This document shows positions 1 to 64,000 of a stretch of DNA of 64,000 nt, piece after piece. The number at the start of each line of letters is the position of its first letter. Position 1 is the stretch's first letter. The position numbers and the translations under genes were made by a program. The stretch is from Orenia metallireducens (GTDB lineage Bacteria > Bacillota > Halanaerobiia > Halobacteroidales > Halobacteroidaceae). Where the stretch lies: NCBI RefSeq assembly GCF_003001995.1, contig NZ_PVNB01000008.1:62001-126000 (forward strand). Direction: 5' to 3'. Under the pieces are notes generated by a model. It did not search any database, was not told the origin of the DNA, and saw only the letters and a list, made by a program, of their open reading frames with translations.

Positions 1-323
1 TGATGACACCTTGGGAAGTGATAGAGAAGAGATTAGAGAAGGCAGCCGAGGGCGATTTTATAGTTGCTCTTTATAACCCTAAAAGTAAGAAGAGAATTAA
101 GCAGGTTGAAATAGCTAGGAATATCTTCTTAGAGAATAGGAGTGCTGATACTCCTGTAGGTATCGTGCGTAAGGCTAAACGGGGGGATGAGGAGTTGATT
201 GTTACTACTTTAGCAGAGATGTTAGAACATAAAATTGATATGCTAACTACGGTGATTATAGGAAATTCCCAGACCCTTAAGCAAGGTGATTTAATGGTAA
301 CACCTCGTGGTTATCAGCTATGA
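1..323 (+). CDS. cobJ: Precorrin-3B C17-methyltransferase, C-terminal part
   Basis: This is the 3' end of a SAM-dependent corrin-ring methyltransferase (CobJ/CbiH family), which methylates C17 and contracts the ring during cobalamin synthesis in the cytoplasm. About 107 codons are visible and the reading frame is open at the left edge, so the gene starts outside the window; the methionine at base 3 is internal. Recognisable family blocks are MTPWEVIEKRL, then DFIVALYNPKSKKR, then TTLAEML followed by IDMLTTVIIGNSQT, which match the C-terminal subdomain of CobJ/CbiH. The stop overlaps the cobK start (ATGA), so the two genes are translationally coupled. Whether the protein is fused to another domain upstream cannot be seen. 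Confidence 0.9.
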   Translation, partial: MTPWEVIEKRLEKAAEGDFIVALYNPKSKKRIKQVEIARNIFLENRSADTPVGIVRKAKRGDEELIVTTLAEMLEHKIDMLTTVIIGNSQTLKQGDLMVTPRGYQL

Positions 324-1069
324 TTTTGGTTTTGGCTGGAACTAAAGAGAGTCGAGAGATAATTGACCGGTTACAAGAGATAAATCAGCCTCTATTAGCT
401 TCGGTGGTAACAGATTATGGCTATCAACTCTTAGTAGAATCAGGGGTTGAAGTAATTCAAGAAAAATTATGCTCAGAGAAGATGAAGGCATTAGCTAAAG
501 AAAAGAAGATTAGTATGATTATTGATACAACTCATCCCTTTGCTCAAGAGGTCTCTTTGACTGCAATTAAGGTTACTCAGAGCTTAGGGATAGAGTATTT
601 ACGTTTTGAAAGGGAAAGTCTAGAATTTGCTAATAATGAATTGCTCATCAAGGTTGATAGTTATGAAGAGGCTGCTAAACAAGCTAAAGAGTTTAATAGA
701 ATCCTGTTAACTATTGGGAGTAGAAGGCTCCATTATTTTGTAGAGGAGTTAGAGAACTGGCAGGAGAGGTTAGTGGCAAGGGTACTACCTAATTGGAGGT
801 TTATTAAGGAAGCTAATGAGTTAGGGTTTATCCCTAGAAATTTGATTGGGATGCAGGGACCCTTTACTAAGGAGTTAAATCAAAGGTTATTAGAGGATTA
901 TCAGATTGATGTGCTAGTAACAAAAGCAAGTGGAAGGGTAGGAGGATTGAATACTAAGTTGGAGGCTGCTTTAGACTTAGGAGTCAAGGTGATTTTGATA
1001 ACTAGACCAGCTATCGAATATCCAAGGGTAGTGAGTGATTATCAGAGTTTAATGGAGACATTCAGATAG
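320..1069 (+). CDS. cobK: Precorrin-6A / cobalt-precorrin-6A reductase
   Basis: CobK/CbiJ-family reductase (249 aa, normal length) that uses NADPH to reduce the corrin macrocycle. The N-terminus MILVLAGTKESREI carries the family nucleotide-binding start. DTTHPFA lies at about residues 69-75, TIGSRRL at about 131-137, and the C-terminal half has TKASGRVGG and VKVILITRP. All are typical of this family. The ATG overlaps the cobJ stop by four bases. The stop TAG at 1067-1069 is also the first triplet of a palindromic repeat. It belongs to the cobalamin cluster; anaerobic (CbiJ) versus aerobic (CobK) use cannot be told from this gene alone, but cbiX and cbiA in the same window favour the early-cobalt route. 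Confidence 0.9.
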   Translation: MILVLAGTKESREIIDRLQEINQPLLASVVTDYGYQLLVESGVEVIQEKLCSEKMKALAKEKKISMIIDTTHPFAQEVSLTAIKVTQSLGIEYLRFERESLEFANNELLIKVDSYEEAAKQAKEFNRILLTIGSRRLHYFVEELENWQERLVARVLPNWRFIKEANELGFIPRNLIGMQGPFTKELNQRLLEDYQIDVLVTKASGRVGGLNTKLEAALDLGVKVILITRPAIEYPRVVSDYQSLMETFR

Positions 1070-1132
1070 TGTGAGTGATTAGTGGGAGTGTGAGAAAAAG
1101 CTAATAAAAGACTCACCCCCACACTTACACTA
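1067..1132. repeat. Imperfect palindrome joining two convergent stop codons
   Basis: Left arm TAGTGTGAGTG... and right arm ...CACACTTACACTA are imperfect inverted complements around an A-rich loop at about 1095-1110. The outermost TAG is the stop of cobK on the plus strand, and the reverse complement of the outermost CTA is the TAG stop of the small minus-strand gene. It could act as a bidirectional terminator-like hairpin but has no long T-run. It belongs to the dispersed repeat set discussed in the findings. Confidence 0.7.
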
Positions 1133-1261
1133 TTTCTTATTATAAGCCAATAAGATAACTTCTTTATCTGGGTGATCTTGATTGATCTTATCTTCAATCT
1201 TCTTAATCTCTGCCAACTCTGTTTGACTCAATTTAGAGAATTGATAATTTTCCATAGACAT
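1130..1261 (-). CDS. Small hypothetical protein, 43 aa
   Basis: Not recognised. A 43-aa charged protein starting MSMENYQFSKLSQTELAEIK and ending in a lysine-rich tail (LLAYNKK). The start at 1261 is supported by an excellent ribosome binding site read on the minus strand (CAGGAGGTGATA, about 1264-1275) with correct spacing; a longer in-frame reading from 1396 would run through a dispersed palindrome and has no such site. The central part (TELAEIKKIEDKINQDH) looks helical and amphipathic. It lies between cobK (convergent) and cobU (divergent), so it is not part of the cob operon. The strong site suggests a real gene. Function unknown; there is no signal peptide or membrane segment. Confidence 0.6.
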   Translation of the reverse strand: MSMENYQFSKLSQTELAEIKKIEDKINQDHPDKEVILLAYNKK

Positions 1262-1333
1262 ATTATCACCTCCTGTATTATCAGCATGGCTCTTTATTAG
1301 TGGATTTATACAGATTAGCTGATGATGCTTAAT

Positions 1334-1403
1334 GGGTATAGTGCGACACTTTGGTCGCTGGCTAATAGCTACTAGCCAGAAGCTAAACTGTCCCAATATT
1401 CAT
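1334..1403. repeat. Dispersed palindromic element, GCGACA-type outer arms
   Basis: Outer arms GGGTATAGTGCGACACTTT and AAACTGTCCCAATAT are approximate inverted complements and enclose an inner hairpin CTGGCTAATAGCT / ACTAGCCAG. The same outer arms recur at 24777-24902 and, on one side, at 54589, with different inner sequences. Confidence 0.75.
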
Positions 1404-1451
1404 TCTTCTACTAATATAAGAGGGTTATATCATCACAAAGGAGAGGTTCAA

Positions 1452-2051
1452 TTGAGCAGATTAATTTTAGTTTTAGGTGGAGCCAGAAGTGGTAAGAGTA
1501 GCTTTGCTGAAGAGATTGTGACTAAGCTTGGAGGATTAGATGTTACTTATCTTGCTACTTCAGAAGTTAGAGACCAAGAGATGGCAGATAGAGTAGCACA
1601 TCATCAAAATTCTAGACCGGCAGAATGGACTACTATTGAGGAGTCCAGGTATATAAGTGATGTTTTAGGTGATTTGAATGAGGGGGCAGTAGTCTTATTA
1701 GATTGTTTAACTTTATTGATTTCAAATCTATTATTAGATGATGAAGAATTTGGAGAAGGAGACTATGGTTTTAATAGAATGGATAAAGAAGAAGAGATTA
1801 TTGTTGAAGTTAAGAGGATTATTGGAGAAGCCAAAGAGAGAAATTTAACTTTAGTAGTTGTTTCTAATGAAGTTGGTCAAGGCTTAGTTCCAACTTATAA
1901 ATTAGGTAGGGTTTATCGGGATATTGTTGGTCAAGTCAATCAATTAGTGGCAAGTGAAGCTGATGAGGTCTATATTACTTATGCAGGAATACCAGTAGAG
2001 ATTAAAGAATTAGGTATGAAAATAAAAAGACAATTTACAATGGATAATTGA
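1452..2051 (+). CDS. cobU: Adenosylcobinamide kinase / cobinamide-phosphate guanylyltransferase
   Basis: Bifunctional CobU/CobP enzyme (199 aa): phosphorylates adenosylcobinamide and transfers GMP from GTP, giving AdoCbi-GDP for CobS. The P-loop GARSGKSS is at residues 10-17. The AHHQNSRPAEW block at 49-59 holds the His region that is guanylylated in the family, and SNEVGQGLVP is at 138-147. A TTG start at 1452 was chosen because AAGGAGAGG lies six bases upstream and the protein then begins LSRLILVLGG as in homologues; a longer reading from 1332 would translate a palindromic repeat. The last residues (QFTMDN) are encoded by sequence resembling one arm of an intergenic repeat. Confidence 0.92.
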   Translation: MSRLILVLGGARSGKSSFAEEIVTKLGGLDVTYLATSEVRDQEMADRVAHHQNSRPAEWTTIEESRYISDVLGDLNEGAVVLLDCLTLLISNLLLDDEEFGEGDYGFNRMDKEEEIIVEVKRIIGEAKERNLTLVVVSNEVGQGLVPTYKLGRVYRDIVGQVNQLVASEADEVYITYAGIPVEIKELGMKIKRQFTMDN

Positions 2052-2141
2052 TAATATATAGTTAAAGTTCAAAATATAAAAACATTAGGATATTTAACAA
2101 TTATAGATCAAGCTAATTGTTAATTGTACATTGTCAATTGA
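2029..2141. repeat. Degenerate inverted repeat between cobU and cobQ1
   Basis: The CAATTTACAATGGATAATTG-like left side (3' end of cobU) and the TTAATTGTACATTGTCAATTG right side (2120-2140) are loosely complementary. The same TTAATTGTACATTAT word forms a perfect hairpin at 15776-15813. The match is imperfect, so this is offered as a probable member of the family only. Confidence 0.4.
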
Positions 2142-2157
2142 ATTTGGAGGTAAAGCA

Positions 2158-3669
2158 ATGGCTAAAACAATTATGTTACAGGGAACCTCATCAAATGTAG
2201 GTAAGAGTATTCTGGCTACCGCACTCTGTCGAATCTTTACTCAAGATGGTTATCAGGTTGCCCCCTTTAAATCTTGGAATATGGCCTTGAACTCCTATGT
2301 AACGGCTGATGGTGGTGAGATTGGTCGGGCTCAAGCAATTCAAGCAGATGCAGCAGATGTTGAGATCGGTGTAGATATGCAACCTTTTTTGATTAAACCT
2401 AAGGGTGATGGTCAAGCTCAAGTTATAGTGAAAGGAAGACCAATAGGTGATTTTGGAGTCGATAGAAAGGATCCAGAGTATATTGAATGGGCAATGGAGA
2501 TTATAGATAGTTCTCTACGGAGATTATCTGCTCAATATGAACTGATAGTTTTAGAAGGTGCAGGAAGTCCAGCCGAGATTAATATCAAGGATAAGGATAT
2601 TGCCAATATGAAGGTGGCCAAATTGAATCAGACTCCAGTATTATTGGTAGCAGATATTGATCGAGGTGGAGCTTTAGCAGCAGTGGTAGGGACTTTGAAG
2701 TTATTAGAGCCAGAAGAGAGAGATTTGGTTAAAGGGATTATCTTGAATAAGTTTCGGGGAGATTTTGAGTTATTGAAATCTGGAATTGATATCTTAGAAG
2801 AAAAGACAGGAAAGCCTGTATTAGGTGTAATACCCTATCTAAAGGATATCAGAATTCCAGCCGAGGATTCAGTTGCTTTAGCTGACTTTTGTAAGCAAGA
2901 AGGAGAGGTTAAGATTGGAATAATTAACCTCCCTCATATCTCTAACTTTACTGACTTTGATTCTTTGGCTTATGAAGTAGGGGTAGAAGTGGATTATCTG
3001 GGAGCAGATGCTGATTTGAATAATTATGATGCTATTATTATCCCAGGTACTAAGAATACCATCCTTGATTTAAACTACCTTCATACCAGTGGTTTGGCAA
3101 GGAAGATAATTGCTCAAGCCAATGCTGGCAAGACTGTGATAGGTATCTGTGGTGGCTATCAGATGTTAGGTAAGAAGTTGATGGATCCAGAGTTAGTAGA
3201 GGGTAGGATTAGACAGATAATAGGTTTAGGCTTGCTAGATGTAGAGACTACTTTCAGTAAAGAGAAGAGGACCTATCAGGTGAGTGGAAGAGTTTATAGT
3301 GATTTAGATCTTTTTAGAGTATTGAAAAATGAGCTAATAACAGGCTATGAGATTCATATGGGAGATACTAAACTTGCTAATAATGCCCAAGCTCTCTTTA
3401 AGATAGAGGCTCGTTCTAAGGTGCAGGTAGATCTTCTTGATGGTTGCTATAATCAAGATCTTAGAGTCTGGGGAACCTATCTCCATGGTATTTTCGATAA
3501 TGATAACTTTAGAAGAGTATTTATCAATTCCTTACGGAGAGATAAAGGCTTAAAGGAGTTAGCGAAGGAGTGCTCTACTAGAAAGGCTTTAGTGGAGAGT
3601 TATGATAATTTGACTGAAGTTGTTAGAGGGAATTTGGATATGGATAAAATTTATCAGATTATAGAATAG
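2158..3669 (+). CDS. cobQ: Cobyric acid synthase, divergent copy 1
   Basis: CobQ/CbiP glutamine amidotransferase (503 aa): amidates peripheral carboxylates of adenosylcobyrinic acid a,c-diamide using ATP and glutamine. The N-terminal dethiobiotin-synthase-like ATPase starts GTSSNVGKS (9-17). The class-I amidotransferase half has GICGGYQMLG with nucleophile Cys331 and YLHGIFDN with His443. ATG 2158 follows GGAGG at good spacing, so the in-frame codons upstream were excluded. Oddities relative to copy 2 and the usual family pattern: W40 replaces Q in the SQNMALNS motif, VDMQPFLIKP replaces VDMNPILLKP, and the segment after VIVKGRPIGDF is rewritten. It keeps ADIDRGG (R169). Probably derived from a duplication with copy 2; activity or substrate may have shifted. 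Confidence 0.85.
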   Translation: MAKTIMLQGTSSNVGKSILATALCRIFTQDGYQVAPFKSWNMALNSYVTADGGEIGRAQAIQADAADVEIGVDMQPFLIKPKGDGQAQVIVKGRPIGDFGVDRKDPEYIEWAMEIIDSSLRRLSAQYELIVLEGAGSPAEINIKDKDIANMKVAKLNQTPVLLVADIDRGGALAAVVGTLKLLEPEERDLVKGIILNKFRGDFELLKSGIDILEEKTGKPVLGVIPYLKDIRIPAEDSVALADFCKQEGEVKIGIINLPHISNFTDFDSLAYEVGVEVDYLGADADLNNYDAIIIPGTKNTILDLNYLHTSGLARKIIAQANAGKTVIGICGGYQMLGKKLMDPELVEGRIRQIIGLGLLDVETTFSKEKRTYQVSGRVYSDLDLFRVLKNELITGYEIHMGDTKLANNAQALFKIEARSKVQVDLLDGCYNQDLRVWGTYLHGIFDNDNFRRVFINSLRRDKGLKELAKECSTRKALVESYDNLTEVVRGNLDMDKIYQIIE

Positions 3670-3687
3670 GGTAAGATTGATTAATCA

Positions 3688-3742
3688 TAAGTTTAAGCTT
3701 AAGTAGAATTTTTGTTTTTACTCAAACTCAATCTTAAACTTA
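3688..3742. repeat. Imperfect palindrome, TAAGTTTAAGCTTAAG type
   Basis: Left arm TAAGTTTAAGCTTAAGTAG and right arm ACTCAAACTCAATCTTAAAC... pair imperfectly around a T-rich loop. A close relative with the same arms and TTTTTACT centre lies after hemB at 22639-22699. Confidence 0.65.
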
Positions 3743-3762
3743 CAATATAGGATGGTGATAAA

Positions 3763-5277
3763 TTGGCACAGACAATTATGTTTCAGGGAACAGGCTCTCA
3801 TGTTGGTAAGAGTATTTTAAGTTCTGCTTTATGTAGAATCTTAGTAGAGGATGGCTATCGGGTGGCACCCTTTAAATCTCAGAATATGGCTTTGAACTCT
3901 TATGTTACTAGAGCTGGTGGTGAGATTGGACGAGCTCAAGCAGTACAGGCTGAAGCAGCAAAGATAGCAGCAACAGTAGATATGAATCCTATTTTACTAA
4001 AGCCAACAGAGGATATTAGCTCCCAAGTGATTATCCATGGTAGAGCAGTTAAGAATATGACTGCCCAGGAGTACTTTAATGACAATTTATTTGGTTTAGC
4101 GGCGATTAAAGCTTCCTTAAAGAGATTAAAAGAAGCTTATCAAATGATTGTAATAGAGGGTGCCGGAAGTCCTGCTGAGATAAATTTACGGGAGGTTGAT
4201 TTAGTCAATATGAGAGTAGCCAAATTGGCAGCTGCTCCTGTTATCTTAGTAGCAGATATTGACCCTGGAGGAGTATTTGCTAGTATTATTGGAACCTTTG
4301 AATTATTGAATCAGGAAGAACGGAGTAGAATTAAAGGGATTATTATCAATAAGTTCCGAGGAGAAGTCCAGAGGCTAAAGAAGGGGATAGCCTATCTTGA
4401 AAAAGAGACAGGGGTACCGGTTTTGGGAGTAATCCCTTATTTTAAAGATTTCAAGCTTCCAGAAGAGGATGCAATTCCAAGTTATATTCAAGGCAGTGAG
4501 GATTATCAGTTAGATATTGGGATAATTAGCTTGCCCCATATCTCTAACTTTACAGACTTTGATAGCTTAGTCCAGGAGCCTGGTGTGAGAGTTCGTTATC
4601 TTAAGACTGAAGATAGTCTAGAAGAAGTTGATGCAATTATCTTGCCTGGGACGAAGAATACTATTGGAGACTTAGAGTACCTTTATGAAAGTGGAGTTGC
4701 AGAAGAGATTATTAAAAGAGCTAATAAAGGGACTACGTTAGTTGGAATCTGTGGTGGTTATCAGATCTTAGGTAAGAGTATCTATGATCCCTTTAAGGTA
4801 GAGTCTGAAAAAGAAAGTATTAAGGGTCTAGGATTATTAGATATGATAACTACCCTAGAGCAGCAGAAGACTACAAATCAAGTTAGAGCTAAACTGCTCT
4901 CTAAAGATATATTTATGGAGTTATATGAAGATATTTTGGAAGGTTATGAGATACATCTGGGTCAGAGTGAGTTGGGGGAAGGGAGTAAGCCTTTGATAGA
5001 GATAGTTAAACGGTCTGATCAAGGAGTCTCTATTATAGATGGGGCTTACAATCAAAAGGGCAATGTCTGGGGAACTTATCTTCATGGTATCTTTGATAAT
5101 GACCACTTTAGAAGAAAGTTTATCAATAAGTTGAGAGTGGATAAAGGCTTAGCTCCTATCAAATCTGAGCTCTTTAATATCAAAGCCAAGAGAGAAGAGG
5201 CTTATGATAAACTGGCTATATTGGTTAGAGAGAATCTAGATATGGAAAAGTTATATCAGATCATAGGAGTGAAGTAA
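3763..5277 (+). CDS. cobQ: Cobyric acid synthase, copy 2
   Basis: Second CobQ/CbiP (504 aa), in tandem with copy 1. It carries GTGSHVGKS at 9-17, the canonical SQNMALNSYV (Q40) and VDMNPILLKP, GICGGYQILG with Cys330, and YLHGIFDN with His441. It therefore looks like the orthodox enzyme, except that the family motif ADIDRGG reads ADIDPGG (P168). Start is TTG 3763 with GGATGGTGAT upstream. It is followed after two bases by cbiB, so the two are probably one transcript. The pair differ at complementary motif positions (W40/R169 in copy 1, Q40/P168 in copy 2), which argues for subfunctionalisation and not simple redundancy. Confidence 0.9.
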   Translation: MAQTIMFQGTGSHVGKSILSSALCRILVEDGYRVAPFKSQNMALNSYVTRAGGEIGRAQAVQAEAAKIAATVDMNPILLKPTEDISSQVIIHGRAVKNMTAQEYFNDNLFGLAAIKASLKRLKEAYQMIVIEGAGSPAEINLREVDLVNMRVAKLAAAPVILVADIDPGGVFASIIGTFELLNQEERSRIKGIIINKFRGEVQRLKKGIAYLEKETGVPVLGVIPYFKDFKLPEEDAIPSYIQGSEDYQLDIGIISLPHISNFTDFDSLVQEPGVRVRYLKTEDSLEEVDAIILPGTKNTIGDLEYLYESGVAEEIIKRANKGTTLVGICGGYQILGKSIYDPFKVESEKESIKGLGLLDMITTLEQQKTTNQVRAKLLSKDIFMELYEDILEGYEIHLGQSELGEGSKPLIEIVKRSDQGVSIIDGAYNQKGNVWGTYLHGIFDNDHFRRKFINKLRVDKGLAPIKSELFNIKAKREEAYDKLAILVRENLDMEKLYQIIGVK

Positions 5278-5279
5278 CT

Positions 5280-6230
5280 ATGAGAGAAGAGCTGATATTA
5301 ATTGTAGCAGTTATCATAGATTTAATCATTGGAGACCCTAATTTTTATCCCCATCCAGTAATCATTATAGGAAAGATCATCAATTATCTAGAAAAAAACT
5401 TTAGAAAGTTAGTTACAACTAAAAGAGGAGAGAGAATAGCTGGTCTGATTTTAGCAATTTTAATAATCACTTTGACTTATATCACGTCAAAAGCTATAAT
5501 CTATTATTCTTATCGAGTTAATTATTATTTAGGACTAATGGTCAATATCTGGTTATTATCAACGACTATTGCAATTAAAGGATTAGTGCAAGCTGGCTTT
5601 GCAGTCTATCAAGGACTATTAGCAGGAAATTTGGAGTTAGCACGAAAACAGTTGGGCTGGATTGTAGGTAGAGATACCAATAATTTAGCAGAAGGTGAGG
5701 TAGTCAGAGGGACTATTGAAACCCTTGCTGAGAATACCAGTGATGGGATAATTGCTCCTATCTTTTATGGGATGCTTGGTGGCCTTCCTTTAGCAATGAC
5801 CTATAAGGCAGTCAACACCTTAGACTCGATGTTAGGGTATAAGAATCAAAGATATCGTTATTTCGGGTGGGCGGCAGCTAGGCTAGATGATTTAGCCAAT
5901 TGGATTCCAGCTAGAATAACAGCTTGTTTATACATATTAATAGCTTTAATCAAGGGTAAGGATTGGAGAAATGCCATTAGAATTATCTTAAGAGATGCTA
6001 GAAAGCACCCTAGTCCTAATGCTGGATATCCTGAAGCAGCTATAGCAGGAAGCTTAAATATTCGCTTAGGTGGGGTTAATTATTATCAAGGTGAGGAGAG
6101 TTTTAGAGCTTATTTAGGTGATGCTAGGAAGGAATTTGATAAGGAGCAGATTCAAGATACTATCAGTTTGATGTATTGGAATGTAGGGTTATTTTTGGTG
6201 ATTTATTATTTGATTCGATTATTTTATTAA
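5280..6230 (+). CDS. cbiB: Adenosylcobinamide-phosphate synthase
   Basis: CbiB (CobD in Pseudomonas naming), 316 aa, an integral membrane enzyme that attaches (R)-1-amino-2-propanol phosphate, or free aminopropanol, to adenosylcobyric acid. Family marks are DLIIGDPNFYPHPV near the N-terminus, ETLAENTSDGIIAPIFY in the middle, NTLDSMLGYKN, and HPSPNAGYPEAAIAGSLNIR near the end. Hydrophobic helices occur at about residues 5-25, 55-75, 85-105 and 295-315. ATG 5280 follows the cobQ2 stop by two bases, with AGGAG in the end of cobQ2. Its aminopropanol-phosphate substrate is provided by pduX and cobD downstream. Confidence 0.93.
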   Translation: MREELILIVAVIIDLIIGDPNFYPHPVIIIGKIINYLEKNFRKLVTTKRGERIAGLILAILIITLTYITSKAIIYYSYRVNYYLGLMVNIWLLSTTIAIKGLVQAGFAVYQGLLAGNLELARKQLGWIVGRDTNNLAEGEVVRGTIETLAENTSDGIIAPIFYGMLGGLPLAMTYKAVNTLDSMLGYKNQRYRYFGWAAARLDDLANWIPARITACLYILIALIKGKDWRNAIRIILRDARKHPSPNAGYPEAAIAGSLNIRLGGVNYYQGEESFRAYLGDARKEFDKEQIQDTISLMYWNVGLFLVIYYLIRLFY

Positions 6231-6249
6231 GTTTAGTAATATATAAGGA

Positions 6250-6365
6250 GATAGCGACAGTTTCACTTTTAAAAAATCACAACTTCTCTAACCCCTCTTA
6301 ATCTTAAGAGGGGGACTCAATTTCCTCTCTCTTTAGATAAAGAGAGAGGTTAGGAGAGAGTTTGA
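6250..6365. repeat. Double-hairpin repeat element before cbiA
   Basis: Two perfect hairpins sit inside a shared outer stem: CCCCTCTTAA / TTAAGAGGGG (6292-6301 / 6304-6313, 10 bp) and CCTCTCTCTTTA / TAAAGAGAGAGG (6324-6335 / 6338-6349, 12 bp). The outer stem pairs AACTTCTCTAACC (about 6281-6293) with GGTTAGGAGAGAGTT (about 6348-6362). Upstream GCGACAGTTT resembles the arm word of the elements at 1334 and 24777. As RNA it would form a three-way junction. There is no T-run, so it is more likely a repeat than a terminator. Confidence 0.75.
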
Positions 6366-6404
6366 GTTTTTAATTGTAAAATAAGTAGTTGAAGAGGAGG
6401 TGTA

Positions 6405-7775
6405 ATGATGTATCCTAGAATAGTCATAGCAGGAACTCAAAGTGGGGTAGGAAAGACTACAGTGGCGATAGGATTGATGGCTGCTTTGAGTAAAAAAGGT
6501 TATCAGGTACAGCCTTATAAGGTAGGTCCAGATTATATCGATCCAGGGTTTCATACCCTAATCACAGGAAATTCTTCTCGAAATTTAGATAGCTATTTCT
6601 TAGGAGAGGATGGTGTCAAGGAGTCTTTTGTGAACTCTGCTACGAAAGCAGATATTTCGATTATTGAAGGGGTAATGGGCTTATTTGATGGAAAGCAGGG
6701 GCAGCAGGATAAGGGGAGTACCGCCGATATAGCCAAAATTTTAGATGCTCCTGTTATTTTAATATTGGATGTGAAGAAGGTGGCAAGAAGTGCTGCAGCC
6801 TTAGCCTATGGTTATAAGAACTTTGATTCTAAGCTAAATATTGTAGGAGTTATCTTAAATAATGTTGGTAGTGATAGGCATTATAGGATGGTGAAGGAAG
6901 CAATTGAAGCTGAGGTTGGGTTAAGGGTATTGGGATATCTACCTCGCCAAAAGGAGCTATCTCTACCTGAAAGACATTTAGGGTTAGTACCTACTGCTGA
7001 GAGCAAGAAACTCAGAGAATTTATCGATAGACTAGTTAAATTAATGGAAGAGTATGTTAATTTAGAAGAAATTCTTTCTTTAGCTAAAGCTGTTTCTAAT
7101 CTCAAGTTAAACTCTAGAGAACTATTTATTAAGAATTCTAAGTATCCAGTTACTCTAGGAATAGCTTATGACCAAGCTTTTAACTTTTATTATCAGGACA
7201 ATTTTGATATTTTAGAAGGTTTAGGTGCAAAATTGAAATTTTTTAGTCCGATTAAAGACAAAGAAGTACCTGAAGTTGATGGGCTTTATATCGGTGGAGG
7301 ATTTCCAGAGAGCTTCTTGTCGGAGTTATCGGAAAATAAAAGTATGAAAGAGAGTATCTATCAACAGGTTAAAGCTGGATTGCCGATTTATGCTGAATGT
7401 GGGGGCTTGATGTATTTAACAGAAGGGATTAATAATTTTGATGGTACTTTCTTTTCAATGGTGGGAGCAATTCCTGTTCAAGTGAAGATGGAGAATAGAC
7501 TACAGGCGATGGGATATGTTAAGGCTGTAGCTACTAAGGATAATCTCTTGTTAAAAGCAGGTCAAGAGGTCAAAGGCCATGAGTTTCATTATTCTAAATT
7601 GATCAATCTAACAGAGGATGATAATTATGCCTATCAACTCTTTGGTGGTAAAGGAGCAGAGGGCAGATATGAAGGGATGGCTGTTAATAATTTATTGGCT
7701 AGTTATCTACATCTTCATTTTGGGTCTAATTTAGATATGGTCAAGAGATTTTTGGCAATTTGTAGGAATGATTGA
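6405..7775 (+). CDS. cbiA: Cobyrinate a,c-diamide synthase
   Basis: CbiA (456 aa) amidates the a and c carboxylates of (cobalt-)cobyrinic acid with ATP and glutamine. The N-terminal P-loop GTQSGVGKTT is at residues 10-19, followed by QPYKVGPDYIDPGFH and IIEGVMGLFDG. The C-terminal glutamine amidotransferase domain has the nucleophile in YAECGGLMYL, MGYV and SYLHLHFGSN. Start at ATG 6405 (an ATGATG pair) follows GAGGAGGTG. It is separated from cbiB by a double-hairpin repeat. Length is normal for the family. Presence of CbiA and not CobB naming suggests the anaerobic route but does not prove it. Confidence 0.93.
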   Translation: MMYPRIVIAGTQSGVGKTTVAIGLMAALSKKGYQVQPYKVGPDYIDPGFHTLITGNSSRNLDSYFLGEDGVKESFVNSATKADISIIEGVMGLFDGKQGQQDKGSTADIAKILDAPVILILDVKKVARSAAALAYGYKNFDSKLNIVGVILNNVGSDRHYRMVKEAIEAEVGLRVLGYLPRQKELSLPERHLGLVPTAESKKLREFIDRLVKLMEEYVNLEEILSLAKAVSNLKLNSRELFIKNSKYPVTLGIAYDQAFNFYYQDNFDILEGLGAKLKFFSPIKDKEVPEVDGLYIGGGFPESFLSELSENKSMKESIYQQVKAGLPIYAECGGLMYLTEGINNFDGTFFSMVGAIPVQVKMENRLQAMGYVKAVATKDNLLLKAGQEVKGHEFHYSKLINLTEDDNYAYQLFGGKGAEGRYEGMAVNNLLASYLHLHFGSNLDMVKRFLAICRND

Positions 7776-7830
7776 TATAGTTATAAGTCATTTTATACAC
7801 AAGCAAAGTATATTATTTTCTTTTAAAAAA

Positions 7831-7860
7831 TTTCAATATTATAACAATCTATGTTATAAT
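7831..7860 (+). promoter_or_regulatory. Probable sigma-A promoter for the barrel-like gene
   Basis: A consensus TATAAT lies at 7855-7860 with a weak -35-like TTTCAA at 7831-7836 (18-bp spacing), about 70 bases ahead of the start at 7931. The -10 is convincing, the -35 is not. It suggests the 7931 gene, and perhaps the cobO-cobS genes after it, can be transcribed separately from cbiA. Confidence 0.45.
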
Positions 7861-7930
7861 ATTGCAAGGAAAAATAATACAGGTTAGAGAAAATTTAAAC
7901 TTTCTCTAATTGCTTAAGGGAGTGTATAAG

Positions 7931-8563
7931 ATGATAAGAAGCAATTTCAGAATATTAGTGATCTTATGTGTTGTAGCAGTGTCGGTTTACTCTGTACCTA
8001 TAATTGCTAAAGAAAATATTGAAACAACTACTAAAGGAAATGTAAAGAAGGTTGGCAAAGAAGAAAATATAAAAGCTACTGAGAAAATTACTGAAAAGGG
8101 TAGTAATAAAATTATTAAGAGAAGTAATGAAGGTAAGAATAGGACTAAAGATAAAAGCTTCTTTTTCTTACAAACCAGTTCTATGACCTACCACTGGAAC
8201 CAAAATCCTGACCGGAATAATGATCAAGGGCTGCTAGGTTTAGAATATCATAGTTCATCTAAGAAGCGACTTTATGGTGTAGCTCATTTTCAAAATTCAT
8301 ATTTTCAACCAACCTGGTATCTTTATACTGGAAGATCATATGACTTTAAGGAGATATCAAATTTTAAACTATATGGCAAAGTAACCTATGGAATTATTAG
8401 TGGCTATGATGATGAGAATGGTAAGTATTCTGCTTATATGAATAGGCTAGGAACCTTTCCAGCAGTTCTACCAAGTTTTGGGATGGAGTATAGAGACTAT
8501 GCCTTAGAAGTATCACTTTTTGGGATTGCTGGTTACATAGTGAATTTTGGTGTGAAGTTTTGA
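7931..8563 (+). CDS. Exported PagP-like outer-membrane beta-barrel candidate
   Basis: 210-aa exported protein. ATG 7931 follows AAGGGAG and begins MIRSNFRILVILCVVAVSVY, a signal peptide, followed by a Lys/Thr/Glu-rich spacer to about residue 75. The remainder alternates aromatic and small residues as in beta strands and contains AHFQNSYFQPTWYLYTG, LYGKVTYGIISGY, FPAVLPSFGMEY, and ends IAGYIVNFGVKF with a C-terminal Phe. That pattern (NS..QPT.Y.Y.G, YGK.T.G...GY, P..LPS.G) resembles PagP-like or so-called glycerol-3-phosphate transporter outer-membrane barrels of Proteobacteria. This is pattern recall, not a search. It sits inside the cobalamin cluster but need not be functionally linked. If correct it supports an outer membrane in this organism. 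Confidence 0.5.
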   Translation: MIRSNFRILVILCVVAVSVYSVPIIAKENIETTTKGNVKKVGKEENIKATEKITEKGSNKIIKRSNEGKNRTKDKSFFFLQTSSMTYHWNQNPDRNNDQGLLGLEYHSSSKKRLYGVAHFQNSYFQPTWYLYTGRSYDFKEISNFKLYGKVTYGIISGYDDENGKYSAYMNRLGTFPAVLPSFGMEYRDYALEVSLFGIAGYIVNFGVKF

Positions 8564-8647
8564 TTAAGCTTGAAGATAATAAGTTTTAGACATACATACA
8601 TGTTGATTTTGAAGTAAGGAAAATAGCTAAGATGAAGGAGTGCTAAG

Positions 8648-9244
8648 ATGAATCTAGAAAACAAACTATCCCAAGGCCTAGTACAAATCTATACTGGTGA
8701 TGGTAAAGGAAAGACGACAGCTGCTTTAGGCTTAGCGTTGAGAGCAGCAGGTCATGGCTTGAAAGTAGAGGTGATTCAATATCTAAAGGGGAGTACTTAT
8801 ACTGGAGAGCTATACTCTACAGAAAGACTAGCAAATCTTAATATCAAGCAGTTTGGCAAAGGCTGCTCCTATGCTGCTTTGATTAAGCAGGGGTTAATGG
8901 GCTGTACTGGCTGTGGAGAGTGTTTTATTAAGAACAGTAAGAACAAAGAAGCCCATCAGAAATTTGTTACTTGGGCTTATGAGTATACTAAAGAGATTCT
9001 AGAAGAGGGTAAACAGGATCTTGTGATTTTAGATGAGATTAATAATGCTTTGCGTTATGACTTGTTATCAACAGAGGATGTATTAAAGTTAATTGAATTA
9101 AAATCGGAGCAGACGGAATTAATCTTAACTGGTAGAAGGATGCCTCAAGATATTTTGGAAAAGGCTGATCTGGTTACAGAGATGAAGGCTATCAAGCATC
9201 CTTATCAACAAGGGATTAAGAGTCGCAGGGGAATTGAATATTGA
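8648..9244 (+). CDS. cobO: Corrinoid (cob(I)alamin) adenosyltransferase
   Basis: CobA/CobO/BtuR-family enzyme (198 aa) that transfers the 5'-deoxyadenosyl group of ATP to Co(I) corrinoids. P-loop TGDGKGKTTAALG at residues 16-28, VEVIQYLKG at 40-48, DLVILDEINNAL and ELILTGRRMPQDILEKADLV near the C-terminus are standard. ATG 8648 follows AAGGAG. Unusual is a segment with four cysteines, C73, C86, C89 and C92 (QGLMGCTGCGECF), not present in the enteric enzyme; it could bind metal. The stop overlaps the cobS start (TGATG), so the two are coupled. Confidence 0.92.
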   Translation: MNLENKLSQGLVQIYTGDGKGKTTAALGLALRAAGHGLKVEVIQYLKGSTYTGELYSTERLANLNIKQFGKGCSYAALIKQGLMGCTGCGECFIKNSKNKEAHQKFVTWAYEYTKEILEEGKQDLVILDEINNALRYDLLSTEDVLKLIELKSEQTELILTGRRMPQDILEKADLVTEMKAIKHPYQQGIKSRRGIEY

Positions 9245-9990
9245 TGAATAGTTTCTTGATAGCGGTACAATTTATTAGCAGAATTCCTGTTAAAAAGGAG
9301 TTAGATTATAATGATAAGGCTCTTGCCAAATCGATGATTTATTATCCTTTGATTGGGATTCTATTTGGTGGGATATTAGTTTTAATTGATTATCTAGCTA
9401 GTATCTATTTTGGACAACTAGTGACTAGTAGTCTGTTGCTGATGGCTATGGTCTTATTAACTGGCGGAATTCATCTTGATGGTTTAATGGATAGCTGTGA
9501 TGGACTCTTAAGTGGTCGAAAGAAGGATAGGATTTTAGAGATTATGAGGGATAGTAGGGTCGGCGCTTTTGGAGTAATTGGTCTTGTTACTCTGTTTTTA
9601 TTGAAATTCAGCCTCTTAGTAGAGCTTCCAAGTAATCATAAGATAGCAATTTTATTATTCTTTCCTACCATAAGTCGGTGGGCGATAGTTTATGCTGCCT
9701 TCAATTATCCTTATGCTCGCAAATCAGGATTGGGTAAGGTTTATGCTGAGAATTTAAAGTTTAGAGACTTGTTAATAGTCAATATCTGGACTCTATTATT
9801 AGGAGTAGTTTTATTTCAATTTAGAGGATTAATCATATTTTTACTAGTTCGTTTAATGACAATTATCATTGCTAAGTCAATTACCAAGAAGATTGATGGA
9901 CTAACTGGCGATAACTATGGAGCGATCAATGAGATTGTCGAAGTTTTTGCCATATTGATAATAACTCTTGTCTTAAGGTTAAAGCTGTAA
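9244..9990 (+). CDS. cobS: Adenosylcobinamide-GDP ribazoletransferase
   Basis: Cobalamin-5'-phosphate synthase (248 aa), the membrane enzyme that joins AdoCbi-GDP and alpha-ribazole (phosphate). The hallmark GGIHLDGLMDSCDGLLSGRK, with aspartates for Mg2+, lies at about residues 76-95, followed by the MRDSRVGAFG motif. It has at least five hydrophobic segments and ends in a hydrophobic helix with KLKL. ATG 9244 forms a TGATG overlap with the cobO stop; a TTG three bases earlier is also possible. Its co-substrate is supplied by the CblT/CblS pair that follows and by CobU upstream. Confidence 0.93.
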   Translation: MNSFLIAVQFISRIPVKKELDYNDKALAKSMIYYPLIGILFGGILVLIDYLASIYFGQLVTSSLLLMAMVLLTGGIHLDGLMDSCDGLLSGRKKDRILEIMRDSRVGAFGVIGLVTLFLLKFSLLVELPSNHKIAILLFFPTISRWAIVYAAFNYPYARKSGLGKVYAENLKFRDLLIVNIWTLLLGVVLFQFRGLIIFLLVRLMTIIIAKSITKKIDGLTGDNYGAINEIVEVFAILIITLVLRLKL

Positions 9991-10013
9991 ATAAATATTT
10001 AGAGGAGATTACT

Positions 10014-10496
10014 ATGAGAAGAGATAATGAAAATTGGAGAATAGTAAATCTAGTTAGAGTCAGTCTGTTAATATCCCTATCAGCAGTTGGGGCCTATCTT
10101 AAATTCCCAAGCCCTGTAGGAAGTATCGCTCTTGATTCTTTACCTGGTTACTTAGGGGTCTTGTTATTAGGAGGAGCTAAGGGGAGTCTTATCTTAATAA
10201 TTGGACATCTAGTCTCTGCCTTAACAGCCAGTCTACCTTTAGGTCCAATCCATTTAATTGTTGGACTATTAATGGGAGTTGGGGGCTTAGTATTTGGATA
10301 TATAGTCGAAAGAAATAAAGTACTTGCAACAGTTATAGCTATTCTTTATAATGGACTGATTATACCTGCGCTGTTGCTACCTATCTTAGGTATGGGATTT
10401 TTTATCGGGATAGTTCCTATCTTATTATTAGCCTCTGGGGTTAATATCGGTTTAGCATTATTGCTAAGTAGGTTCTTTCAAAGGGAGCAATTTTAG
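10014..10496 (+). CDS. cblT: ECF-type S component, probable alpha-ribazole transporter
   Basis: 160-aa integral membrane protein with about six hydrophobic segments. It resembles substrate-binding S components of energy-coupling factor transporters: charged N-terminus, FPSPVGSIALDSLPGYLGVLLLG, and LPLGPIHLIVGLLMGVGGLVFGY. It sits between cobS and a PurM-like kinase gene whose ATG follows its stop directly. In Listeria and Geobacillus, CblT (ECF S-type) and CblS (alpha-ribazole kinase) form an alpha-ribazole salvage pair; the neighbourhood fits, so CblT is the best guess. The ECF ATPases and T subunit are not in the window and would have to be shared from elsewhere. Substrate is inferred from context only. 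Confidence 0.65.
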   Translation: MRRDNENWRIVNLVRVSLLISLSAVGAYLKFPSPVGSIALDSLPGYLGVLLLGGAKGSLILIIGHLVSALTASLPLGPIHLIVGLLMGVGGLVFGYIVERNKVLATVIAILYNGLIIPALLLPILGMGFFIGIVPILLLASGVNIGLALLLSRFFQREQF

Positions 10497-11216
10497 ATGA
10501 AACGGGATATATCTATTGTGAACTTAGATAGTGAGAAGGCTTTAGTGATTGCTTGTGACTCCTTAGGTGGGATTGGAAGTAAAAAACATGACAAGATAAG
10601 GGTTGCTAATAGCTTGGTAGGTAAGTTTACAGCTAGAGTTGCTTTGATGGAACTTATGGCTAGTGGAGCAACTCCGATATCTGTTGTAGATACTTTAAGT
10701 GTAGAGTTAAAGCCTACAGGTGAGGAGATTATCTCTGGGATTAAAGAAGAGATAGCTAAGATAGGTATTGATGATTTATTGACAGGAAGTACTGAAGAGA
10801 ATGTAGTGACTGTACAGACTGGGATTGGAGTCACTGCCATTGGAAGTGTAGAGATCGATCAACTGAGGGTAGGAAGCTCTCAGCAAGAGGATTTGATAGT
10901 TGCGATCGGCCTTCCCAAAGTAGGTGATCAGGTCTTAGCAGATTTAAGTCAGATTGCTGATTTGGATTTGCTAATAGAGCTATTAAAATTTGATTATATC
11001 CATGAAATCTTACCAGTTGGCTCCAAGGGAATCTTATATGAAGCTCAACTCTTAGCAAAGAGCAATGGGCTAGAATTATCCTTAGTAAAGAGCAAAGTAG
11101 ATTTACAAAAATCGGCAGGTCCAGCTACTGTTCTTTTAGTTACAGTAGCAGCAGAAGATTTAACTAGGTTGAAAGTGATAGATAAACCAGTTAATGTAAT
11201 TGGGAGATTAGATTGA
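10497..11216 (+). CDS. cblS: PurM-like ATP-binding protein, probable alpha-ribazole kinase
   Basis: 239-aa soluble protein of the AIR-synthase (PurM/ThiL/SelD-like) fold: ACDSLGGIGSKKHDKI near the N-terminus (Asp for Mg-ATP), then ARVALMELMASGATPISVVDTLSVE, the usual PurM helix/strand, and a C-terminal half with LPVGSKGILYEAQLLAKSN and KSAGPATVLLVT. Its ATG starts directly after the cblT stop. Known CblS enzymes phosphorylate alpha-ribazole to alpha-ribazole phosphate, replacing CobT activity when DMB riboside is imported. No cobT gene is seen in the window, which fits. Assignment rests on fold motifs plus position; another PurM-like kinase activity remains possible. Confidence 0.65.
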   Translation: MKRDISIVNLDSEKALVIACDSLGGIGSKKHDKIRVANSLVGKFTARVALMELMASGATPISVVDTLSVELKPTGEEIISGIKEEIAKIGIDDLLTGSTEENVVTVQTGIGVTAIGSVEIDQLRVGSSQQEDLIVAIGLPKVGDQVLADLSQIADLDLLIELLKFDYIHEILPVGSKGILYEAQLLAKSNGLELSLVKSKVDLQKSAGPATVLLVTVAAEDLTRLKVIDKPVNVIGRLD

Positions 11217-11241
11217 GATGATTAATAGATACATTATAATA

Positions 11242-11310
11242 TTTTAGTGGCAAGTGATGAGTAGAAGTTATTACTCGTCACCCGTTCCTCATCACTTGTC
11301 ACTGCTAAAA
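11242..11310. repeat. Imperfect palindrome before pduX
   Basis: TTTTAGTGGCAAGTGATGAG (11242-11261) pairs with CTCATCACTTGTCACTGCTAAAA (11288-11310) with few mismatches, around an inner GTAGAAGTTATTACTCGTCACC segment that can also pair partly. It belongs to the GTAATGAGTAAC-type repeat family. It ends about 14 bases before the pduX start. Confidence 0.75.
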
Positions 11311-11324
11311 GAGGAGTAACGAAG

Positions 11325-12203
11325 ATGGAAGTAACTGTTAAGGTACCAGGAAGTTGTGGTGAGTTGGTACAAGGAGTAATTGATGGAATCAATCTTCATA
11401 TTACCTGTCCAATAGATCTTTATAGTTATGTAACGGTTAGAGTAGAGCAGAGTTTTAAAGGGATTAGGAGCAAGCAAGCAGGAAATAAGGCAATCACTGC
11501 CCTTAAAGAGACCCTTACCTATTTTGGTTATGATAGTGGTGCAGAGATAACTATTAGGTCTAAATTAGTTAAAGGGAAGGGAATGGCTAGCAGTACAGCC
11601 GATATCGTAGCTACAATTATAGCCACTACCTTAGCAATAGGAGAAGAAGTGGATACAGAGTTAATCAAAGAGATAGCTCTCAAGATAGAACCGACAGATG
11701 GATTGTTTTTAACAGGGATAGTAGCCTTTGACCATCTACAAGGAAAGAGGTCAATCAAGCTAGGAGAGATAGACCCTATTCCAATCTTAATCTTTGATAT
11801 TGGTGGTGAGGTAGATACTCTAAGCTTCAATTCTAGAAGTGATTTAGCAAGTCTGAATCTGCTTAGAGAGCAAGAGGTAAAGAGGGCTTATAAATTGGTG
11901 GCAGAAGGTATTAAGAGAGGGGATAGGAGATTAATAGCTAAGGGAGCAACCTTAAGTAGTCTATCGAATCAGATTATATTATTTAAGCCTTATTTGAGTA
12001 AACTTTTAGAATTGGCTACAGAAAAAGAGGCTATCTTAGGGTTAAGTATTGCTCATAGTGGTACCTTAATTGGAGTTATTTTAGATAATCAAAGAGATTA
12101 TGTAGAAGTATTAACAGAGATCAAAGCTAAAGTACCTGAACTTAATTATTTGCTGATAACTCAGATAATTAATGGAGGTTATCAGATTCTTACAGAGGGG
12201 TGA
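11325..12203 (+). CDS. pduX: L-threonine kinase
   Basis: GHMP-family kinase (292 aa) that phosphorylates L-threonine to O-phospho-L-threonine, the precursor of aminopropanol phosphate in the cobalamin nucleotide loop. VKVPGSCGELVQGVIDG at the N-terminus is the PduX signature, LVKGKGMASSTADIVA at about residues 82-97 is the GHMP ATP-binding motif 2, and IEPTDGLF follows. ATG 11325 lies just after GAGGAG. Its product is the substrate of CobD, whose gene follows at once, so the pair completes the linker branch feeding CbiB. Confidence 0.9.
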   Translation: MEVTVKVPGSCGELVQGVIDGINLHITCPIDLYSYVTVRVEQSFKGIRSKQAGNKAITALKETLTYFGYDSGAEITIRSKLVKGKGMASSTADIVATIIATTLAIGEEVDTELIKEIALKIEPTDGLFLTGIVAFDHLQGKRSIKLGEIDPIPILIFDIGGEVDTLSFNSRSDLASLNLLREQEVKRAYKLVAEGIKRGDRRLIAKGATLSSLSNQIILFKPYLSKLLELATEKEAILGLSIAHSGTLIGVILDNQRDYVEVLTEIKAKVPELNYLLITQIINGGYQILTEG

Positions 12204-12210
12204 AGTTAGA

Positions 12211-13281
12211 TTGGAGCATATTCATGGTGGTAATATTACTAAAGCAGTCAAGAAGTATGGTTTAAGTAAAGAAGATATTATAGATTTTAGTGCCAATATC
12301 AACTTTTTAGGTCCGCCAGCGGCTGTTAGTGAGGAGATAAGGAAGAATATTGATGGAATAGTCAATTATCCAGAACCAGACTCTCAAGAACTAAAAGAGA
12401 ATTTGGCCAATAAATTGAATTTAGGTAGAGAAAATATTATAATGGGTAATGGTGCAGTAGAGTTAATCTATTTATTGACTAAAGTATTAAATCCGAGTAA
12501 ATCGATGGTTTTATCCCCTACTTTCTCTGAATATGCTTTAGCAGCTAAGAGTGTAGGGGGTAAAGTAGAAGAATTTCCTTTACATAGAGAGGATAATTTT
12601 CAATTGAAGATAAATACATTATTAAGTAGCTTGGACAGTATAGATTTGTTATTTTTATGTAATCCTAACAATCCTACTGGGACCTTACTCTCAAGGGCTG
12701 AGCTGATTGAGATTTTAGAGTATACAAATAATCAGGGGATCTTCTTAGTAGTTGATGAAGCCTTTGCTGACTTTGTCAAAGAAGAAGTAGCTATTATAGA
12801 TTTGATTAATGATTATAATAACCTATTTGTTTTACGTTCTTTAACAAAATTCTTTGCAATTCCAGGTTTAAGAGTCGGTTATGGAGTAGCTAACCAAGAG
12901 CTAATTCAAAGCTTAATTGCTAGTAAAGACCCTTGGAACCTTAATTATTTTGCCCAAATAGCTACTAAGGTAGCCTTAGAGCAAAAAGAGTACATCAAAG
13001 AAACTAAAGTAAGAATTAAAGAGGAGAAGGAGTTTTTATATAAACAATTAAAGGAAATTGATAACTTAAAGGTCTACTATCCCAATGCCAATTATATCTT
13101 CATTGATATTGCGGCTACTGGGCTAACGGCTAGTTACTTAGAAGAGCTTTTAGCAAAAGAGGGAACTCTAATCCGTAACTGCAACTCTTACTCAGGTTTA
13201 GGGGAAGATTTTATCAGGGTAGCAGTCAAAGGTAGAGCTGATAATCTAAAATTATTAGAGCAGCTAAGAGAGAACTTATAA
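12211..13281 (+). CDS. cobD: L-threonine-O-3-phosphate decarboxylase
   Basis: PLP-dependent fold-type I enzyme (356 aa) making (R)-1-amino-2-propanol O-2-phosphate from threonine phosphate. The start is the typical HGGNITKAVKKYGL, preceded by a TTG at 12211 that has GAGGGGTGAAG upstream; an earlier in-frame start would overlap pduX and has no support. LCNPNNPTGTLLS, VVDEAFADF, and SLTKFFAIPGLRVGYG with the PLP lysine K213 are visible. A histidinol-phosphate aminotransferase (HisC) reading is less likely because of the HGG N-terminus and the neighbours, although hisC is missing from the his operon in this window. Confidence 0.9.
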   Translation: MEHIHGGNITKAVKKYGLSKEDIIDFSANINFLGPPAAVSEEIRKNIDGIVNYPEPDSQELKENLANKLNLGRENIIMGNGAVELIYLLTKVLNPSKSMVLSPTFSEYALAAKSVGGKVEEFPLHREDNFQLKINTLLSSLDSIDLLFLCNPNNPTGTLLSRAELIEILEYTNNQGIFLVVDEAFADFVKEEVAIIDLINDYNNLFVLRSLTKFFAIPGLRVGYGVANQELIQSLIASKDPWNLNYFAQIATKVALEQKEYIKETKVRIKEEKEFLYKQLKEIDNLKVYYPNANYIFIDIAATGLTASYLEELLAKEGTLIRNCNSYSGLGEDFIRVAVKGRADNLKLLEQLRENL

Positions 13282-14775
13282 TTATTTTGCTTCATGAAAG
13301 CTCTTTAGAATATCAAAACAGGTAAATAATAACTCAGCATATTTTTCCGAGGTATCGAAATCGGTTTTACTCCCATGTAAGATTGAGTTTCTTTCTTGTC
13401 TATAATCTATAGTTAGATATCCCAATCGTTGAGCAAAATTGACCTGAGTGTTATTGGCTTTAAAGACTTTAGGCCATTCTATAAAGATGATTAAGCCATA
13501 GAGGGAGTAAATTTTTGTAATATTATTAGAATTATCATAGTAGAGACCATTTTTAAGGTCAATGTTCTTTAAATTATATTTTATAACTATATATTGGGCT
13601 ATCTCCCAGACTAATCCTTCATTCTCTCGTAATAGAAGGGTGATAGCAGCAGCGATATGACTATTATTATAGGTAGCTATCGCTTCTTTAATATAGCGGA
13701 AATGCTTTGAAATTTCTAGAGGGTATAAATCCTGATCTATGGTCTTAGTCAGCCTAGTCTCTAACGCTTTGATATATTTGGGCAAGATGTTTTTATTTTC
13801 TGCTTCGATTATCTTATTATAATCGTCAATTGCTAGAAATTCAATCCATTCAAATTGAGTAGTACTGTGATTGATTTCAAAAATATTTAAGGGTGGTAGA
13901 ATCTTATTATTAATCACTTCAAAGGAATTGTCCCCAAAGACAAGTTGTCTAATAACGAAGGGCTTTAAATTATTTTCTTTAATTTGTGACTTAGTTAATT
14001 CAACCCATTCATTTAAGAGGTTAATATTATATTGGAGCTTAAATTTCATATATTGATATTTAGGTTTCTGGAATTTTGCTTTATTTAGTTCACTTCTATT
14101 TCTTTGTAAAATATTAGTTGCTTTCTGAAGGTATTCTTGTAATTGCTTTTTATGCTCTTCTAATTTATCCTTGAATTTTTGATAGTCAAAACCTAAAAGA
14201 ATATTCTTCCACTGATTGAAGTCTTGAATCTCTTGATCTACTTTAGATAATTTCATTAATAATCTAAAATAGTCTCTATCCTTTAAACTAAGGTCAAGCT
14301 TAATTTCTTTTGCTCTTAAGGCCTTGATACAGAACTCTTTAGGTACTAAATCTATATATTCATAAGAGTTATTCTGGTCTTTAACCTGCCAGATTAGATT
14401 ATTATTTATTTTATTAGAGTTTATAGTTGCTTCTGTGGAAGTAGCTGAAGATTTTTGTTGAGTGTTGCTTATTACTTGTGTTTCATAGGTAGCTCTCTCT
14501 TCTTTAAGAAAGCAGCATAAGCAATGATAGCTTTTATTCATCAAATCCTCTTTATTCTTAAATCTATTATATAGGTCTAGCATTTTGCCTGTTAAGATCT
14601 CTGTGACTTCTGTTTGATTCTTCTTACTTATCTTTTTAAAAAAATTATGGGCATGTTCTTTATCGGCTAATTCAGATAGCTTTTTAGGTAACTTATTCTG
14701 TTCATTTTCAGATAGGCTAGCAATAAGGTTACTGATAGCTTCTAATCTTAATTTATTACGGGATAATTCTGCCAT
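13282..14775 (-). CDS. Unknown 497-aa protein with C-terminal HEPN-like motif
   Basis: Not recognised as a whole. ATG 14775 (MAELSRNKLRLEA) has GGAGTGAT upstream; a GTG twelve bases earlier overlaps that site and was rejected. The protein is hydrophilic, Lys/Asn-rich, with no signal or membrane segment. Residues about 60-90 contain a pair CLCC (SYHCLCCFLKEE), and about 185-260 look coiled-coil (EEHKKQLQEYLQKATNILQR and following). The C-terminal about 120 residues are helical and contain RNSILHG at 462-468, an R-N-x3-H spacing typical of HEPN nucleases, followed by SEKYAELLFTCFDIL. HEPN domains are common in antiviral and toxin RNases, but catalysis here is inference. It lies tail-to-tail with cobD with no gap and breaks the cob gene run, which suggests acquisition. 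Confidence 0.55.
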   Translation of the reverse strand: MAELSRNKLRLEAISNLIASLSENEQNKLPKKLSELADKEHAHNFFKKISKKNQTEVTEILTGKMLDLYNRFKNKEDLMNKSYHCLCCFLKEERATYETQVISNTQQKSSATSTEATINSNKINNNLIWQVKDQNNSYEYIDLVPKEFCIKALRAKEIKLDLSLKDRDYFRLLMKLSKVDQEIQDFNQWKNILLGFDYQKFKDKLEEHKKQLQEYLQKATNILQRNRSELNKAKFQKPKYQYMKFKLQYNINLLNEWVELTKSQIKENNLKPFVIRQLVFGDNSFEVINNKILPPLNIFEINHSTTQFEWIEFLAIDDYNKIIEAENKNILPKYIKALETRLTKTIDQDLYPLEISKHFRYIKEAIATYNNSHIAAAITLLLRENEGLVWEIAQYIVIKYNLKNIDLKNGLYYDNSNNITKIYSLYGLIIFIEWPKVFKANNTQVNFAQRLGYLTIDYRQERNSILHGSKTDFDTSEKYAELLFTCFDILKSFHEAK

Positions 14776-15131
14776 AGCTAATATCACTCCAATTATTTAG
14801 AGATTACTTGAATTATTAGAATTATATCATAATATAGCTACTTATTTAAGTAAGTGGATTAATTTTTACTATGATGCTAAGAGGAGAATGTTATGATAGA
14901 ATTGTACTAAAATCTTGATACTAAGGAAATGGCTAATTGTCTGTGTGGGTAAAATAATACTATTTAGAGAGATTAGGGCACTTTGGTTGTTAGGTAGATA
15001 GATGGGTAGGCACTGCCTAACTGCCTAACCCTCTAACTTCCAACCACCAAAGTAAAAAGTGTCACAACACACCCATAAAGTCACAGATATATGAGATATT
15101 TCGAACTACATATTTTAAGGGGGTATAAATT
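14776..15131. other. 356-base gap with a long degenerate palindrome
   Basis: No gene of useful length. It holds an imperfect palindrome at about 14976-15063: GGGCACTTTGGTTGTTAGGTAG on the left, CCAACCACCAAAGT and AAAAGTGTC on the right, with a GGGTAGGCA / TGCCTAACT core. The upstream half is AT-rich and presumably carries promoters for the HEPN-like gene (leftward) and cobC (rightward), but no consensus -35/-10 pair stands out. A five-codon ORF with GAGGAG at about 14895 was seen and is not considered meaningful. Confidence 0.6.
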
Positions 15132-15746
15132 ATGGAGACTAAAATTATTTTAGTAAGGCATGGAGAGACTGACTGGAATCGAGAATTAAGATTTCAAGGG
15201 AGTAAAGATATTCAACTTAATGACAACGGGATAGAGCAGGCTGAGAAGTTGGCTCAAAGACTAGCAGCAGAAGAGATAGATGTGATCTATGCAAGTGATT
15301 TGGAACGAGCTTATAAGACTGCCAAAACAGTGGCTAAAGAGCATGATTTGGAGGTAGATAAGTTTAAGGAGTTGCAGGAGATTAGCTTTGGTCAGTGGGA
15401 AGGTCTAACTTATAATCAGATCCAAGAGAAATATCAAGCAGAGTGGGCGATGTGGGAGGAGGATCCAGCCCTTAATGGAGCACCAGAAGGTGAGAGTCTT
15501 AAAGATGTACAAGAGAGGTCAATAAAGAAATTAGAGGAGATTATAAGTCGTCATCTTGGTAATACTATATTGATAGTCAGCCATGGGGGCGTAATTAAGG
15601 TATTAATTAGTACTTTATTTGGAATACCTTTAGCTAAGGCTTGGCAATTGATGCAGTCAAATACATCTGTCAATATTATTAATTATTATGAAGAGGATAA
15701 AGTTGCTTTAGAGCTATTTAACTGTACTAAGCATTTAGAGGATTAG
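15132..15746 (+). CDS. cobC: Histidine phosphatase, probable alpha-ribazole phosphatase
   Basis: Phosphoglycerate-mutase-like histidine phosphatase (204 aa). LVRHGETDWNRELRFQG at residues 7-23 holds the catalytic RHG; ASDLERAYKTAKT, ISFGQWEGLTYNQI, PEGESLKDVQER and ILIVSHGGVIKVLI (second catalytic His) follow. This family includes CobC, which removes the 5'-phosphate of alpha-ribazole or adenosylcobalamin phosphate. Position at the end of the cobalamin genes supports CobC, though generic family members have similar sequences. ATG 15132 follows AAGGGGGT. It is close to the tetrapyrrole cluster that starts with hemA. Confidence 0.8.
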   Translation: METKIILVRHGETDWNRELRFQGSKDIQLNDNGIEQAEKLAQRLAAEEIDVIYASDLERAYKTAKTVAKEHDLEVDKFKELQEISFGQWEGLTYNQIQEKYQAEWAMWEEDPALNGAPEGESLKDVQERSIKKLEEIISRHLGNTILIVSHGGVIKVLISTLFGIPLAKAWQLMQSNTSVNIINYYEEDKVALELFNCTKHLED

Positions 15747-15775
15747 TGGTCTTAGAATTAGCTAATTTATAATTG

Positions 15776-15813
15776 ATAATGTACAATTAGGCTTGAGGTT
15801 AATTGTACATTAT
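15776..15813. repeat. Perfect 14-bp hairpin before hemA
   Basis: ATAATGTACAATTA (15776-15789) and TAATTGTACATTAT (15800-15813) are exact inverted complements around a 10-base loop. It ends only five bases before the GGAGG of hemA, so as RNA it could affect hemA translation. The same words occur before cobQ1 (about 2120-2140). Confidence 0.8.
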
Positions 15814-15832
15814 AGTGGGAGGAATGGTTGTT

Positions 15833-17089
15833 GTGGACTTAGTAGTAATAGGATTAAATTATAAGACCACTCCTTTAGAATTAAGAGAGAAGTTCTCTTT
15901 GACCCGTAAAAGGCATAGAGAGATCTTAAAGGAGGTGGGCCCAAAATCAGCTGTAGCAGGAGTGGTTATTCTGGCTACCTGTAATCGAACAGAATTTTAC
16001 CTAGCAGTTGAAAACCTTGATATAGAGGTAGATGAGTTAGCTAATTACTTATTTAATTTAATCTCAGATTTTGACCCTATTAGTTTGGATAGATACCTTT
16101 ATAGTTATCAAGGAATGGAGATGATAGAACATCTTTATCAGGTAGTCAGTGGAATAGATTCTTTAGTAATTGGAGAAGCTCAGATTTTGGGGCAGGTTAA
16201 GAACTCTTTTGAAATTTCTCAAGAGTTGGGATTGGTAGATAAGTATTTATATTATACTTTTACTGAGTCCTTCAGGGTAGCTAAACGGGTAAGAACAGAG
16301 ACTGGGATAGGAATAGGAGCAACATCAGTTAGTTATGCTGCAGTAAAGCTAGCTAAGAAGATATTTGGTTCATTAGAAGGGGAGACGGTACTGATTTTAG
16401 GAGCTGGCAAGATGAGTGAGCTTGCTTTAAAGTCCTTAGTTGACAATGGAGTTAAAGGAGTAATGGTTGCTAATAGAACCTATAGTCGTGCTCAAAAGTT
16501 GGCCCAGAAGTTTTCAGGTGAGGTCATCAGATGGAAACAGCTAGCAGATTGGATTAATAAGGTGGATATTATTATCGGTTCTACTGCAGCTCCTCATTAT
16601 GTCTTGCATTATGATCTTGTAAAGAAGGCGATGGAAGAAAGAAGAGGACCATTATTCTTAATTGATATCGCTTTACCTCGTGATATAGACCCTAAAGTAA
16701 TCGATATTCCAGGGGTTCATCTCTATGATATAGATGATTTGGAAGGTGTTATTGAGTATAGCTTGGGTAAAAGAAAAGAAGAATTAGCTAAGGTAGAGAG
16801 TATAATTACAGAAGAGAAGGCTAATATAAGGGAGTGGCTAAAGCAGCGGGAAATTATACCCTTAATTAAGACCATTAGAGCTGAGGCTAATGCTATTAAG
16901 AAAAGAGAGCTAGCAAGGGCTGTAAAGAAATTATCTAAAGAGAATAATGAAGCTGTGCTTAAGGATTTGGCTCACCGCTTGACCAATAAATTACTCCATC
17001 AGCCTACAGTTAAGATCAAGGAGTTAGGTAGTGATGATATCAGCAAGGAGCAACTGAGTTTAATCAAGAAAATATTTATGGGGCAGTAA
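15833..17089 (+). CDS. hemA: Glutamyl-tRNA reductase
   Basis: First enzyme of C5 tetrapyrrole synthesis (418 aa): reduces glutamyl-tRNA(Glu) to glutamate-1-semialdehyde with NADPH. The N-terminus VDLVVIGLNYKTTPLELREKF and ATCNRTEFYLAVE with catalytic Cys50 match the family; SGIDSLVIGEAQILGQVK, the Rossmann GAGKMSEL and the C-terminal dimerisation helices are present. Start is GTG 15833, 10 bases after GGAGG; the ATG nine bases earlier lies against the site and would be poorly read. It heads the tetrapyrrole gene run; hemL, which uses its product, is at the other end of the run. Confidence 0.93.
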   Translation: MDLVVIGLNYKTTPLELREKFSLTRKRHREILKEVGPKSAVAGVVILATCNRTEFYLAVENLDIEVDELANYLFNLISDFDPISLDRYLYSYQGMEMIEHLYQVVSGIDSLVIGEAQILGQVKNSFEISQELGLVDKYLYYTFTESFRVAKRVRTETGIGIGATSVSYAAVKLAKKIFGSLEGETVLILGAGKMSELALKSLVDNGVKGVMVANRTYSRAQKLAQKFSGEVIRWKQLADWINKVDIIIGSTAAPHYVLHYDLVKKAMEERRGPLFLIDIALPRDIDPKVIDIPGVHLYDIDDLEGVIEYSLGKRKEELAKVESIITEEKANIREWLKQREIIPLIKTIRAEANAIKKRELARAVKKLSKENNEAVLKDLAHRLTNKLLHQPTVKIKELGSDDISKEQLSLIKKIFMGQ

Positions 17090-17214
17090 GAAGAGCAGTG
17101 ACCAGTAAAGAATGATGAGTAAAGTATTAAGAAAATCTAAAAATTGATAATGAAGAGCTAGTAGTAGACTTATATGTCTATCTGAGATTGTCTTTACATA
17201 TGGAGTGATATTTG

Positions 17215-17895
17215 ATGAGTTGTTATCCAATTAATCTCAAGTTAAGTGGAAAGAGGGTCTTAATAGTTGGTGGAGGAAAGGTGGCTTACCGTAAGGCTAA
17301 AAGGTTGCTAGAGGCTAAAGCTGAAATAACTTTAGTTAGTCCAACGGTAATTGATGAGTTAAAGTACTTTGTCTTAGCTAATAATATAAAATACTATCAA
17401 CGAGAATTTAAAAAGGAAGATATGTTAGATACTTGCATAACTTTTGCTGTAACTGATAATAGAAGAGTCAATTCTCTGATTGCCAGTTTAGCTGACAAGC
17501 ATAATCTTCTTGTTAATGTGGCAGATAGTTTAGAGGAGTCGACCTTTACCTTGCCAGCGCTTATTAAGCAGGGGGATTTATTATTGACAGTTGCTACAGG
17601 TGGGAATCTGCCTGCTCTCTCTAAAAGAATTAGAGAAGAGTTAGAGAACTCTTTTGGAGAAGAATTTAAAGTATTTTTAGAGTTGATGAAAATATTAAGA
17701 CCGATAATTATAGATAATATCGATGATGAGAAGCAAAGGAGAAAGATATTTAGAGAGCTAGCTGATTTAGAGTTGATTAGATTATTGGCTGAGGATAAAG
17801 ATGAATTTTTAGAGAAGTTAAACAAGAGCTTGCCTGCTAAGGTGAGAAAAATCTGTGATTTAGCTTATATAGCAGAAGATGGATTTGGATTATAA
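17215..17895 (+). CDS. Precorrin-2 dehydrogenase / sirohydrochlorin ferrochelatase
   Basis: Met8/CysG-B/SirC-type protein (226 aa). NAD-dependent dehydrogenation of precorrin-2 to sirohydrochlorin is expected, with possible Fe insertion. YPINLKLSGKRVLIVGGGKV at the N-terminus is the NAD-binding fold; AVTDNRRVNSLI, NVADSLEESTFTLPALIKQG and TGGNLPALSKRIREELE follow in family order, then a helical dimerisation and CysG-type tail. ATG 17215 is preceded by GGAGTGAT. It lies between hemA and hemC as in many Clostridia. Because cbiX is also present, this enzyme may act mainly as the dehydrogenase, with chelation shared. Confidence 0.87.
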   Translation: MSCYPINLKLSGKRVLIVGGGKVAYRKAKRLLEAKAEITLVSPTVIDELKYFVLANNIKYYQREFKKEDMLDTCITFAVTDNRRVNSLIASLADKHNLLVNVADSLEESTFTLPALIKQGDLLLTVATGGNLPALSKRIREELENSFGEEFKVFLELMKILRPIIIDNIDDEKQRRKIFRELADLELIRLLAEDKDEFLEKLNKSLPAKVRKICDLAYIAEDGFGL

Positions 17896-17916
17896 TAGTG
17901 ATATAGGAGGGGGAAA

Positions 17917-18840
17917 ATGTCAGAAATAATCATTGGAACACGTAAGAGTCAATTAGCTGTAGCACAAAGTACCTTGGTAGCAGAAGAGTTAGCTGAGAAA
18001 TTTCCGGATTATAAATTTTCTCTAAAGAAGATGAGTACTAAGGGAGATAGGATTATCGATAGGTCTTTGATCGAAATTGGAGGGAAGGGCTTATTTATTA
18101 AAGAGATAGAGATAGCTCTTTTAAATCAAGAGATAGATTTGGCTGTACATAGCTTAAAGGATATGCCAGGAGAGATAGCCAATGAGTTTGAGTTAATTGC
18201 TACACCTCAAAGAGCTAATCCTTTAGATGTATTGATTTCAAAAGATGATAAAATTTTAGAAGAATTACCTCAAGGGGCTAAAATCGGTACAGGTAGTTTA
18301 AGGAGGAAGGCGCAACTGTTAAATTATCGTCCTGATTTGGAGATTGTGCCAATTAGAGGGAATATTGATACTAGAATTAAGAAATTGTATAGCCAAGACC
18401 TTGACGCTATTGTGTTGGCAGCAGCAGGTTTGGAGCGAATGGGCTGGAGTGATAAGATAAGCCAATATTTAGAACCAGCTATTTCTCTACCTGCTGTTGG
18501 ACAAGGTGTTTTGGCTTTAGAGGTCAGAAGTAATGATGATAGCATTAAGGAGTTAGTTAAAGGAATAAATCATCATGATACATATGTAAGGGTAGCAGCT
18601 GAACGGAGCTTTTTATCATATTTAGAAGGTAGCTGTAAGATACCGATAGCTGCCTATGCTCAGATTGAGGATGATGAACTAAGCATAGAAGGTATGGTAG
18701 CAAGTTTAGATGGTAGTAGGTTGCTAAGGGCTAAGCTAAAAGGAAGTAGAGAAGAGGCTAAAGAGTTAGGGGTTAAGTTAGCTCAAAGGCTTGTTGAGCA
18801 GGGAGCAGCAGAGATTTTAGCAGAGATTAAGGAGGGATAA
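17917..18840 (+). CDS. hemC: Porphobilinogen deaminase (hydroxymethylbilane synthase)
   Basis: 307-aa enzyme that polymerises four porphobilinogens into hydroxymethylbilane. IIGTRKSQLAVAQS at the N-terminus, HSLKDMPGE, IGTGSLRRKAQL, IRGNIDTRIKKL and AERSFLSYLEGSCKIPIAAYA are the family blocks. C240 in GSCKIP is the residue that binds the dipyrromethane cofactor. ATG 17917 follows AGGAGGGGG. It is immediately followed by the cobA-hemD fusion gene (two-base gap), so product channelling to uroporphyrinogen III is likely at operon level. Confidence 0.95.
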   Translation: MSEIIIGTRKSQLAVAQSTLVAEELAEKFPDYKFSLKKMSTKGDRIIDRSLIEIGGKGLFIKEIEIALLNQEIDLAVHSLKDMPGEIANEFELIATPQRANPLDVLISKDDKILEELPQGAKIGTGSLRRKAQLLNYRPDLEIVPIRGNIDTRIKKLYSQDLDAIVLAAAGLERMGWSDKISQYLEPAISLPAVGQGVLALEVRSNDDSIKELVKGINHHDTYVRVAAERSFLSYLEGSCKIPIAAYAQIEDDELSIEGMVASLDGSRLLRAKLKGSREEAKELGVKLAQRLVEQGAAEILAEIKEG

Positions 18841-18842
18841 TA

Positions 18843-20354
18843 GTGGCAGGTAAAGTATTTTTAGTTGGAGCAGGACCAGGTGATGAAGGGTTAATTACCC
18901 TTAAAGGATTAAATGCAATCAAAGAGGCTGATGTAATATTATATGATCGTTTAGCAAACCCTAAATTATTGGAGTATAGCAAAGACTCTGTTGAGTTATT
19001 CTATGTAGGAAAGAGCGCTAAGCATCATTATCGAACCCAAGATGAGATTAATCAGTTATTGATAGAGCAGGCTCAAGCAGGGAAGGTCGTTACCCGCTTA
19101 AAGGGTGGAGACCCTTTCATCTTTGGTCGTGGGGGAGAAGAGGGCCAAGAGCTATTACAGGCAGGTATAGATTTTGAGATTGTACCAGGTATTACATCTC
19201 CAATCTCAGTGCCAGCCTATGCAGGAATTCCTTTAACCCATCGTAATTACAACTCTTCTATTGCACTAGTTACTGGACATGAAGATCCAACAAAGGATAA
19301 GAACAATGTAGATTGGCAGAAGCTAGCTACAACTATAGGAACTATAGTAATCTTAATGGGAGTTGGAAATCTACCAAAGATTGTTCCTCAGCTTATAGCA
19401 GGAGGAAGGAATCCCCAAACCCCAGTAGCATTGATCAGATGGGGAACCAGACCTGAGCAGGAGACCTTAGTTGGCACCTTAGATAATATTGTAGATAAGG
19501 TTAGATCTGCTAACTTTAAAGCACCGGCAATTATAGTTGTTGGTGAGGTGGTTAGATTACGTAAAGAGTTGAATTGGTTTGAAAGAAAGAGTCTTTTTGC
19601 TAAGAGTATAGTAGTTACTAGACCGACCAAGCAGGCCAAAGGTCTCTGTAGAGCCTTAGCTCAAGAGGGAGCAGAGATAATAGAGGCTCCAGCAATTGAG
19701 ATAGTTCCTCCAGAAAGTTATCAGAAATTAGATGATGCTTTAGAGAGGATCGGTGACTATGACTGGGTTATCTTTACTAGTATCAATGGTGTAGAAGCTT
19801 TTATGAAAAGGTTATTTGAATTATCGAAGGATGTTCGTGCCTTAGCTGGAGTTAAGCTCTGTGCTATTGGACCTAAAACTGCAGGAAGGTTGCAGGACTA
19901 TGGGTTAATAGTTGATTATCTTCCTGATGATTATGTCAGTGAAGCTATCTTAACAGGCTTCTCTACAGAGGATTTATCGAATCAGAGATTTTTATTGCCG
20001 CGGGCTGATCTAGCTAGAGATTTGTTAGAGGAAGGCTTAGCAGAGTTAGGTGCAACAGTGGATAATGTAATAGCCTATCGGACTATCCAAGGAGCAGGTA
20101 ATGAAGAGTTAGCTGATAGATTAGTAGCAGGTGATGTAGATTTGATAACCTTTACTAGCTCTTCAACGGTAGACAATCTGATAAAAGGCTTAGGAGATAA
20201 TTATCAAGAGCTATTAAAAGACGTTGAAATTGCCTGTATTGGTCCAATTACAGCTAAAACTGCTGAAGGTTATGGATTAAAGGTGACTATTATAGCTAAA
20301 GAGTATACCATTGAGGGCTTGTTAGCAGCAATTAAGAAATACTACAGTAAATAG
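18843..20354 (+). CDS. cobA-hemD: Fused uroporphyrinogen-III methyltransferase / synthase
   Basis: 503-aa fusion common in Clostridia. Residues 1 to about 245 are the SAM-dependent uroporphyrinogen-III C2,C7-methyltransferase: VGAGPGDEGLITLKGL, VILYDRLANPKLL, TRLKGGDPFIFGRGGEE, VPGITSPISVPAYAGIPLTHR. Residues about 255-503 are uroporphyrinogen-III synthase, with VVTRPTKQAKGL at the start, WVIFTSINGVEAF, LPRADLARDLLEEGL and TFTSSSTVDNL. It makes precorrin-2 directly from hydroxymethylbilane, so most flux is aimed at siroheme, cobalamin and siroheme-derived heme. The start is GTG 18843 with AAGGAGG in the hemC tail. The last codons (YYSK) and stop lie in a repeat-like stretch. Confidence 0.93.
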   Translation: MAGKVFLVGAGPGDEGLITLKGLNAIKEADVILYDRLANPKLLEYSKDSVELFYVGKSAKHHYRTQDEINQLLIEQAQAGKVVTRLKGGDPFIFGRGGEEGQELLQAGIDFEIVPGITSPISVPAYAGIPLTHRNYNSSIALVTGHEDPTKDKNNVDWQKLATTIGTIVILMGVGNLPKIVPQLIAGGRNPQTPVALIRWGTRPEQETLVGTLDNIVDKVRSANFKAPAIIVVGEVVRLRKELNWFERKSLFAKSIVVTRPTKQAKGLCRALAQEGAEIIEAPAIEIVPPESYQKLDDALERIGDYDWVIFTSINGVEAFMKRLFELSKDVRALAGVKLCAIGPKTAGRLQDYGLIVDYLPDDYVSEAILTGFSTEDLSNQRFLLPRADLARDLLEEGLAELGATVDNVIAYRTIQGAGNEELADRLVAGDVDLITFTSSSTVDNLIKGLGDNYQELLKDVEIACIGPITAKTAEGYGLKVTIIAKEYTIEGLLAAIKKYYSK

Positions 20355-20410
20355 TAGGTTTCAATTATTTTTACTTGTCACTTGTTACTTGTTACTAATC
20401 ACTGATTTAG
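20342..20410. repeat. Degenerate GTAAC-type repeat at the hemD end
   Basis: The right arm TTACTTGTCACTTGTTACTTG plus TTACTAATCACTGA (about 20371-20406) consists of the tandem TTACTNGT words seen in other elements; the possible left partner CAGTAAATAGTA (20345-20356) contains the TAG stop of the fusion gene. Pairing is weak, so membership rests mainly on the right-arm words. Confidence 0.5.
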
Positions 20411-20424
20411 AGGGAGTAATTATT

Positions 20425-21630
20425 ATGATAGGAATTTCAAAGCTACTAGGTTCTCCAGATAAATATGGGGATAGTCTTAGATATGATCAGAGTGCTAAGA
20501 GTTATAAGTATGGGGTCAAAGAAGGTTATGGTCCTGTGGTAGTCTGGAATGTAACCCGTAGCTGTAATTTAAGTTGTGTCCATTGTTATTCTAACTCTGA
20601 AATTAAAAGCTATCAAGGGGAGCTAAGTACAGTGGAGGCTAAAGCTTTTATTGATGATTTAGTAGAGTTTAAGGTACCAGTGCTTCTCTTATCTGGTGGA
20701 GAGCCTTTAATGCGTTCCGATATTTATGAATTGATTGGATATGCTAGAAAACAGGGAGTAAGAGTTACATTATCTACCAATGGTACTTTGATTAATTCTA
20801 AAATAGCTAGAAGATTAAAGGATTTAGGAGTAAGCTATGTAGGTATTAGCTTAGATGGGATAGGTGAGGAGAATGATAGCTTTAGAGGTAAGACTGGAGC
20901 CTACCAAGAAGCACTGCAAGGGATAAGAAATTGTTTAGCAGTTAATCAGAAGGTTGGATTGCGTTTTACTATCAATCAATATAATTACTCTAATTTAGAG
21001 AGAATATTAAAGTTAATTGAAGAAGAGAACATTCCCAGAGCCTGTTTTTATCATCTGGTCTATTCAGGGCGGGGAAGTAAGCTGGTCAATCAAGATATCT
21101 CTGCTACTGAGACCAGAAAAGCCTTAGATTTGTTAATAGCTAAGACTCTGGAATGGCAGGCTAGAGGTTTAGATAAGGAGATTTTAACTGTCGATAATCA
21201 CTGTGATGGGATTTATCTCTATTTAAAATTAAAGGCTAAAGGTGATCCTAGAGTAGAGCAGGTCAAAACTCTTTTAGCCATTAATGGTGGTAACCGTTCT
21301 GGAATAGCAATTGCTAATGTTGACTGGCTAGGCAAGGTACACCCTGATCAATTTACTCAAAATTATACCTTAGGTAATGTCAAAGAAAGACCCTTTAGTC
21401 AGATTTGGTGCGATGATTCGATAGGTATTCTATATAAGTTGAGAGATCGAAAGGTTTATTTGACAGGACGCTGTCAAAGCTGTAAATGGTTAGACTTATG
21501 TAATGGTAACTTTAGACCACGAGCAGAAGCAGTCCATAATAACTTTTGGGCTGAAGACCCAGCCTGTTATTTAACAGATAATGAGATATCAAGGGCAGTA
21601 ACGAGTGACGAGCTAAGGGTTAAGAACTAA
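20425..21630 (+). CDS. ahbC: Radical SAM protein, 12,18-didecarboxysiroheme deacetylase
   Basis: NirJ/AhbC-type radical SAM enzyme (401 aa) that removes acetate side chains from didecarboxysiroheme to give Fe-coproporphyrin III in the siroheme-dependent heme route. MIGISKLLGSPDKYGDSLRY followed by VVWNVTRSCNLSCVHCY is typical of the NirJ1/AhbC group. The radical-SAM cluster cysteines are C47, C51, C54; a C-terminal SPASM-like set has C350, C353, C359 and C381. ATG 20425 follows GAGGGAG. Neighbours hemB, ahbD, ahbA and ahbB make heme, and not heme d1, the likely product. The last about 10 residues (AVTSDELRVKN) are encoded by a dispersed repeat arm and may be acquired tail sequence. Confidence 0.88.
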   Translation: MIGISKLLGSPDKYGDSLRYDQSAKSYKYGVKEGYGPVVVWNVTRSCNLSCVHCYSNSEIKSYQGELSTVEAKAFIDDLVEFKVPVLLLSGGEPLMRSDIYELIGYARKQGVRVTLSTNGTLINSKIARRLKDLGVSYVGISLDGIGEENDSFRGKTGAYQEALQGIRNCLAVNQKVGLRFTINQYNYSNLERILKLIEEENIPRACFYHLVYSGRGSKLVNQDISATETRKALDLLIAKTLEWQARGLDKEILTVDNHCDGIYLYLKLKAKGDPRVEQVKTLLAINGGNRSGIAIANVDWLGKVHPDQFTQNYTLGNVKERPFSQIWCDDSIGILYKLRDRKVYLTGRCQSCKWLDLCNGNFRPRAEAVHNNFWAEDPACYLTDNEISRAVTSDELRVKN

Positions 21631-21645
21631 ACTAGTTACTGTACG
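21594..21645. repeat. Palindromic repeat extending into the ahbC 3' end
   Basis: GGCAGTAACGAGTGACGAG (21594-21612, coding) faces ACTAGTTACTGTAC (about 21631-21644). The left arm word GCAGTAACGAGTGAC is the same as at the hisD end (45990). The ahbC stop TAA is inside the element. Confidence 0.7.
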
Positions 21646-21663
21646 TAAAAGGAGGCAATATTT

Positions 21664-22632
21664 ATGGATCTAATACATAGACCGAGACGATTGAGAAAGA
21701 CTAAAGCTATTAGGAATTTAGTTAGAGAAACTAAATTGAGTCGAGAGGATTTGATCTATCCCCTTTTTGTAGTAGAGGGAGAAGGAATAAAAGAGGAGAT
21801 TCCTTCAATGCCTGGCAACTTTCATCTCTCTATAGATAAGCTCTTAGCAGAGGTGAAGAAGATAGTAGATTTAGGAATATTGGGGATAATTTTATTTGGA
21901 ATACCTGATCAGAAGGATGAGATTGGTTCTACAGCTTGGGCAGAGGATGGGATTATCCAGAGGGCTTGTCGTAAGATTAAAGAGGCTTATCCAGAGTTAT
22001 TGATTATTACCGATGTCTGCCTATGCCAATATACTAGCCATGGACATTGTGGAACCCTTGAGGAAGGATGCTTGTTAAATGACCCTACTATAGAAAATTT
22101 AGCAAAGGTTGCTATCTCCCATGCTCAGGCAGGAGCAGATATGGTAGCCCCTTCCGATATGATGGATGGACGGGTTGGAGCAATTCGAGAAGGATTAGAC
22201 CAGCATGGTTATGAGGATATAGCTATTATCTCTTATTCAGCAAAGTATGCCTCAGCCTTTTATGGACCTTTTCGTGATGCTGCTCATTCTGCACCACAAG
22301 AGGGAGATCGTAAGTCCTATCAGATGGATCCTGCCAACAGTGATGAGGCCTTAAGGGAGATTCAACTGGATGTGGAAGAGGGGGCTGATATCATCATGGT
22401 CAAACCGGCCTTATCCTATCTCGATATCATTCGCAGGGCTAAGGATAACTTTACACTGCCGATTGCAGCTTATAATGTCAGTGGTGAGTATGCTATGATT
22501 AAGGCGGCAGCCCAAAAGGGATGGCTTGATGAAAAAGTAGCGGTCTTAGAGATGCTAACTAGTATTAAGCGGGCAGGGGCAGAGATTATTATTACATATT
22601 GTGCAAAGGATGTAGCAAAATGGTTAGGTTAA
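21664..22632 (+). CDS. hemB: Porphobilinogen synthase (5-aminolevulinate dehydratase)
   Basis: 322-aa enzyme condensing two 5-aminolevulinates to porphobilinogen. [20 protein letters not shown] at the N-terminus and [13 protein letters not shown] are typical. [14 protein letters not shown] holds the Cys-rich metal site, so this is a zinc-type enzyme. [18 protein letters not shown] and [16 protein letters not shown] supply the two active-site lysines. ATG 21664 follows AAAGGAGG. It sits between the two radical SAM genes of the alternative heme route, which fits coordinated synthesis of early and late steps. Confidence 0.95.
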
Positions 22633-22638
22633 TGATAT

Positions 22639-22699
22639 TAAGTTTGAGCTTGAATTTAAGTAATATTTTTACTAAAGCCTAAACTTAGACTCATACTTG
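22639..22699. repeat. Imperfect palindrome after hemB
   Basis: TAAGTTTGAGCTTGAATTTAAG (22639-22660) pairs imperfectly with GCCTAAACTTAGACTCATACTT (about 22677-22698) around a TTTTTACT centre. Same family as 3688-3742. Confidence 0.65.
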
Positions 22700-22718
22700 G
22701 ACTAAGGGGGTTATAGCT

Positions 22719-23732
22719 TTGATTATCTCTTGGAATGTTACGAGGAGGTGCAATTTATACTGCAAACACTGTTATCGTGATTCGGGACCTGAGGTTCAAA
22801 GTAATGAATTAACTACTGAGGAAGCAAAAAAATTATTAAAAGAGGTCGCACAAGCAGGTTTTAAGATTATGATCTTTAGTGGAGGAGAACCTCTGCTTAG
22901 AGATGATATCTATGAGTTGATTGCTTATGCAAAGAGTTTAGAGATGAGACCGGTATTAGGTACTAATGGAACCTTAATTACTTTAGAAGTGGCTAAAAAG
23001 TTAAAGGATTCTGGCTTAGCAAGGGCAGGTATCAGTTTAGATAGTACTCAAGCAGAGCTTCATGATAGATTCCGTGGAGGAGAAGGAAGTTGGTTAAAGT
23101 CAATAGAGGGGATTAAAAACTGTCAAGCAGTTGGTCTAGAGACACAGATTAATACAACTATTACTAAGAGAAATTACAATGAATTAGAAGAGATAACAGA
23201 TTTAGCAGTTAAATTAGGTGCTAAAGCACATCACCCCTTCTTTTTAGTACCAACAGGTAGAGGAAAAGAGATTGAGAAGGAATCTCTAAGAGCCAAGCGT
23301 TATGAAGAGATGATTCACCGTATTTTAGATAAATCACAAGAAGTTGAGATTGAACTTAAACCAACCTGTGCTCCACAATTTGTTCCAATAGCTAAAAGGC
23401 GAGGACTTAAAATGAGATTTTCACGAGGATGTATTGCAGGAGTGGGGTATTGCTGTATTCTACCTGATGGTGATGTACATATCTGTCCTTATCTACCAGT
23501 TAAGGTCGCTAATGTGTTAGAGAAGCCCTTTACTGATATTTGGGAAGAGAACCGAGTATTTAAAGAGTTAAGAAGTATGGATTACAAAGGAAATTGTGGT
23601 AAATGTGAAGATTTAGATATATGTGGAGGGTGTCGAGCAAGGGCCTATTACTATTCCAAAGGAGATTATTTAGCAGAAGAGCCTTGGTGTTATAAAGCAA
23701 TTGATAGTGAGGATTATACAGCTAAAAGTTAA
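22719..23732 (+). CDS. ahbD: Radical SAM heme synthase (Fe-coproporphyrin decarboxylase)
   Basis: NirJ2/AhbD-type radical SAM protein (337 aa). AhbD oxidatively decarboxylates two propionates of Fe-coproporphyrin III to the vinyl groups of heme b. It starts IISWNVTRRCNLYCKHCYRD, with cluster cysteines C11, C15, C18; FSGGEPLLRDDIYEL is the SAM-binding GGE block. A C-terminal auxiliary-cluster set includes C293, C296, C302 and C305, with further cysteines in RGCIAGVGYCC and EEPWCY. TTG 22719 is preceded by AAGGGGG at eight bases. NirJ2-labelled proteins are known in Heliobacteria; the adjacent ahbA/ahbB genes support the heme-synthase role. Confidence 0.87.
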   Translation: MIISWNVTRRCNLYCKHCYRDSGPEVQSNELTTEEAKKLLKEVAQAGFKIMIFSGGEPLLRDDIYELIAYAKSLEMRPVLGTNGTLITLEVAKKLKDSGLARAGISLDSTQAELHDRFRGGEGSWLKSIEGIKNCQAVGLETQINTTITKRNYNELEEITDLAVKLGAKAHHPFFLVPTGRGKEIEKESLRAKRYEEMIHRILDKSQEVEIELKPTCAPQFVPIAKRRGLKMRFSRGCIAGVGYCCILPDGDVHICPYLPVKVANVLEKPFTDIWEENRVFKELRSMDYKGNCGKCEDLDICGGCRARAYYYSKGDYLAEEPWCYKAIDSEDYTAKS

Positions 23733-23803
23733 AGGATATAGACTACATAGAGCTTTATGATAATATAATTAGTCTTAAAAACTATTGATATGGAGGAGAG
23801 ATA

Positions 23804-24265
23804 ATGGATGAAATTGATCAGCAATTATTAACGATTACTCAACAGGGAATTCCTTTAACTTCTACTCCTTATCATGATCTAGGTCAGCAGATTGGAATCG
23901 ATGGTGAAGAGATAATTGAAAGGTTGAAAAAATTAAAGAATAATGGTTATATCAGAAGGATAGGTGGTATTTTCAGTTCTAAAAGATTAGGTTATATAAG
24001 TACTCTAGTAGCTATGGAGGTCTCTGAAGATAGATTCTATGAGGTGGCTAAGATTATCAATAGTTATTTAGGTGTTACCCATAATTATCGTAGAAATCAT
24101 AGCTATAACCTCTGGTTTACTCTAATTGCCCCTTCGCAGCAGAGGTTAGCAGTTATATTAAAGGAGATTAAAGAGAAGACTGGAATTACAAGAATGATAG
24201 AATTGCCTGCTGAGAGGTTCTTTAAATTAGCTGTTAAGTTGGAGTTAGATAACAGAGGTGATTAA
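23804..24265 (+). CDS. ahbA: Siroheme decarboxylase, AhbA-type subunit
   Basis: 153-aa Lrp/AsnC-like protein forming, with AhbB, the enzyme that decarboxylates siroheme to 12,18-didecarboxysiroheme. The N-terminal winged-helix half (MDEIDQQLLTITQQGIPL, then IERLKKLKNNGYIRRIGGIF) resembles a regulator, but the C-terminal GVTHNYRRNHSYNLWFTL with H93 and H99 is the substrate-binding signature of the decarboxylase and not of amino-acid regulators. ATG 23804 follows GGAGGAG. ahbB starts directly after its stop. A purely regulatory role is unlikely in this context. Confidence 0.9.
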   Translation: MDEIDQQLLTITQQGIPLTSTPYHDLGQQIGIDGEEIIERLKKLKNNGYIRRIGGIFSSKRLGYISTLVAMEVSEDRFYEVAKIINSYLGVTHNYRRNHSYNLWFTLIAPSQQRLAVILKEIKEKTGITRMIELPAERFFKLAVKLELDNRGD

Positions 24266-24742
24266 ATGTTAGATAAGTTAGACCAAGAGATAATCAAGTT
24301 ACTTCAAGAGAATATTCCTTTGGCAGAGCAGCCTTATATGATTCTTGCAAATCAGTTGGGAATTACAGAGGAAGAATTGCTAAAAAGATTAAATAAATAT
24401 AAAGAAGAAGGTATTTTGAGGAGAGTTGCTGTTATATTAAACCATCGAGAAGCAGGCTTTAAAGCAAATGGAATGGTAGCCTGGTTGGTTTCAAAAGACA
24501 AGAGGGAAGAGGTCGCCAAGATTTTGGCTAGACATTCAGCTACTACCCATGTTTATCAGCGACCTACTTATCCTGATTGGCCCTATAGTCTATTCAGTAT
24601 GCTTCATGGGCAGAGCCAAGCTGAGGTGGAAGAAATTGTGCAAGAGTTATCAGAACTAACTGGAATTGATGATTATCAAATCTTATATAGTACTGAGGAG
24701 CTAAAGAAGACCAGTATGAAATATTTTATAGAAGAGCAATAA
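24266..24742 (+). CDS. ahbB: Siroheme decarboxylase, AhbB-type subunit
   Basis: 158-aa partner of AhbA with the same Lrp-like layout: MLDKLDQEIIKLLQENIPLA, a helix-turn-helix-like block ending EEGILRRVAVILNHREAGF, and the C-terminal THVYQRPTYPDWPYSLFSM, which is the AhbB version of the siroheme-binding segment. ATG starts at the base after the ahbA stop; the site GAGGTGAT lies in the ahbA tail. The two subunits are expected to form a heterodimer in the cytoplasm. Confidence 0.9.
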   Translation: MLDKLDQEIIKLLQENIPLAEQPYMILANQLGITEEELLKRLNKYKEEGILRRVAVILNHREAGFKANGMVAWLVSKDKREEVAKILARHSATTHVYQRPTYPDWPYSLFSMLHGQSQAEVEEIVQELSELTGIDDYQILYSTEELKKTSMKYFIEEQ

Positions 24743-24776
24743 GTGATGAGTATTATAGAAGTTAATAGAATAGAAG

Positions 24777-24902
24777 GATAGTGCGACATTTTAGCTAATA
24801 GCCTCTAGCTACTGGCTATTAGCTAAGTGATTAAAATATATTAAAAGATTTAGCTAGAAGCTAGTAGCCAGCAGCCAGCTACCAAACTGTCGCAATATAC
24901 CC
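24777..24902. repeat. Long dispersed palindrome, GCGACA-type outer arms
   Basis: Outer arms GGATAGTGCGACATTTT (24777-24793) and AAACTGTCGCAATATACC (24884-24901) pair with few mismatches. The interior is built from GCTAATAGC, CTAGCTACTGGC, TAGCTAGAAGCTAGTAGCC words that can pair among themselves. It is the fullest copy in the window of the element also seen at 1334-1403. Confidence 0.8.
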
Positions 24903-24976
24903 AGAATCTCAATAGTTATATTATTATTAATTAAGAAAATATATAATTTATTTATAAGTAAGTCGGAGGTGTAACT

Positions 24977-26272
24977 ATGTCAAAGTCTAAAGAATTATTC
25001 TCAGAAGCAAAAAAATACATTCCCGGTGGGGTCAATAGTCCAGCTAGAGCATTTAAAGCTGTGGATAATGACCCGCTCTTTATTGAACGGGCTAAGGGAT
25101 CTTTTATTTATGATGCTGATGGTAAAGAGTATATAGATTATGTAGGGTCATGGGGACCGATGATTTTAGGACATAATCATCCAGCAGTAGTTGAAGGCTT
25201 ACAGCAGCAATTACTTAAAGGAAGCAGTTTTGGAGCACCAACTAAATTGGAGACTACTTTAGCAGAGATGGTTGTAGCTGGGGTCTCTTCTGTTGATAAA
25301 GTAAGAATGGTCAATTCAGGAACAGAAGCAACGATGAGTGCCTTACGTTTGGCTCGTGGTTATACAGGAAGAACTAAGATTATCAAGATGGAAGGTTGTT
25401 ATCATGGGCATGGTGATAGTTTACTAGTGGAAGCTGGCTCTGGAATAACTACTTTAGGTATCGCTGGAAGTGCAGGAGTACCAGCTAAGCTGGCTGAGGA
25501 GACGATAGTAGTAGCTTATAATGATATTTCAGCTCTTGAGGAGGTCTTTAAGGAGTATAGTCAAGAGATAGCAGCAGTTATCTTGGAGCCAGTTACAGGG
25601 AATATGGGAGTTGTTACCCCAAATGCTGGATACTTAGAGTCTTTAAGAAATCTTACTAAAGAGTATGGAGCTTTATTGATCTTTGATGAGGTAATGACAG
25701 GATTTAGATTGGCTTATGGTGGAGCACAAGAGCTTTATAATATCGAGCCTGATTTAACTACCTTTGGTAAGATTATTGGTGGAGGCTTACCTGTAGGTGC
25801 TTATGGTGGTAAAGAAAAGATTATGGATTATATTGCACCAGAAGGTCCTGTTTATCAAGCAGGAACCTTATCAGGAAATCCTTTGGCTATGGTTGCTGGA
25901 ATCAATACCTTAAAGCTATTAAAAGAGGAGGATACTTATGATAATTTAGAAGAGAAAGGGCAGCTTCTAGAAGATGGAATCCTAAAGAATATCAAAAAAG
26001 TAGATGTTCATGCTGTTTTTTCTAGACTAGGGTCTATGTTCACCTTATTCTTTAATAGTTCAGAGGTTACAGATTATCAGAGTGCTAAAAGCTCAAATAC
26101 TAAAGCTTTTTCGATCTATTTTAATAAGATGTTAGAAGAAGGTATCTACCTACCACCTTCTCAATTTGAAGCTAACTTTATCTCTTTATCCCATGGCAAA
26201 GATGAGATACAAACAACTATAGAAGCAAACTATAAAGCATTGTTAGAGGTCAAAAAGCAGGTTGAATTTTAG
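24977..26272 (+). CDS. hemL: Glutamate-1-semialdehyde 2,1-aminomutase
   Basis: 431-aa PLP enzyme producing 5-aminolevulinate from the HemA product. [56 protein letters not shown], and [17 protein letters not shown] with PLP-binding K265 are all diagnostic. ATG 24977 follows GGAGG. With hemA and hemB it completes the C5 pathway to porphobilinogen in this gene run. Confidence 0.96.
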
Positions 26273-26290
26273 AGGTAGAGGGGGGATATA

Positions 26291-26665
26291 ATGAAAGAAG
26301 GCATTATATTATTAAGCCATGGCAGCAAATCAGCTATAGCTAATCAAGAATTGCTTGCTTTAAGCAGAGCTTTAGAAGAGGATTTAGAGCTTAGAGTAAA
26401 GGAAGCAAACCTGCAATTTTCAAAGCCTGATTTCTGGCAGGCTGTAGAAGAGCTAGCTGATGATAATATTCAAAGAATAACAGTTGTTCCCTTATTTGTA
26501 TTTGCAGGCAAGCATGTAAAAGCCGATTTACCTAGCTTATTAGCAGAGGTAAGAAATAAATATCCCAGACTTACCTTTAAAACAACTAGCCATTTAGCAG
26601 GTGAAGTTAGCCTTTTAAAAAATTTAATTGAGGTAAAGCTAAATAATGTCAGTCAATCAATCTAA
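26291..26665 (+). CDS. cbiX: Short CbiX-type sirohydrochlorin chelatase
   Basis: 124-aa single-domain chelatase (CbiX-S/SirB type) that inserts Co2+ or Fe2+ into sirohydrochlorin as a homodimer. LLSHGSKSAIANQEL with H10 and VVPLFVFAGKHVKADLP with H75 give the two metal-binding histidines. ATG 26291 follows GAGGGGGG. As the last gene of the tetrapyrrole run it sits at the branch point: cobalt leads to cobalamin, iron to siroheme and then the Ahb heme route. Which metal it prefers cannot be read from sequence. Confidence 0.85.
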   Translation: MKEGIILLSHGSKSAIANQELLALSRALEEDLELRVKEANLQFSKPDFWQAVEELADDNIQRITVVPLFVFAGKHVKADLPSLLAEVRNKYPRLTFKTTSHLAGEVSLLKNLIEVKLNNVSQSI

Positions 26666-26856
26666 TAAAGCAACTGGTTCTATTTAATGATTAAAATTTC
26701 TATACCATTAATTGCTTTTGCTTGTAATAATATAATTTTGATAAAATATTTATAGTTCGTAACAATATCGTTAAATTTTAATGGTATATTAAAGGTGAAC
26801 TGATTTTAGAATAGACAGATAATCTATTTATCTATTACAGGAAGGGGGCAATATTG

Positions 26857-27111
26857 ATGATAAATAAACGTAATATTATTTCTAATTTAGAGAAATTACA
26901 CAATACAGTAAGTATTAAAGAGAATCCTGAAGATAAAATAGAGATGAAGTCACCCTATTTAGAATCATTAAGAAATATTTCTGTTGTTGAGTATAAGATT
27001 GCTGATATTATAGATGAGGATGATGAGAAAGCATCATCTGATAGTAGATTTAAAGGTTTTCCGGTGATTAGATTTATTACTCAGTTTTTAGAGAAAGAGC
27101 CACAAAGTTAA
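26857..27111 (+). CDS. Hypothetical protein, 84 aa
   Basis: Not recognised. ATG 26857 with GAAGGGGG eight bases upstream; a TTG directly before it is possible. The protein is charged and soluble: MINKRNIISNLEKLHNTVSI, then IEMKSPYLESLRNISVVEYK, an acidic DEDDEKASSD stretch and a hydrophobic end (FPVIRFITQFLEKE). It has its own good terminator at 27124-27152 and lies next to the SASP genes, so a sporulation role is conceivable, but there is no direct evidence. Confidence 0.6.
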   Translation: MINKRNIISNLEKLHNTVSIKENPEDKIEMKSPYLESLRNISVVEYKIADIIDEDDEKASSDSRFKGFPVIRFITQFLEKEPQS

Positions 27112-27123
27112 CTATAATTTTTA

Positions 27124-27152
27124 AAAAGCCCTAGATAAATTCTAGGGCTTTT
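27124..27152. terminator. Bidirectional intrinsic terminator
   Basis: Perfect 12-bp stem AAAAGCCCTAGA / TCTAGGGCTTTT with a five-base loop, T-rich on the plus side and A-rich (T-rich on the minus strand) on the other. It serves the 84-aa gene on plus and the first SASP gene on minus. Confidence 0.9.
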
Positions 27153-27158
27153 ATTATT

Positions 27159-27377
27159 TTATTGTTGATTAGCTATCTTATTCTCATAGTCTTGAATCAT
27201 CCTCTTAACCATTTCACCACCAACAGAGCCACACTCACGAGAAGTTAGATTACCCCAATAACCAGATTTATAATCATTGGAGATATTAAGACCTTCAGCC
27301 ACTTCTAACTTGAATTTATCCATAGCCTCTTTAGCAACAGGATTTAGTAAACGATTACTGTTATTTCTGATTGACAT
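27159..27377 (-). CDS. Small acid-soluble spore protein, alpha/beta type (copy A)
   Basis: 72-aa SASP that coats and protects spore DNA. Typical blocks: NPVAKEAMDKFKLEVAEGL, containing the region cleaved by germination protease GPR (KLEVAEG), and YWGNLTSRECGSVGGEMVKR, the DNA-binding signature. ATG 27377 has AAGGAGGT upstream on the minus strand. Protein identical to copy B at 27482. Such genes are usually driven in the forespore by sigma-G; no confident sigma-G promoter was identified here. Confidence 0.95.
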   Translation of the reverse strand: MSIRNNSNRLLNPVAKEAMDKFKLEVAEGLNISNDYKSGYWGNLTSRECGSVGGEMVKRMIQDYENKIANQQ

Positions 27378-27481
27378 TATCTTTTTACCTCCTTAATTAT
27401 TATTAGGTTTTGGGAGAGAAGAATAACTTTTTATTAGCAGATAATTATTGAAAGGTACAGTTATAACAGATGGGGAGTTTA

Positions 27482-27700
27482 TTATTGTTGATTAGCTATC
27501 TTATTCTCATAGTCTTGAATCATTCTCTTGACCATTTCACCACCAACAGAGCCACACTCACGAGAAGTTAGATTACCCCAATAACCAGATTTATAATCAT
27601 TGGAGATATTAAGACCTTCAGCCACTTCTAACTTGAATTTATCCATAGCTTCTTTAGCAACAGGATTTAGTAAGCGATTACTGTTATTTCTGATTGACAT
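27482..27700 (-). CDS. Small acid-soluble spore protein, alpha/beta type (copy B)
   Basis: Second tandem SASP gene, encoding exactly the same 72 residues as copy A; the coding sequences differ at only a few silent positions while the regions upstream differ. ATG 27700 was chosen because AAGGAGGTG lies just upstream; the GTG in that site (27709) is in frame but is part of the binding site. The pair shows that the organism forms endospores. Confidence 0.95.
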   Translation of the reverse strand: MSIRNNSNRLLNPVAKEAMDKFKLEVAEGLNISNDYKSGYWGNLTSRECGSVGGEMVKRMIQDYENKIANQQ

Positions 27701-28577
27701 TATTTTCACCTCCTTATCTGCTTTGTACTAATATTATCTCTTATAAATAGATAATTAATTCGAGTTAAGTTTTTCGTAGAATTATTTAATCAGTTAAATC
27801 TACCTATAAGATATACCAATGGATAATAATAACTATAGGTCAATCAGATATTATAGATTAAAGTGGATTGCTAATCTAACTTTATAATGATAATGTTTTT
27901 TTCAACTTTAATAAAGGAATTCTTGATTATTATGGCGAATTTTAAAAAAGTATGTAGTAATGTAATAGCATTATTAAAAAAATAATATCTATGATAAGAA
28001 ATAAAATAATTTTCAACTCTTATTATATGTAAATATATAATTATCCAATTTTAGAATGAAATTTAGATTAAGGTTAAGTTGGATAACAGTGAATAGGAAA
28101 AATTTGTTTGGGTATTTTTTCTTCGTGTTTGTAAGAGTGGTAGGAAGAGTAATAAGTGATGAGTAACAAGTTAGAGCTAAAAAACATAAAAATAATATAG
28201 ATTTCACTTTAGACTTAGACACCTATAAATAAAGGAATCTAAAATGGAATTTAGTGAATATATTGTAGCGCATTAAGTTTGGGTAGATTCAAAATGTCTA
28301 TTATATCTGTAGAGCATATGTGATATAGTATAAGAAGAATTTTAAGAGTATATAAATCGTTTTCATGAGAATAAGTATCATTTATTATTGCATTATAGAT
28401 TAAATTACTTTATTATTAAATTACATATGATGACACGGAAATGATCACTTTTAGGGAAAAGGTGTAATTTAGTTAAAGACTCTAATTTATTGAACTATAT
28501 TGGCGTTAACTATATTAAAAGATAGATAATATAGTTTCACTTTATCAAAGCCACTATTGGGGGATGAGGTATAATTA
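27701..28577. other. 877-base AT-rich gap between SASP B and the GGDEF-EAL gene
   Basis: No convincing gene. Half of a dispersed repeat (GTAATAAGTGATGAGTAACA, about 28148-28167) is present. Closer to the sensor gene, TAAATTACA (28417-28425) and TGTAATTTA (28463-28471) form a perfect 9-bp stem enclosing a partial inner hairpin CACTTTT / AAAAGGTG; this may be a structured 5' leader. It does not match the c-di-GMP-I riboswitch pattern. Confidence 0.5.
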
Positions 28578-30980
28578 ATGTTAAAATTCTCAAATTTGAG
28601 CATTAAATTCAAAATCATGATTTTAGCTTTAATGGTGAGTGTGTTATTGACATTGAGCTTAATTTTTGCATCTACTATATTGTCAAATAGAAATTTGAGT
28701 AATTTAGGTATAAGTATGGGAATGAATGATGCCAAGATGCATACTAAGTTGATTAGTAATTGGGTGTTAGAGAGAAAGAGGGATTTAGAGACCTATGCCA
28801 ATACCCATGTGTTGGAAGGACATAGTTGGCAGGATAAACAGAATTATTTGAAGGAAGAATTATCTAAAAGTTCTAATGACTATTTCTTCTTCTTTATCGC
28901 CGATAAAGAAGGTGATTATAGTACTACTTGGTCTACTGACGTAGGAAATATTAGTGATCGAGACTATTTCTCTAAAGTACTTAATGATAGGCAAACCTAT
29001 ATCTCTAAACCATTGATATCAAAATCAACAGGAGAACCGATTATTGTAATAGCAACTCCATTGCCAGAGGAGGAGAAAGAAGGATTTTCACTATTAGCAG
29101 CAGTAATAAACTTGAAGCAATTTAGTGACTATATCAATAAATTAGGGATAAAGCATTTTGATTCTTACTCTTACATCATAAATAATGATGGTAAGATTAT
29201 AGCTCACCCTGATAATAGAATGATTATAAAAGAGAATATCAGTGAAAAATCTAACCTTATTGATAAGAAGCTAGTATCTTTGTCATCTAAAATTAAGATT
29301 AGCAATTCTGGAATGGTAAAATATAAGGATGAAGATGAAAAGAGCTATCTATTTTATCATAATATCAATGGAACTGATGGTTGGAAATTAATCACAGTTA
29401 TTCCGGAAGAGGTTTTTGTTCGCCCATTAGCTACTACCAGCAAGAAGTTGATCTTAATTGGTTTAATTACTATAATTATATCAGTTATTTTTAGTATTTT
29501 TATAGCCAATAACTTATCTAAGCCTATTGTGGAGCTTAAAGATGTCTTTAATAAAGGGGCTGAGGGTAACTTATCAGTGCGGGCTCACAAAAAGAGTCAA
29601 GATGAGATTGGTGAAGCAATAGATAGTTTTAATAAGATGATGGATACCATAAATAAGCTGACCTATAATGATCCTTTAACAGGATTAGTAAACCTATTCT
29701 GCTTTACAGAGAAGGTGGATAAAGAGTTGCAAAAGCATCAAAGCCTATCTCAAAAGGTAGTTAGTCGTGCTAGTAATTGTAAAACAAAATGGGGTAAGTT
29801 AATTGTATTATCTATTGGAATTGATAACTTTAAAACCATTAATGATAGCTTTGGTCATGAAGTTGGAGATCAATTGCTAAAGAGTATAACTATGCGCTTG
29901 AAGAATTATCTACCTGATGGAACTATTATATCAAGAATGGGTGATGAATTTTATCTTTATATAGAAGGATTAAAGAATAAACAAGAGATTTTGTTAAAAG
30001 GTCAGAACCTATTAAGTGAGGTCAATCAACACTATACAATAAACGGAGATATTATTTATTTGACAAGTAGTTTAGGAATAGCTGTATATCCAGATTCTGG
30101 ATATACAGCTCAGATGTTGATCAAGAATTCTGGTTTGGCAATGCATTTAGTCAAAGACAGAAATGGTAATGATATCCAATTCTATTCTGCTGGTATGGAA
30201 AATGAATTGTCAGAGAGAATGAGCTTAGAGTCCAAATTAAGACTGGCTCTAGAAAGAGAGGAATTTATTCTATATTATCAACCCTTAATCAATGCTCAGA
30301 GTGAAAAAGTTCAAGGTTTTGAAGCTCTAATTAGATGGAAGCACCCTAGTGAAGGTATGATCTCTCCAGCTAGATTTATTCCATTGGCTGAACAGAATGG
30401 ACTGATTATTGATATAGGGCAGTGGGCTTTAAAGAGAGCCTGCCAACAATTAAAGCAATGGCAAGAACTAGGCTATGATGATTTGTATGTCTCCGTTAAT
30501 ATTGCCCCTCAAGAGTTCCAAAACCCTGACTTTGTTGAGAAGGTAGAAGCAATTTTATTAGAGACTGGAATTGAGCCAAAATCCTTAGAGTTAGAGATAA
30601 CTGAAAGAGCAACTATGGAGAATATCAGCTATACTATTGAGTCATTAAAAGAGCTAAAGAAGATAGGGGTCAAGATTGCTATTGATGATTTTGGCACAGG
30701 TTACTCTTCTTTGAGTTATTTAAAAGAATTTGCTATCAATACTTTAAAGATTGATCAGTCCTTTATTAGAGAATTGACTTTAGATGATATCGATAATAAG
30801 AATGCAGCGATTGCTGAAACGATTATTACTATAGGTCATAATTTAGACTTAAAGGTTACTGCTGAAGGTGTAGAGCGAAGAGAACAATTAGAATTTTTAA
30901 AGGCTAGAGGTTGTGATGTGCTCCAAGGCTACTACTTTAGTAGACCAGTAGATGAAGAGAAAGCTATTAAATTACTATAA
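28578..30980 (+). CDS. Membrane sensor with degenerate GGDEF and intact EAL domain
   Basis: 800-aa cyclic-di-GMP enzyme. TM helices at about 12-34 and 286-308 flank an extracytoplasmic Cache-type sensor (DYFFFFIADKEGDYSTTW, ISDRDYFSKV, SKPLISKSTGEPIIVIATPL). A HAMP follows (NLSKPIVELKDVF, then GEAIDSFNKM), then GGDEF with the active site changed to MGDEF (454-458) and DPLTGLVNL in place of DxLTGLPNR, then EAL with FEALIRW (582-584), DDFGTGYSSLSYLK and LKIDQSFI. Diguanylate cyclase activity is doubtful; phosphodiesterase activity is likely. ATG 28578 follows GGGGGATGAGG. Single-gene unit; sensed ligand unknown. Confidence 0.9.
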   Translation: MLKFSNLSIKFKIMILALMVSVLLTLSLIFASTILSNRNLSNLGISMGMNDAKMHTKLISNWVLERKRDLETYANTHVLEGHSWQDKQNYLKEELSKSSNDYFFFFIADKEGDYSTTWSTDVGNISDRDYFSKVLNDRQTYISKPLISKSTGEPIIVIATPLPEEEKEGFSLLAAVINLKQFSDYINKLGIKHFDSYSYIINNDGKIIAHPDNRMIIKENISEKSNLIDKKLVSLSSKIKISNSGMVKYKDEDEKSYLFYHNINGTDGWKLITVIPEEVFVRPLATTSKKLILIGLITIIISVIFSIFIANNLSKPIVELKDVFNKGAEGNLSVRAHKKSQDEIGEAIDSFNKMMDTINKLTYNDPLTGLVNLFCFTEKVDKELQKHQSLSQKVVSRASNCKTKWGKLIVLSIGIDNFKTINDSFGHEVGDQLLKSITMRLKNYLPDGTIISRMGDEFYLYIEGLKNKQEILLKGQNLLSEVNQHYTINGDIIYLTSSLGIAVYPDSGYTAQMLIKNSGLAMHLVKDRNGNDIQFYSAGMENELSERMSLESKLRLALEREEFILYYQPLINAQSEKVQGFEALIRWKHPSEGMISPARFIPLAEQNGLIIDIGQWALKRACQQLKQWQELGYDDLYVSVNIAPQEFQNPDFVEKVEAILLETGIEPKSLELEITERATMENISYTIESLKELKKIGVKIAIDDFGTGYSSLSYLKEFAINTLKIDQSFIRELTLDDIDNKNAAIAETIITIGHNLDLKVTAEGVERREQLEFLKARGCDVLQGYYFSRPVDEEKAIKLL

Positions 30981-30993
30981 CAGTTTTTTGATG

Positions 30994-31068
30994 CTTGGGT
31001 AACTTGGCGGTAGGTAGTTAAGCTTAATCTATCTACCTACTCACCTAATACCTAAATTGCCCTAAAGC
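30994..31068. repeat. Degenerate palindrome between convergent genes
   Basis: GGGTAACTTGGCGGTAGGTAG (30998-31015 region) opposes CTACCTACTCACC and AATTGCCC (about 31034-31062). The GGTAGGTAG/CTACCTAC words recur at 14976-15063 and loosely at 34229-34304. It fills the whole gap between the GGDEF-EAL gene and the minus-strand prenyltransferase gene and might stop transcription both ways, but no T-run is present. Confidence 0.6.
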
Positions 31069-31071
31069 TTG

Positions 31072-31722
31072 CTATCCACCTAAAGTTATATCTTGATTGT
31101 CATACCAGTTGAGTGCATCATAAAAGTGTTGAGCTTTAAAGTCTGGCCAATAGCTATCAACGATATAAAAGTCTGAATATACCGATTGTGCTGGTAAGAA
31201 TCCACTTAACCTACGTCGTCTGCCCCAGCGGATTATCAGATCTATCCTAGAAATATCTTTAGACTTTAAGGAATTGATAATACCTTCTTTAGAATTACTA
31301 ATTAGATTCCTGTCATTTAGACCGCTTAAATCCCAATGCCATCCATAGTTGACTAAAATATTGACCTTTATTCCGCCTTTTCCAAAATTTATTCTTTTAG
31401 TATAAGGTAGTAGCTCTTCTGGGAACATGCTAGACTCTGTATTTCCTAAGACCAATAAAGAGCAGTCTTCCTTAGTCATTAGTTTAACTGATTCAATACA
31501 AGCTTGAGTAAAGGCTTTGGTCTGTTCAGAACGGCGTTTAGTATTATCCATAGTAAAGCCATAATAGGTCAGCTCTTTTACACCCATCTCTTGGCATAAT
31601 TTAAAGACCTCTAATCCTGGAGCAAGCCCATATGTATAGCCATCCTTTTTAGATAAGCCTTGATTAACAGCCCATCGTCTATTGCCATCTGGTATAATAC
31701 CGATATGATTAGGAATTCTCAT
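31072..31722 (-). CDS. Divergent cis-prenyltransferase (UppS-like)
   Basis: 216-aa member of the undecaprenyl diphosphate synthase family. HIGIIPDGNRRWAVNQ (D12 in DGN) matches the catalytic start HxxIIMDGNGRWA, with G changed to R. YYGFTMDNTKRRSEQTKAF and the end block RRLSGFLPAQSVYSDFYIVD plus YWPDF correspond to the family C-terminus, but the conserved RTSGE reads RWGRR. It is shorter than the usual 240-260 aa. Probably a paralogue with other chain length or substrate; the housekeeping uppS would be elsewhere. ATG 31722 has AAAGGAGG upstream. It stands alone, with no cdsA-type neighbour. Confidence 0.75.
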   Translation of the reverse strand: MRIPNHIGIIPDGNRRWAVNQGLSKKDGYTYGLAPGLEVFKLCQEMGVKELTYYGFTMDNTKRRSEQTKAFTQACIESVKLMTKEDCSLLVLGNTESSMFPEELLPYTKRINFGKGGIKVNILVNYGWHWDLSGLNDRNLISNSKEGIINSLKSKDISRIDLIIRWGRRRRLSGFLPAQSVYSDFYIVDSYWPDFKAQHFYDALNWYDNQDITLGG

Positions 31723-32162
31723 TGATTTGCCTCCTTTTGAAAAGTAATACTATTATTTTCTCATTAATTGCTTAATCTATTCTCTAAAAGTTAGATTTAA
31801 AGGAATATCTTTAGTTAAATTTACTTTGGACTAGGATTTAATTGGTTAAATTCAACATTTAAACTGAAACTGTAGATTTCAAGGGGTAGGCTACTAAAAC
31901 GATTGAATTTAATATATAATAAAGTATTTAAGTGGCTAAAAGGATAAAATTTCTTTTTTTTTAGCTAGTTTTTTGTTATAATAAGTTGTAGTTAGATTTG
32001 ATTTTATCAGATTTTTTTATTAACATGCAGGATATTTTAAATATCTAGAGAAATTTTTTAGAAGAGTAAAGTTTATATAATTATATTTAATAATTATTTA
32101 GCGAATGGGAATAATACAAATATGACAAGGTAATTTTGTATTGTTGGGAAGGGGAAACAGTG
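31723..32162. other. 440-base AT-rich gap between divergent genes
   Basis: No gene seen. A TATAAT at 31977-31982 (GTTATAATAAG) could be a -10 for the ispH-S1 gene, about 180 bases upstream of its start, but the -35 region is only T-rich. No clear hairpin or known riboswitch was found in the remaining leader. Confidence 0.4.
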
Positions 32163-34151
32163 ATGGAAGTAATTTTAGCAAAAAATGCAGGCTTTTGTTT
32201 TGGGGTTAATCGTGCAATGGATTTAGCTCTAGAAATTGGAGCAGAGCAGGCAGATTCAGTATATACTTTAGGACCATTAATACATAATCCTCAGGCAGTC
32301 AGAAAATTAAAATCTGTAGGCATTGAGGTAGAAGATGATGTGGATAAGATAGCTGAAGGAACAGTAATTATCCGTTCCCATGGTGTTCCTCCTAAGGTAC
32401 TCACTGAAGCCCAAGAAAAGGGTTTAAATGTTGTAAATGCAACCTGCCCTTTTGTCAAGCGTGCCCAAGAGAAAGCCAAAGAATTAATGGAGAATGGGTA
32501 TGATATTGTTATCAGTGGCGATAAGGATCACCCTGAAGTTATTGCTATTTGGGGCTATACAGACAATCAAGCTATTATTATTGAGGGTGAGTCTGATTTT
32601 GATAAATTAGATAAATTAAAGAAGGTAGGAGTTGTAGCCCAAACAACCCAATCCTTAGATAATTTACAGAAACTGACCAATTATCTGTTAGCTCATGTAA
32701 CAGAGTTAAAGGTTTATAATACAATCTGTACAACCACTGGGGAGCGACAAAATGAGGCTGCAGAGCTCTCTAAGCAAGTCGATTTAATGATAGTAATAGG
32801 TGGTTATAATAGTGCTAATACCAATCGTTTAGCTGAAATCTGTTCTGAGAATGGGGCAAAAACATATCACATTGAAAGAGCAGATGAGTTGAAGTTAGAT
32901 TGGTTTGAAAATATAAAAAAAGTAGGTATTACTGCTGGGGCATCAACCCCCAACTGGATAATTAAGGAGGTTTTAATGATTATGTCTGAAATCAATGAAT
33001 CAAGAGAAGAAAATTTAGAAGCTAAAATACTAGCTAAGGGTGATATTGTTAGTGGTCAAGTCGAGCAAGTAACAGAAGAAGGTGCTTATGTAAATGTGGG
33101 AACTAAAACTGAAGGTTTTATTCCTACTAATGAAGTAAGTAATGTAGGAAAAGCTGCTACAGAGGTACTTGCTGTAGGTGATGAAGTAAAGGTATTTGTT
33201 TTAAATCCTGAAGATGAAGAGGGTAAAGCTATTCTTTCTAAAAGAAGAGCAGATAGTCAAAAAGCATGGGAAAAGATTGAAGCTGCTTATGAGAATGGTG
33301 AAATCATAGAAGCAGAAGTAAGTAAAGAAGTAAAAGGTGGTTTAGTTGCTGATATTGGATTAAGAGGATTTATTCCTGCTTCTCATATTGCTATCGAATA
33401 TGTAGAAGATTTGGGTCAATTTGTAGGTCAAACCTTTAAATTAAAGGTGATTGAAGTTGAAAAAGAGAACAATAATATTGTTCTTTCACGTAAAGTTGTA
33501 TTAGAAGAGGAATTAGCAGAGAAGAAGAAAGAATTGTTTGCTTCTTTAGAAGCGGGGCAAGAGGTTGAAGGGACTGTAACTAAGCTTGTAGACTTTGGAG
33601 CCTTTGTTGACTTAGGTGGAGCAGAAGGTCTTTTACATATCTCTGAAATTTCTTGGGGAAGAATTGATCATCCATCAGATGTTTTAGAAGAAGGACAGAG
33701 CATTAAAGTTAAAGTTTTAGGTGTTAATGCTGAAGAAGGTAGAATCTCTTTAGGTTTAAAACAGATTCAGCCTGATCCATGGGAAGAGTTCATTTCAGAA
33801 TATAAGGTTGGAGATGTAGTTGAAGGTAAGATTACTAAAACTGTAGACTTTGGAGCATTTATGGAAATTAAACCAGGTGTTGAAGGTCTAATTCACATCT
33901 CTCAATTATCTCACAAACATATTCCTACAGTAGAGGATGCTGTGAGTGTAGGAGAGCAAGTAGAAGCTAAGATTATTAACATTGAAGAGGATGATAGAAG
34001 AGTAGGGCTAAGTATTAAAGAGTTAAAGCCTACTCCTGAGCCTAAAGCAAAACCTAAAAAGCAAACAGCGCCTAAGCCACAATTTAGTACTGATGATGAA
34101 GGTTCTGGAGTTAAATTAGGTGATGTATTTGGCGATCTATTTGATAATTAA
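32163..34151 (+). CDS. ispH: IspH (HMBPP reductase) fused to S1 RNA-binding domains
   Basis: 662-aa fusion. Residues 1 to about 285 are 4-hydroxy-3-methylbut-2-enyl diphosphate reductase, the last MEP-pathway step, with [4Fe-4S] ligands C12 (NAGFCFGVN), C95 (NATCPFVKRA) and C189 (YNTICTTTGERQ). Residues about 300-630 hold four S1 domains; clear starts are GDIVSGQVEQVTEEGAYVNV, GEIIEAEVSKEVKGGLVADI, GQEVEGTVTKLVDFGAFVDL and GDVVEGKITKTVDFGAFMEI. A Lys/Pro-rich tail follows. ATG 32163 was chosen with GAAGGGG eight bases upstream. This fusion is known in Clostridia and related Firmicutes; the S1 part may bind mRNA or ribosomes. A strong terminator ends the unit. Confidence 0.95.
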   Translation: MEVILAKNAGFCFGVNRAMDLALEIGAEQADSVYTLGPLIHNPQAVRKLKSVGIEVEDDVDKIAEGTVIIRSHGVPPKVLTEAQEKGLNVVNATCPFVKRAQEKAKELMENGYDIVISGDKDHPEVIAIWGYTDNQAIIIEGESDFDKLDKLKKVGVVAQTTQSLDNLQKLTNYLLAHVTELKVYNTICTTTGERQNEAAELSKQVDLMIVIGGYNSANTNRLAEICSENGAKTYHIERADELKLDWFENIKKVGITAGASTPNWIIKEVLMIMSEINESREENLEAKILAKGDIVSGQVEQVTEEGAYVNVGTKTEGFIPTNEVSNVGKAATEVLAVGDEVKVFVLNPEDEEGKAILSKRRADSQKAWEKIEAAYENGEIIEAEVSKEVKGGLVADIGLRGFIPASHIAIEYVEDLGQFVGQTFKLKVIEVEKENNNIVLSRKVVLEEELAEKKKELFASLEAGQEVEGTVTKLVDFGAFVDLGGAEGLLHISEISWGRIDHPSDVLEEGQSIKVKVLGVNAEEGRISLGLKQIQPDPWEEFISEYKVGDVVEGKITKTVDFGAFMEIKPGVEGLIHISQLSHKHIPTVEDAVSVGEQVEAKIINIEEDDRRVGLSIKELKPTPEPKAKPKKQTAPKPQFSTDDEGSGVKLGDVFGDLFDN

Positions 34152-34167
34152 TTTGATATAATTGATT

Positions 34168-34207
34168 AAAAAGCCTTGTTTGCTTAATTAAGCAAACAAG
34201 GCTTTTT
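34168..34207 (+). terminator. Strong intrinsic terminator of ispH-S1
   Basis: Perfect inverted repeat AAAAAGCCTTGTTTGCTTAA / TTAAGCAAACAAGGCTTTTT, 20 bp per arm with no loop on paper, ending in TTTTTAAT. Confidence 0.95.
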
Positions 34208-34228
34208 AATTTATAGTCTAGGATAAAG

Positions 34229-34304
34229 CTAGTTGCTAGGGTTTAGATATTTAGATAGTTTCTAAACACCTACCAACCTGTCTAACTAATAAACAAAGTG
34301 TCTT
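34229..34304. repeat. Weak degenerate repeat before spmA
   Basis: GTTGCTAGGGTTTAGATATTTAGATAG faces CACCTACCAACCTGTCTAAC and AAAGTGTC. Words resemble the elements at 14976 and 30994, but pairing is poor, so this may be an eroded copy. Confidence 0.35.
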
Positions 34305-34393
34305 AAAAAACTAAACTTATGATTGTTATTTCTCTCAACAGATTTCATATCCCTACTTATTAAGCATAAACTTAGAGTAGGGAGGGGAGAGTT

Positions 34394-34984
34394 GTGCTGA
34401 ATAAAATTTGGTTTACTATGATTATTATTGGGATAATTATAGCTGCTATCAATGGTAGGATGGAAGAGGTATCTATAGCTATCTTAGAGAGTGCAGAAGA
34501 TAGTGTGATGATAGTAGTTAAATTAATTGGTCCTATGGCATTATGGCTAGGGATAATGAAGGTCGCTGAAGAGGCAAGACTAACTGATGTTTTAGCAAAA
34601 TTATTTAAACCACTAGCCAAGATTTTATTTCCAGAAGTACCTAAAAACCACCCTGCTTTGGCTTCGATAATGATGAATTTAAGTGCGAATTTCTTAGGGT
34701 TAGGCAACTCAGCAACGCCATTAGGAATTAAAGCAATGCAACAGTTACAGGAATTAAATAGTGGTAAAAGCTCAGCCTCTGATGCTATGTGTACTTTTTT
34801 GGTCATCAATACCTCTAGTGTTACTCTGCTTCCTACTACAATTCTTGCTTTACGGATAGGAGCTGGCTCTGCACAGCCAACAGAGATTATAGGAACAACC
34901 GTCTTTGCTACCTTCTGTTCAACAGTGGTAGGGATAGTTGCTAATAAAATCTTAATCAAGATAAGTGGGTTGAGGGGTGTATGA
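34394..34984 (+). CDS. spmA: Spore maturation protein A
   Basis: 196-aa membrane protein of the SpmA (nucleoside-recognition/Gate) family needed for spore core dehydration. Membrane segments at about 5-22, 40-60 and 155-190. Gate-domain motifs ANFLGLGNSATPLGIKAM and FLVINTSSVTLLPTTILALR are clear. Start is GTG 34394 after GGGAGGGGAGAG. Stop overlaps the spmB start (ATGA), giving a spmA-spmB pair. Together with the SASP genes it confirms sporulation capability. Confidence 0.93.
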   Translation: MLNKIWFTMIIIGIIIAAINGRMEEVSIAILESAEDSVMIVVKLIGPMALWLGIMKVAEEARLTDVLAKLFKPLAKILFPEVPKNHPALASIMMNLSANFLGLGNSATPLGIKAMQQLQELNSGKSSASDAMCTFLVINTSSVTLLPTTILALRIGAGSAQPTEIIGTTVFATFCSTVVGIVANKILIKISGLRGV

Positions 34985-35514
34985 TTAATCTTATAAATTA
35001 TTTCTCCCAATGGGCTATTCCCCTAATAATACTTCTGATTTTAATTGCTGCTTTTATCAAGAAGGTCAAGGTCTATGAGGTCTTTACAGATGGTGCTGTT
35101 GAGGGGATAGCAGTAGGGGTTAAAATCTTACCTTATTTACTGGCTATGTTGATGGCAATTGCTATCTTTAGAGCTTCTGGGGCTTTAGATATTGTATTGA
35201 ATCAGTTAGCTAAGCCTTTGAGTATATTAGGGATTCCAAAGGAAGTAATCCCTTTGGCCTTAATTAGACCACTCTCGGGAACTGGTTCTTTGGGAATTGT
35301 TACCGATTTAATCAATCAATATGGTCCAGATTCATTTATTGGTAGGCTAGCTTCAACTATGCAGGGGAGTACAGAAACTACCTTTTATGTAGCTGCGGTA
35401 TATTTTGGTGCTATCGGAATTAAAAATAGTCGCCACGCCATTCTAGCTGGTTTGCTTGCTGATCTAGCAGGATTTCTGGCAGCTGTATTTATTTGTCGAT
35501 TAGTCTTTGGATAA
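34981..35514 (+). CDS. spmB: Spore maturation protein B
   Basis: 177-aa SpmB, membrane partner of SpmA. Gate-type segments: VGVKILPYLLAMLMAIAIFR, ALIRPLSGTGSLGIV, GRLASTMQGSTETTFYVAAV and GAIGIKNSRHAILAGLLADL. In Bacillus subtilis, spmA and spmB mutants have under-dehydrated spores. The ATG overlaps the spmA stop. Confidence 0.94.
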   Translation: MINLINYFSQWAIPLIILLILIAAFIKKVKVYEVFTDGAVEGIAVGVKILPYLLAMLMAIAIFRASGALDIVLNQLAKPLSILGIPKEVIPLALIRPLSGTGSLGIVTDLINQYGPDSFIGRLASTMQGSTETTFYVAAVYFGAIGIKNSRHAILAGLLADLAGFLAAVFICRLVFG

Positions 35515-35641
35515 AAAGAGGATTTTAACTATCGATATTGAATAAGTTATTATGAAATAGTATAATGGATAAATAATTATCAATTAAGTCAAGATTATAT
35601 TAGATTAATTAATATAAGTAATATGATAGGGGAGAAGATTG

Positions 35642-36460
35642 ATGAAGGGAAGATACGTAGATTTGCATTTGCATACCACAGCCTCTGATGGGAGCTATAC
35701 CCCTACAGAACTTGTTACTAAGGCCAAAAAGTTAGGCTTTAGTGCAATTGCAATTACAGACCATGATACTGTAGGTGGCATTGAGGAAGGATTAAAGGCT
35801 GCTGAAGAATTAGGGATTGAATTAATACCGGGAATTGAAATGAATACTGATTATGAGAATACTGAAATTCATATTTTAGGTTATTACATCGATTATCAAG
35901 ATAAGAATTTTATAAATATATTAGCTGATTTAAAGGAAGCTAGATATAATAGAATTAGAAAGATTGTCAGCAAATTGAATGATTTGGGACTAGAGATAGC
36001 TTTTGATGAAGTCAATAAATTGGCTGATGGAGGTGCTCTAGGTCGTCCACATATTGCTCAAATTATGCTAAATAAGGGATATGTTCAAGAATGGAGTCAA
36101 GCCTTTGACCAATATATTGCTAAAGGTGCTCCAGCTTATGTAGAAAGAAAGAAGATAACTCCAAAGAAAGCTATTGGAATTATTAAAGAAGCAGGAGGAG
36201 TCCCTGTTATTGCTCATCCTGCCTTAATGGAAAGAGATGATTTATTAAAGACATTGCTAGAATGGGGAATTGAGGGGATAGAGGTCTATCATACTGAGCA
36301 TGACCGAATTGATAGTCAAAGATATTTAGAGTATGCTAGAGAGAATGATTTATTGGTAACAGCTGGCTCAGATTGCCACGGACCAGAGCGTAAAGGGGAG
36401 ATCTTAATTGGTAAGATCAAAGCTTCTTATGAACTAGTTGAGAACTTAAAAGCTAAATAA
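35642..36460 (+). CDS. PHP-domain phosphoesterase (TrpH/YciV-like)
   Basis: 272-aa PHP metal-dependent phosphoesterase. VDLHLHTTASDGSYTPTELV, ITDHDTVGGIEEGL, GIEMNTD, EIHILGYY, GRPHIAQIM and AGSDCHGPE are the PHP motifs that bind the metal cluster; PVIAHPALMERDDLL is also present. Relatives hydrolyse 3',5'-nucleoside bisphosphates or trim RNA 5' ends. ATG 35642 follows GGGGAGAAG at short spacing. It could in principle supply histidinol-phosphatase activity missing from the his operon, but its motifs fit the TrpH/RNase AM branch better than HisK. Confidence 0.85.
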   Translation: MKGRYVDLHLHTTASDGSYTPTELVTKAKKLGFSAIAITDHDTVGGIEEGLKAAEELGIELIPGIEMNTDYENTEIHILGYYIDYQDKNFINILADLKEARYNRIRKIVSKLNDLGLEIAFDEVNKLADGGALGRPHIAQIMLNKGYVQEWSQAFDQYIAKGAPAYVERKKITPKKAIGIIKEAGGVPVIAHPALMERDDLLKTLLEWGIEGIEVYHTEHDRIDSQRYLEYARENDLLVTAGSDCHGPERKGEILIGKIKASYELVENLKAK

Positions 36461-36984
36461 GTTCTATAGGGAATAAAAGTAGAGTTAAAGAGCTATAGTT
36501 ATCCAGCTTTAGAAGGGAGCTTGGCTTAAGGTAAAGTTGGATAGCTCTACCATAGAATGTCGATAAAGATCAGAATATGCTTTTTTGATTTTTTTCTGTG
36601 CTATAATTTTTCAAAATATTTCAAGAAAAGTACTTTGTAGACAGTTAACTAATATTAGTTAATTGTCTATTGTCGATAACTAATATCAGTAATAAATTTA
36701 ACTATTGACAATAGAGCAATCTAAGTGTATTGAAAGTGATAAAGTTTTTAACTTATTTAAGTTAGCAAGTGTAGTTGAGAAGTTAAGATCGCTTTTTCTA
36801 AGAAATTTTGTGGATATAAGGAGTTTAGGACAGAAGCTTTTGAACTAATTAATTTAGTGTGAGTTTTTATTTTGAGTAATTTGTGTTGATTTGCTGTCAA
36901 ATTGATTTAGGTTTTGAAGTTAATATATCTATAGACACTGTAATTAAATTTCTAAAATATAAGAGACTATAAGGAGGACAAATT
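36461..36984. other. 524-base gap with palindromes before exbB
   Basis: No gene. AGACAGTTAACTAAT (36639-36653) and ATTAGTTAATTGTCT (36654-36668) form a 15-bp near-perfect palindrome; a second pair, ATTGTCGATAACTA and AACTATTGACAAT, follows up to about 36712. Before it, TATAAT occurs at 36602-36607 (CTATAATTTT) with no good -35. A plain AT-rich stretch of 250 bases leads to exbB with no other signal. Confidence 0.55.
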
Positions 36985-37608
36985 ATGTTGGAGATTTTGA
37001 AACAAGGTGGGGCTACGATCATACCTTTACTATTCTGCTCGGTAGTAAGTTTAGCTGTTGCTTTAGAGCGATTGATTTATTTAAAGAAGGCTAAAGGGAA
37101 TAACTTTAAACTTCTTGAGACAGTAAGGTTAAAGTTAAGTAAAGGTAAGATGGGTGAAGTGAAGAAGATTGCAATGAATGCCAAAGGACCAATAGCAGGA
37201 ATGTTAGAAGAGGGGATTAAGTATTATGGTCAAGGGAAAGAAGAGTTAAGAAGTAACTTGGAGTTGATTGGACAAAATGAGATCAAGAAATTAGAAAAGA
37301 GATTAGGAGTATTGGATTTAATCGCAACGATATCTCCATTACTAGGATTATTGGGTACAGTCTTGGGGATTATTGATAGCTTTAATATCTTAGCCGGTGC
37401 TCAAGGCATGGCGACACCAGCAGCTTTAAGTTCTGGAATCTCTGAAGCTTTAATTAGTACAGCAGTAGGACTAGTTGTGGCTATTCCTACGATGTTAGTC
37501 TATACTTACTTATTAGGTTTAGTACAGGATAGAATTGAGGATATCAATTATTGGTTTGTAGATTTGGTTGAAGCTTTAAGCCAAGGTGATAATAATGTTC
37601 AAATCTAA
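36985..37608 (+). CDS. exbB: ExbB/TolQ-family proton channel protein
   Basis: 207-aa inner-membrane protein that, with ExbD, uses the proton motive force to energise TonB. N-terminal TM near residues 10-28 (ATIIPLLFCSVVSLAVALER), then a cytoplasmic loop, then TMs at about 110-135 (LDLIATISPLLGLLGTVLGIIDSF) and 150-175 (SEALISTAVGLVVAIPTMLVY), the standard ExbB layout. ATG 36985 follows AAGGAGG. Overlaps exbD. The tonB-like gene next to exbD argues for ExbB over MotA or TolQ. Confidence 0.9.
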   Translation: MLEILKQGGATIIPLLFCSVVSLAVALERLIYLKKAKGNNFKLLETVRLKLSKGKMGEVKKIAMNAKGPIAGMLEEGIKYYGQGKEELRSNLELIGQNEIKKLEKRLGVLDLIATISPLLGLLGTVLGIIDSFNILAGAQGMATPAALSSGISEALISTAVGLVVAIPTMLVYTYLLGLVQDRIEDINYWFVDLVEALSQGDNNVQI

Positions 37609-38005
37609 TTTAAAAAAGAGACCTAACATTCAAATCTTACCTATGATTGATGTTATCTTCTTTTTGCTAGTCTTCTTTATGCTTTTTACAACCTTTAAGA
37701 CTACTCCAACGGGGTTGGAGATTAATTTACCTAAGGCTAAAACTGTTACTCAGCAGAATGAAGATATCAAATTAACTTTAAATATCGCTGAAAATGGTAA
37801 GATTTATTTAGATGGAGATCCTGTTGATGGTCAACTGTTAGAATTTGAAGTATCTAAAATTATTAAAAAATCACCTGATGCTATCTTCATCATCAAAGCT
37901 GATAAAGAGGTAAGGTATGAGATGATTATTAACGTAATGGATACAGTCCGTAATTCTGGTGGTTATAGATTAGCATTGGCAGCTAATAAAGAGAAATTGG
38001 ATTAG
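37595..38005 (+). CDS. exbD: ExbD/TolR-family protein
   Basis: 136-aa single-pass partner of ExbB. NIQILPMIDVIFFLLVFFML is the ExbD TM with the essential Asp (D19); FKTTPTGLEINLPKA and the periplasmic end with IFIIKADKEVRYEMIINVMD are typical. ATG 37595 was preferred over a GTG nine bases upstream because AAGGTGAT spans that GTG. The gene overlaps the end of exbB. Confidence 0.92.
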   Translation: MFKSNLKKRPNIQILPMIDVIFFLLVFFMLFTTFKTTPTGLEINLPKAKTVTQQNEDIKLTLNIAENGKIYLDGDPVDGQLLEFEVSKIIKKSPDAIFIIKADKEVRYEMIINVMDTVRNSGGYRLALAANKEKLD

Positions 38006-38014
38006 GTGATAACT

Positions 38015-39160
38015 ATGGCATATAAGAAGAAACGACAAGGAGAATTTCCTAGGTTCTTTATTATCTCTATGATTATACATGGGCTTCTGTTGTACATGCT
38101 ATCTTTGATTAATCCCGGTGTTCAACCTGCTTTTCAAAGTGATCCTATAAATTATACAAGTCAGTTAGATCTCCTATATTTAGAAGATGTAGCTGCTGAA
38201 AGTCAAGAGCTATCTAAAGAGTATCAAGATAATAGTCAATCGAAAAATAAGGAGCAAGTAGAAGAGGTTGAAGAAAAAAAGAAGGAAAAAGAGAAAGAAC
38301 CTCTAAAAGAAGTTACTGAAGACGTAAAAGAGGTCAAAGCTTCACCAAAAGAGGTAGAGGTTAAAGAGGTTGAAAAAGAAGAAGCTCCTGAAGTAAAAGA
38401 GGTTGCTAAAGCAGCAGAGGTTATTGAAAAAGAGGTTAATATAGAAGAGCAGATAGACCAAGGTAGTGAAGAGAAAGCTGAAAGTCCAAAAGTAGAGGAA
38501 AATAATGAAGTTGTAGTAGAGGATAATTCTAAGGAAGATATAATAGAGGAAATAGAAGAAGTTGCTAAGGAGCCTGTTGAAGAGGTTGCTCAAGAGGTTA
38601 AAGAAGATGTAGAAGGGGTAATTACTAGTAAGTCAAGTACTGAAGAGATTAAGGTTGCTCAAAAAGAGGTTGAGAAGAAGGAGGAAGTTGCAGCTAAGAA
38701 GGAGACGGTGAAAGAGGCTAAAACTGATAAATCTATCAAAAATGAAGAGATTAGTGAAGAAAGTACTAAAGAAATTAGCCAAGAGAATACTAATCAGAGT
38801 GAAGATCAACAAGAAGAGGTTAAAGAAGAAGCCAAAGTGCCACCACCACCTCCACCTAAGCCTAAGGATATGGTCATTAGTCAACCAAGACTTAGCTATC
38901 CCAAAAATGCACAGAATACAGAGATAGAGGGTGATGTTAAGTTATTGGTAAAGGTTAAAGCTAATGGAGAGATTGATCAAATAGAGGTGATTGAAGCTTC
39001 TTCCCATGAACAATTAAATAATTATGCTAAAAGAGCAGTCCAGTATGGGTGGAAATTTAAGGCTGATAAATCCGATTATGAAGTAATGCTAGTAGTTCAT
39101 TTCCGCTATAATAATGAAGAGCCAGTAAGTATAGACTATGTGGATTTATCCTTTGATTAG
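38015..39160 (+). CDS. tonB: TonB-like energy transducer with long Glu/Lys spacer
   Basis: 381-aa protein: TM anchor at about 14-31 (FFIISMIIHGLLLYMLSLI), a very long Glu/Lys/Val-rich region at about 55-275, a proline run VPPPPPPKPKD near 275-284, then a TonB C-terminal domain (ISQPRLSYPKNAQNTEIEGD, KVKANGEIDQIEVIEASSHE, NYAKRAVQYGWKF). The spacer, several times E. coli TonB's, is mostly E-K-V repeats and should form an extended or helical charged rod, long enough for a wide periplasm. ATG 38015 follows AGGTGAT. TonB normally powers outer-membrane receptors, but no receptor gene is in the window. Confidence 0.88.
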   Translation: MAYKKKRQGEFPRFFIISMIIHGLLLYMLSLINPGVQPAFQSDPINYTSQLDLLYLEDVAAESQELSKEYQDNSQSKNKEQVEEVEEKKKEKEKEPLKEVTEDVKEVKASPKEVEVKEVEKEEAPEVKEVAKAAEVIEKEVNIEEQIDQGSEEKAESPKVEENNEVVVEDNSKEDIIEEIEEVAKEPVEEVAQEVKEDVEGVITSKSSTEEIKVAQKEVEKKEEVAAKKETVKEAKTDKSIKNEEISEESTKEISQENTNQSEDQQEEVKEEAKVPPPPPPKPKDMVISQPRLSYPKNAQNTEIEGDVKLLVKVKANGEIDQIEVIEASSHEQLNNYAKRAVQYGWKFKADKSDYEVMLVVHFRYNNEEPVSIDYVDLSFD

Positions 39161-39177
39161 AAATGAGGTGTTAGAGG

Positions 39178-41172
39178 ATGAAGAAAAAATTAGGGATAAT
39201 TCTAATACTACTATTAGCAGTAATATCCTCTAAGGTGAGTGCTAAGGTAGATCAATATGGCAACTTGCAGTTGAAGAATGACTATATTTCTGTGATTGTC
39301 AATCAAAATGAGTTTAATAAAGGTAGATTTGCTGTTGATATTACAGGAGGAGATCCAATTAGAAGTGGTGATAATGGCAAGCCATTGCTTTATGGTCATC
39401 CTCACCCTTGGACCTCTTATACTACCTTTAGAATAGATAATAAAAACTATATCTTCGGTGGTAAGACTGATAAAAGGGCTGGTCGTAATGGAGAGTATGG
39501 TGAGTTAGTCCAAGAGCCTAGCCTTGACAATAATAGAATTATCACCACATATAGATTTAATAAGATAGTTGTCAGTCAAATTTTAAATTTTGTTAAGAGT
39601 AGTACTACAGGTCTGCCTGATACTTTACAAATAACCTATCGGGTGACAAATGAAGATGAAGTAGACCATAAAGTAGGTACTAGAATTATGATCGATACTA
39701 TGTTAGGTGAGAATGATGGTGCTCCCTTTAGGATTATCAATCAAGCAGTTACCAGTGATAGTTTATTTTTAAAGGATGACTTGCCAACTTTTTGGCAAGC
39801 CTTTGATGAATTAAGGGATCCAAAGGTAACTGCCCAAGGTACTATTAAAGGTCCTGGAGTGACCACTCCTGATGAGGTTTATTTTGCCGATTGGGGAAGT
39901 TTAGCAGATGGTCCTTGGGACTTTGATTTCAAATCTGGAGAAGAGTTCTTACGCAAAGGTGAGTTTGAATTGGACAGTGCTATGGCGCTATTCTGGCAGG
40001 AGAGTACCATTAAAGCAAAAGAGACTAAGACTTATGTAACAAATTATGGCTTAGGGGGTATTACTATTGTACCTGGACTGCTTTCCTTAGGTGTTACCTC
40101 ACCAGCACAAGTAGTAATGGACAACCCTAATAAGACTGTAGAGATTGTAGCTTATATTCAAAATACTGCTGAAATTACAGTAAAGGATGTAAAGGTTGAA
40201 TTAGTGCTTCCAGATAACTTAGAACCTATAGATAATTATAAGGTAAAAGAACTTGGCAACTTAGCTGCAGGGGAGACTGCACAGGTAATGTGGGAGGTTC
40301 GCCCTAAGCGATTGTTCCAGCAACAGGTAGAGTATACAGTCAAAGCAACTGCCAAAAATACCGATGATAACCAAGTAAGTAGAGGGTTGAAATTTGTTGG
40401 ACCACCTAAGTTATCTTTGAAATTACAGGCACCTAAGAGAATGGAGGCTGAGGATGATTCTTTAGTAGAGGATAGCTTCTATATTAAAGGTAACATTTCA
40501 AACTATGGAGCATCAACTGCTTATGGAATAGAGGCTTATTTGGCCTTACCACCTGGTTTAACTTTAAGTAAAGGTGATAAAGAAGAGAAATTTATAGGAT
40601 TTTTAGAACCTAATGAGAAGATTGAATTACTTTGGAAGGTTAAGCCCTTAGCTTTAGTTGATGGGAAGTTACCTTATTCAATAGAGTTAAGTAGTAGTAA
40701 TGCTCTTAGTGAAATAGCTAAAAATAGTATCCTGATTCCAAGTTTAAAGCCCAAAGCAAAGATAGAGATTCTACCTAAAAACGGTGGCTATCAGGTTGGT
40801 GATTATCTAACTGCCCAGATAAGGCTGAAGAATATAGCAGATTTCTATCGCTTAAAGACCAATATTAGTTATAATAAGGAGGTCTTAGAGGCTATTTATG
40901 TCTCCCGTGGAAATCTCTTTATCAATAATGGTAAGTTATTGAGTTGGAATTTACCTGAGGTTTCACAAGATGAAGGTATGATCAAAGGAATTTCTGCCTC
41001 TTTGGAGGATGAACAGGATATACAAGATGGTCTAGTAGCCAAGCTCCATTTTAAGATTAAGGTTTTAGGAAGCTTTGATTTATCTTTTGAAGACTTTATA
41101 GCTTATGATAAGAATAATAATCAACTAAAATTGGAGAAGGTTAATAATTTACTTAATATTAGGAGGAATTGA
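39178..41172 (+). CDS. Large exported protein with cohesin-like C-terminal domain
   Basis: 664 aa, starting with a signal peptide (MKKKLGIILILLLAVISSKV, cleavage probably after SAKA-like AK). Residues about 25-290 are an unrecognised beta-rich module (LKNDYISVIVNQNEFNKGRF, PLLYGHPHPWTSYTTFRID, ALFWQESTIKAKETKTYVTN). About 300-410 and 415-515 look like CARDB/DUF11-type immunoglobulin-like repeats (VKVELVLPDNLEPI; AYLALPPGLTLSKG). About 525-650 resembles a cohesin domain (YQVGDYLTAQIRLKNIADFY, GLVAKLHFKI). No LPXTG or TM, so periplasmic or surface-located. It lies between tonB and the SLH gene and may be the load or ligand-binding part of this system. Function unknown. Confidence 0.7.
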   Translation: MKKKLGIILILLLAVISSKVSAKVDQYGNLQLKNDYISVIVNQNEFNKGRFAVDITGGDPIRSGDNGKPLLYGHPHPWTSYTTFRIDNKNYIFGGKTDKRAGRNGEYGELVQEPSLDNNRIITTYRFNKIVVSQILNFVKSSTTGLPDTLQITYRVTNEDEVDHKVGTRIMIDTMLGENDGAPFRIINQAVTSDSLFLKDDLPTFWQAFDELRDPKVTAQGTIKGPGVTTPDEVYFADWGSLADGPWDFDFKSGEEFLRKGEFELDSAMALFWQESTIKAKETKTYVTNYGLGGITIVPGLLSLGVTSPAQVVMDNPNKTVEIVAYIQNTAEITVKDVKVELVLPDNLEPIDNYKVKELGNLAAGETAQVMWEVRPKRLFQQQVEYTVKATAKNTDDNQVSRGLKFVGPPKLSLKLQAPKRMEAEDDSLVEDSFYIKGNISNYGASTAYGIEAYLALPPGLTLSKGDKEEKFIGFLEPNEKIELLWKVKPLALVDGKLPYSIELSSSNALSEIAKNSILIPSLKPKAKIEILPKNGGYQVGDYLTAQIRLKNIADFYRLKTNISYNKEVLEAIYVSRGNLFINNGKLLSWNLPEVSQDEGMIKGISASLEDEQDIQDGLVAKLHFKIKVLGSFDLSFEDFIAYDKNNNQLKLEKVNNLLNIRRN

Positions 41173-41174
41173 TT

Positions 41175-41843
41175 ATGAAGGTAAGAAATAGTTTTATTAA
41201 CTTTATGCTCATCTTTATTTTTGTAGCTACGGCTGCACTCCCGGCTTTTGCTGCTACCAAAATTGATGATATCTCGAGTAGCCATTGGGCATATAAGAGT
41301 GTCAAGGAGCTAGTAGAGAAGGGCTATATGTCTTTATATGAAGGCAATGAATTTAAAGGTGAGAATAAGGTAAGTCGTTATGAACTTGCTAAGGTTATTG
41401 CTAAGATTTTAAATAACATTGAGCAAGGTCAAGTAGTACCAGAAAAAGGTGATGTGCTTACATTAAAGAACTTGGCTTCAGAGTTTCGTTCTGAGTTGGT
41501 AGAGGTTATCAGTCAGAATGAGGATTTAAAGGATGAGGTTAATAAGCTTGATAAAGAGCAGAAGGTTCTTAAAGAGGATGTAGTCAACACCAATTATAGA
41601 ATCAATCAATTGCAACAAGAGGTTGTTAAGTTACTAAAGAGTTTAAAAGAAGAGGCTGAAAGAACTAAAAAGTTAGAAAATAAGTTAAGCTCTTTAGAGC
41701 AGGATAATCAAGTTTTAAAGGAGCGATTAGCTAAGCTAGAAGAAGGCTCAGGAACTCAGCAAGAGATTGATAAATTAAAGAAGAATATTTATTGGTTAAC
41801 TGGTGGTTTAATAATTTCTCTATTATTATCAGTTAGTAACTAG
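41175..41843 (+). CDS. SLH - coiled coil - TM protein (Omp-alpha-like tether)
   Basis: 222 aa: signal peptide 1 to about 27 (ending ALPAFAA), one SLH domain at about 29-90 (SSHWAYKSVKELVEKGYM, KVSRYELAKVIAKIL), a coiled coil at about 105-195 (heptad-like NEDLKDEVNKLDKEQKVLK; LENKLSSLEQDNQVLKERL), and a C-terminal hydrophobic segment (YWLTGGLIISLLLSVSN). This order, SLH to bind secondary cell-wall polymer or peptidoglycan, coiled coil across the periplasm, then membrane insertion, is that of Thermotoga Omp-alpha and of the N-terminus of OmpM in diderm Firmicutes. It probably ties the outer membrane to the wall. ATG 41175 follows AGGAGG. Confidence 0.8.
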   Translation: MKVRNSFINFMLIFIFVATAALPAFAATKIDDISSSHWAYKSVKELVEKGYMSLYEGNEFKGENKVSRYELAKVIAKILNNIEQGQVVPEKGDVLTLKNLASEFRSELVEVISQNEDLKDEVNKLDKEQKVLKEDVVNTNYRINQLQQEVVKLLKSLKEEAERTKKLENKLSSLEQDNQVLKERLAKLEEGSGTQQEIDKLKKNIYWLTGGLIISLLLSVSN

Positions 41844-41858
41844 AAGGTGGGGGGTAGA

Positions 41859-42470
41859 ATGGAGAGAAAGAGTAGAGTTTTTTCAATTATTGCTTTTACT
41901 TTGGTATTTCTATTGATAATGCCTTGCCTTGCTTCTCTTTTTGCTCCTTTCTCATATCAGGCTTATGCAGCAGAGGTTTCTAGGGAAGATGCTTATAAAG
42001 GTTTAGCCTTTACAGTAGTCTTAATCTATCTTTTTAACAAGTTGTTTGATGATGATCAGACAACGGGAAGGTCAAGTTGGGGTAAAAGTAGAGAGCCTAT
42101 GAGCTATACTGATGATGAGTTGACTTGGTTAGCTAGAGCGGTTCATGCTGAAGCTAGAGGAGAGCCCTTTGAGGGGCAGGTAGCTGTAGCATCAGTTGTT
42201 CTTAATCGAGTGCAGAGTAATAAGTTTCCTAATACAATTTATAGTGTAATTCACCAGAAAAAGCAGTTTAGTTCTGTAGATGATGGGCAGATTTATCTAC
42301 CACCTAATGAATCATCATACAAGGCAGCTAAAGAGGCTTTTAGAGGAAGTGACCCAACTGATGGTGCTCTTTACTTCTATAATCCTATAACTGCTAATCC
42401 AGTAGGGAGGGCTTGGTTAGAAACTAGAGAGAAGACAATTCAAATTGGTAGTCATGTCTTTGCTAGGTAG
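41859..42470 (+). CDS. SleB-type cell wall hydrolase
   Basis: 203 aa with an N-terminal signal or anchor (RVFSIIAFTLVFLLIMPCLA, AYAAE) and a C-terminal Hydrolase_2/SleB domain at about 85-203: LARAVHAEARGEPFEGQVAV with the expected catalytic Glu, ASVVLNRVQSNKFPNTIYSV, FSSVDDGQIYLPP and GALYFYNP. Family members are spore-cortex lytic transglycosylases or vegetative wall hydrolases. The operon position after the TonB/SLH genes favours envelope remodelling over germination; both are possible in a sporeformer. ATG 41859 follows AAGGTGGGGGG. A perfect hairpin terminator follows. Confidence 0.85.
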   Translation: MERKSRVFSIIAFTLVFLLIMPCLASLFAPFSYQAYAAEVSREDAYKGLAFTVVLIYLFNKLFDDDQTTGRSSWGKSREPMSYTDDELTWLARAVHAEARGEPFEGQVAVASVVLNRVQSNKFPNTIYSVIHQKKQFSSVDDGQIYLPPNESSYKAAKEAFRGSDPTDGALYFYNPITANPVGRAWLETREKTIQIGSHVFAR

Positions 42471-42489
42471 AATTGAATATTGATATTAA

Positions 42490-42519
42490 AATAAGTCTCG
42501 GGAATTCCCGAGACTTATT
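42490..42519 (+). terminator. Intrinsic terminator of the exbB-to-sleB operon
   Basis: Perfect palindrome AATAAGTCTCGGGAA / TTCCCGAGACTTATT followed by TTTTC; it marks the end of the six-gene envelope operon. Confidence 0.93.
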
Positions 42520-42692
42520 TTTCTTTAAAGGAGGAATTTTAGGAATATATAATTTGAAATAATGATAGACGAAACCAATAATAGAAGCTATAAATAAAGG
42601 GAAAAATAAATCAGAGTAGAATTAATTTCTAAACAGCAAGTTTGAGTTTAGTTAATTATTGACTAGTATTAATTTATTTTCATAAAATCTTA

Positions 42693-42721
42693 TTGACACT
42701 TAGGTAGATATATGTTATATT
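42693..42721 (+). promoter_or_regulatory. Sigma-A promoter of the histidine operon
   Basis: TTGACA at 42693-42698 and TATATT at 42716-42721 with a 17-bp spacer, about 50 bases before the hisZ start. Between the promoter and GGAGGAGG lies ACTTTA-N6-TAAAGT (42735-42752), a small inverted repeat that could be an operator or leader hairpin. No T-box or His-codon leader peptide was found. Confidence 0.85.
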
Positions 42722-42770
42722 TTAATAAATCACCACTTTAACGTGATAAAGTAATTAAGGAGGAGGTCTT

Positions 42771-43988
42771 TTGACATTGATTAAACTACAGAGGCCAGAA
42801 GGAACTAGAGATTATTTACCAGAAGTAGCAGAGAAGAAGAGGTATATAGAGGATAAATTACATAATTTATTTAAAGGGTGGGGATATGAGGAAATTATTA
42901 CACCTACCTTTGAATTTTATGATATATTATCAGCAGGAACAGAAGGGTTACAGACTAAGATGTATAAATTCTTTGATCGTAAAGGTCAGATTCTAGCTTT
43001 AAGACCTGAAATGACTGCATCTATTGCAAGGGTAGCAGCCACTAAATTAAAGGATAATCCTTTACCTTTACGCTTATCTTATCAGAGCAATGTCTTCCGT
43101 TATACTAGTCCAAGGGCAGGACAATATCGAGAGTTCTATCAGGCAGGAATAGAGTTATTAGGTGTAGGAAGTCCAATGGGTGATGCAGAAGTGATTGCTA
43201 TGGCAGCTAAAGCTATTAAAGGGTCAGGGCTTAAGAACTTTAAGATAGATATCGGTGATGTAGATTACTTTACTGGGATTATGAAAGCGGCAAAATTAGA
43301 GGAAGAAGAGCAGATTGCAATTCGTAAAGCTTTATCCCAAAGAAATGTAGTGGAATTAGAAGAGTTATTAACTGGTACAGAGTTGACTAACAAGCAGAAG
43401 GATGCCATTTTATCAGCTCAAGAGCTACGAGGTGGGATAGAGATTATTGAAAAGGCTAAAGGTTTAGTAGATAATCAAGAGTCTTTAGAATCATTGATTA
43501 ATTTAGAGGAAGTATATCGTAACTTAGAGCTGTTAGGTGTTAGTGACTATATCTGTATAGATCTTAGTGTTGTTCGTAATTTTAATTACTATACAGGGAT
43601 TGTCTTTGAAGGATACACTAAGGATTTAGGTTATACTATCTGTGGTGGAGGCCGTTATGATAGGCTAGTAAGCAAGTTTGGATATTCAATACCTGCTACT
43701 GGATTTGCAATAGGGATCGACCGTTTGTTATTATCTTTAGAGAAGCAGAATTATAACTTTCCTCTTAACAGAGATAGAATATTGGTCTTGATAGACCCAG
43801 CTTATAAAGCAGAAGGTTTTGCTATGGCAGAAGAGTTGAGAGAGAAAGGTAAGCAGGTAGAGATTGAGATATTTGGTAGAGAATTAGTAGAAGTTATAGA
43901 GTATACAGCTAGTAAAGGCTTAGAATTAAAGGTAGTAGGAGAAGAATTACAGGCTAAGGTTAAGACTTTAGTAGATGGAGAGGAGTAG
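42771..43988 (+). CDS. hisZ: ATP phosphoribosyltransferase regulatory subunit
   Basis: 405-aa HisZ, a histidyl-tRNA-synthetase-like protein without aminoacylation function that activates short-form HisG. RPEGTRDYLPEVAEKKRYIE, ALRPEMTASIARVAAT, FRYTSPRAGQYREFYQAGIE and GGGRYDRLVSKFGYSIPATG are in order. Start is TTG 42771, with GGAGGAGG seven bases upstream. It directly precedes a short hisG (213 aa), which requires HisZ, so this is more likely HisZ than a true HisS. Confidence 0.93.
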   Translation: MTLIKLQRPEGTRDYLPEVAEKKRYIEDKLHNLFKGWGYEEIITPTFEFYDILSAGTEGLQTKMYKFFDRKGQILALRPEMTASIARVAATKLKDNPLPLRLSYQSNVFRYTSPRAGQYREFYQAGIELLGVGSPMGDAEVIAMAAKAIKGSGLKNFKIDIGDVDYFTGIMKAAKLEEEEQIAIRKALSQRNVVELEELLTGTELTNKQKDAILSAQELRGGIEIIEKAKGLVDNQESLESLINLEEVYRNLELLGVSDYICIDLSVVRNFNYYTGIVFEGYTKDLGYTICGGGRYDRLVSKFGYSIPATGFAIGIDRLLLSLEKQNYNFPLNRDRILVLIDPAYKAEGFAMAEELREKGKQVEIEIFGRELVEVIEYTASKGLELKVVGEELQAKVKTLVDGEE

Positions 43989-43992
43989 AGGT

Positions 43993-44634
43993 ATGAATAA
44001 ATTAACTATTGCTTTACCAAAAGGGCGATTATTTAAATCGGTAGTTCCGATTTTACAGGAAGCTGGAATTGTAAATCGAGACTTTGATGATGATTCACGG
44101 AAGCTGGTTTTAACTGATGAAGATAATAATATCGATATTATCTTATCCAAAGCGGTAGATGTGCAGACCTATGTTGAAAATGGAGCAGCAGATATAGGGG
44201 TAGCAGGAAAGGACGTGCTCTTAGAAGCGGGGGCAAAGGTCTGTGAGGTATTAGATTTAGGCTTAGGTTATTGTAGATTGGTTGTAGCTTTACCTGTAGA
44301 TAAAGGTATTACTAATTTAAGTCAATTAGCACCTACAGGACGAGTAGCTACTAAGTATGTCAATGTAGCTCAGCGATACTTTGATCAGAATGGAATTCAG
44401 ATAGAGGTAGTTAAGTTAAATGGTTCTATAGAACTAGCACCTATTATCGGTTTATCGGATATGATAGTTGATATTACTTCTACTGGAACTACTTTGAAGG
44501 AGAATAATCTGATTGAGATTGCTGAAATAGCTGAGTCATCGGCACGTTTAATCGTCAATCAAGTCAGCTATAAGACAGAGTATAAGCGGATTAGAGATAT
44601 AATTGAGAAGATAAGAGCAGTAATTAGTAATTAG
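43993..44634 (+). CDS. hisG: ATP phosphoribosyltransferase, short form
   Basis: 213-aa catalytic subunit of the first histidine-pathway step (ATP + PRPP to PR-ATP). LTIALPKGRLFKSVVPIL, DVQTYVENGAADIGVAGKDV, GRVATKYVNVAQRYF and DMIVDITSTGTTLKENNL are conserved. It lacks the C-terminal regulatory domain of long HisG, consistent with the adjacent hisZ. ATG 43993 was chosen; GAGAGGAG overlaps the hisZ stop. The final residues VISN and the stop TAG come from the left arm of a palindromic repeat. Confidence 0.95.
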   Translation: MNKLTIALPKGRLFKSVVPILQEAGIVNRDFDDDSRKLVLTDEDNNIDIILSKAVDVQTYVENGAADIGVAGKDVLLEAGAKVCEVLDLGLGYCRLVVALPVDKGITNLSQLAPTGRVATKYVNVAQRYFDQNGIQIEVVKLNGSIELAPIIGLSDMIVDITSTGTTLKENNLIEIAEIAESSARLIVNQVSYKTEYKRIRDIIEKIRAVISN

Positions 44635-44665
44635 TTATTGGTAACTATTTACTAATTACTAATTA
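44621..44665. repeat. Palindromic repeat at the hisG end
   Basis: TAATTAGTAATTAGTTATTG (44621-44640) pairs with TATTTACTAATTACTAATTA (44646-44665). The left arm encodes the last hisG codons and the TAG stop (44632-44634). It lies between hisG and hisD in the operon. Confidence 0.8.
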
Positions 44666-44698
44666 TTAATCACCAAATTAAAAAGGAGGTATATAAAG

Positions 44699-46003
44699 AT
44701 GTTAAAGATATTAAAAACTACTGATGTGGAAATAGAATCAGAATTAAATAAGGTTTTAAATCGTTCATCCTTTGATAATGAAGCTCAGGTAGAGGCTGTG
44801 GCTGAGATTTGGGATAATGTCAAAACTAAAGGAGATCAAGCTATCTTTGAGTATACAGCTCGTTTTGATCAGGTAGACTTAAAAGATAAGGGGTTAGAAG
44901 TACAGGCAGAGGAGATTGAAGCGGCTTATAAAGAGGTTGATGATAAATTCTTAAAGGCGATTAGAGTTTCCATCAAGAATGTAAGTGAGTTTCACAGTAA
45001 ACAGCTGCAAGAGAGCTGGATGGATATTAAAGAGGATGGTGTGATTTTAGGGCAGAAGTTTGAACCTTTAGAAAAGGTAGGAATTTATGTGCCAGGTGGT
45101 AGTGCTCCCTTGGTATCTTCGGTAGTAATGAATGGTGCTCCTGCCAAGGTAGCAGGGGTTAAGGAGATAATTATGGTAACTCCCCCTTCTAAGGATGGAG
45201 GAATTAATCCTTATACCTTAGTAACAGCAGCAGAGGTTGGAGTCGATAGGATTTATAAGGTTGGTGGTGCTCAAGCAATAGCAGGCTTGGCTTTAGGTAC
45301 TGAGACTATGACTAAGGTTGATAAGATAGTGGGACCAGGTAATATCTATGTTACTTTAGCTAAGAAGATGGCCTTTGGTTATGTAGATATCGATATGTTA
45401 GCAGGACCGAGTGAGGTCTTGGTATTAGCTGATGAGAGTGCTAATCCTCGTTTTGTAGCAGCTGATCTGTTATCACAGGCAGAGCATGATCCGATGGCTT
45501 CAAGTATTTTAGTAACTACTTCATCAGTGTTGGCTAAAGAGGTTAACTTAGAATTAGAGAAGCAGTTGGCTAAGCTATCCCGTCAAGATATCTGTAAAGA
45601 GTCTTTAGAAAACTACGGTGCTATCTTAGTAGCTCAAGATTTAGAGGAAGCAATAGATTTAACTAATCAATTTGCTCCAGAGCACTTAGAGGTTAAGGTT
45701 GATGATCCTTTTGCAATCTTAGGTAAATTAAAGAATGCTGGAGCGATCTTTATGGGAGAATATGCTGCAGAACCGATTGGTGACTATATTGCAGGACCTA
45801 ACCATGTCTTACCAACTGGAGGTTCAGCGAGATTCTACTCTCCACTGAATATAGATGACTTTAGAAAGAAGTCAAGTATTATCTATTATACTAAAGCGGG
45901 ATTAGAGAAGGTTAAGGATGATGCTGTTAGAATAGCTGAGGTAGAAGGGTTAGATGCCCATGCTAATAGTATTAAAGTCAGGTTTGAGGGCAGTAACGAG
46001 TGA
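44699..46003 (+). CDS. hisD: Histidinol dehydrogenase
   Basis: 434-aa zinc enzyme that oxidises L-histidinol to histidine in two NAD-dependent steps. VGIYVPGGSAPLVSSVVMNG, AGVKEIIMVTPPSKDG, QAIAGLALGTETM, VDKIVGPGNIYVTLAKK, AEHDPMASSILV, FAPEHLEV and GPNHVLPTGGSARFYSPL are family blocks. ATG 44699 follows AAAAGGAGG. The end GSNE plus stop TGA is encoded in a repeat arm identical in word to that in the ahbC tail. Confidence 0.95.
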   Translation: MLKILKTTDVEIESELNKVLNRSSFDNEAQVEAVAEIWDNVKTKGDQAIFEYTARFDQVDLKDKGLEVQAEEIEAAYKEVDDKFLKAIRVSIKNVSEFHSKQLQESWMDIKEDGVILGQKFEPLEKVGIYVPGGSAPLVSSVVMNGAPAKVAGVKEIIMVTPPSKDGGINPYTLVTAAEVGVDRIYKVGGAQAIAGLALGTETMTKVDKIVGPGNIYVTLAKKMAFGYVDIDMLAGPSEVLVLADESANPRFVAADLLSQAEHDPMASSILVTTSSVLAKEVNLELEKQLAKLSRQDICKESLENYGAILVAQDLEEAIDLTNQFAPEHLEVKVDDPFAILGKLKNAGAIFMGEYAAEPIGDYIAGPNHVLPTGGSARFYSPLNIDDFRKKSSIIYYTKAGLEKVKDDAVRIAEVEGLDAHANSIKVRFEGSNE

Positions 46004-46055
46004 CCAGTAAGCAGTTATGAGTAAGCACTCTTGTTACTCCGTTATTTATTACTGT
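45990..46055. repeat. Palindromic repeat at the hisD end
   Basis: GCAGTAACGAGTGACCAGTAAG on the left (the TGA at 46001-46003 is the hisD stop) faces TTGTTACTCCGTTATTTATTACTGTA (46031-46055). The left arm starts with the same word as the element at the ahbC end. Confidence 0.75.
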
Positions 46056-46075
46056 ACTTTAAAGGAGGGTTTAAA

Positions 46076-46660
46076 ATGAGAATAGCAGATATTAAGCGAG
46101 AGACCAGTGAAACAGAGATCTCTTTAAAGATAAATTTAGATGGTAGTGGAAACTCTAATATTGATACCCCTGTTCCTTTTTTAAATCACATGCTAGATTT
46201 ATTTACTAGACATGGTCTTTTTGATTTGGACTTGGAGGCTAAGGGGGATGTTGAGATAGATGACCATCATACTGTAGAGGATATTGGAATTGTGTTAGGG
46301 CAGGCCATCAAAAAAGCCATTGGAGATAAGGCGGGAATTAATCGCTATGGGAGCGAGTTTGTTCCAATGGATGATGCTCTAGTTCATATAGCCTTGGACT
46401 TAAGTGGGAGGTATTATTTAAATTGCGAGGTAGATGGACTAAAGGATAAGGTGGGAGAGTTTGATACAGAGCTAGTAGAGGAGTTCTTTAGAGCAGTAGC
46501 CTTTAATTTAGGTCTTAACCTACATATTAGAAAGCTAGCAGGTTATAACACCCATCACATTATTGAGGGTATCTTTAAAGCCTTTGGCAGATCATTATCG
46601 AAGGCTGTAGCTATGAATGAGAGGATTACAGGGGTAATGTCAACGAAAGGAAAACTGTAA
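46076..46660 (+). CDS. hisB: Imidazoleglycerol-phosphate dehydratase
   Basis: 194-aa monofunctional HisB (no phosphatase domain). [71 protein letters not shown] and [19 protein letters not shown] contain the manganese-binding histidines. ATG 46076 lies after AAAGGAGGG; an upstream in-frame extension would read through a repeat and was excluded. Confidence 0.95.
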
Positions 46661-46687
46661 TAGCTATTAGCTACTAGCTAATAGCTA
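46661..46687. repeat. Perfect 12-bp palindrome after hisB
   Basis: TAGCTATTAGCT / AGCTAATAGCTA with a three-base centre, starting on the base after the hisB stop TAA. Member of the TAGCTACTAGC word family. Confidence 0.85.
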
Positions 46688-46701
46688 AGTGAGGTGATAA
46701 A

Positions 46702-47322
46702 ATGATTGCAATTATAGATTACGGGATGGGTAATTTAAGAAGTGTACAAAAGAGCTTTGAGAAGGTTGGCTATCAAGCGAAGATAACCGATAAGAAAGAG
46801 GAGTTGCTTGATGCAGTTGGAGTTGTGCTGCCTGGAGTAGGTGCTTTTAAGGATGCGATGAAGAACCTGCAAGAGCTGGATTTGATAGATACGATCTATC
46901 AAGTAGTTGAGGAAGGAAAACCTTTTTTAGGAATCTGTTTAGGGTTTCAATTACTATTTAGTGAGAGTGACGAGTTTGGTCATACTAAAGGCTTAGATAT
47001 CGTTTCAGGCTCAGTTAAGAAGTTTCCTGATACGTTGGGACTTAAGATTCCCCATATGGGCTGGAACCAATTGAATCTTAAACAAGATAATAGAATTTAT
47101 GATGGATTAGCTGATGGAGAGTTCCAATACTTTGTCCATTCCTATTATGTTGAAACAGAGGATGAAGAGGTAATAGGTGCTACAAGTGATTATGGGATTG
47201 AGTTTGTAGCAAGTATTGCTAAGGATAATGTCTATGGTGCTCAATTCCACCCAGAGAAAAGTAGTGATAAGGGCTTGCAGATTCTTAAAAACTTTGGAAA
47301 AATAGTTGAGGAGGTAGAATAG
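46702..47322 (+). CDS. hisH: Imidazole glycerol phosphate synthase, glutaminase subunit
   Basis: 206-aa class-I glutamine amidotransferase that supplies ammonia to HisF. IAIIDYGMGNLRSVQKSFEK, VVLPGVGAFKDAM, PFLGICLGFQLLFSESDE (nucleophile Cys) and YGAQFHPEKSSDKGLQILKN (catalytic His and Glu) are present. ATG 46702 follows GAGGTGAT. It forms the HisH-HisF complex with the product of the gene two places downstream. Confidence 0.96.
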   Translation: MIAIIDYGMGNLRSVQKSFEKVGYQAKITDKKEELLDAVGVVLPGVGAFKDAMKNLQELDLIDTIYQVVEEGKPFLGICLGFQLLFSESDEFGHTKGLDIVSGSVKKFPDTLGLKIPHMGWNQLNLKQDNRIYDGLADGEFQYFVHSYYVETEDEEVIGATSDYGIEFVASIAKDNVYGAQFHPEKSSDKGLQILKNFGKIVEEVE

Positions 47323-48048
47323 GTGGAAGTTATACCAGCAATAGATATTCGTAATGGAAATTGTGTCCGTTTATATAAAGGTGATTTTGAGCAGGAGACT
47401 GTGTATGGTGACCCAATTGAGATGGCTAGATTATGGGCAAGTAAAGGGGCTAGCCGTTTACATATCGTTGATTTAGATGGCGCTTTAGATGGTAAGCCTA
47501 CTAATTTGGAGTTGATTTCTAAAATTGTTAAAGAGGTCGAGATTCCAGTACAGGTTGGTGGTGGAATCAGAACTATGGAGATTATCAAGAGTTATTTATC
47601 AGTTGGAGTGGATAGAGTAATTATTGGTACGGCTGCGATTGAGAATCCAGAGTTGGTTGTGGAAGGAATTAAAGAGTTTGGTGCTGAGAGAATTGTAGTA
47701 GGTATTGATGCTAAGAATAATTATGTAGCTACTGAAGGGTGGTTAGAGACCTCTGATACTACTGTTATCGATTTAGGTAAAGCAATGAAAGATAGAGGTG
47801 TAGAATGGGTAGTCTTTACTGATATTAGTAAGGATGGTACTTTAACAGGACCAAATATTGAGAGTACTCAAAGCTTGGCGAAAGAGACAGGCTTAAAGGT
47901 CATCGCCTCTGGAGGGGTATCTAAATTAGAGGATATCAAGAACTTAAAGAAAATAGAAGGTGATGGAGTAGTAGGTGTGATTACAGGAAAAGCAATCTAT
48001 ACCGATAGTTTAGATCTAGAAGAAGCGATTGAATTGGCTAACAGCTAA
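47323..48048 (+). CDS. hisA: ProFAR isomerase
   Basis: 241-aa (beta-alpha)8 barrel enzyme. EVIPAIDIRNGNCVRLYKGD (catalytic Asp of strand 1), HIVDLDGALDGKPTN, VQVGGGIRTMEIIKSYL, FTDISKDGTLTGPN and VIASGGVSKLEDIKNL are typical. GTG 47323 follows the hisH stop directly with GAGGAGG in the hisH tail. The last residues NS and the stop are encoded in the left arm of a palindrome. Confidence 0.95.
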   Translation: MEVIPAIDIRNGNCVRLYKGDFEQETVYGDPIEMARLWASKGASRLHIVDLDGALDGKPTNLELISKIVKEVEIPVQVGGGIRTMEIIKSYLSVGVDRVIIGTAAIENPELVVEGIKEFGAERIVVGIDAKNNYVATEGWLETSDTTVIDLGKAMKDRGVEWVVFTDISKDGTLTGPNIESTQSLAKETGLKVIASGGVSKLEDIKNLKKIEGDGVVGVITGKAIYTDSLDLEEAIELANS

Positions 48049-48060
48049 TAGCTACTAGCC
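48036..48060. repeat. Palindrome at the hisA end
   Basis: GGCTAACAGCT / AGCTACTAGCC with an AAT centre (one mismatched pair and one wobble). It contains the hisA stop TAA at 48046-48048. Same word family as 46661-46687 and the inner hairpin at 1358-1380. Confidence 0.8.
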
Positions 48061-48079
48061 AAATGAAAGGAGTGATTTT

Positions 48080-48847
48080 ATGTTAGCAAAGCGGATTATC
48101 CCTTGCCTTGATGTAGATAAAGGCAGGGTAGTTAAAGGGGTTAATTTTGTCGATATTCGTGATGCAGGAGATCCTGTAGAGTTGGCTGCTTTTTATGATA
48201 AAGAGGGTGCTGATGAGTTAGTCTTTTTAGATATTACAGCCTCTAGTGATAAGCGTAAGACGATGGTTGATGTAGTTAAAAGGACTGCTGAAAAGGTATT
48301 TATTCCTTTTACTATAGGTGGAGGAATTAGAACGACTGAAGATATGAGAGAGCTATTAAAGGCAGGAGCTGATAAGATATCGATCAACTCAGCAGCGGTG
48401 AAGAACCCTGAGTTGATTAGAGAAGGTGCTCAAAAGTTTGGGAGCCAATGTATAGTAGTAGCTATAGATGCTAAAAAAAGAGGTACCTCTTGGGAAGTCT
48501 TTGTCCATGGGGGAAGAACAGCAACAGGAATCGATGTAATCGATTGGGCTAAACAGATCGAAGAATTAGGTGGAGGCGAGATTCTTTTAACCAGTATGGA
48601 TGGTGATGGTACTAAAGATGGCTATGATAATGAGCTAAATAAAGCAGTATCAGAGGCTGTCAATATTCCTGTGATTGCATCAGGAGGAGCAGGAAATTTA
48701 GAGCATATTAAAGAAGCTTTTACAATAGGGCAAGCTGATGCAGCACTGGCAGCATCGATCTTCCATTTTAAAGAGTATACAATAGAAGAAGCTAAGCAAT
48801 ATTTAAAGAAAGAGGGGGTTAATGTTAGATGTCTATCAAAAATTTAA
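48080..48847 (+). CDS. hisF: Imidazole glycerol phosphate synthase, cyclase subunit
   Basis: 255-aa barrel cyclase that makes imidazole glycerol phosphate and [25 protein letters not shown] (catalytic Asp11 type), [50 protein letters not shown] (second Asp) and [17 protein letters not shown] are all present. ATG 48080 follows AAAGGAG. It overlaps hisI by 19 bases. Confidence 0.96.
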
Positions 48848-49479
48848 AGTTTGATGAGAAGGGTTTGATTCCTGCTATCATCCAAGATGCAGAGACAAAA
48901 GAGGTTTTGATGATGGCTTATATGAATGAAGAATCTTTAAAGAATACAATTAGGACAGGTAGAACCTGTTTTTGGAGTAGAAGCCGCCAAGAGTTATGGT
49001 GGAAAGGAGAGACTTCAGGTCATATTCAAGAGGTTGTAGAGATAGATTATGATTGTGATGGTGATACTTTATTATTGAAAGTTAATCAGAGTGGTGGAGC
49101 TTGTCATACAGGGCATAAATCTTGTTTCTATCGTGGAATTAAACGGGAGAAAGATGCAGAGAAGGTATTTGATCCTAAGGAGGTTTATAAAAAATCTTTA
49201 GATTCAGATATATTAGATGAATTGTATGAAGTTATTAAGGATAGAAAAGAGAATCCAAAGGAAGGTTCCTATACTTCATCACTATATAAGAAAGGTGAGA
49301 ATTCCTTCTTAAAGAAGATAGGAGAAGAGGCTACAGAAGTAGTAATGGCTGCTAAAGAGAAGGATCAAGGTGAGATTATTTATGAGGTAGCTGATTTAGT
49401 CTATCACTTGATGGTGATGATGGTCTATTATGGTGTTGACTTAAAGGAGATATATCAAGAGTTGGAAGATAGAAGATAG
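48829..49479 (+). CDS. hisIE: Phosphoribosyl-AMP cyclohydrolase / PR-ATP pyrophosphatase
   Basis: 216-aa bifunctional HisI-HisE. The N-terminal cyclohydrolase has [53 protein letters not shown] and [14 protein letters not shown] (zinc Cys residues). The C-terminal pyrophosphohydrolase has [34 protein letters not shown] and [20 protein letters not shown] 48829 lies within the end of hisF. It is the last his gene; hisC and histidinol phosphatase are not in the operon. The stop adjoins a palindrome. Confidence 0.95.
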
Positions 49480-49504
49480 GAAAAATTCGATCGAGAATTT
49501 TTCC
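49479..49504. repeat. 26-base palindrome, copy 1
   Basis: GGAAAAATTC-N-TCG/GAATTTTTCC-type palindrome starting at the hisIE stop. A near-identical copy lies at 49674-49699 in the same orientation. Confidence 0.8.
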
Positions 49505-49673
49505 CCTGTGAGTTTCAAGAAACTCTCCATGATCATAAAGTTTCTCAAAAACATGAAACTTTATATCTCAGCACGAAGAGTCCAAAGGACTCGAAGGGAA
49601 AAGGACTTAGAGTTCAAATCTGAAATTTAGAGAGAAAGTCTATAATTAAGGATATAGTCAAAGGATTAAGATA

Positions 49674-49699
49674 GGAAAAATTCGATCAGAAATTTTTCC
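49674..49699. repeat. 26-base palindrome, copy 2
   Basis: GGAAAAATTCGATC followed by AGAAATTTTTCC, almost identical to 49479-49504, so the pair forms a direct repeat of a palindrome flanking about 170 bases with three hairpins. Confidence 0.8.
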
Positions 49700-49746
49700 T
49701 AGTTGCTTAACATTATACTTATACTAAAATTATATTAATTACTTTA

Positions 49747-49773
49747 AAAAGCTGTCTGTTTAAGATGGCTTTT
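49747..49773 (+). terminator. Probable terminator of the his operon
   Basis: AAAAGCTGTCT / AGATGGCTTTT, an 11-bp stem with two G-T wobbles and a five-base loop, followed by ATCTTATTTTAG. The T-run is weak. It lies 270 bases after hisIE. Confidence 0.6.
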
Positions 49774-50023
49774 ATCTTATTTTAGTTCTTAAAAACTACA
49801 TATTTCCTTAATATTATTAATAAATTTTACTTTTTGGATAAATTTTTTAATTAACTAGGAAGGAATTAATAGATTAAATCACGAATTATTAAGTTAAAAG
49901 AATCTATAAAAAAGAATTACCAAAGATATTTAGTAATATAAGATAGCGGATAGAATAAAGGATATGAATAAGGAATAAATTTTTTATAAAATAAATCCTT
50001 ATCTTATGAAAGGAGGAGACATT

Positions 50024-50482
50024 ATGTCAGAGGAAACAGGGCAAATTATTGTTTTCGATATAGGGGAAGAGAAGTTTGGTGTTAAAATCACCGAGGTACA
50101 TGAGATTATCCGTATGAAGAAGATAACTGAGCTTCCAATCAATTCTCCTTATATAGCTGGAATTATCAACTTACGAGGGGATATTATTTCAGTTATTGAC
50201 TTAAGAAAGAGGTTTGGGATAGAGGATATAGTTGAAGATGATAATACTAGAATTATTGTTGTAGAATTTGAAGGTCAAAATGTAGGATTAATTGTAGATG
50301 CTGTATCTGAGGTGTTACATATTGATGAGAGTAAGGTAGATGTTCCACCTCGTAGTATGTCTGGAATTAAGAATGACTATATTAGAGGAATTATTAAAGT
50401 AGGAGAGCATATAGTTATCTTGTTAGAATTAGCTAACTTATTAAAATCAAAAGAAAAGATTGAATTGGATAAAGAATCATAG
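50024..50482 (+). CDS. cheW: Chemotaxis coupling protein
   Basis: 152-aa CheW, the adaptor between chemoreceptors and CheA. IIVFDIGEEKFGVKITEVHE, LPINSPYIAGIINLRGDIIS, VIDLRKRFGIE, RIIVVEFEGQNVGLIVDAVS and YIRGIIKVGEHIVILLEL follow the two SH3-like lobes. ATG 50024 follows AAAGGAGGAG. It opens the cheW-cheA-cheY unit. Confidence 0.95.
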   Translation: MSEETGQIIVFDIGEEKFGVKITEVHEIIRMKKITELPINSPYIAGIINLRGDIISVIDLRKRFGIEDIVEDDNTRIIVVEFEGQNVGLIVDAVSEVLHIDESKVDVPPRSMSGIKNDYIRGIIKVGEHIVILLELANLLKSKEKIELDKES

Positions 50483-50515
50483 TAATAAATTTATTTAGGA
50501 AGGGGGAATTTGATT

Positions 50516-52507
50516 ATGGATATGAGTGATTTTAAAGAGTTATATGCTAGTGAATCTAGAGAGCATTTAGATCTGTTAAATGATGCACTATTGACTTTAG
50601 AGAATAATCCTAATGATATGGAAATGATAAATGAAGCTTTTAGAGCAGCACATACCTTAAAGGGTATGGCGGGAACTATGGGCTTTGACAATGTTAGCGA
50701 GTTAGCTCATGCTATGGAGAATGTTATGGACTTGATTAGAGATGAGACTTTAGCTGTTAATACTGAGGTTATTAATTTACTCTTTAAAGCAGTTGATATG
50801 TTAGAGCTATTAAGTAGTAGTCCTGAAGAGACTAGTGGATTAGATACACTAATCAAGGAATTAAAAGCATACTCCCAAGGTGATGTAGTAGTAGAGAAGC
50901 CAGCTAATACTACAGCTAATCTAAAGCAAGATAATGACTTTAACTTGACCCAAGAAGAGATAGAGATGACTCAAAATGCCCATGGCCATCCAATGACTAT
51001 CAGAGTTAAATTAGAAGAAGATTGTGTCTTTAAATCTTTAAGAGCAGATATGGTCTTAGATGCTTTAGAAGAGCATGGAGAGTTGATTAAGGCAAATCCT
51101 GAAATAGAGAAGATTAAAAATGAGGAGTTTGAGCATACCTTCTACGTCTTGTTCTCAACTAAAGATGATAAAGATATAATCTATAATTCCTTAAATAGTG
51201 TCTCTGAGGTTGAAGAGGTAGAGATTAACCTTATTGAAGATATAACTGAATTATTAATCAAAGAGGATACTAAGCCTAAAGAAGAGAGTAAAACTACTAG
51301 TGAAGATAATGAAAAGAAGAAGCCTAAAGCAGCCACATTATCTAAGCGTCTAAAATCCAATAATACAATCAGGGTAGATGTAGAGCGTTTAGATTCTTTA
51401 ATGAATTTAGTTGCAGAGCTAGTTATTAAGCGGACTCAGGTTGAATCTGTTGGTAGAAGCTATAATCTAGATGAATTGAACAAGAAATTAAAACCATTAA
51501 GTAAGGTAACTACTGAATTACAGAATGCTGTAATGGAGATGAGAATGGTTCCAATCAGCTTGGTGTTCAATCGCTTTCCTAGGTTAGTTAGAGACTTATC
51601 CCAAGAATTAGATAAGAATATTAATTTAGTAATTGAAGGTGAAGATACAGAGTTAGATAGAACTATTATTGATGAGATTGGAGATCCATTAGTCCATATG
51701 ATCCGTAATTCTATAGACCATGGTGTTGAAAGTCCAGCTAAAAGAGAAGCAGCTGGAAAGGATCCAGTTGGTTTAGTTAGATTGTCAGCCTTCCATGAAG
51801 GTAATAATGTTGTAATTCAAATTCAAGATGATGGAAATGGAATTGACCCTGAATTTATTGGAAATATGGCAGTAGAAAAAGGTGTTATTTCCCAATCCGA
51901 ATTAGAAACTATGAGTGATAATGAGATAATAAAATTGATTTTTGCTGCAGGATTTAGTACTGCAGCTAAAGTAAGTGATGTGTCAGGTCGTGGAGTAGGA
52001 ATGGATGTTGTAAAGAATAAGATAGAGTCTTTAAGTGGTTCTGTTGATATTACTTCACAAGTTGGTAAAGGTTCTATCTTTACTATTAAATTACCATTGA
52101 CATTATCTATCATTCAAGGTTTCTTGACTAAAGTAGCAAATCAAGAGTATGTAATTCCATTAGAATCTATTCAAGAAATTGTAGATGTCAATTTAGATGA
52201 GATTCAAACTATTAGAAAAGAGAAGGTTATTCACCGTAGAGGGTCTGTAATCCCATTAATCTCTTTACGCAATAAGTTAAATAAAGCAGAATTAGCAGAG
52301 AAAAGAACTGAAATTCCTACAGTTATTGTTGAAGTAGGAGATGAAAATTATGGTTTAATGGTGGACTCTATTATTGGTCAACAAGAGGTAGTAATCAAGC
52401 GAATTAATGATTTATCCGAGAATCTTCAAAAGATTGCTGGTGGAGCTATCTTAGGTGATGGTAGTATTGCTTTAATTATCAATGTAGAGGAAATTACAAC
52501 AGGTTAG
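50516..52507 (+). CDS. cheA: Chemotaxis histidine kinase
   Basis: 663-aa CheA. P1 (Hpt) at about 1-105 with phosphorylated H46 in AAHTLKGMAGTMGF; P2 at about 150-245; a charged linker; P3 dimerisation at about 280-345 (TIRVDVERLDSLMNLVAELV); P4 ATPase with GDPLVHMIRNSIDHGVE (N box), IQIQDDGNGIDP (G1) and VSDVSGRGVGMDVVKNKIES (G2); P5 CheW-like at about 530-660. ATG 50516 follows AGGAAGGGGG. It phosphorylates the CheY and CheB products of the genes that follow. Confidence 0.96.
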   Translation: MDMSDFKELYASESREHLDLLNDALLTLENNPNDMEMINEAFRAAHTLKGMAGTMGFDNVSELAHAMENVMDLIRDETLAVNTEVINLLFKAVDMLELLSSSPEETSGLDTLIKELKAYSQGDVVVEKPANTTANLKQDNDFNLTQEEIEMTQNAHGHPMTIRVKLEEDCVFKSLRADMVLDALEEHGELIKANPEIEKIKNEEFEHTFYVLFSTKDDKDIIYNSLNSVSEVEEVEINLIEDITELLIKEDTKPKEESKTTSEDNEKKKPKAATLSKRLKSNNTIRVDVERLDSLMNLVAELVIKRTQVESVGRSYNLDELNKKLKPLSKVTTELQNAVMEMRMVPISLVFNRFPRLVRDLSQELDKNINLVIEGEDTELDRTIIDEIGDPLVHMIRNSIDHGVESPAKREAAGKDPVGLVRLSAFHEGNNVVIQIQDDGNGIDPEFIGNMAVEKGVISQSELETMSDNEIIKLIFAAGFSTAAKVSDVSGRGVGMDVVKNKIESLSGSVDITSQVGKGSIFTIKLPLTLSIIQGFLTKVANQEYVIPLESIQEIVDVNLDEIQTIRKEKVIHRRGSVIPLISLRNKLNKAELAEKRTEIPTVIVEVGDENYGLMVDSIIGQQEVVIKRINDLSENLQKIAGGAILGDGSIALIINVEEITTG

Positions 52508-52520
52508 GAGGGGAATCATC

Positions 52521-52883
52521 TTGTCGAAGTCTGTATTGATTGTTGATGATGCACAATTTATGCGCACAATGTTGGGAAAATTAATTGAAGAGAATGGCTA
52601 TGAGGTAGCTGGAGAAGCTATTAATGGTGAAGAAGCTATACAGAAATACATGGATTTATCCCCAGATTTGGTAACGATGGATATTACTATGCCTAAGATG
52701 GATGGTGTTGAGGCTACTAAACAGATTCTTGCCTTCAACCCTGAAGCCAAAGTAGTCATGTGTAGTGCTATGGGTCAAAAGCCAATGGTAGTAGAATCTT
52801 TAAAAGCAGGAGCAAAGGACTTTATAGTAAAACCTATTAAACCAAACAAAGTAAAGGATGCTCTAAAGAATATTCTAGGTTAA
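52521..52883 (+). CDS. cheY: Chemotaxis response regulator
   Basis: 120-aa single receiver domain. Acidic pair D9/D10 in VLIVDDAQFM, phospho-acceptor D54 in LVTMDITMPKMDG, and K104 in DFIVKPIKP. TTG 52521 follows AGGAGGGG. The stop is followed after about 40 bases by a second copy of the last 69 bases of the gene (52926-52997), so the downstream region derives from a duplication. Confidence 0.94.
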   Translation: MSKSVLIVDDAQFMRTMLGKLIEENGYEVAGEAINGEEAIQKYMDLSPDLVTMDITMPKMDGVEATKQILAFNPEAKVVMCSAMGQKPMVVESLKAGAKDFIVKPIKPNKVKDALKNILG

Positions 52884-52925
52884 AGTTATTTATGAATTAC
52901 GAAAGGTTTCTGTGAAACCTGTAGG

Positions 52926-52997
52926 AAGGACTTTATAGTAAAACCTATTAAACCAAACAAAGTAAAAGATACTTTAAAGAACATTCTAAGTTAATAG
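52926..52997 (+). pseudogene. Duplicated 3' tail of cheY
   Basis: AAGGACTTTATAGTAAAACC and the 49 bases after it repeat the cheY end at 52815-52883 with only a few changes; it would encode KDFIVKPIKPNKVKDTLKNI followed by LS and a stop. No receiver N-terminus precedes it; instead there is a short hairpin AGGTTTC-TGT-GAAACCT (about 52904-52920). It is a remnant of a tandem cheY copy or of a misaligned recombination. Confidence 0.85.
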
Positions 52998-53073
52998 ATT
53001 TTAGCTATAGAGGTTTTTTCAGAATTTAATTATATAAAAATCTTTAGAGGCTTTGGATTTAGTTTATTATAAT

Positions 53074-53105
53074 ACTAAGCCACAGGTTTAAACCTGTGGC
53101 TTAGT
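53074..53105. repeat. Perfect 32-base palindrome between cheY and cheB
   Basis: ACTAAGCCACAGGTTT / AAACCTGTGGCTTAGT, 16 bp per arm and no mismatch. No T-run follows (AGAAATAG), so it is not a standard terminator. The rest of the 525-base cheY-cheB gap contains the cheY tail remnant and otherwise AT-rich sequence without a gene. Confidence 0.85.
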
Positions 53106-53408
53106 AGAAATAGTTAAATTATTAAACTTATTTTTCATGTTTTATATATTAGAAGGCTTAGTTTATACCTAAAAGAGAGTTTAAGATTAGGTTGATTCTT
53201 TCTTAACTGTTCAATCAGTAACTTGATTAGATATAGATTAAGCCTAGAAATTATACTATCAATATTACTATATTTGAAATTTAATTAGATCAATTATTTT
53301 ATCTTAAAATAGTCATATATAGATCAGGATTTTAGAGGTGTAGCAGATAGCTTCTAAAGTCTTTTAAAAATGTTTAGAGAGAAATTTCTCTTTAATGGGG
53401 GTGTCGAT

Positions 53409-54515
53409 TTGGCTTCACAATTAGGAATATCGAGACCAATTAAAGTGTTAGTAGTTGATGATTCTGCTTTTATGAGAAAAGTTGTCAGTGAAATGCTAGA
53501 AGAAGCAGATGATATAGAGGTTATCGATAAAGCAAGAAATGGAATAGATGCTTTGCGTAAGATTGAAACTGATGAACCTGATGTAATTACTTTAGATGTA
53601 GAGATGCCTAAGATGGATGGATTGGAATTTCTGCAGAAGTTACCAGAGTTAATTGGAAAGAATATTCCAGTTATTATGTTAAGCAGTTTAACTACCAAGC
53701 AGAGCAAGACTACAATTAAAGCTTTAGAATTAGGGGCAATTGATTTTGTTGCTAAGCCTTCTGGAAGTATCTCTTTAGATATAGATCAAGTTAAACAAGA
53801 GTTGATTGAAAAGGTAAGGATAGCAGCAGGAGCTAAATCTAAATTAGCAAAAATTTCTAAGACTTTCTCAAGAACACTAAAACCAGTGAAAAAGAGAGTA
53901 ATTAGTACTAAGAAAATAACTGCTAAACCTTCAATATCAACTAGAGCTACTGGTCTTACAAAGCTAGTAGTTATAGGTTCTTCGACTGGAGGGCCTAGAG
54001 CTTTAAAAGAAGTGGTAACATTATTACCTGAAGATTTAGATGCTGCAGTTTTAATCGTTCAGCATATGCCTCCAGGTTTTACTACTTCTCTAGCCCAAAG
54101 GTTGGATAAATTATCTGATATTAGAGTTAAAGAAGCGGCAGAAGGAGATCGATTAGAGAAGGGGCTTGCTTTATTAGCTCCAGGAGATTATCATATGACC
54201 ATCGAAAATGGGCAGGTTAAATTGAACCAGAATCCAAAGGTTCATAATGTTCGTCCTGCTGTCGATGTGACCATGGAGTCTATTGCTTATGACTATAATT
54301 CTAATACTGTTGGAGTTATCTTAACTGGTATGGGTAAAGATGGAGCAGAAGGTATGAAGTTGATTAGAGATAATGGTGGTAAGACTATAGGTCAAGATGA
54401 AGAGACCTGTGTAGTCTATGGTATGCCTAAAGTAGCTTATGAGATAGGTGGAGTAGAGGTGGTTAAGCCTATTGATAGGATTGCTGAGGAGATTGTTAGA
54501 ATGGTAAATTCATAA
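53409..54515 (+). CDS. cheB: Chemotaxis protein-glutamate methylesterase
   Basis: 368-aa CheB: receiver domain 10-125 with D63 in ITLDVEMPKMDG and KPSG, a basic linker at about 150-180, and the methylesterase/deamidase domain with catalytic S192 (GSSTGGP), H219 (VQHMPPGFT) and D311 (GMGKDGAEGM). Start is TTG 53409, five bases after GGGGGTG, giving LASQLGISRPIKVLVVDD; the longer reading from 53370 has no binding site. It adapts receptors by removing methyl groups. cheR and receptor genes are not in the window. Confidence 0.93.
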   Translation: MASQLGISRPIKVLVVDDSAFMRKVVSEMLEEADDIEVIDKARNGIDALRKIETDEPDVITLDVEMPKMDGLEFLQKLPELIGKNIPVIMLSSLTTKQSKTTIKALELGAIDFVAKPSGSISLDIDQVKQELIEKVRIAAGAKSKLAKISKTFSRTLKPVKKRVISTKKITAKPSISTRATGLTKLVVIGSSTGGPRALKEVVTLLPEDLDAAVLIVQHMPPGFTTSLAQRLDKLSDIRVKEAAEGDRLEKGLALLAPGDYHMTIENGQVKLNQNPKVHNVRPAVDVTMESIAYDYNSNTVGVILTGMGKDGAEGMKLIRDNGGKTIGQDEETCVVYGMPKVAYEIGGVEVVKPIDRIAEEIVRMVNS

Positions 54516-54522
54516 TATAGAT

Positions 54523-54558
54523 AAAGAGGAGATAGTCACTGCTATCTCCTCTTTTTTT
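54523..54558 (+). terminator. Intrinsic terminator of cheB
   Basis: AAAGAGGAGATAG / CTATCTCCTCTTT, a 13-bp stem with a six-base loop, followed by a run of T. Confidence 0.95.
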
Positions 54559-54588
54559 ATTTTAGTCTTATTATTTTTATCTTTTAAT

Positions 54589-54684
54589 GGATATATTGCG
54601 ATACTTTAGTAATCAGTAATGAGTGGCGGGTAACAGGTAATAAGTAAGTTCTTTACTAGTTACTCGTTACTCATTACTGTATTT
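54589..54684. repeat. Palindromic element between cheB and parC
   Basis: Begins with the outer-arm word GGATATATTGCGATACTTT (54589-54607) shared with 1334 and 24777, but its interior is GTAATCAGTAATGAGTGGCGG ... GTTACTCGTTACTCATTACT, the other word family. It ends at the parC stop (54686-54688). It is a hybrid that links the two repeat families. Confidence 0.75.
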
Positions 54685-54685
54685 A

Positions 54686-57070
54686 TTACTCTTTTTCTAA
54701 TCTAGGTACTCTAATAATCTTCACAAACTCATCATTATTGAGTTTTGCCTGAGAGTACATAGCACCTAAGCGTTTGGTCTCTGTAATATCGCTAACCTCT
54801 ATTTCGACTATCTCTCCATTATCACTGACTAAGATGATTTTATCATCGGTCTTAGCAGTTAGAATTTCCAATAATTTATATTTATCATTGGACATAGTCT
54901 TTAATCCTTTTCCATTTCTCTTCTGCAGAGTATAATCTTCAACTGGGCTTGCTTTTCCACGTCCTTCTTTGGTAATAGAAAGGACTAATGAAGAATCTTC
55001 AATTATATTAAAGCTAATGACCTTATCACCTTCATCTAAGTTAATTCCTTTACTACCTTTGGTATTACGTCCAGTATCAGTGATCTCTTCTTCCTTGAAG
55101 TGGATAGTATAGCCTTCTTTAGTACCTAATAAGATTTCTTGCTGGCCATTGCTAACGGCAGCGCCAATTACTTCATCACCTTCATTTAAATTGATTGCCT
55201 TAATAGATGAGATACTACTTTCATATTCTTCACCTTTGGTCTTTTTAACTAAGCCATCTTTAGTAGCAAGCATAATATAGTTCTCTTTAGCGTAATCATT
55301 TAGCATAATAACTCCAACAATATGTTCATCCATCGGTAACTTTAAGTATTGATTCAATGGGTCACCAGTAGACAAGCCATGATGTTCTGGGATCTCATGG
55401 GATGTAATACTATAAGCCTGTCCTTTATCGGTAAAGAATAAGATTTGGTCTAAGTTTCTTCCAGTTACTATATTGCTGATGAAGTCATTTTTAGCAGAGC
55501 GAACATTATCTAGACTATCTGTTTTCTTAATATAATTGCGATAGGAGAGGGAGATAACTACATCTTTATCCTTAATTAAATCCTCCTTCTCAATTTCGGC
55601 TTTAGAGTCATCGGCTAATATCTTAGTCTTACGTTTATCACCATACTTTTCTTTAATTTCTAGTAGTTCATCTTTAACGATATTATCTAGAATATCATTA
55701 TTGTTTAGAATTGATTTTAGATAGTTAATCTTCTCCCGAATCTCTGCTAAATCCCCTTCTAATTTATCAATTTCTAAGCTGACTAGGCGCTGCAATCTCA
55801 TATTTAAGATAGCTTCTGCTTGTTTTTTGGTTACTTCTAGTTCCTTTTTTAGATTTCTTTTGGCTTCTGGGGTAGATTTAGAGCTTCTAATAACTTTGAT
55901 TACCTTATCCAAGTTATCGGTAGCTTTTTTAAGCCCAATTAAGATATGCTCTCTAGCTTGTGCCTTTTCTAATTGATGTTTAGCCCTTCTAGTAATTACT
56001 TCTCTTCTAAAGTCTAAGAAGTGTTCTAATATCTTCTTAATATTCATAACCTTTGGTTGTTGGTCTACCAAAGCTAACATGTTAATTCTCATATTAGATT
56101 GTAAGGAGGTATACTTATATAAGCGATTTAAGATTATCTCTGGATTTGCTTTCTTCTTCAATTCAATTACAATTCTAAGTCCTTCCCGATCACTCTCATC
56201 ACGAATATCACTGATATTATCAATTTTTCCTTTTTTAACGGTATCAGCCATCTCTTCAATCAATTTAGCCTTACTTAATTGATAAGGTATTTCAGTAATG
56301 ATGATACTTTGCTTACCTCGACCTTCATCTTCAATCTTACTTCTACCACGAATGGTTATCTTACCTGTTCCAGTGGTATAAGCTGTCTTGATTCCATCGT
56401 TTCCAACAATAATACCTCCAGTAGGGAAGTCAGGTCCTGGAATGGTCTTCATCAGATCTTTAATACTGATCTCTTGATTATTTAATAGTTGAATTAAGCC
56501 ATCGATAACCTCTGATAGGTTATGGGGTGGGATATTTGTACTCATTCCAACAGCAATTCCGTTAGACCCATTAATCAATAGGTTAGGAAGGCGTGATGGT
56601 AATACACTAGGCTCTTCTAAACTACTATCAAAGTTAGGAATAAAATCAACGGTATTTTCTTCAATATCCTGAAGTAAATCTTCTGAGATAGGTGCTAAAC
56701 GGGCTTCAGTATAACGCATAGCCGCTGCACTATCACCATCAATTGAGCCAAAGTTTCCATGTCCATCAATTAATATATATCTTTGGTTGAAATTTTGAGC
56801 CATTCTAACCATAGCATTATAAACTGAGGCATCACCATGAGGGTGATATTTACCTAATACTTCCCCGACGATACGTGCCGATTTTCTATGGGGTTTATCA
56901 GGAACTAGCCCCAATTTCTTAGTTGCATATAGGATTCTTCTATGTACTGGTTTAAGTCCATCTCTAACATCAGGTAGAGCACGGTCTATAATAACACTTA
57001 ACGAGTAGTTCAAATAGGAATTACGCATTTTGTCTTCAATAGCTACAGGTGTAATCTGTTTGTCTTTCAT
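54686..57070 (-). CDS. parC: Type IIA topoisomerase subunit A, ParC-like
   Basis: 794-aa DNA breakage/reunion subunit. [40 protein letters not shown] (S82 at the quinolone position) and [11 protein letters not shown] with catalytic Y120 are conserved. The C-terminal beta-pinwheel (about 490-790) has repeats but no clean GyrA box: the first blade reads [10 protein letters not shown], and only a degenerate QKRNGKG occurs in a later blade. That favours topoisomerase IV (decatenation) over gyrase, though Firmicute paralogues are hard to separate. ATG 57070 has GAAGGGAGA upstream. The gene is divergent from parE, and not in the usual parE-parC operon. Confidence 0.8.
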
Positions 57071-59427
<2,357 letters not shown>

Positions 59428-59432
59428 GGGGG

Positions 59433-59463
59433 AGTAGTCCGAGGTTTCGGACTACTTCTTTTT
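59433..59463 (+). terminator. Intrinsic terminator of parE
   Basis: AGTAGTCCG / CGGACTACT, a 9-bp stem with a six-base loop, followed by TCTTTTT. Confidence 0.9.
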
Positions 59464-59469
59464 ATATAT

Positions 59470-59820
59470 TTGATAAAATCAAATATGATTTATACTTTTA
59501 GGTAATAGGTATTTTATGGATTGTTTGAGAGATTCTACTTCACCATAGTATAGGTTTCCCTATAGGCTACCTACCTTTTTCCCATAGATGAAAAAATAGG
59601 CAAAAAATCATTTAAAAAGATGGGGAAAACGCTATGTCTATCTAAGGAATATTGGTTTGGATTCTAGTTTTGGTAGCTATCTAAGATTGGGAGAGGACTC
59701 AAAGACCGCTTTCGTTTCTTTAAGAGATTAAAAGATAAAATAAGCTTGATTGTAAAATCAAAGAATAAAAACAACTCAATTAAACCTGTACCTTAGAATA
59801 CTCTAAGGTACAGGTTTTTT
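59470..59820 (+). ncRNA. Candidate noncoding transcript with its own terminator
   Basis: The stretch between parE and the addB-like gene has no plausible ORF yet ends in a strong hairpin terminator at 59782-59820 that no coding gene needs. A possible promoter is TTGATA (59470-59475) with TATACT (59491-59496), spacer 15, shorter than ideal. Within it AGGTAATAGGTA (about 59500) can pair with TACCTACC (about 59570), and ATAGG-TTT-CCTAT lies near 59550-59565. It does not look like tmRNA, SRP RNA or RNase P RNA. Expression is untested, so this is a candidate only. Confidence 0.35.
59782..59820 (+). terminator. Strong orphan intrinsic terminator
   Basis: AAACCTGTACCTTAGA / TCTAAGGTACAGGTTT, a perfect 16-bp stem with a four-base loop and T-run. 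It lies 320 bases beyond the parE terminator and about 150 bases before the next gene. Confidence 0.93.
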
Positions 59821-59967
59821 GGTATACTGATCTAATTATACAATTTCCTAAAATTTAACAGATAATTATAACGGTCAATCTTTATTATAGAAACAGGAAA
59901 CCCCCAATACTTTATAGAACTCAATAAAATAACTAACAATTATAATCACTAAAAGGTGGTGCAAAGT

Positions 59968-62571
59968 TTGCAACTAAATTACATTGATTATTCCACAAAT
60001 CTTTTTCAAGAAGTAATAGATAACACTAAGGCTAAGGTCTATGTCTTTGATAATAATCAGAATAAGATTCAAGCTAAGAAGTATTATCAGCAACCTTTCT
60101 TAGCTCAATCAAGTCTCTTTTTAACAATCTCAGAACTAAAAGAGAAAGTATTTACGAGTGATAAACTAGTGTTAAAAGAGGAGAAGCTGACTCTTATTTT
60201 TTATGAGTTATTAACCAAGAAAGATAAAGAGAAGCTAAAGGTAAATACTTACTATGATATCATTGATTTGTCGGCAGAGTACTTTAACTTTTATCAGGAA
60301 TTGAATGAGTATAACATAGATATGATTGATAATTTAGCAGGCTGGCAGTTGGAAAAGTATCAACTTTTTGAAGAGTTAAGAGCAAGGTATATTGCTAAGC
60401 TAGAGAAACTAGCTTATACCGATAGAACTCTAGTCTATGATTTTGATAACTTCAATCCTATCTTCCTAGCTGACTATCAAGAGCTAGTTTTTGTTAATCT
60501 CCTAGAGAGTACCCCTAAAGAAAGGGAGTTAATCTCTAGATTAGCAGAGGAAGGTAAAGAGGTTAGTATTTATAATCAAATTGCCAAAGAGGATTATAAC
60601 GAAGAGCAGTTGAAGCTGACTGATATGATTTTACCTGATAGTTTAGAGCAGAAGGTAGAGCTTTATCAGAGTAGTGAAGAGTTTTTACAGCTAGTAAATG
60701 CTCTTGCTAAGCTGAATCAAAGTGAAGAAGATTATCTGATTTTAGACGGTAACTTTGCTAATAGTAATTATCATAACTTATTATCGGCACAAAAGGTTAA
60801 GGTGGATCAGGATAGCTCCTTTACTAACAGTAATTTATATAGATTTTTGGATGCTTTACATAGTTTATTAAAGACTGCTGATCTAAGTAAAGGAAGATTG
60901 AAATTAAGTATGGAGGCTTTATTAGCTGCTAGTTATTTAAAGGTTTTTAGAGCTTACTATGACTTAACAGAGCTTGATCTTAAGAATTTAGTCGATTTAG
61001 CTCAAGCTGATTATGTCTATTTTGATGAGAGCTTATGCCTTGAAGGATTAGAGCAGTTTAAAGTAATCATAGATGAAATCAAGATGATAAGTAAATTAAG
61101 TACTTTAGGAGAATATATTAGCTTTCTAGAGGGTTTAGACAAAGATAAATTAGTTGAAGATAAATACAAGAATACTATTAGCCAATACTTTGGAGCTTTA
61201 GCAGAGCTTAATTCAATTGAAGAGATGAATTTAGTCAGCTCCTGGAATAAGTATTTTAAGAATAGTTCTGAAGGATTATTTAGGTTAATTCTAAATTATT
61301 TAAGATTTAAAAAGATAAAATCACTAGATAATAATGAAGAGAGTAGAGTTGAAATTAAGGATTTATTAATCAGTAGCTTTGCTAATCATAATAGAATAAT
61401 TATGCTAAATATCAATGAAGGGGTTATTCCTACTTTAAGCTCTAGTAACTTCTTATTAACAGAAGAGCAGAGGAGTAAGTTAGGTTTAAGGACAGTTGAA
61501 GAGATTAGATTAAAGGAGAAGTATCTCTTCTTTAGGCATATCTTCAGCTCTCAAGATGTTATTATCTATGCAATTGAGAATCAAGATAAGAATATAGATT
61601 CTAGCTCGTTTTTAGAGGAATTGAGATTAAAGTATAATCTTCCCTTACAATCAGTTGAATTGAATGAGAAGCATTATCCTACAATAATTGATAGTATATT
61701 TGCTAGTAGTAATAATTCTCTAAAGGATAGATTGGACATTACTCATAGGCAACAGGATAGCTTAAAGCTAGAGGCAGCTGACTTTGAAGGTCAATTATCG
61801 CTATCTTATTATAAAGCGACTACTTTGAGTAGCTGCCACTATTGCTTCTTTTTAGAGCATATTGCCAAATTATCGGAAGAAAGGGTAGAGTTTGAGAAGA
61901 AGATCAGCCCTAAGGTGATTGGGATAATAGTCCATGAAGTTTTTGAAACGATAATTAATAATTACGGCAATCAGATAATGATCAATAATGGGAGTTTAGA
62001 TGAGGGAATAATTACAGCTACCTTAAAGCTGAAGCTACAAGCCTATGAATTAAAGCTCCCTAATTATTATCAGAAGTACTATCATAAGGTCTTATTTAAA
62101 TTGATTGCAGGTTCTATTAAAGGATTTTTTGAGAAATTAAAGAGAAAAGTTCCTAATATCAGGCAAATAGATAGCGAATGGAGTCTAGATAGAGAAGAAA
62201 GAAGAGTCTTTTTAGACCATCAAAAAGCCAAGGTCTATCTAAATGGGAGGTTAGATTTAATCCTAGAGGATGAAAATAATCAGAAGTATATTATAGATTA
62301 CAAGACTGGTAGTAGTAGCCAAGAGCAATTAGACTTCTACTCATTATTATATAACCCTGACTTTGAATCAGATGAGATTATTCAGAAGAGTATCTATAAT
62401 GTGATGAAAGAGAGCTTTGAAGATGGAAAAGTAAACTCTGAAGAGGAGTTTGCTCAGAAGTTACAAGCCTTATTACAAGACTTTTTGGATAGCAAGGAGT
62501 ATAGTAATCAGTATAAATACTATTGTAATAATTGTAGTTATAGTGAGATCTGTAAGGTGGTGCTAAAGTGA
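59968..62571 (+). CDS. addB: AddB-like helicase-nuclease subunit with Fe-S nuclease domain
   Basis: 867-aa protein, probable partner of the AddA-like helicase that follows. The C-terminal PD-(D/E)XK nuclease is clear: VIGIIVHEVFETII, GRLDLILEDENN, YIIDYKTGS. Cysteines C623 or C626 (SSCHYCFF) plus C853, C856 and C862 (CNNCSYSEIC) match the AddB-type Fe-S nuclease. The N-terminal 600 residues are helicase-like but no Walker A GxGKT is visible, unlike Bacillus AddB, so this may be a divergent AddB/RexB type. TTG 59968 is six bases after AAAGGTGGTG. Its stop overlaps the next start (GTGA). Role: processing of double-strand breaks for recombination. Confidence 0.78.
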   Translation: MQLNYIDYSTNLFQEVIDNTKAKVYVFDNNQNKIQAKKYYQQPFLAQSSLFLTISELKEKVFTSDKLVLKEEKLTLIFYELLTKKDKEKLKVNTYYDIIDLSAEYFNFYQELNEYNIDMIDNLAGWQLEKYQLFEELRARYIAKLEKLAYTDRTLVYDFDNFNPIFLADYQELVFVNLLESTPKERELISRLAEEGKEVSIYNQIAKEDYNEEQLKLTDMILPDSLEQKVELYQSSEEFLQLVNALAKLNQSEEDYLILDGNFANSNYHNLLSAQKVKVDQDSSFTNSNLYRFLDALHSLLKTADLSKGRLKLSMEALLAASYLKVFRAYYDLTELDLKNLVDLAQADYVYFDESLCLEGLEQFKVIIDEIKMISKLSTLGEYISFLEGLDKDKLVEDKYKNTISQYFGALAELNSIEEMNLVSSWNKYFKNSSEGLFRLILNYLRFKKIKSLDNNEESRVEIKDLLISSFANHNRIIMLNINEGVIPTLSSSNFLLTEEQRSKLGLRTVEEIRLKEKYLFFRHIFSSQDVIIYAIENQDKNIDSSSFLEELRLKYNLPLQSVELNEKHYPTIIDSIFASSNNSLKDRLDITHRQQDSLKLEAADFEGQLSLSYYKATTLSSCHYCFFLEHIAKLSEERVEFEKKISPKVIGIIVHEVFETIINNYGNQIMINNGSLDEGIITATLKLKLQAYELKLPNYYQKYYHKVLFKLIAGSIKGFFEKLKRKVPNIRQIDSEWSLDREERRVFLDHQKAKVYLNGRLDLILEDENNQKYIIDYKTGSSSQEQLDFYSLLYNPDFESDEIIQKSIYNVMKESFEDGKVNSEEEFAQKLQALLQDFLDSKEYSNQYKYYCNNCSYSEICKVVLK

Positions 62572-64000
62572 TAAATATCTTAAAGGCAAGTGCAGGAACA
62601 GGCAAGACCTATCGATTATCCTTAGAATATCTAGCTGCTTTATTAAGAGGGGAAGACTTTGAAGAGATAGTTGTGATGACCTTTACTAGAAAGGCAACAG
62701 CTGAGATAAGAGAGAGAGTACTAGCCCATATTGAGGATATCTTGGAGCGAGAAGAGAAGAGTGAAGTATTTGATAGTCTAAAGGAGATTTATGAAGGGTT
62801 TGAGTTGGATTTGAATCTCTTAAGAGAGGTTTATCAAAGAATGTTGGAGAACAAGGATAAGGTTAGAATCTATACTATAGATAGCTTTATTAATAATATC
62901 TTCAAGAAGGCAATAGCACCCTATTTAGATATCTATACTTATGAGATTATAGAGGATGATCAGAATACTGAGACAATTGAAGGGATATTCAAAGAGATTC
63001 TTGATAATCGAGAGTATTTTACACTGATGGAGAAGTTTTTAAAGGATAATACTGAACGTGATGTAGATAACTATATTGGATTAATTAAGAATCTAATCGA
63101 TGAGAGATGGAAGTTTCTATTGATAAAGCCAAGTAATAGATCAGCAAGAGCAGTAGGTAATTTAGTTAGTCTTTTTGAGCAGTGTCTAGATACTTTAGAA
63201 GAGATAGCAATAGATAGAGGTAAGGAGCTATCACCTGCTTTTTTGAAGAAGGATTTCAAGGATTACTTGAATTTAAGTAGTGTGGAGGATAAAGAAGAAT
63301 ACATTATTAGAAACTATAAAGTTTTTATTAAGAACGAATTCTGGAATGGTAGTAAGACTCGGGCTAAGGCTGTGGCTGAGCTGCTAGAAGAGTTAAGGGG
63401 AAGCTATGAGGTCTTTAGAGAGAATTTAGCCTCTTATATCTATAATACAGAGATGATCTCTTATGAGCAAGAGGTATTTAACTTTTCAAAGATGATCTTT
63501 GCTATTTATGACAAGATTAAATTTAAGGAGAAGAGCTTTACCCATTCAGATATAAGCAACTATACCTACCATTATTTTTATCAAGAGGAGCTGAGTTTAT
63601 TAGAGGGCAAAGTAGTTAGTGATTATTTCTTTGAACTGCTAGGAACAGAGGTTAAGACTCTATTTATAGATGAATTTCAAGATACTAGTGTCTTGCAGTG
63701 GAAGATATTAAAGCCTTTAATTGATAAATGTCAGCATGTAATTGCTGTTGGTGATGAAAAGCAGTCAATCTATGGTTGGCGTGGTGGAGAGAAAAAGCTT
63801 TTCGCTAAATTAGATCAAATCTTAGATGGAACCAGTGAATCTTTAAGTACTTGTTATAGGAGTGAAAAGGAGATTATCAGCTTCGTCAATCCTTTCTTCA
63901 AAGGAATCTATGATAATTGGTATTATGAAGATGTCAAACATTTGGCTAAAAAGGATGGCGGTTATGTCCAGATGCTACTTGGAGGTAATAGCCTTTTAAT
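62568..64000 (+). CDS. addA: AddA-like UvrD-family helicase, 5' part
   Basis: At least 477 codons, open at the right edge. GTG 62568 overlaps the addB-like stop, with AAGGTGGTG upstream. ASAGTGKTYRLSLEYL (residues 7-22) is the Walker A motif Q/I region of superfamily 1, VVMTFTRKATAEIRERV is motif Ia, LFIDEFQDTSVLQWKILK is Walker B (motif II), and AVGDEKQSIYGWRGG is motif III. The order is that of AddA/RecB-type UvrD helicases. The nuclease domain of AddA would lie beyond the window, so whether it is present is unknown. Together with the upstream gene it should form an AddAB-type complex. Confidence 0.82.
   Translation, partial: MINILKASAGTGKTYRLSLEYLAALLRGEDFEEIVVMTFTRKATAEIRERVLAHIEDILEREEKSEVFDSLKEIYEGFELDLNLLREVYQRMLENKDKVRIYTIDSFINNIFKKAIAPYLDIYTYEIIEDDQNTETIEGIFKEILDNREYFTLMEKFLKDNTERDVDNYIGLIKNLIDERWKFLLIKPSNRSARAVGNLVSLFEQCLDTLEEIAIDRGKELSPAFLKKDFKDYLNLSSVEDKEEYIIRNYKVFIKNEFWNGSKTRAKAVAELLEELRGSYEVFRENLASYIYNTEMISYEQEVFNFSKMIFAIYDKIKFKEKSFTHSDISNYTYHYFYQEELSLLEGKVVSDYFFELLGTEVKTLFIDEFQDTSVLQWKILKPLIDKCQHVIAVGDEKQSIYGWRGGEKKLFAKLDQILDGTSESLSTCYRSEKEIISFVNPFFKGIYDNWYYEDVKHLAKKDGGYVQMLLGGNSLL

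Follow-up and report, generated by a model that had tools for sequence, protein, structure and literature searches.

The 64,000-nucleotide window of Orenia metallireducens analyzed here raises the question of what a TonB motor acts upon when no TonB-dependent receptor is encoded beside it. A co-directional set of six genes at 36985 to 42470, with open reading frames that nearly touch, encodes ExbB, ExbD, TonB, an exported protein of 664 amino acids (the product of gene four of six, named p664 here), an SLH-coiled-coil protein, and a SleB-type hydrolase. The features of the locus are as follows.

36461..36984, + strand: long leader or intergenic region between a PHP-domain gene and exbB; judged by its sequence, a candidate promoter region only
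about 36637-36705, + strand: hairpin-forming repeats in the leader before exbB; folding z of -3.8 for 36620-36720
36985..37608, + strand: exbB, 207 aa, proton-channel motor subunit of the MotA/TolQ/ExbB family (Pfam MotA_ExbB, 1.3e-31)
37595..38005, + strand: exbD, 136 aa, motor subunit of the ExbD/TolR family (Pfam ExbD, 4.5e-31)
38015..39160, + strand: tonB, force transducer with a transmembrane helix containing S-xxx-H, an acidic spacer of ~240 residues, and a TonB C-terminal domain (Pfam TonB_C, 4.2e-14)
39178..41172, + strand: p664, with a signal peptide, a super-sandwich N-domain, two Ig-like domains, and a cohesin-fold C-terminal domain (Pfam, AlphaFold2, and fold matches)
41175..41843, + strand: SLH-coiled-coil gene, 222 aa, product ending in a hydrophobic helix; putative tether between wall and membrane (Pfam SLH, 7e-9)
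41859..42470, + strand: sleB, 203 aa, peptidoglycan hydrolase of the SleB/CwlJ type with a signal peptide (Pfam Hydrolase_2, 2.8e-34)
42488..42521, + strand: terminator-like hairpin with a 15-bp stem and a U-rich arm at its end (RNA fold of -23.2 kcal/mol, z of -4.96 versus shuffles)

The initial annotation had described six genes on one strand with a strong terminator behind them, and both the six open reading frames and the hairpin are present; the identities that it gave to exbB, exbD, tonB, the SLH gene, and sleB were each matched by the Pfam families listed above. Likely start codons are the ATGs at 37595 (exbD), 38015 (tonB), 41175 (the SLH gene, 2 bp after the p664 stop), and 41859 (sleB). 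No RNA families were detected in the window by Rfam.

The p664 gene is present in 57 of the 59 genomes of the window's class, the Halanaerobiia (47/47 among the good genomes), and the gene order around it is identical in every class locus whose contig permits the comparison. The five-gene core without sleB was found in 26 further sampled families of the phylum outside the class, so that the gene order, whose conservation in the Halanaerobiales had been proposed as a check, is kept far beyond that group, unlike the flanks of the core, which are variable across genomes. The description of the six genes as a single unit holds for this conserved block but extends to sleB, on the evidence of synteny, only in the window's class. 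An insert of 450 to 1100 bp that separates the SLH gene from sleB in some genomes was considered as a new partner and rejected, as its sequence identifies it as ndk, the gene for nucleoside diphosphate kinase. Across the one phylum covered by the p664 counts (398 genomes), full-length p664 occurs in 87 of 101 genomes with Omp85/BamA versus 1 of 297 without Omp85, an association that counts far fewer events than genomes because the genomes are related. Thirteen of the 14 genomes that have Omp85 and no full-length p664 fall into two families, which are probably Negativicutes. The operon is kept by nearly every sampled outer-membrane Firmicute genome, with the Negativicutes probably excepted.

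Residues central to the motor are retained in the operon and its relatives. The channel threonines of ExbB, T125 and T159, are kept in 99 to 100% of 84 relatives, the pore aspartate of ExbD, D22, is kept in 99% of 85 relatives, and in the S-xxx-H motif by which TonB binds the motor, S and H are kept in 93 to 95%. In the ExbB tree, the operon type forms a single clade that is separate from receptor-linked ExbB (support, 100/97). Operon ExbB and ExbD score higher with TolQ/TolR models than with ExbB/ExbD models, below the cut-offs; because receptor-linked motors score in the same way, these profiles favor neither Tol nor Ton. A TolQ/TolR-like label for the motor was dropped for the same reason, as the receptor-linked ExbB/ExbD proteins that prefer TolQ/TolR models belong to the same class.

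In p664, the super-sandwich N-domain spans residues 25 to 300, the two Ig-like domains span residues 301 to 525, and the cohesin-fold domain spans residues 530 to 664; the AlphaFold2 model has a pLDDT of 86.9 over the full length and 92.5 for the N-domain alone. The cohesin-like part that the initial annotation had proposed is matched in Pfam (Cohesin, 2.5e-10), as is NPCBM_assoc (3.7e-7), whereas its CARDB-like part has a sub-threshold match only, and the core N-terminal super-sandwich domain had been overlooked. The N-domain has no Pfam match and is the most conserved part of the protein when conservation is compared by domain. Its fold is that of the galactose mutarotase-like/GH94 N-terminal super-sandwich (Z of 17.2 over 213 residues, 2.8 A to 3mwx), to which it is ~10% identical. 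Eight residues are invariant across 70 N-domains (S62, Q116, N140, D155, G159, D248, Y272, and G273), but no catalytic His or Glu is invariant or near-invariant among them, and p664 as a mutarotase-like enzyme was rejected on these grounds. The C-terminal domain shares the cohesin fold of cellulosomes (Z of 16.6 over 127 residues, 2.0 A to 2xdh); Dockerin_1 is missing from the organism's own genome and from 55 of the 59 class genomes, and a cellulosomal role was rejected for this reason. A conserved loop at residues 57 to 69, seemingly disordered and of low confidence in the full-length model, was set aside as a binding element, since it is better folded with a deeper alignment. Foldseek with full-length p664 returned only integrin-type beta-domain strings (TM of 0.2) and was uninformative. 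Neither outer-membrane anchoring nor an outer-membrane export signal is evident in the protein, and it lacks a clear TonB box.

The SLH-coiled-coil protein had been read as an Omp-alpha-like tether, and a wall-binding tether of the OmpM/Omp-alpha kind agrees with matches of its profile (A2) against the PDB to the OmpM1 stalk (6e-22) and SlpA (3e-21) and with the retention of the SLH ligand-site residues W38 (39/39), Y40 (37/39), and R68 (38/39). It shares a single SLH domain, a coiled-coil stalk, and the wall-ligand residues with OmpM of Negativicutes and SlpA of Deinococcus (PMC10628300, PMC9388160). In contrast to those proteins, it has no C-terminal outer-membrane beta-barrel and ends after the coiled coil in a hydrophobic helix of 15 to 18 residues, as do its relatives outside the class. 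It has no OmpA domain. Omp-alpha of Thermotoga combines an SLH domain, a coiled-coil rod, and a C-terminal hydrophobic anchor, and the likeness is one of this three-part layout; Omp-alpha is not known to be associated with a motor operon. The membrane that receives the helix is probably the outer one, although so short a helix could lie in the inner membrane instead. The hydrolase matches NCBIfam spore_SleB (1.4e-45), below the cut-off of that model.

The canonical Tol-Pal operon has the order tolQ-tolR-tolA-tolB-pal, and the five-gene core follows the same order of roles: motor, motor, transducer, soluble adaptor, and anchored wall binder. Both systems have a proton motor of one family, a transducer built of a transmembrane helix, a spacer, and a C-terminal domain, a soluble exported beta-rich adaptor, a conserved gene order, and a near-universal presence within their own lineages. 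They differ in that the operon transducer bears a TonB-family C-terminal domain, the adaptor is a super-sandwich/Ig/cohesin protein rather than the TolB propeller, the tether is an SLH-coiled-coil protein rather than the OmpA-domain lipoprotein Pal, and a SleB-type hydrolase is gained in one class. On present evidence p664 looks unrelated to TolB, and so does the SLH protein to Pal. TolB_N was found in none of the 398 phylum genomes, with positive search controls, and Tol-Pal has been reported for Gracilicutes alone (PMC12204202). A precedent for ExbBD/TolQR-type motors that act on uncharacterized exported partners is provided by the vWA motor-driven transducers (PMC12204202), which differ from the operon TonB in their C-terminal domain and in their partners.

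Resemblance to the Ton system is also clear, as a TonB with an S-xxx-H helix, a spacer, and a TonB_C domain stands beside ExbB and ExbD with the key residues kept. The operon might then be a housekeeping Ton system that energizes one or more outer-membrane transporters encoded elsewhere, with p664 and the SLH protein as accessories; its TonB_C domain does belong to the TonB family. The window contains no receptor, as had been stated, and the host genome has one outside it, adjoining a second TonB that may borrow the operon motor, because no exbB or exbD was seen within the 18 kb examined. However, the operon lacks a receptor, as do most genomes that carry it, and has fixed exported partners instead. 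The Plug domain is absent from 58 of 88 p664 genomes and from 22 of the 47 good class genomes, all of which retain TonB; in class genomes without Plug, the operon's is essentially the sole TonB. Most Plug-bearing genomes hold a further TonB, with its own exbBD in five of five loci inspected, and the ExbB trees split the operon type from the receptor-linked type. Since the operon TonB persists where Plug is missing, the operon is independent of conventional TonB receptors, which makes the housekeeping explanation very improbable and supports the earlier proposal of a dedicated TonB machine not devoted to uptake. The absence of receptors in H. orenii was already remarked in 2009; nothing on the operon beyond H. 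orenii was found in the papers searched, in which the wider system appears to be undescribed.

Alternatively, the operon could provide the energy for exporting, assembling, or displaying a glycan of the cell surface, an S-layer, or a glycoprotein, with p664 at or reaching the cell surface and its carbohydrate-enzyme-like and cohesin-fold domains organizing the coat. The N-domain fold is common to glycan-handling proteins, cohesin domains of known families work in cell-surface complexes, and the N-domain also occurs in surface proteins of the RHS, SLH, and flagellin types. A surface coat is nonetheless an unlikely target, as p664 lacks an outer-membrane export signal, the operon lacks an outer-membrane pore, dockerins are mostly missing from the class, and the system is universal whereas surface coats are variable. 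TonB could also energize a process at a barrel without Plug, such as the OmpM porins or BamA/LptD, with p664 as a periplasmic linker that serves uptake or outer-membrane biogenesis instead of the handling of tethers. Near-perfect co-occurrence with Omp85 would suit such a role in biogenesis, but neither the operon nor any conserved flank contains a barrel gene, and the Bam and Lpt systems of Proteobacteria need no TonB; we regard this as distinctly unlikely. Several points count against a Tol-Pal-like reading: the presence of the N-domain, without the motor, in surface proteins of Omp85-negative genomes; the relatedness of the genomes behind the Omp85 link; the neutral motor profiles; the lack in p664 of a clear TonB box and of any hint of an outer-membrane anchor; and the chance that the short helix of the SLH protein lies in the inner membrane.

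Layout, phyletic pattern, and the known roles of the parts make envelope constriction and tether handling the best-supported reading, to which surface assembly may be an alternative. The odds are slightly in favor of the operon being a dedicated proton-driven force transducer across the envelope, like Tol-Pal with different outer parts, that moves or releases tethers between the outer membrane and the wall. ExbB-ExbD would form the inner-membrane motor, as family knowledge and the retained active-site residues suggest, and TonB would dock on it via the S-xxx-H helix and span the periplasm with its long acidic spacer. The C-terminal domain of TonB would pull p664, probably through strand addition. 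The fold of the p664 N-domain suggests that it binds glycan or protein, and the simplest partner for the cohesin-fold end may be the operon's own SLH-coiled-coil protein; the host genome has no dockerins. The SLH-coiled-coil protein would hold peptidoglycan by its SLH head and a membrane, probably the outer one, by its C-terminal helix. A pull on p664 would put these tethers under load, release them, or shift them to another place, letting the outer membrane keep up with the wall in growth and division, and in the window's class the SleB-type hydrolase may open the wall at the tether site.

These results bear on how the outer membrane is coordinated with the wall in Terrabacteria without Tol-Pal, Pal, or Lpp, an open question that touches on the diderm-monoderm transition. 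They supply named genes for testing: a motor module that is near-universal in one arm of the diderm Firmicutes, whose distribution follows that of the outer membrane, and that brings its own wall tether. A recent survey found the Ton systems of diderm Firmicutes in Negativicutes only (PMC12204202), which the distribution of the operon corrects, and the operon TonB is a case of a TonB protein with a conserved partner that is not a receptor. More tentatively, and with somewhat less than an even chance, the operon may be a complete but nonhomologous equivalent of Tol-Pal that diderm Firmicutes other than Negativicutes use as their standard machine for constricting the outer membrane and recycling tethers. 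In this machine p664, as a new family of adaptors, would replace TolB and an SLH rod would replace Pal, and the whole was perhaps inherited from a common diderm ancestor of these lineages.

The window, which comes from a 4.1-Mb Halanaerobiia genome, carries six co-directional genes separated by gaps of a few bases. Pfam searches assigned MotA_ExbB, ExbD, TonB_C, Cohesin plus NPCBM_assoc (both in the 664-amino-acid exported protein, p664), SLH, and Hydrolase_2 to their products. The hairpin that follows is much stabler than shuffled sequences, and the description in the initial annotation of one unit ending in a strong terminator holds. The leader 5' of exbB is 524 bp long and contains strong hairpin-forming repeats, for which Rfam gave no match at its gathering threshold.

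36637-36705: hairpin-forming leader repeats (z -3.8)
36985-42470, plus strand: exbB, exbD, tonB, p664, SLH-coiled-coil, and SleB-type hydrolase genes
39178-41172, plus strand: p664
42488-42521: hairpin, -23.2 kcal/mol, z -4.96

Within the Halanaerobiia, p664 was present in 57 of 59 genomes, including all 47 of good quality, with identities of 38 to 91%. The six-gene order around these 57 genes was identical wherever the contig reached, the sole insertion being ndk (nucleoside diphosphate kinase), which three families (loci L044-L051, L055, and L078-L083) carry between the SLH and sleB genes. Because the flanks vary from family to family, the block is kept as a unit and not just as a piece of a longer conserved stretch. 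G056, a draft genome (93% complete, 6% contaminated), contained neither p664 nor any TonB_C, which could reflect true loss or a gap. Across 398 sampled Bacillota genomes, a p664 profile search recovered full-length relatives in 88, and the exbB-exbD-tonB-p664-SLH order recurred in 31 loci drawn from 26 families outside the class. The proposed check of gene order thus favored the operon both within and beyond the class; sleB, however, stood as a unit member in the Halanaerobiia only and was not found in the 31 outside loci. At locus L118, the tonB slot was occupied by an open reading frame that the tonB profile failed to recognize.

Full-length p664 closely tracks the outer membrane. The marker Omp85/BamA was detected in 101 of the 398 genomes, and full-length p664 was present in 87 of these versus 1 of the 297 without it (Fisher p about 1e-71, although the genomes are related and represent far fewer independent events). 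Of the 14 Omp85 genomes that lack p664, 13 belong to two families rich in TonB receptors, by inference most likely Negativicutes, and the last is a draft of 84% completeness. In another 23 genomes, p664 was represented only by fragments inside other proteins, either its N-terminal domain or its Ig/cohesin region; all 23 lacked the operon and Omp85.

The suggestion that this TonB set is dedicated to something other than uptake is supported by the distribution of the receptor domain Plug, which was missing from 58 of the 88 p664 genomes and, within the class, was found in only 25 of the 47 good genomes, TonB_C being present in all 47. In class genomes without Plug, the single TonB was that of the operon (one genome adds a subthreshold match); those with Plug almost always had an additional TonB close to the Plug gene, accompanied in five genomes by its own exbBD. 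Operon and receptor-linked ExbB proteins formed separate groups in the tree (support 100/97). The only TonB-dependent receptor of the window's own genome lies with a second TonB on contig C6 (locus L133, 6482-9433), with iron/B12-type ABC transporter genes further along. No exbB or exbD was seen within the 18 kb read there, so this TonB may use the ExbBD motor of the window. Two receptor-linked TonBs of one genus (L134, 8332-9423; L139, 8587-9711) have an N-terminal helix without the usual S-xxx-H motif.

Relatives of the operon proteins almost always keep ExbB T125 and T159, ExbD D22, and the S-xxx-H motif of TonB, which suggests that the motor and its coupling are functional. p664 has a signal peptide, no lipobox, and four beta-rich parts, and its predicted model is confident (pLDDT 86.9 at full length, 92.5 for the N-terminal domain alone). 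The cohesin-like part recognized earlier forms the C terminus and has both a Pfam match and a cohesin fold (Z 16.6); no dockerins were found in the window's genome. Conservation is highest in the N-terminal domain, where column identity averages 72% versus 43% for the cohesin part. This domain has the galactose-mutarotase/GH94 super-sandwich fold (Z 17.2), but no Pfam family matches it and it lacks invariant catalytic residues. It also occurs at the start of RHS-repeat (L120, 7812-14027), triple-SLH surface (L122, 6911-13645), and lipase/RCC1 (L121, 7833-12290) proteins in genomes without Omp85, and is therefore a mobile surface domain that Pfam does not cover. At L131 (5409-7010) it is inserted mid-flagellin, between Flagellin_N and Flagellin_C. 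The SLH protein, likened earlier to Omp-alpha, matches the SLH-stalk region of OmpM1 (6e-22) and SlpA (3e-21), keeps wall-ligand residues W38, Y40, and R68, and in nearly all families ends in a hydrophobic helix of 15 to 18 residues, its length ranging from 213 to 907 amino acids.

The order of roles in the operon is that of tolQ-tolR-tolA-tolB-pal: in both, two motor subunits come first, followed by a spring-like transducer, then a soluble, exported adaptor rich in beta structure, and last a tether that is anchored and binds the wall. However, p664 and the SLH protein do not qualify as TolB and Pal, and the operon differs from a Ton uptake system in lacking the receptor. TolB was found in none of the 398 genomes, and reports of Tol-Pal are confined to Gracilicutes (PMC12204202); together with the role order, this makes a Tol-Pal-like cycle the simplest mechanism. 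The analysis itself establishes the components with their key residues, the conserved gene order, the co-occurrence with the outer membrane, and the independence from receptors. We infer every protein contact, which membrane anchors the tether, and what the system does for the cell: proton flow through ExbBD would move TonB, which would pull on p664; p664 would in turn control the SLH tethers, keeping the outer membrane attached to the wall or letting the two part where the cell constricts. In the Halanaerobiia, the same unit also encodes a wall hydrolase.

That ExbB, ExbD, and TonB occur together in the absence of receptors was already pointed out in the 2009 genome paper on H. orenii, a member of the same class, and a different function was suggested there (PMC2626281). 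In Antunes et al. (2016), SLH proteins of the outer-membrane cluster are covered, whereas Tol and Ton genes are not (PMC5007114), and a 2025 survey placed Ton systems among diderm Firmicutes in Negativicutes only (PMC12204202). No description of the five-gene unit, p664, or its distribution was found in the open-access papers searched. The envelope module encoded by the operon is real, strongly conserved, and apparently undescribed; it represents a variation on Ton/Tol-type force transducers and probably works like Tol-Pal, though it is not to be classed as Tol-Pal or as a Ton uptake system.
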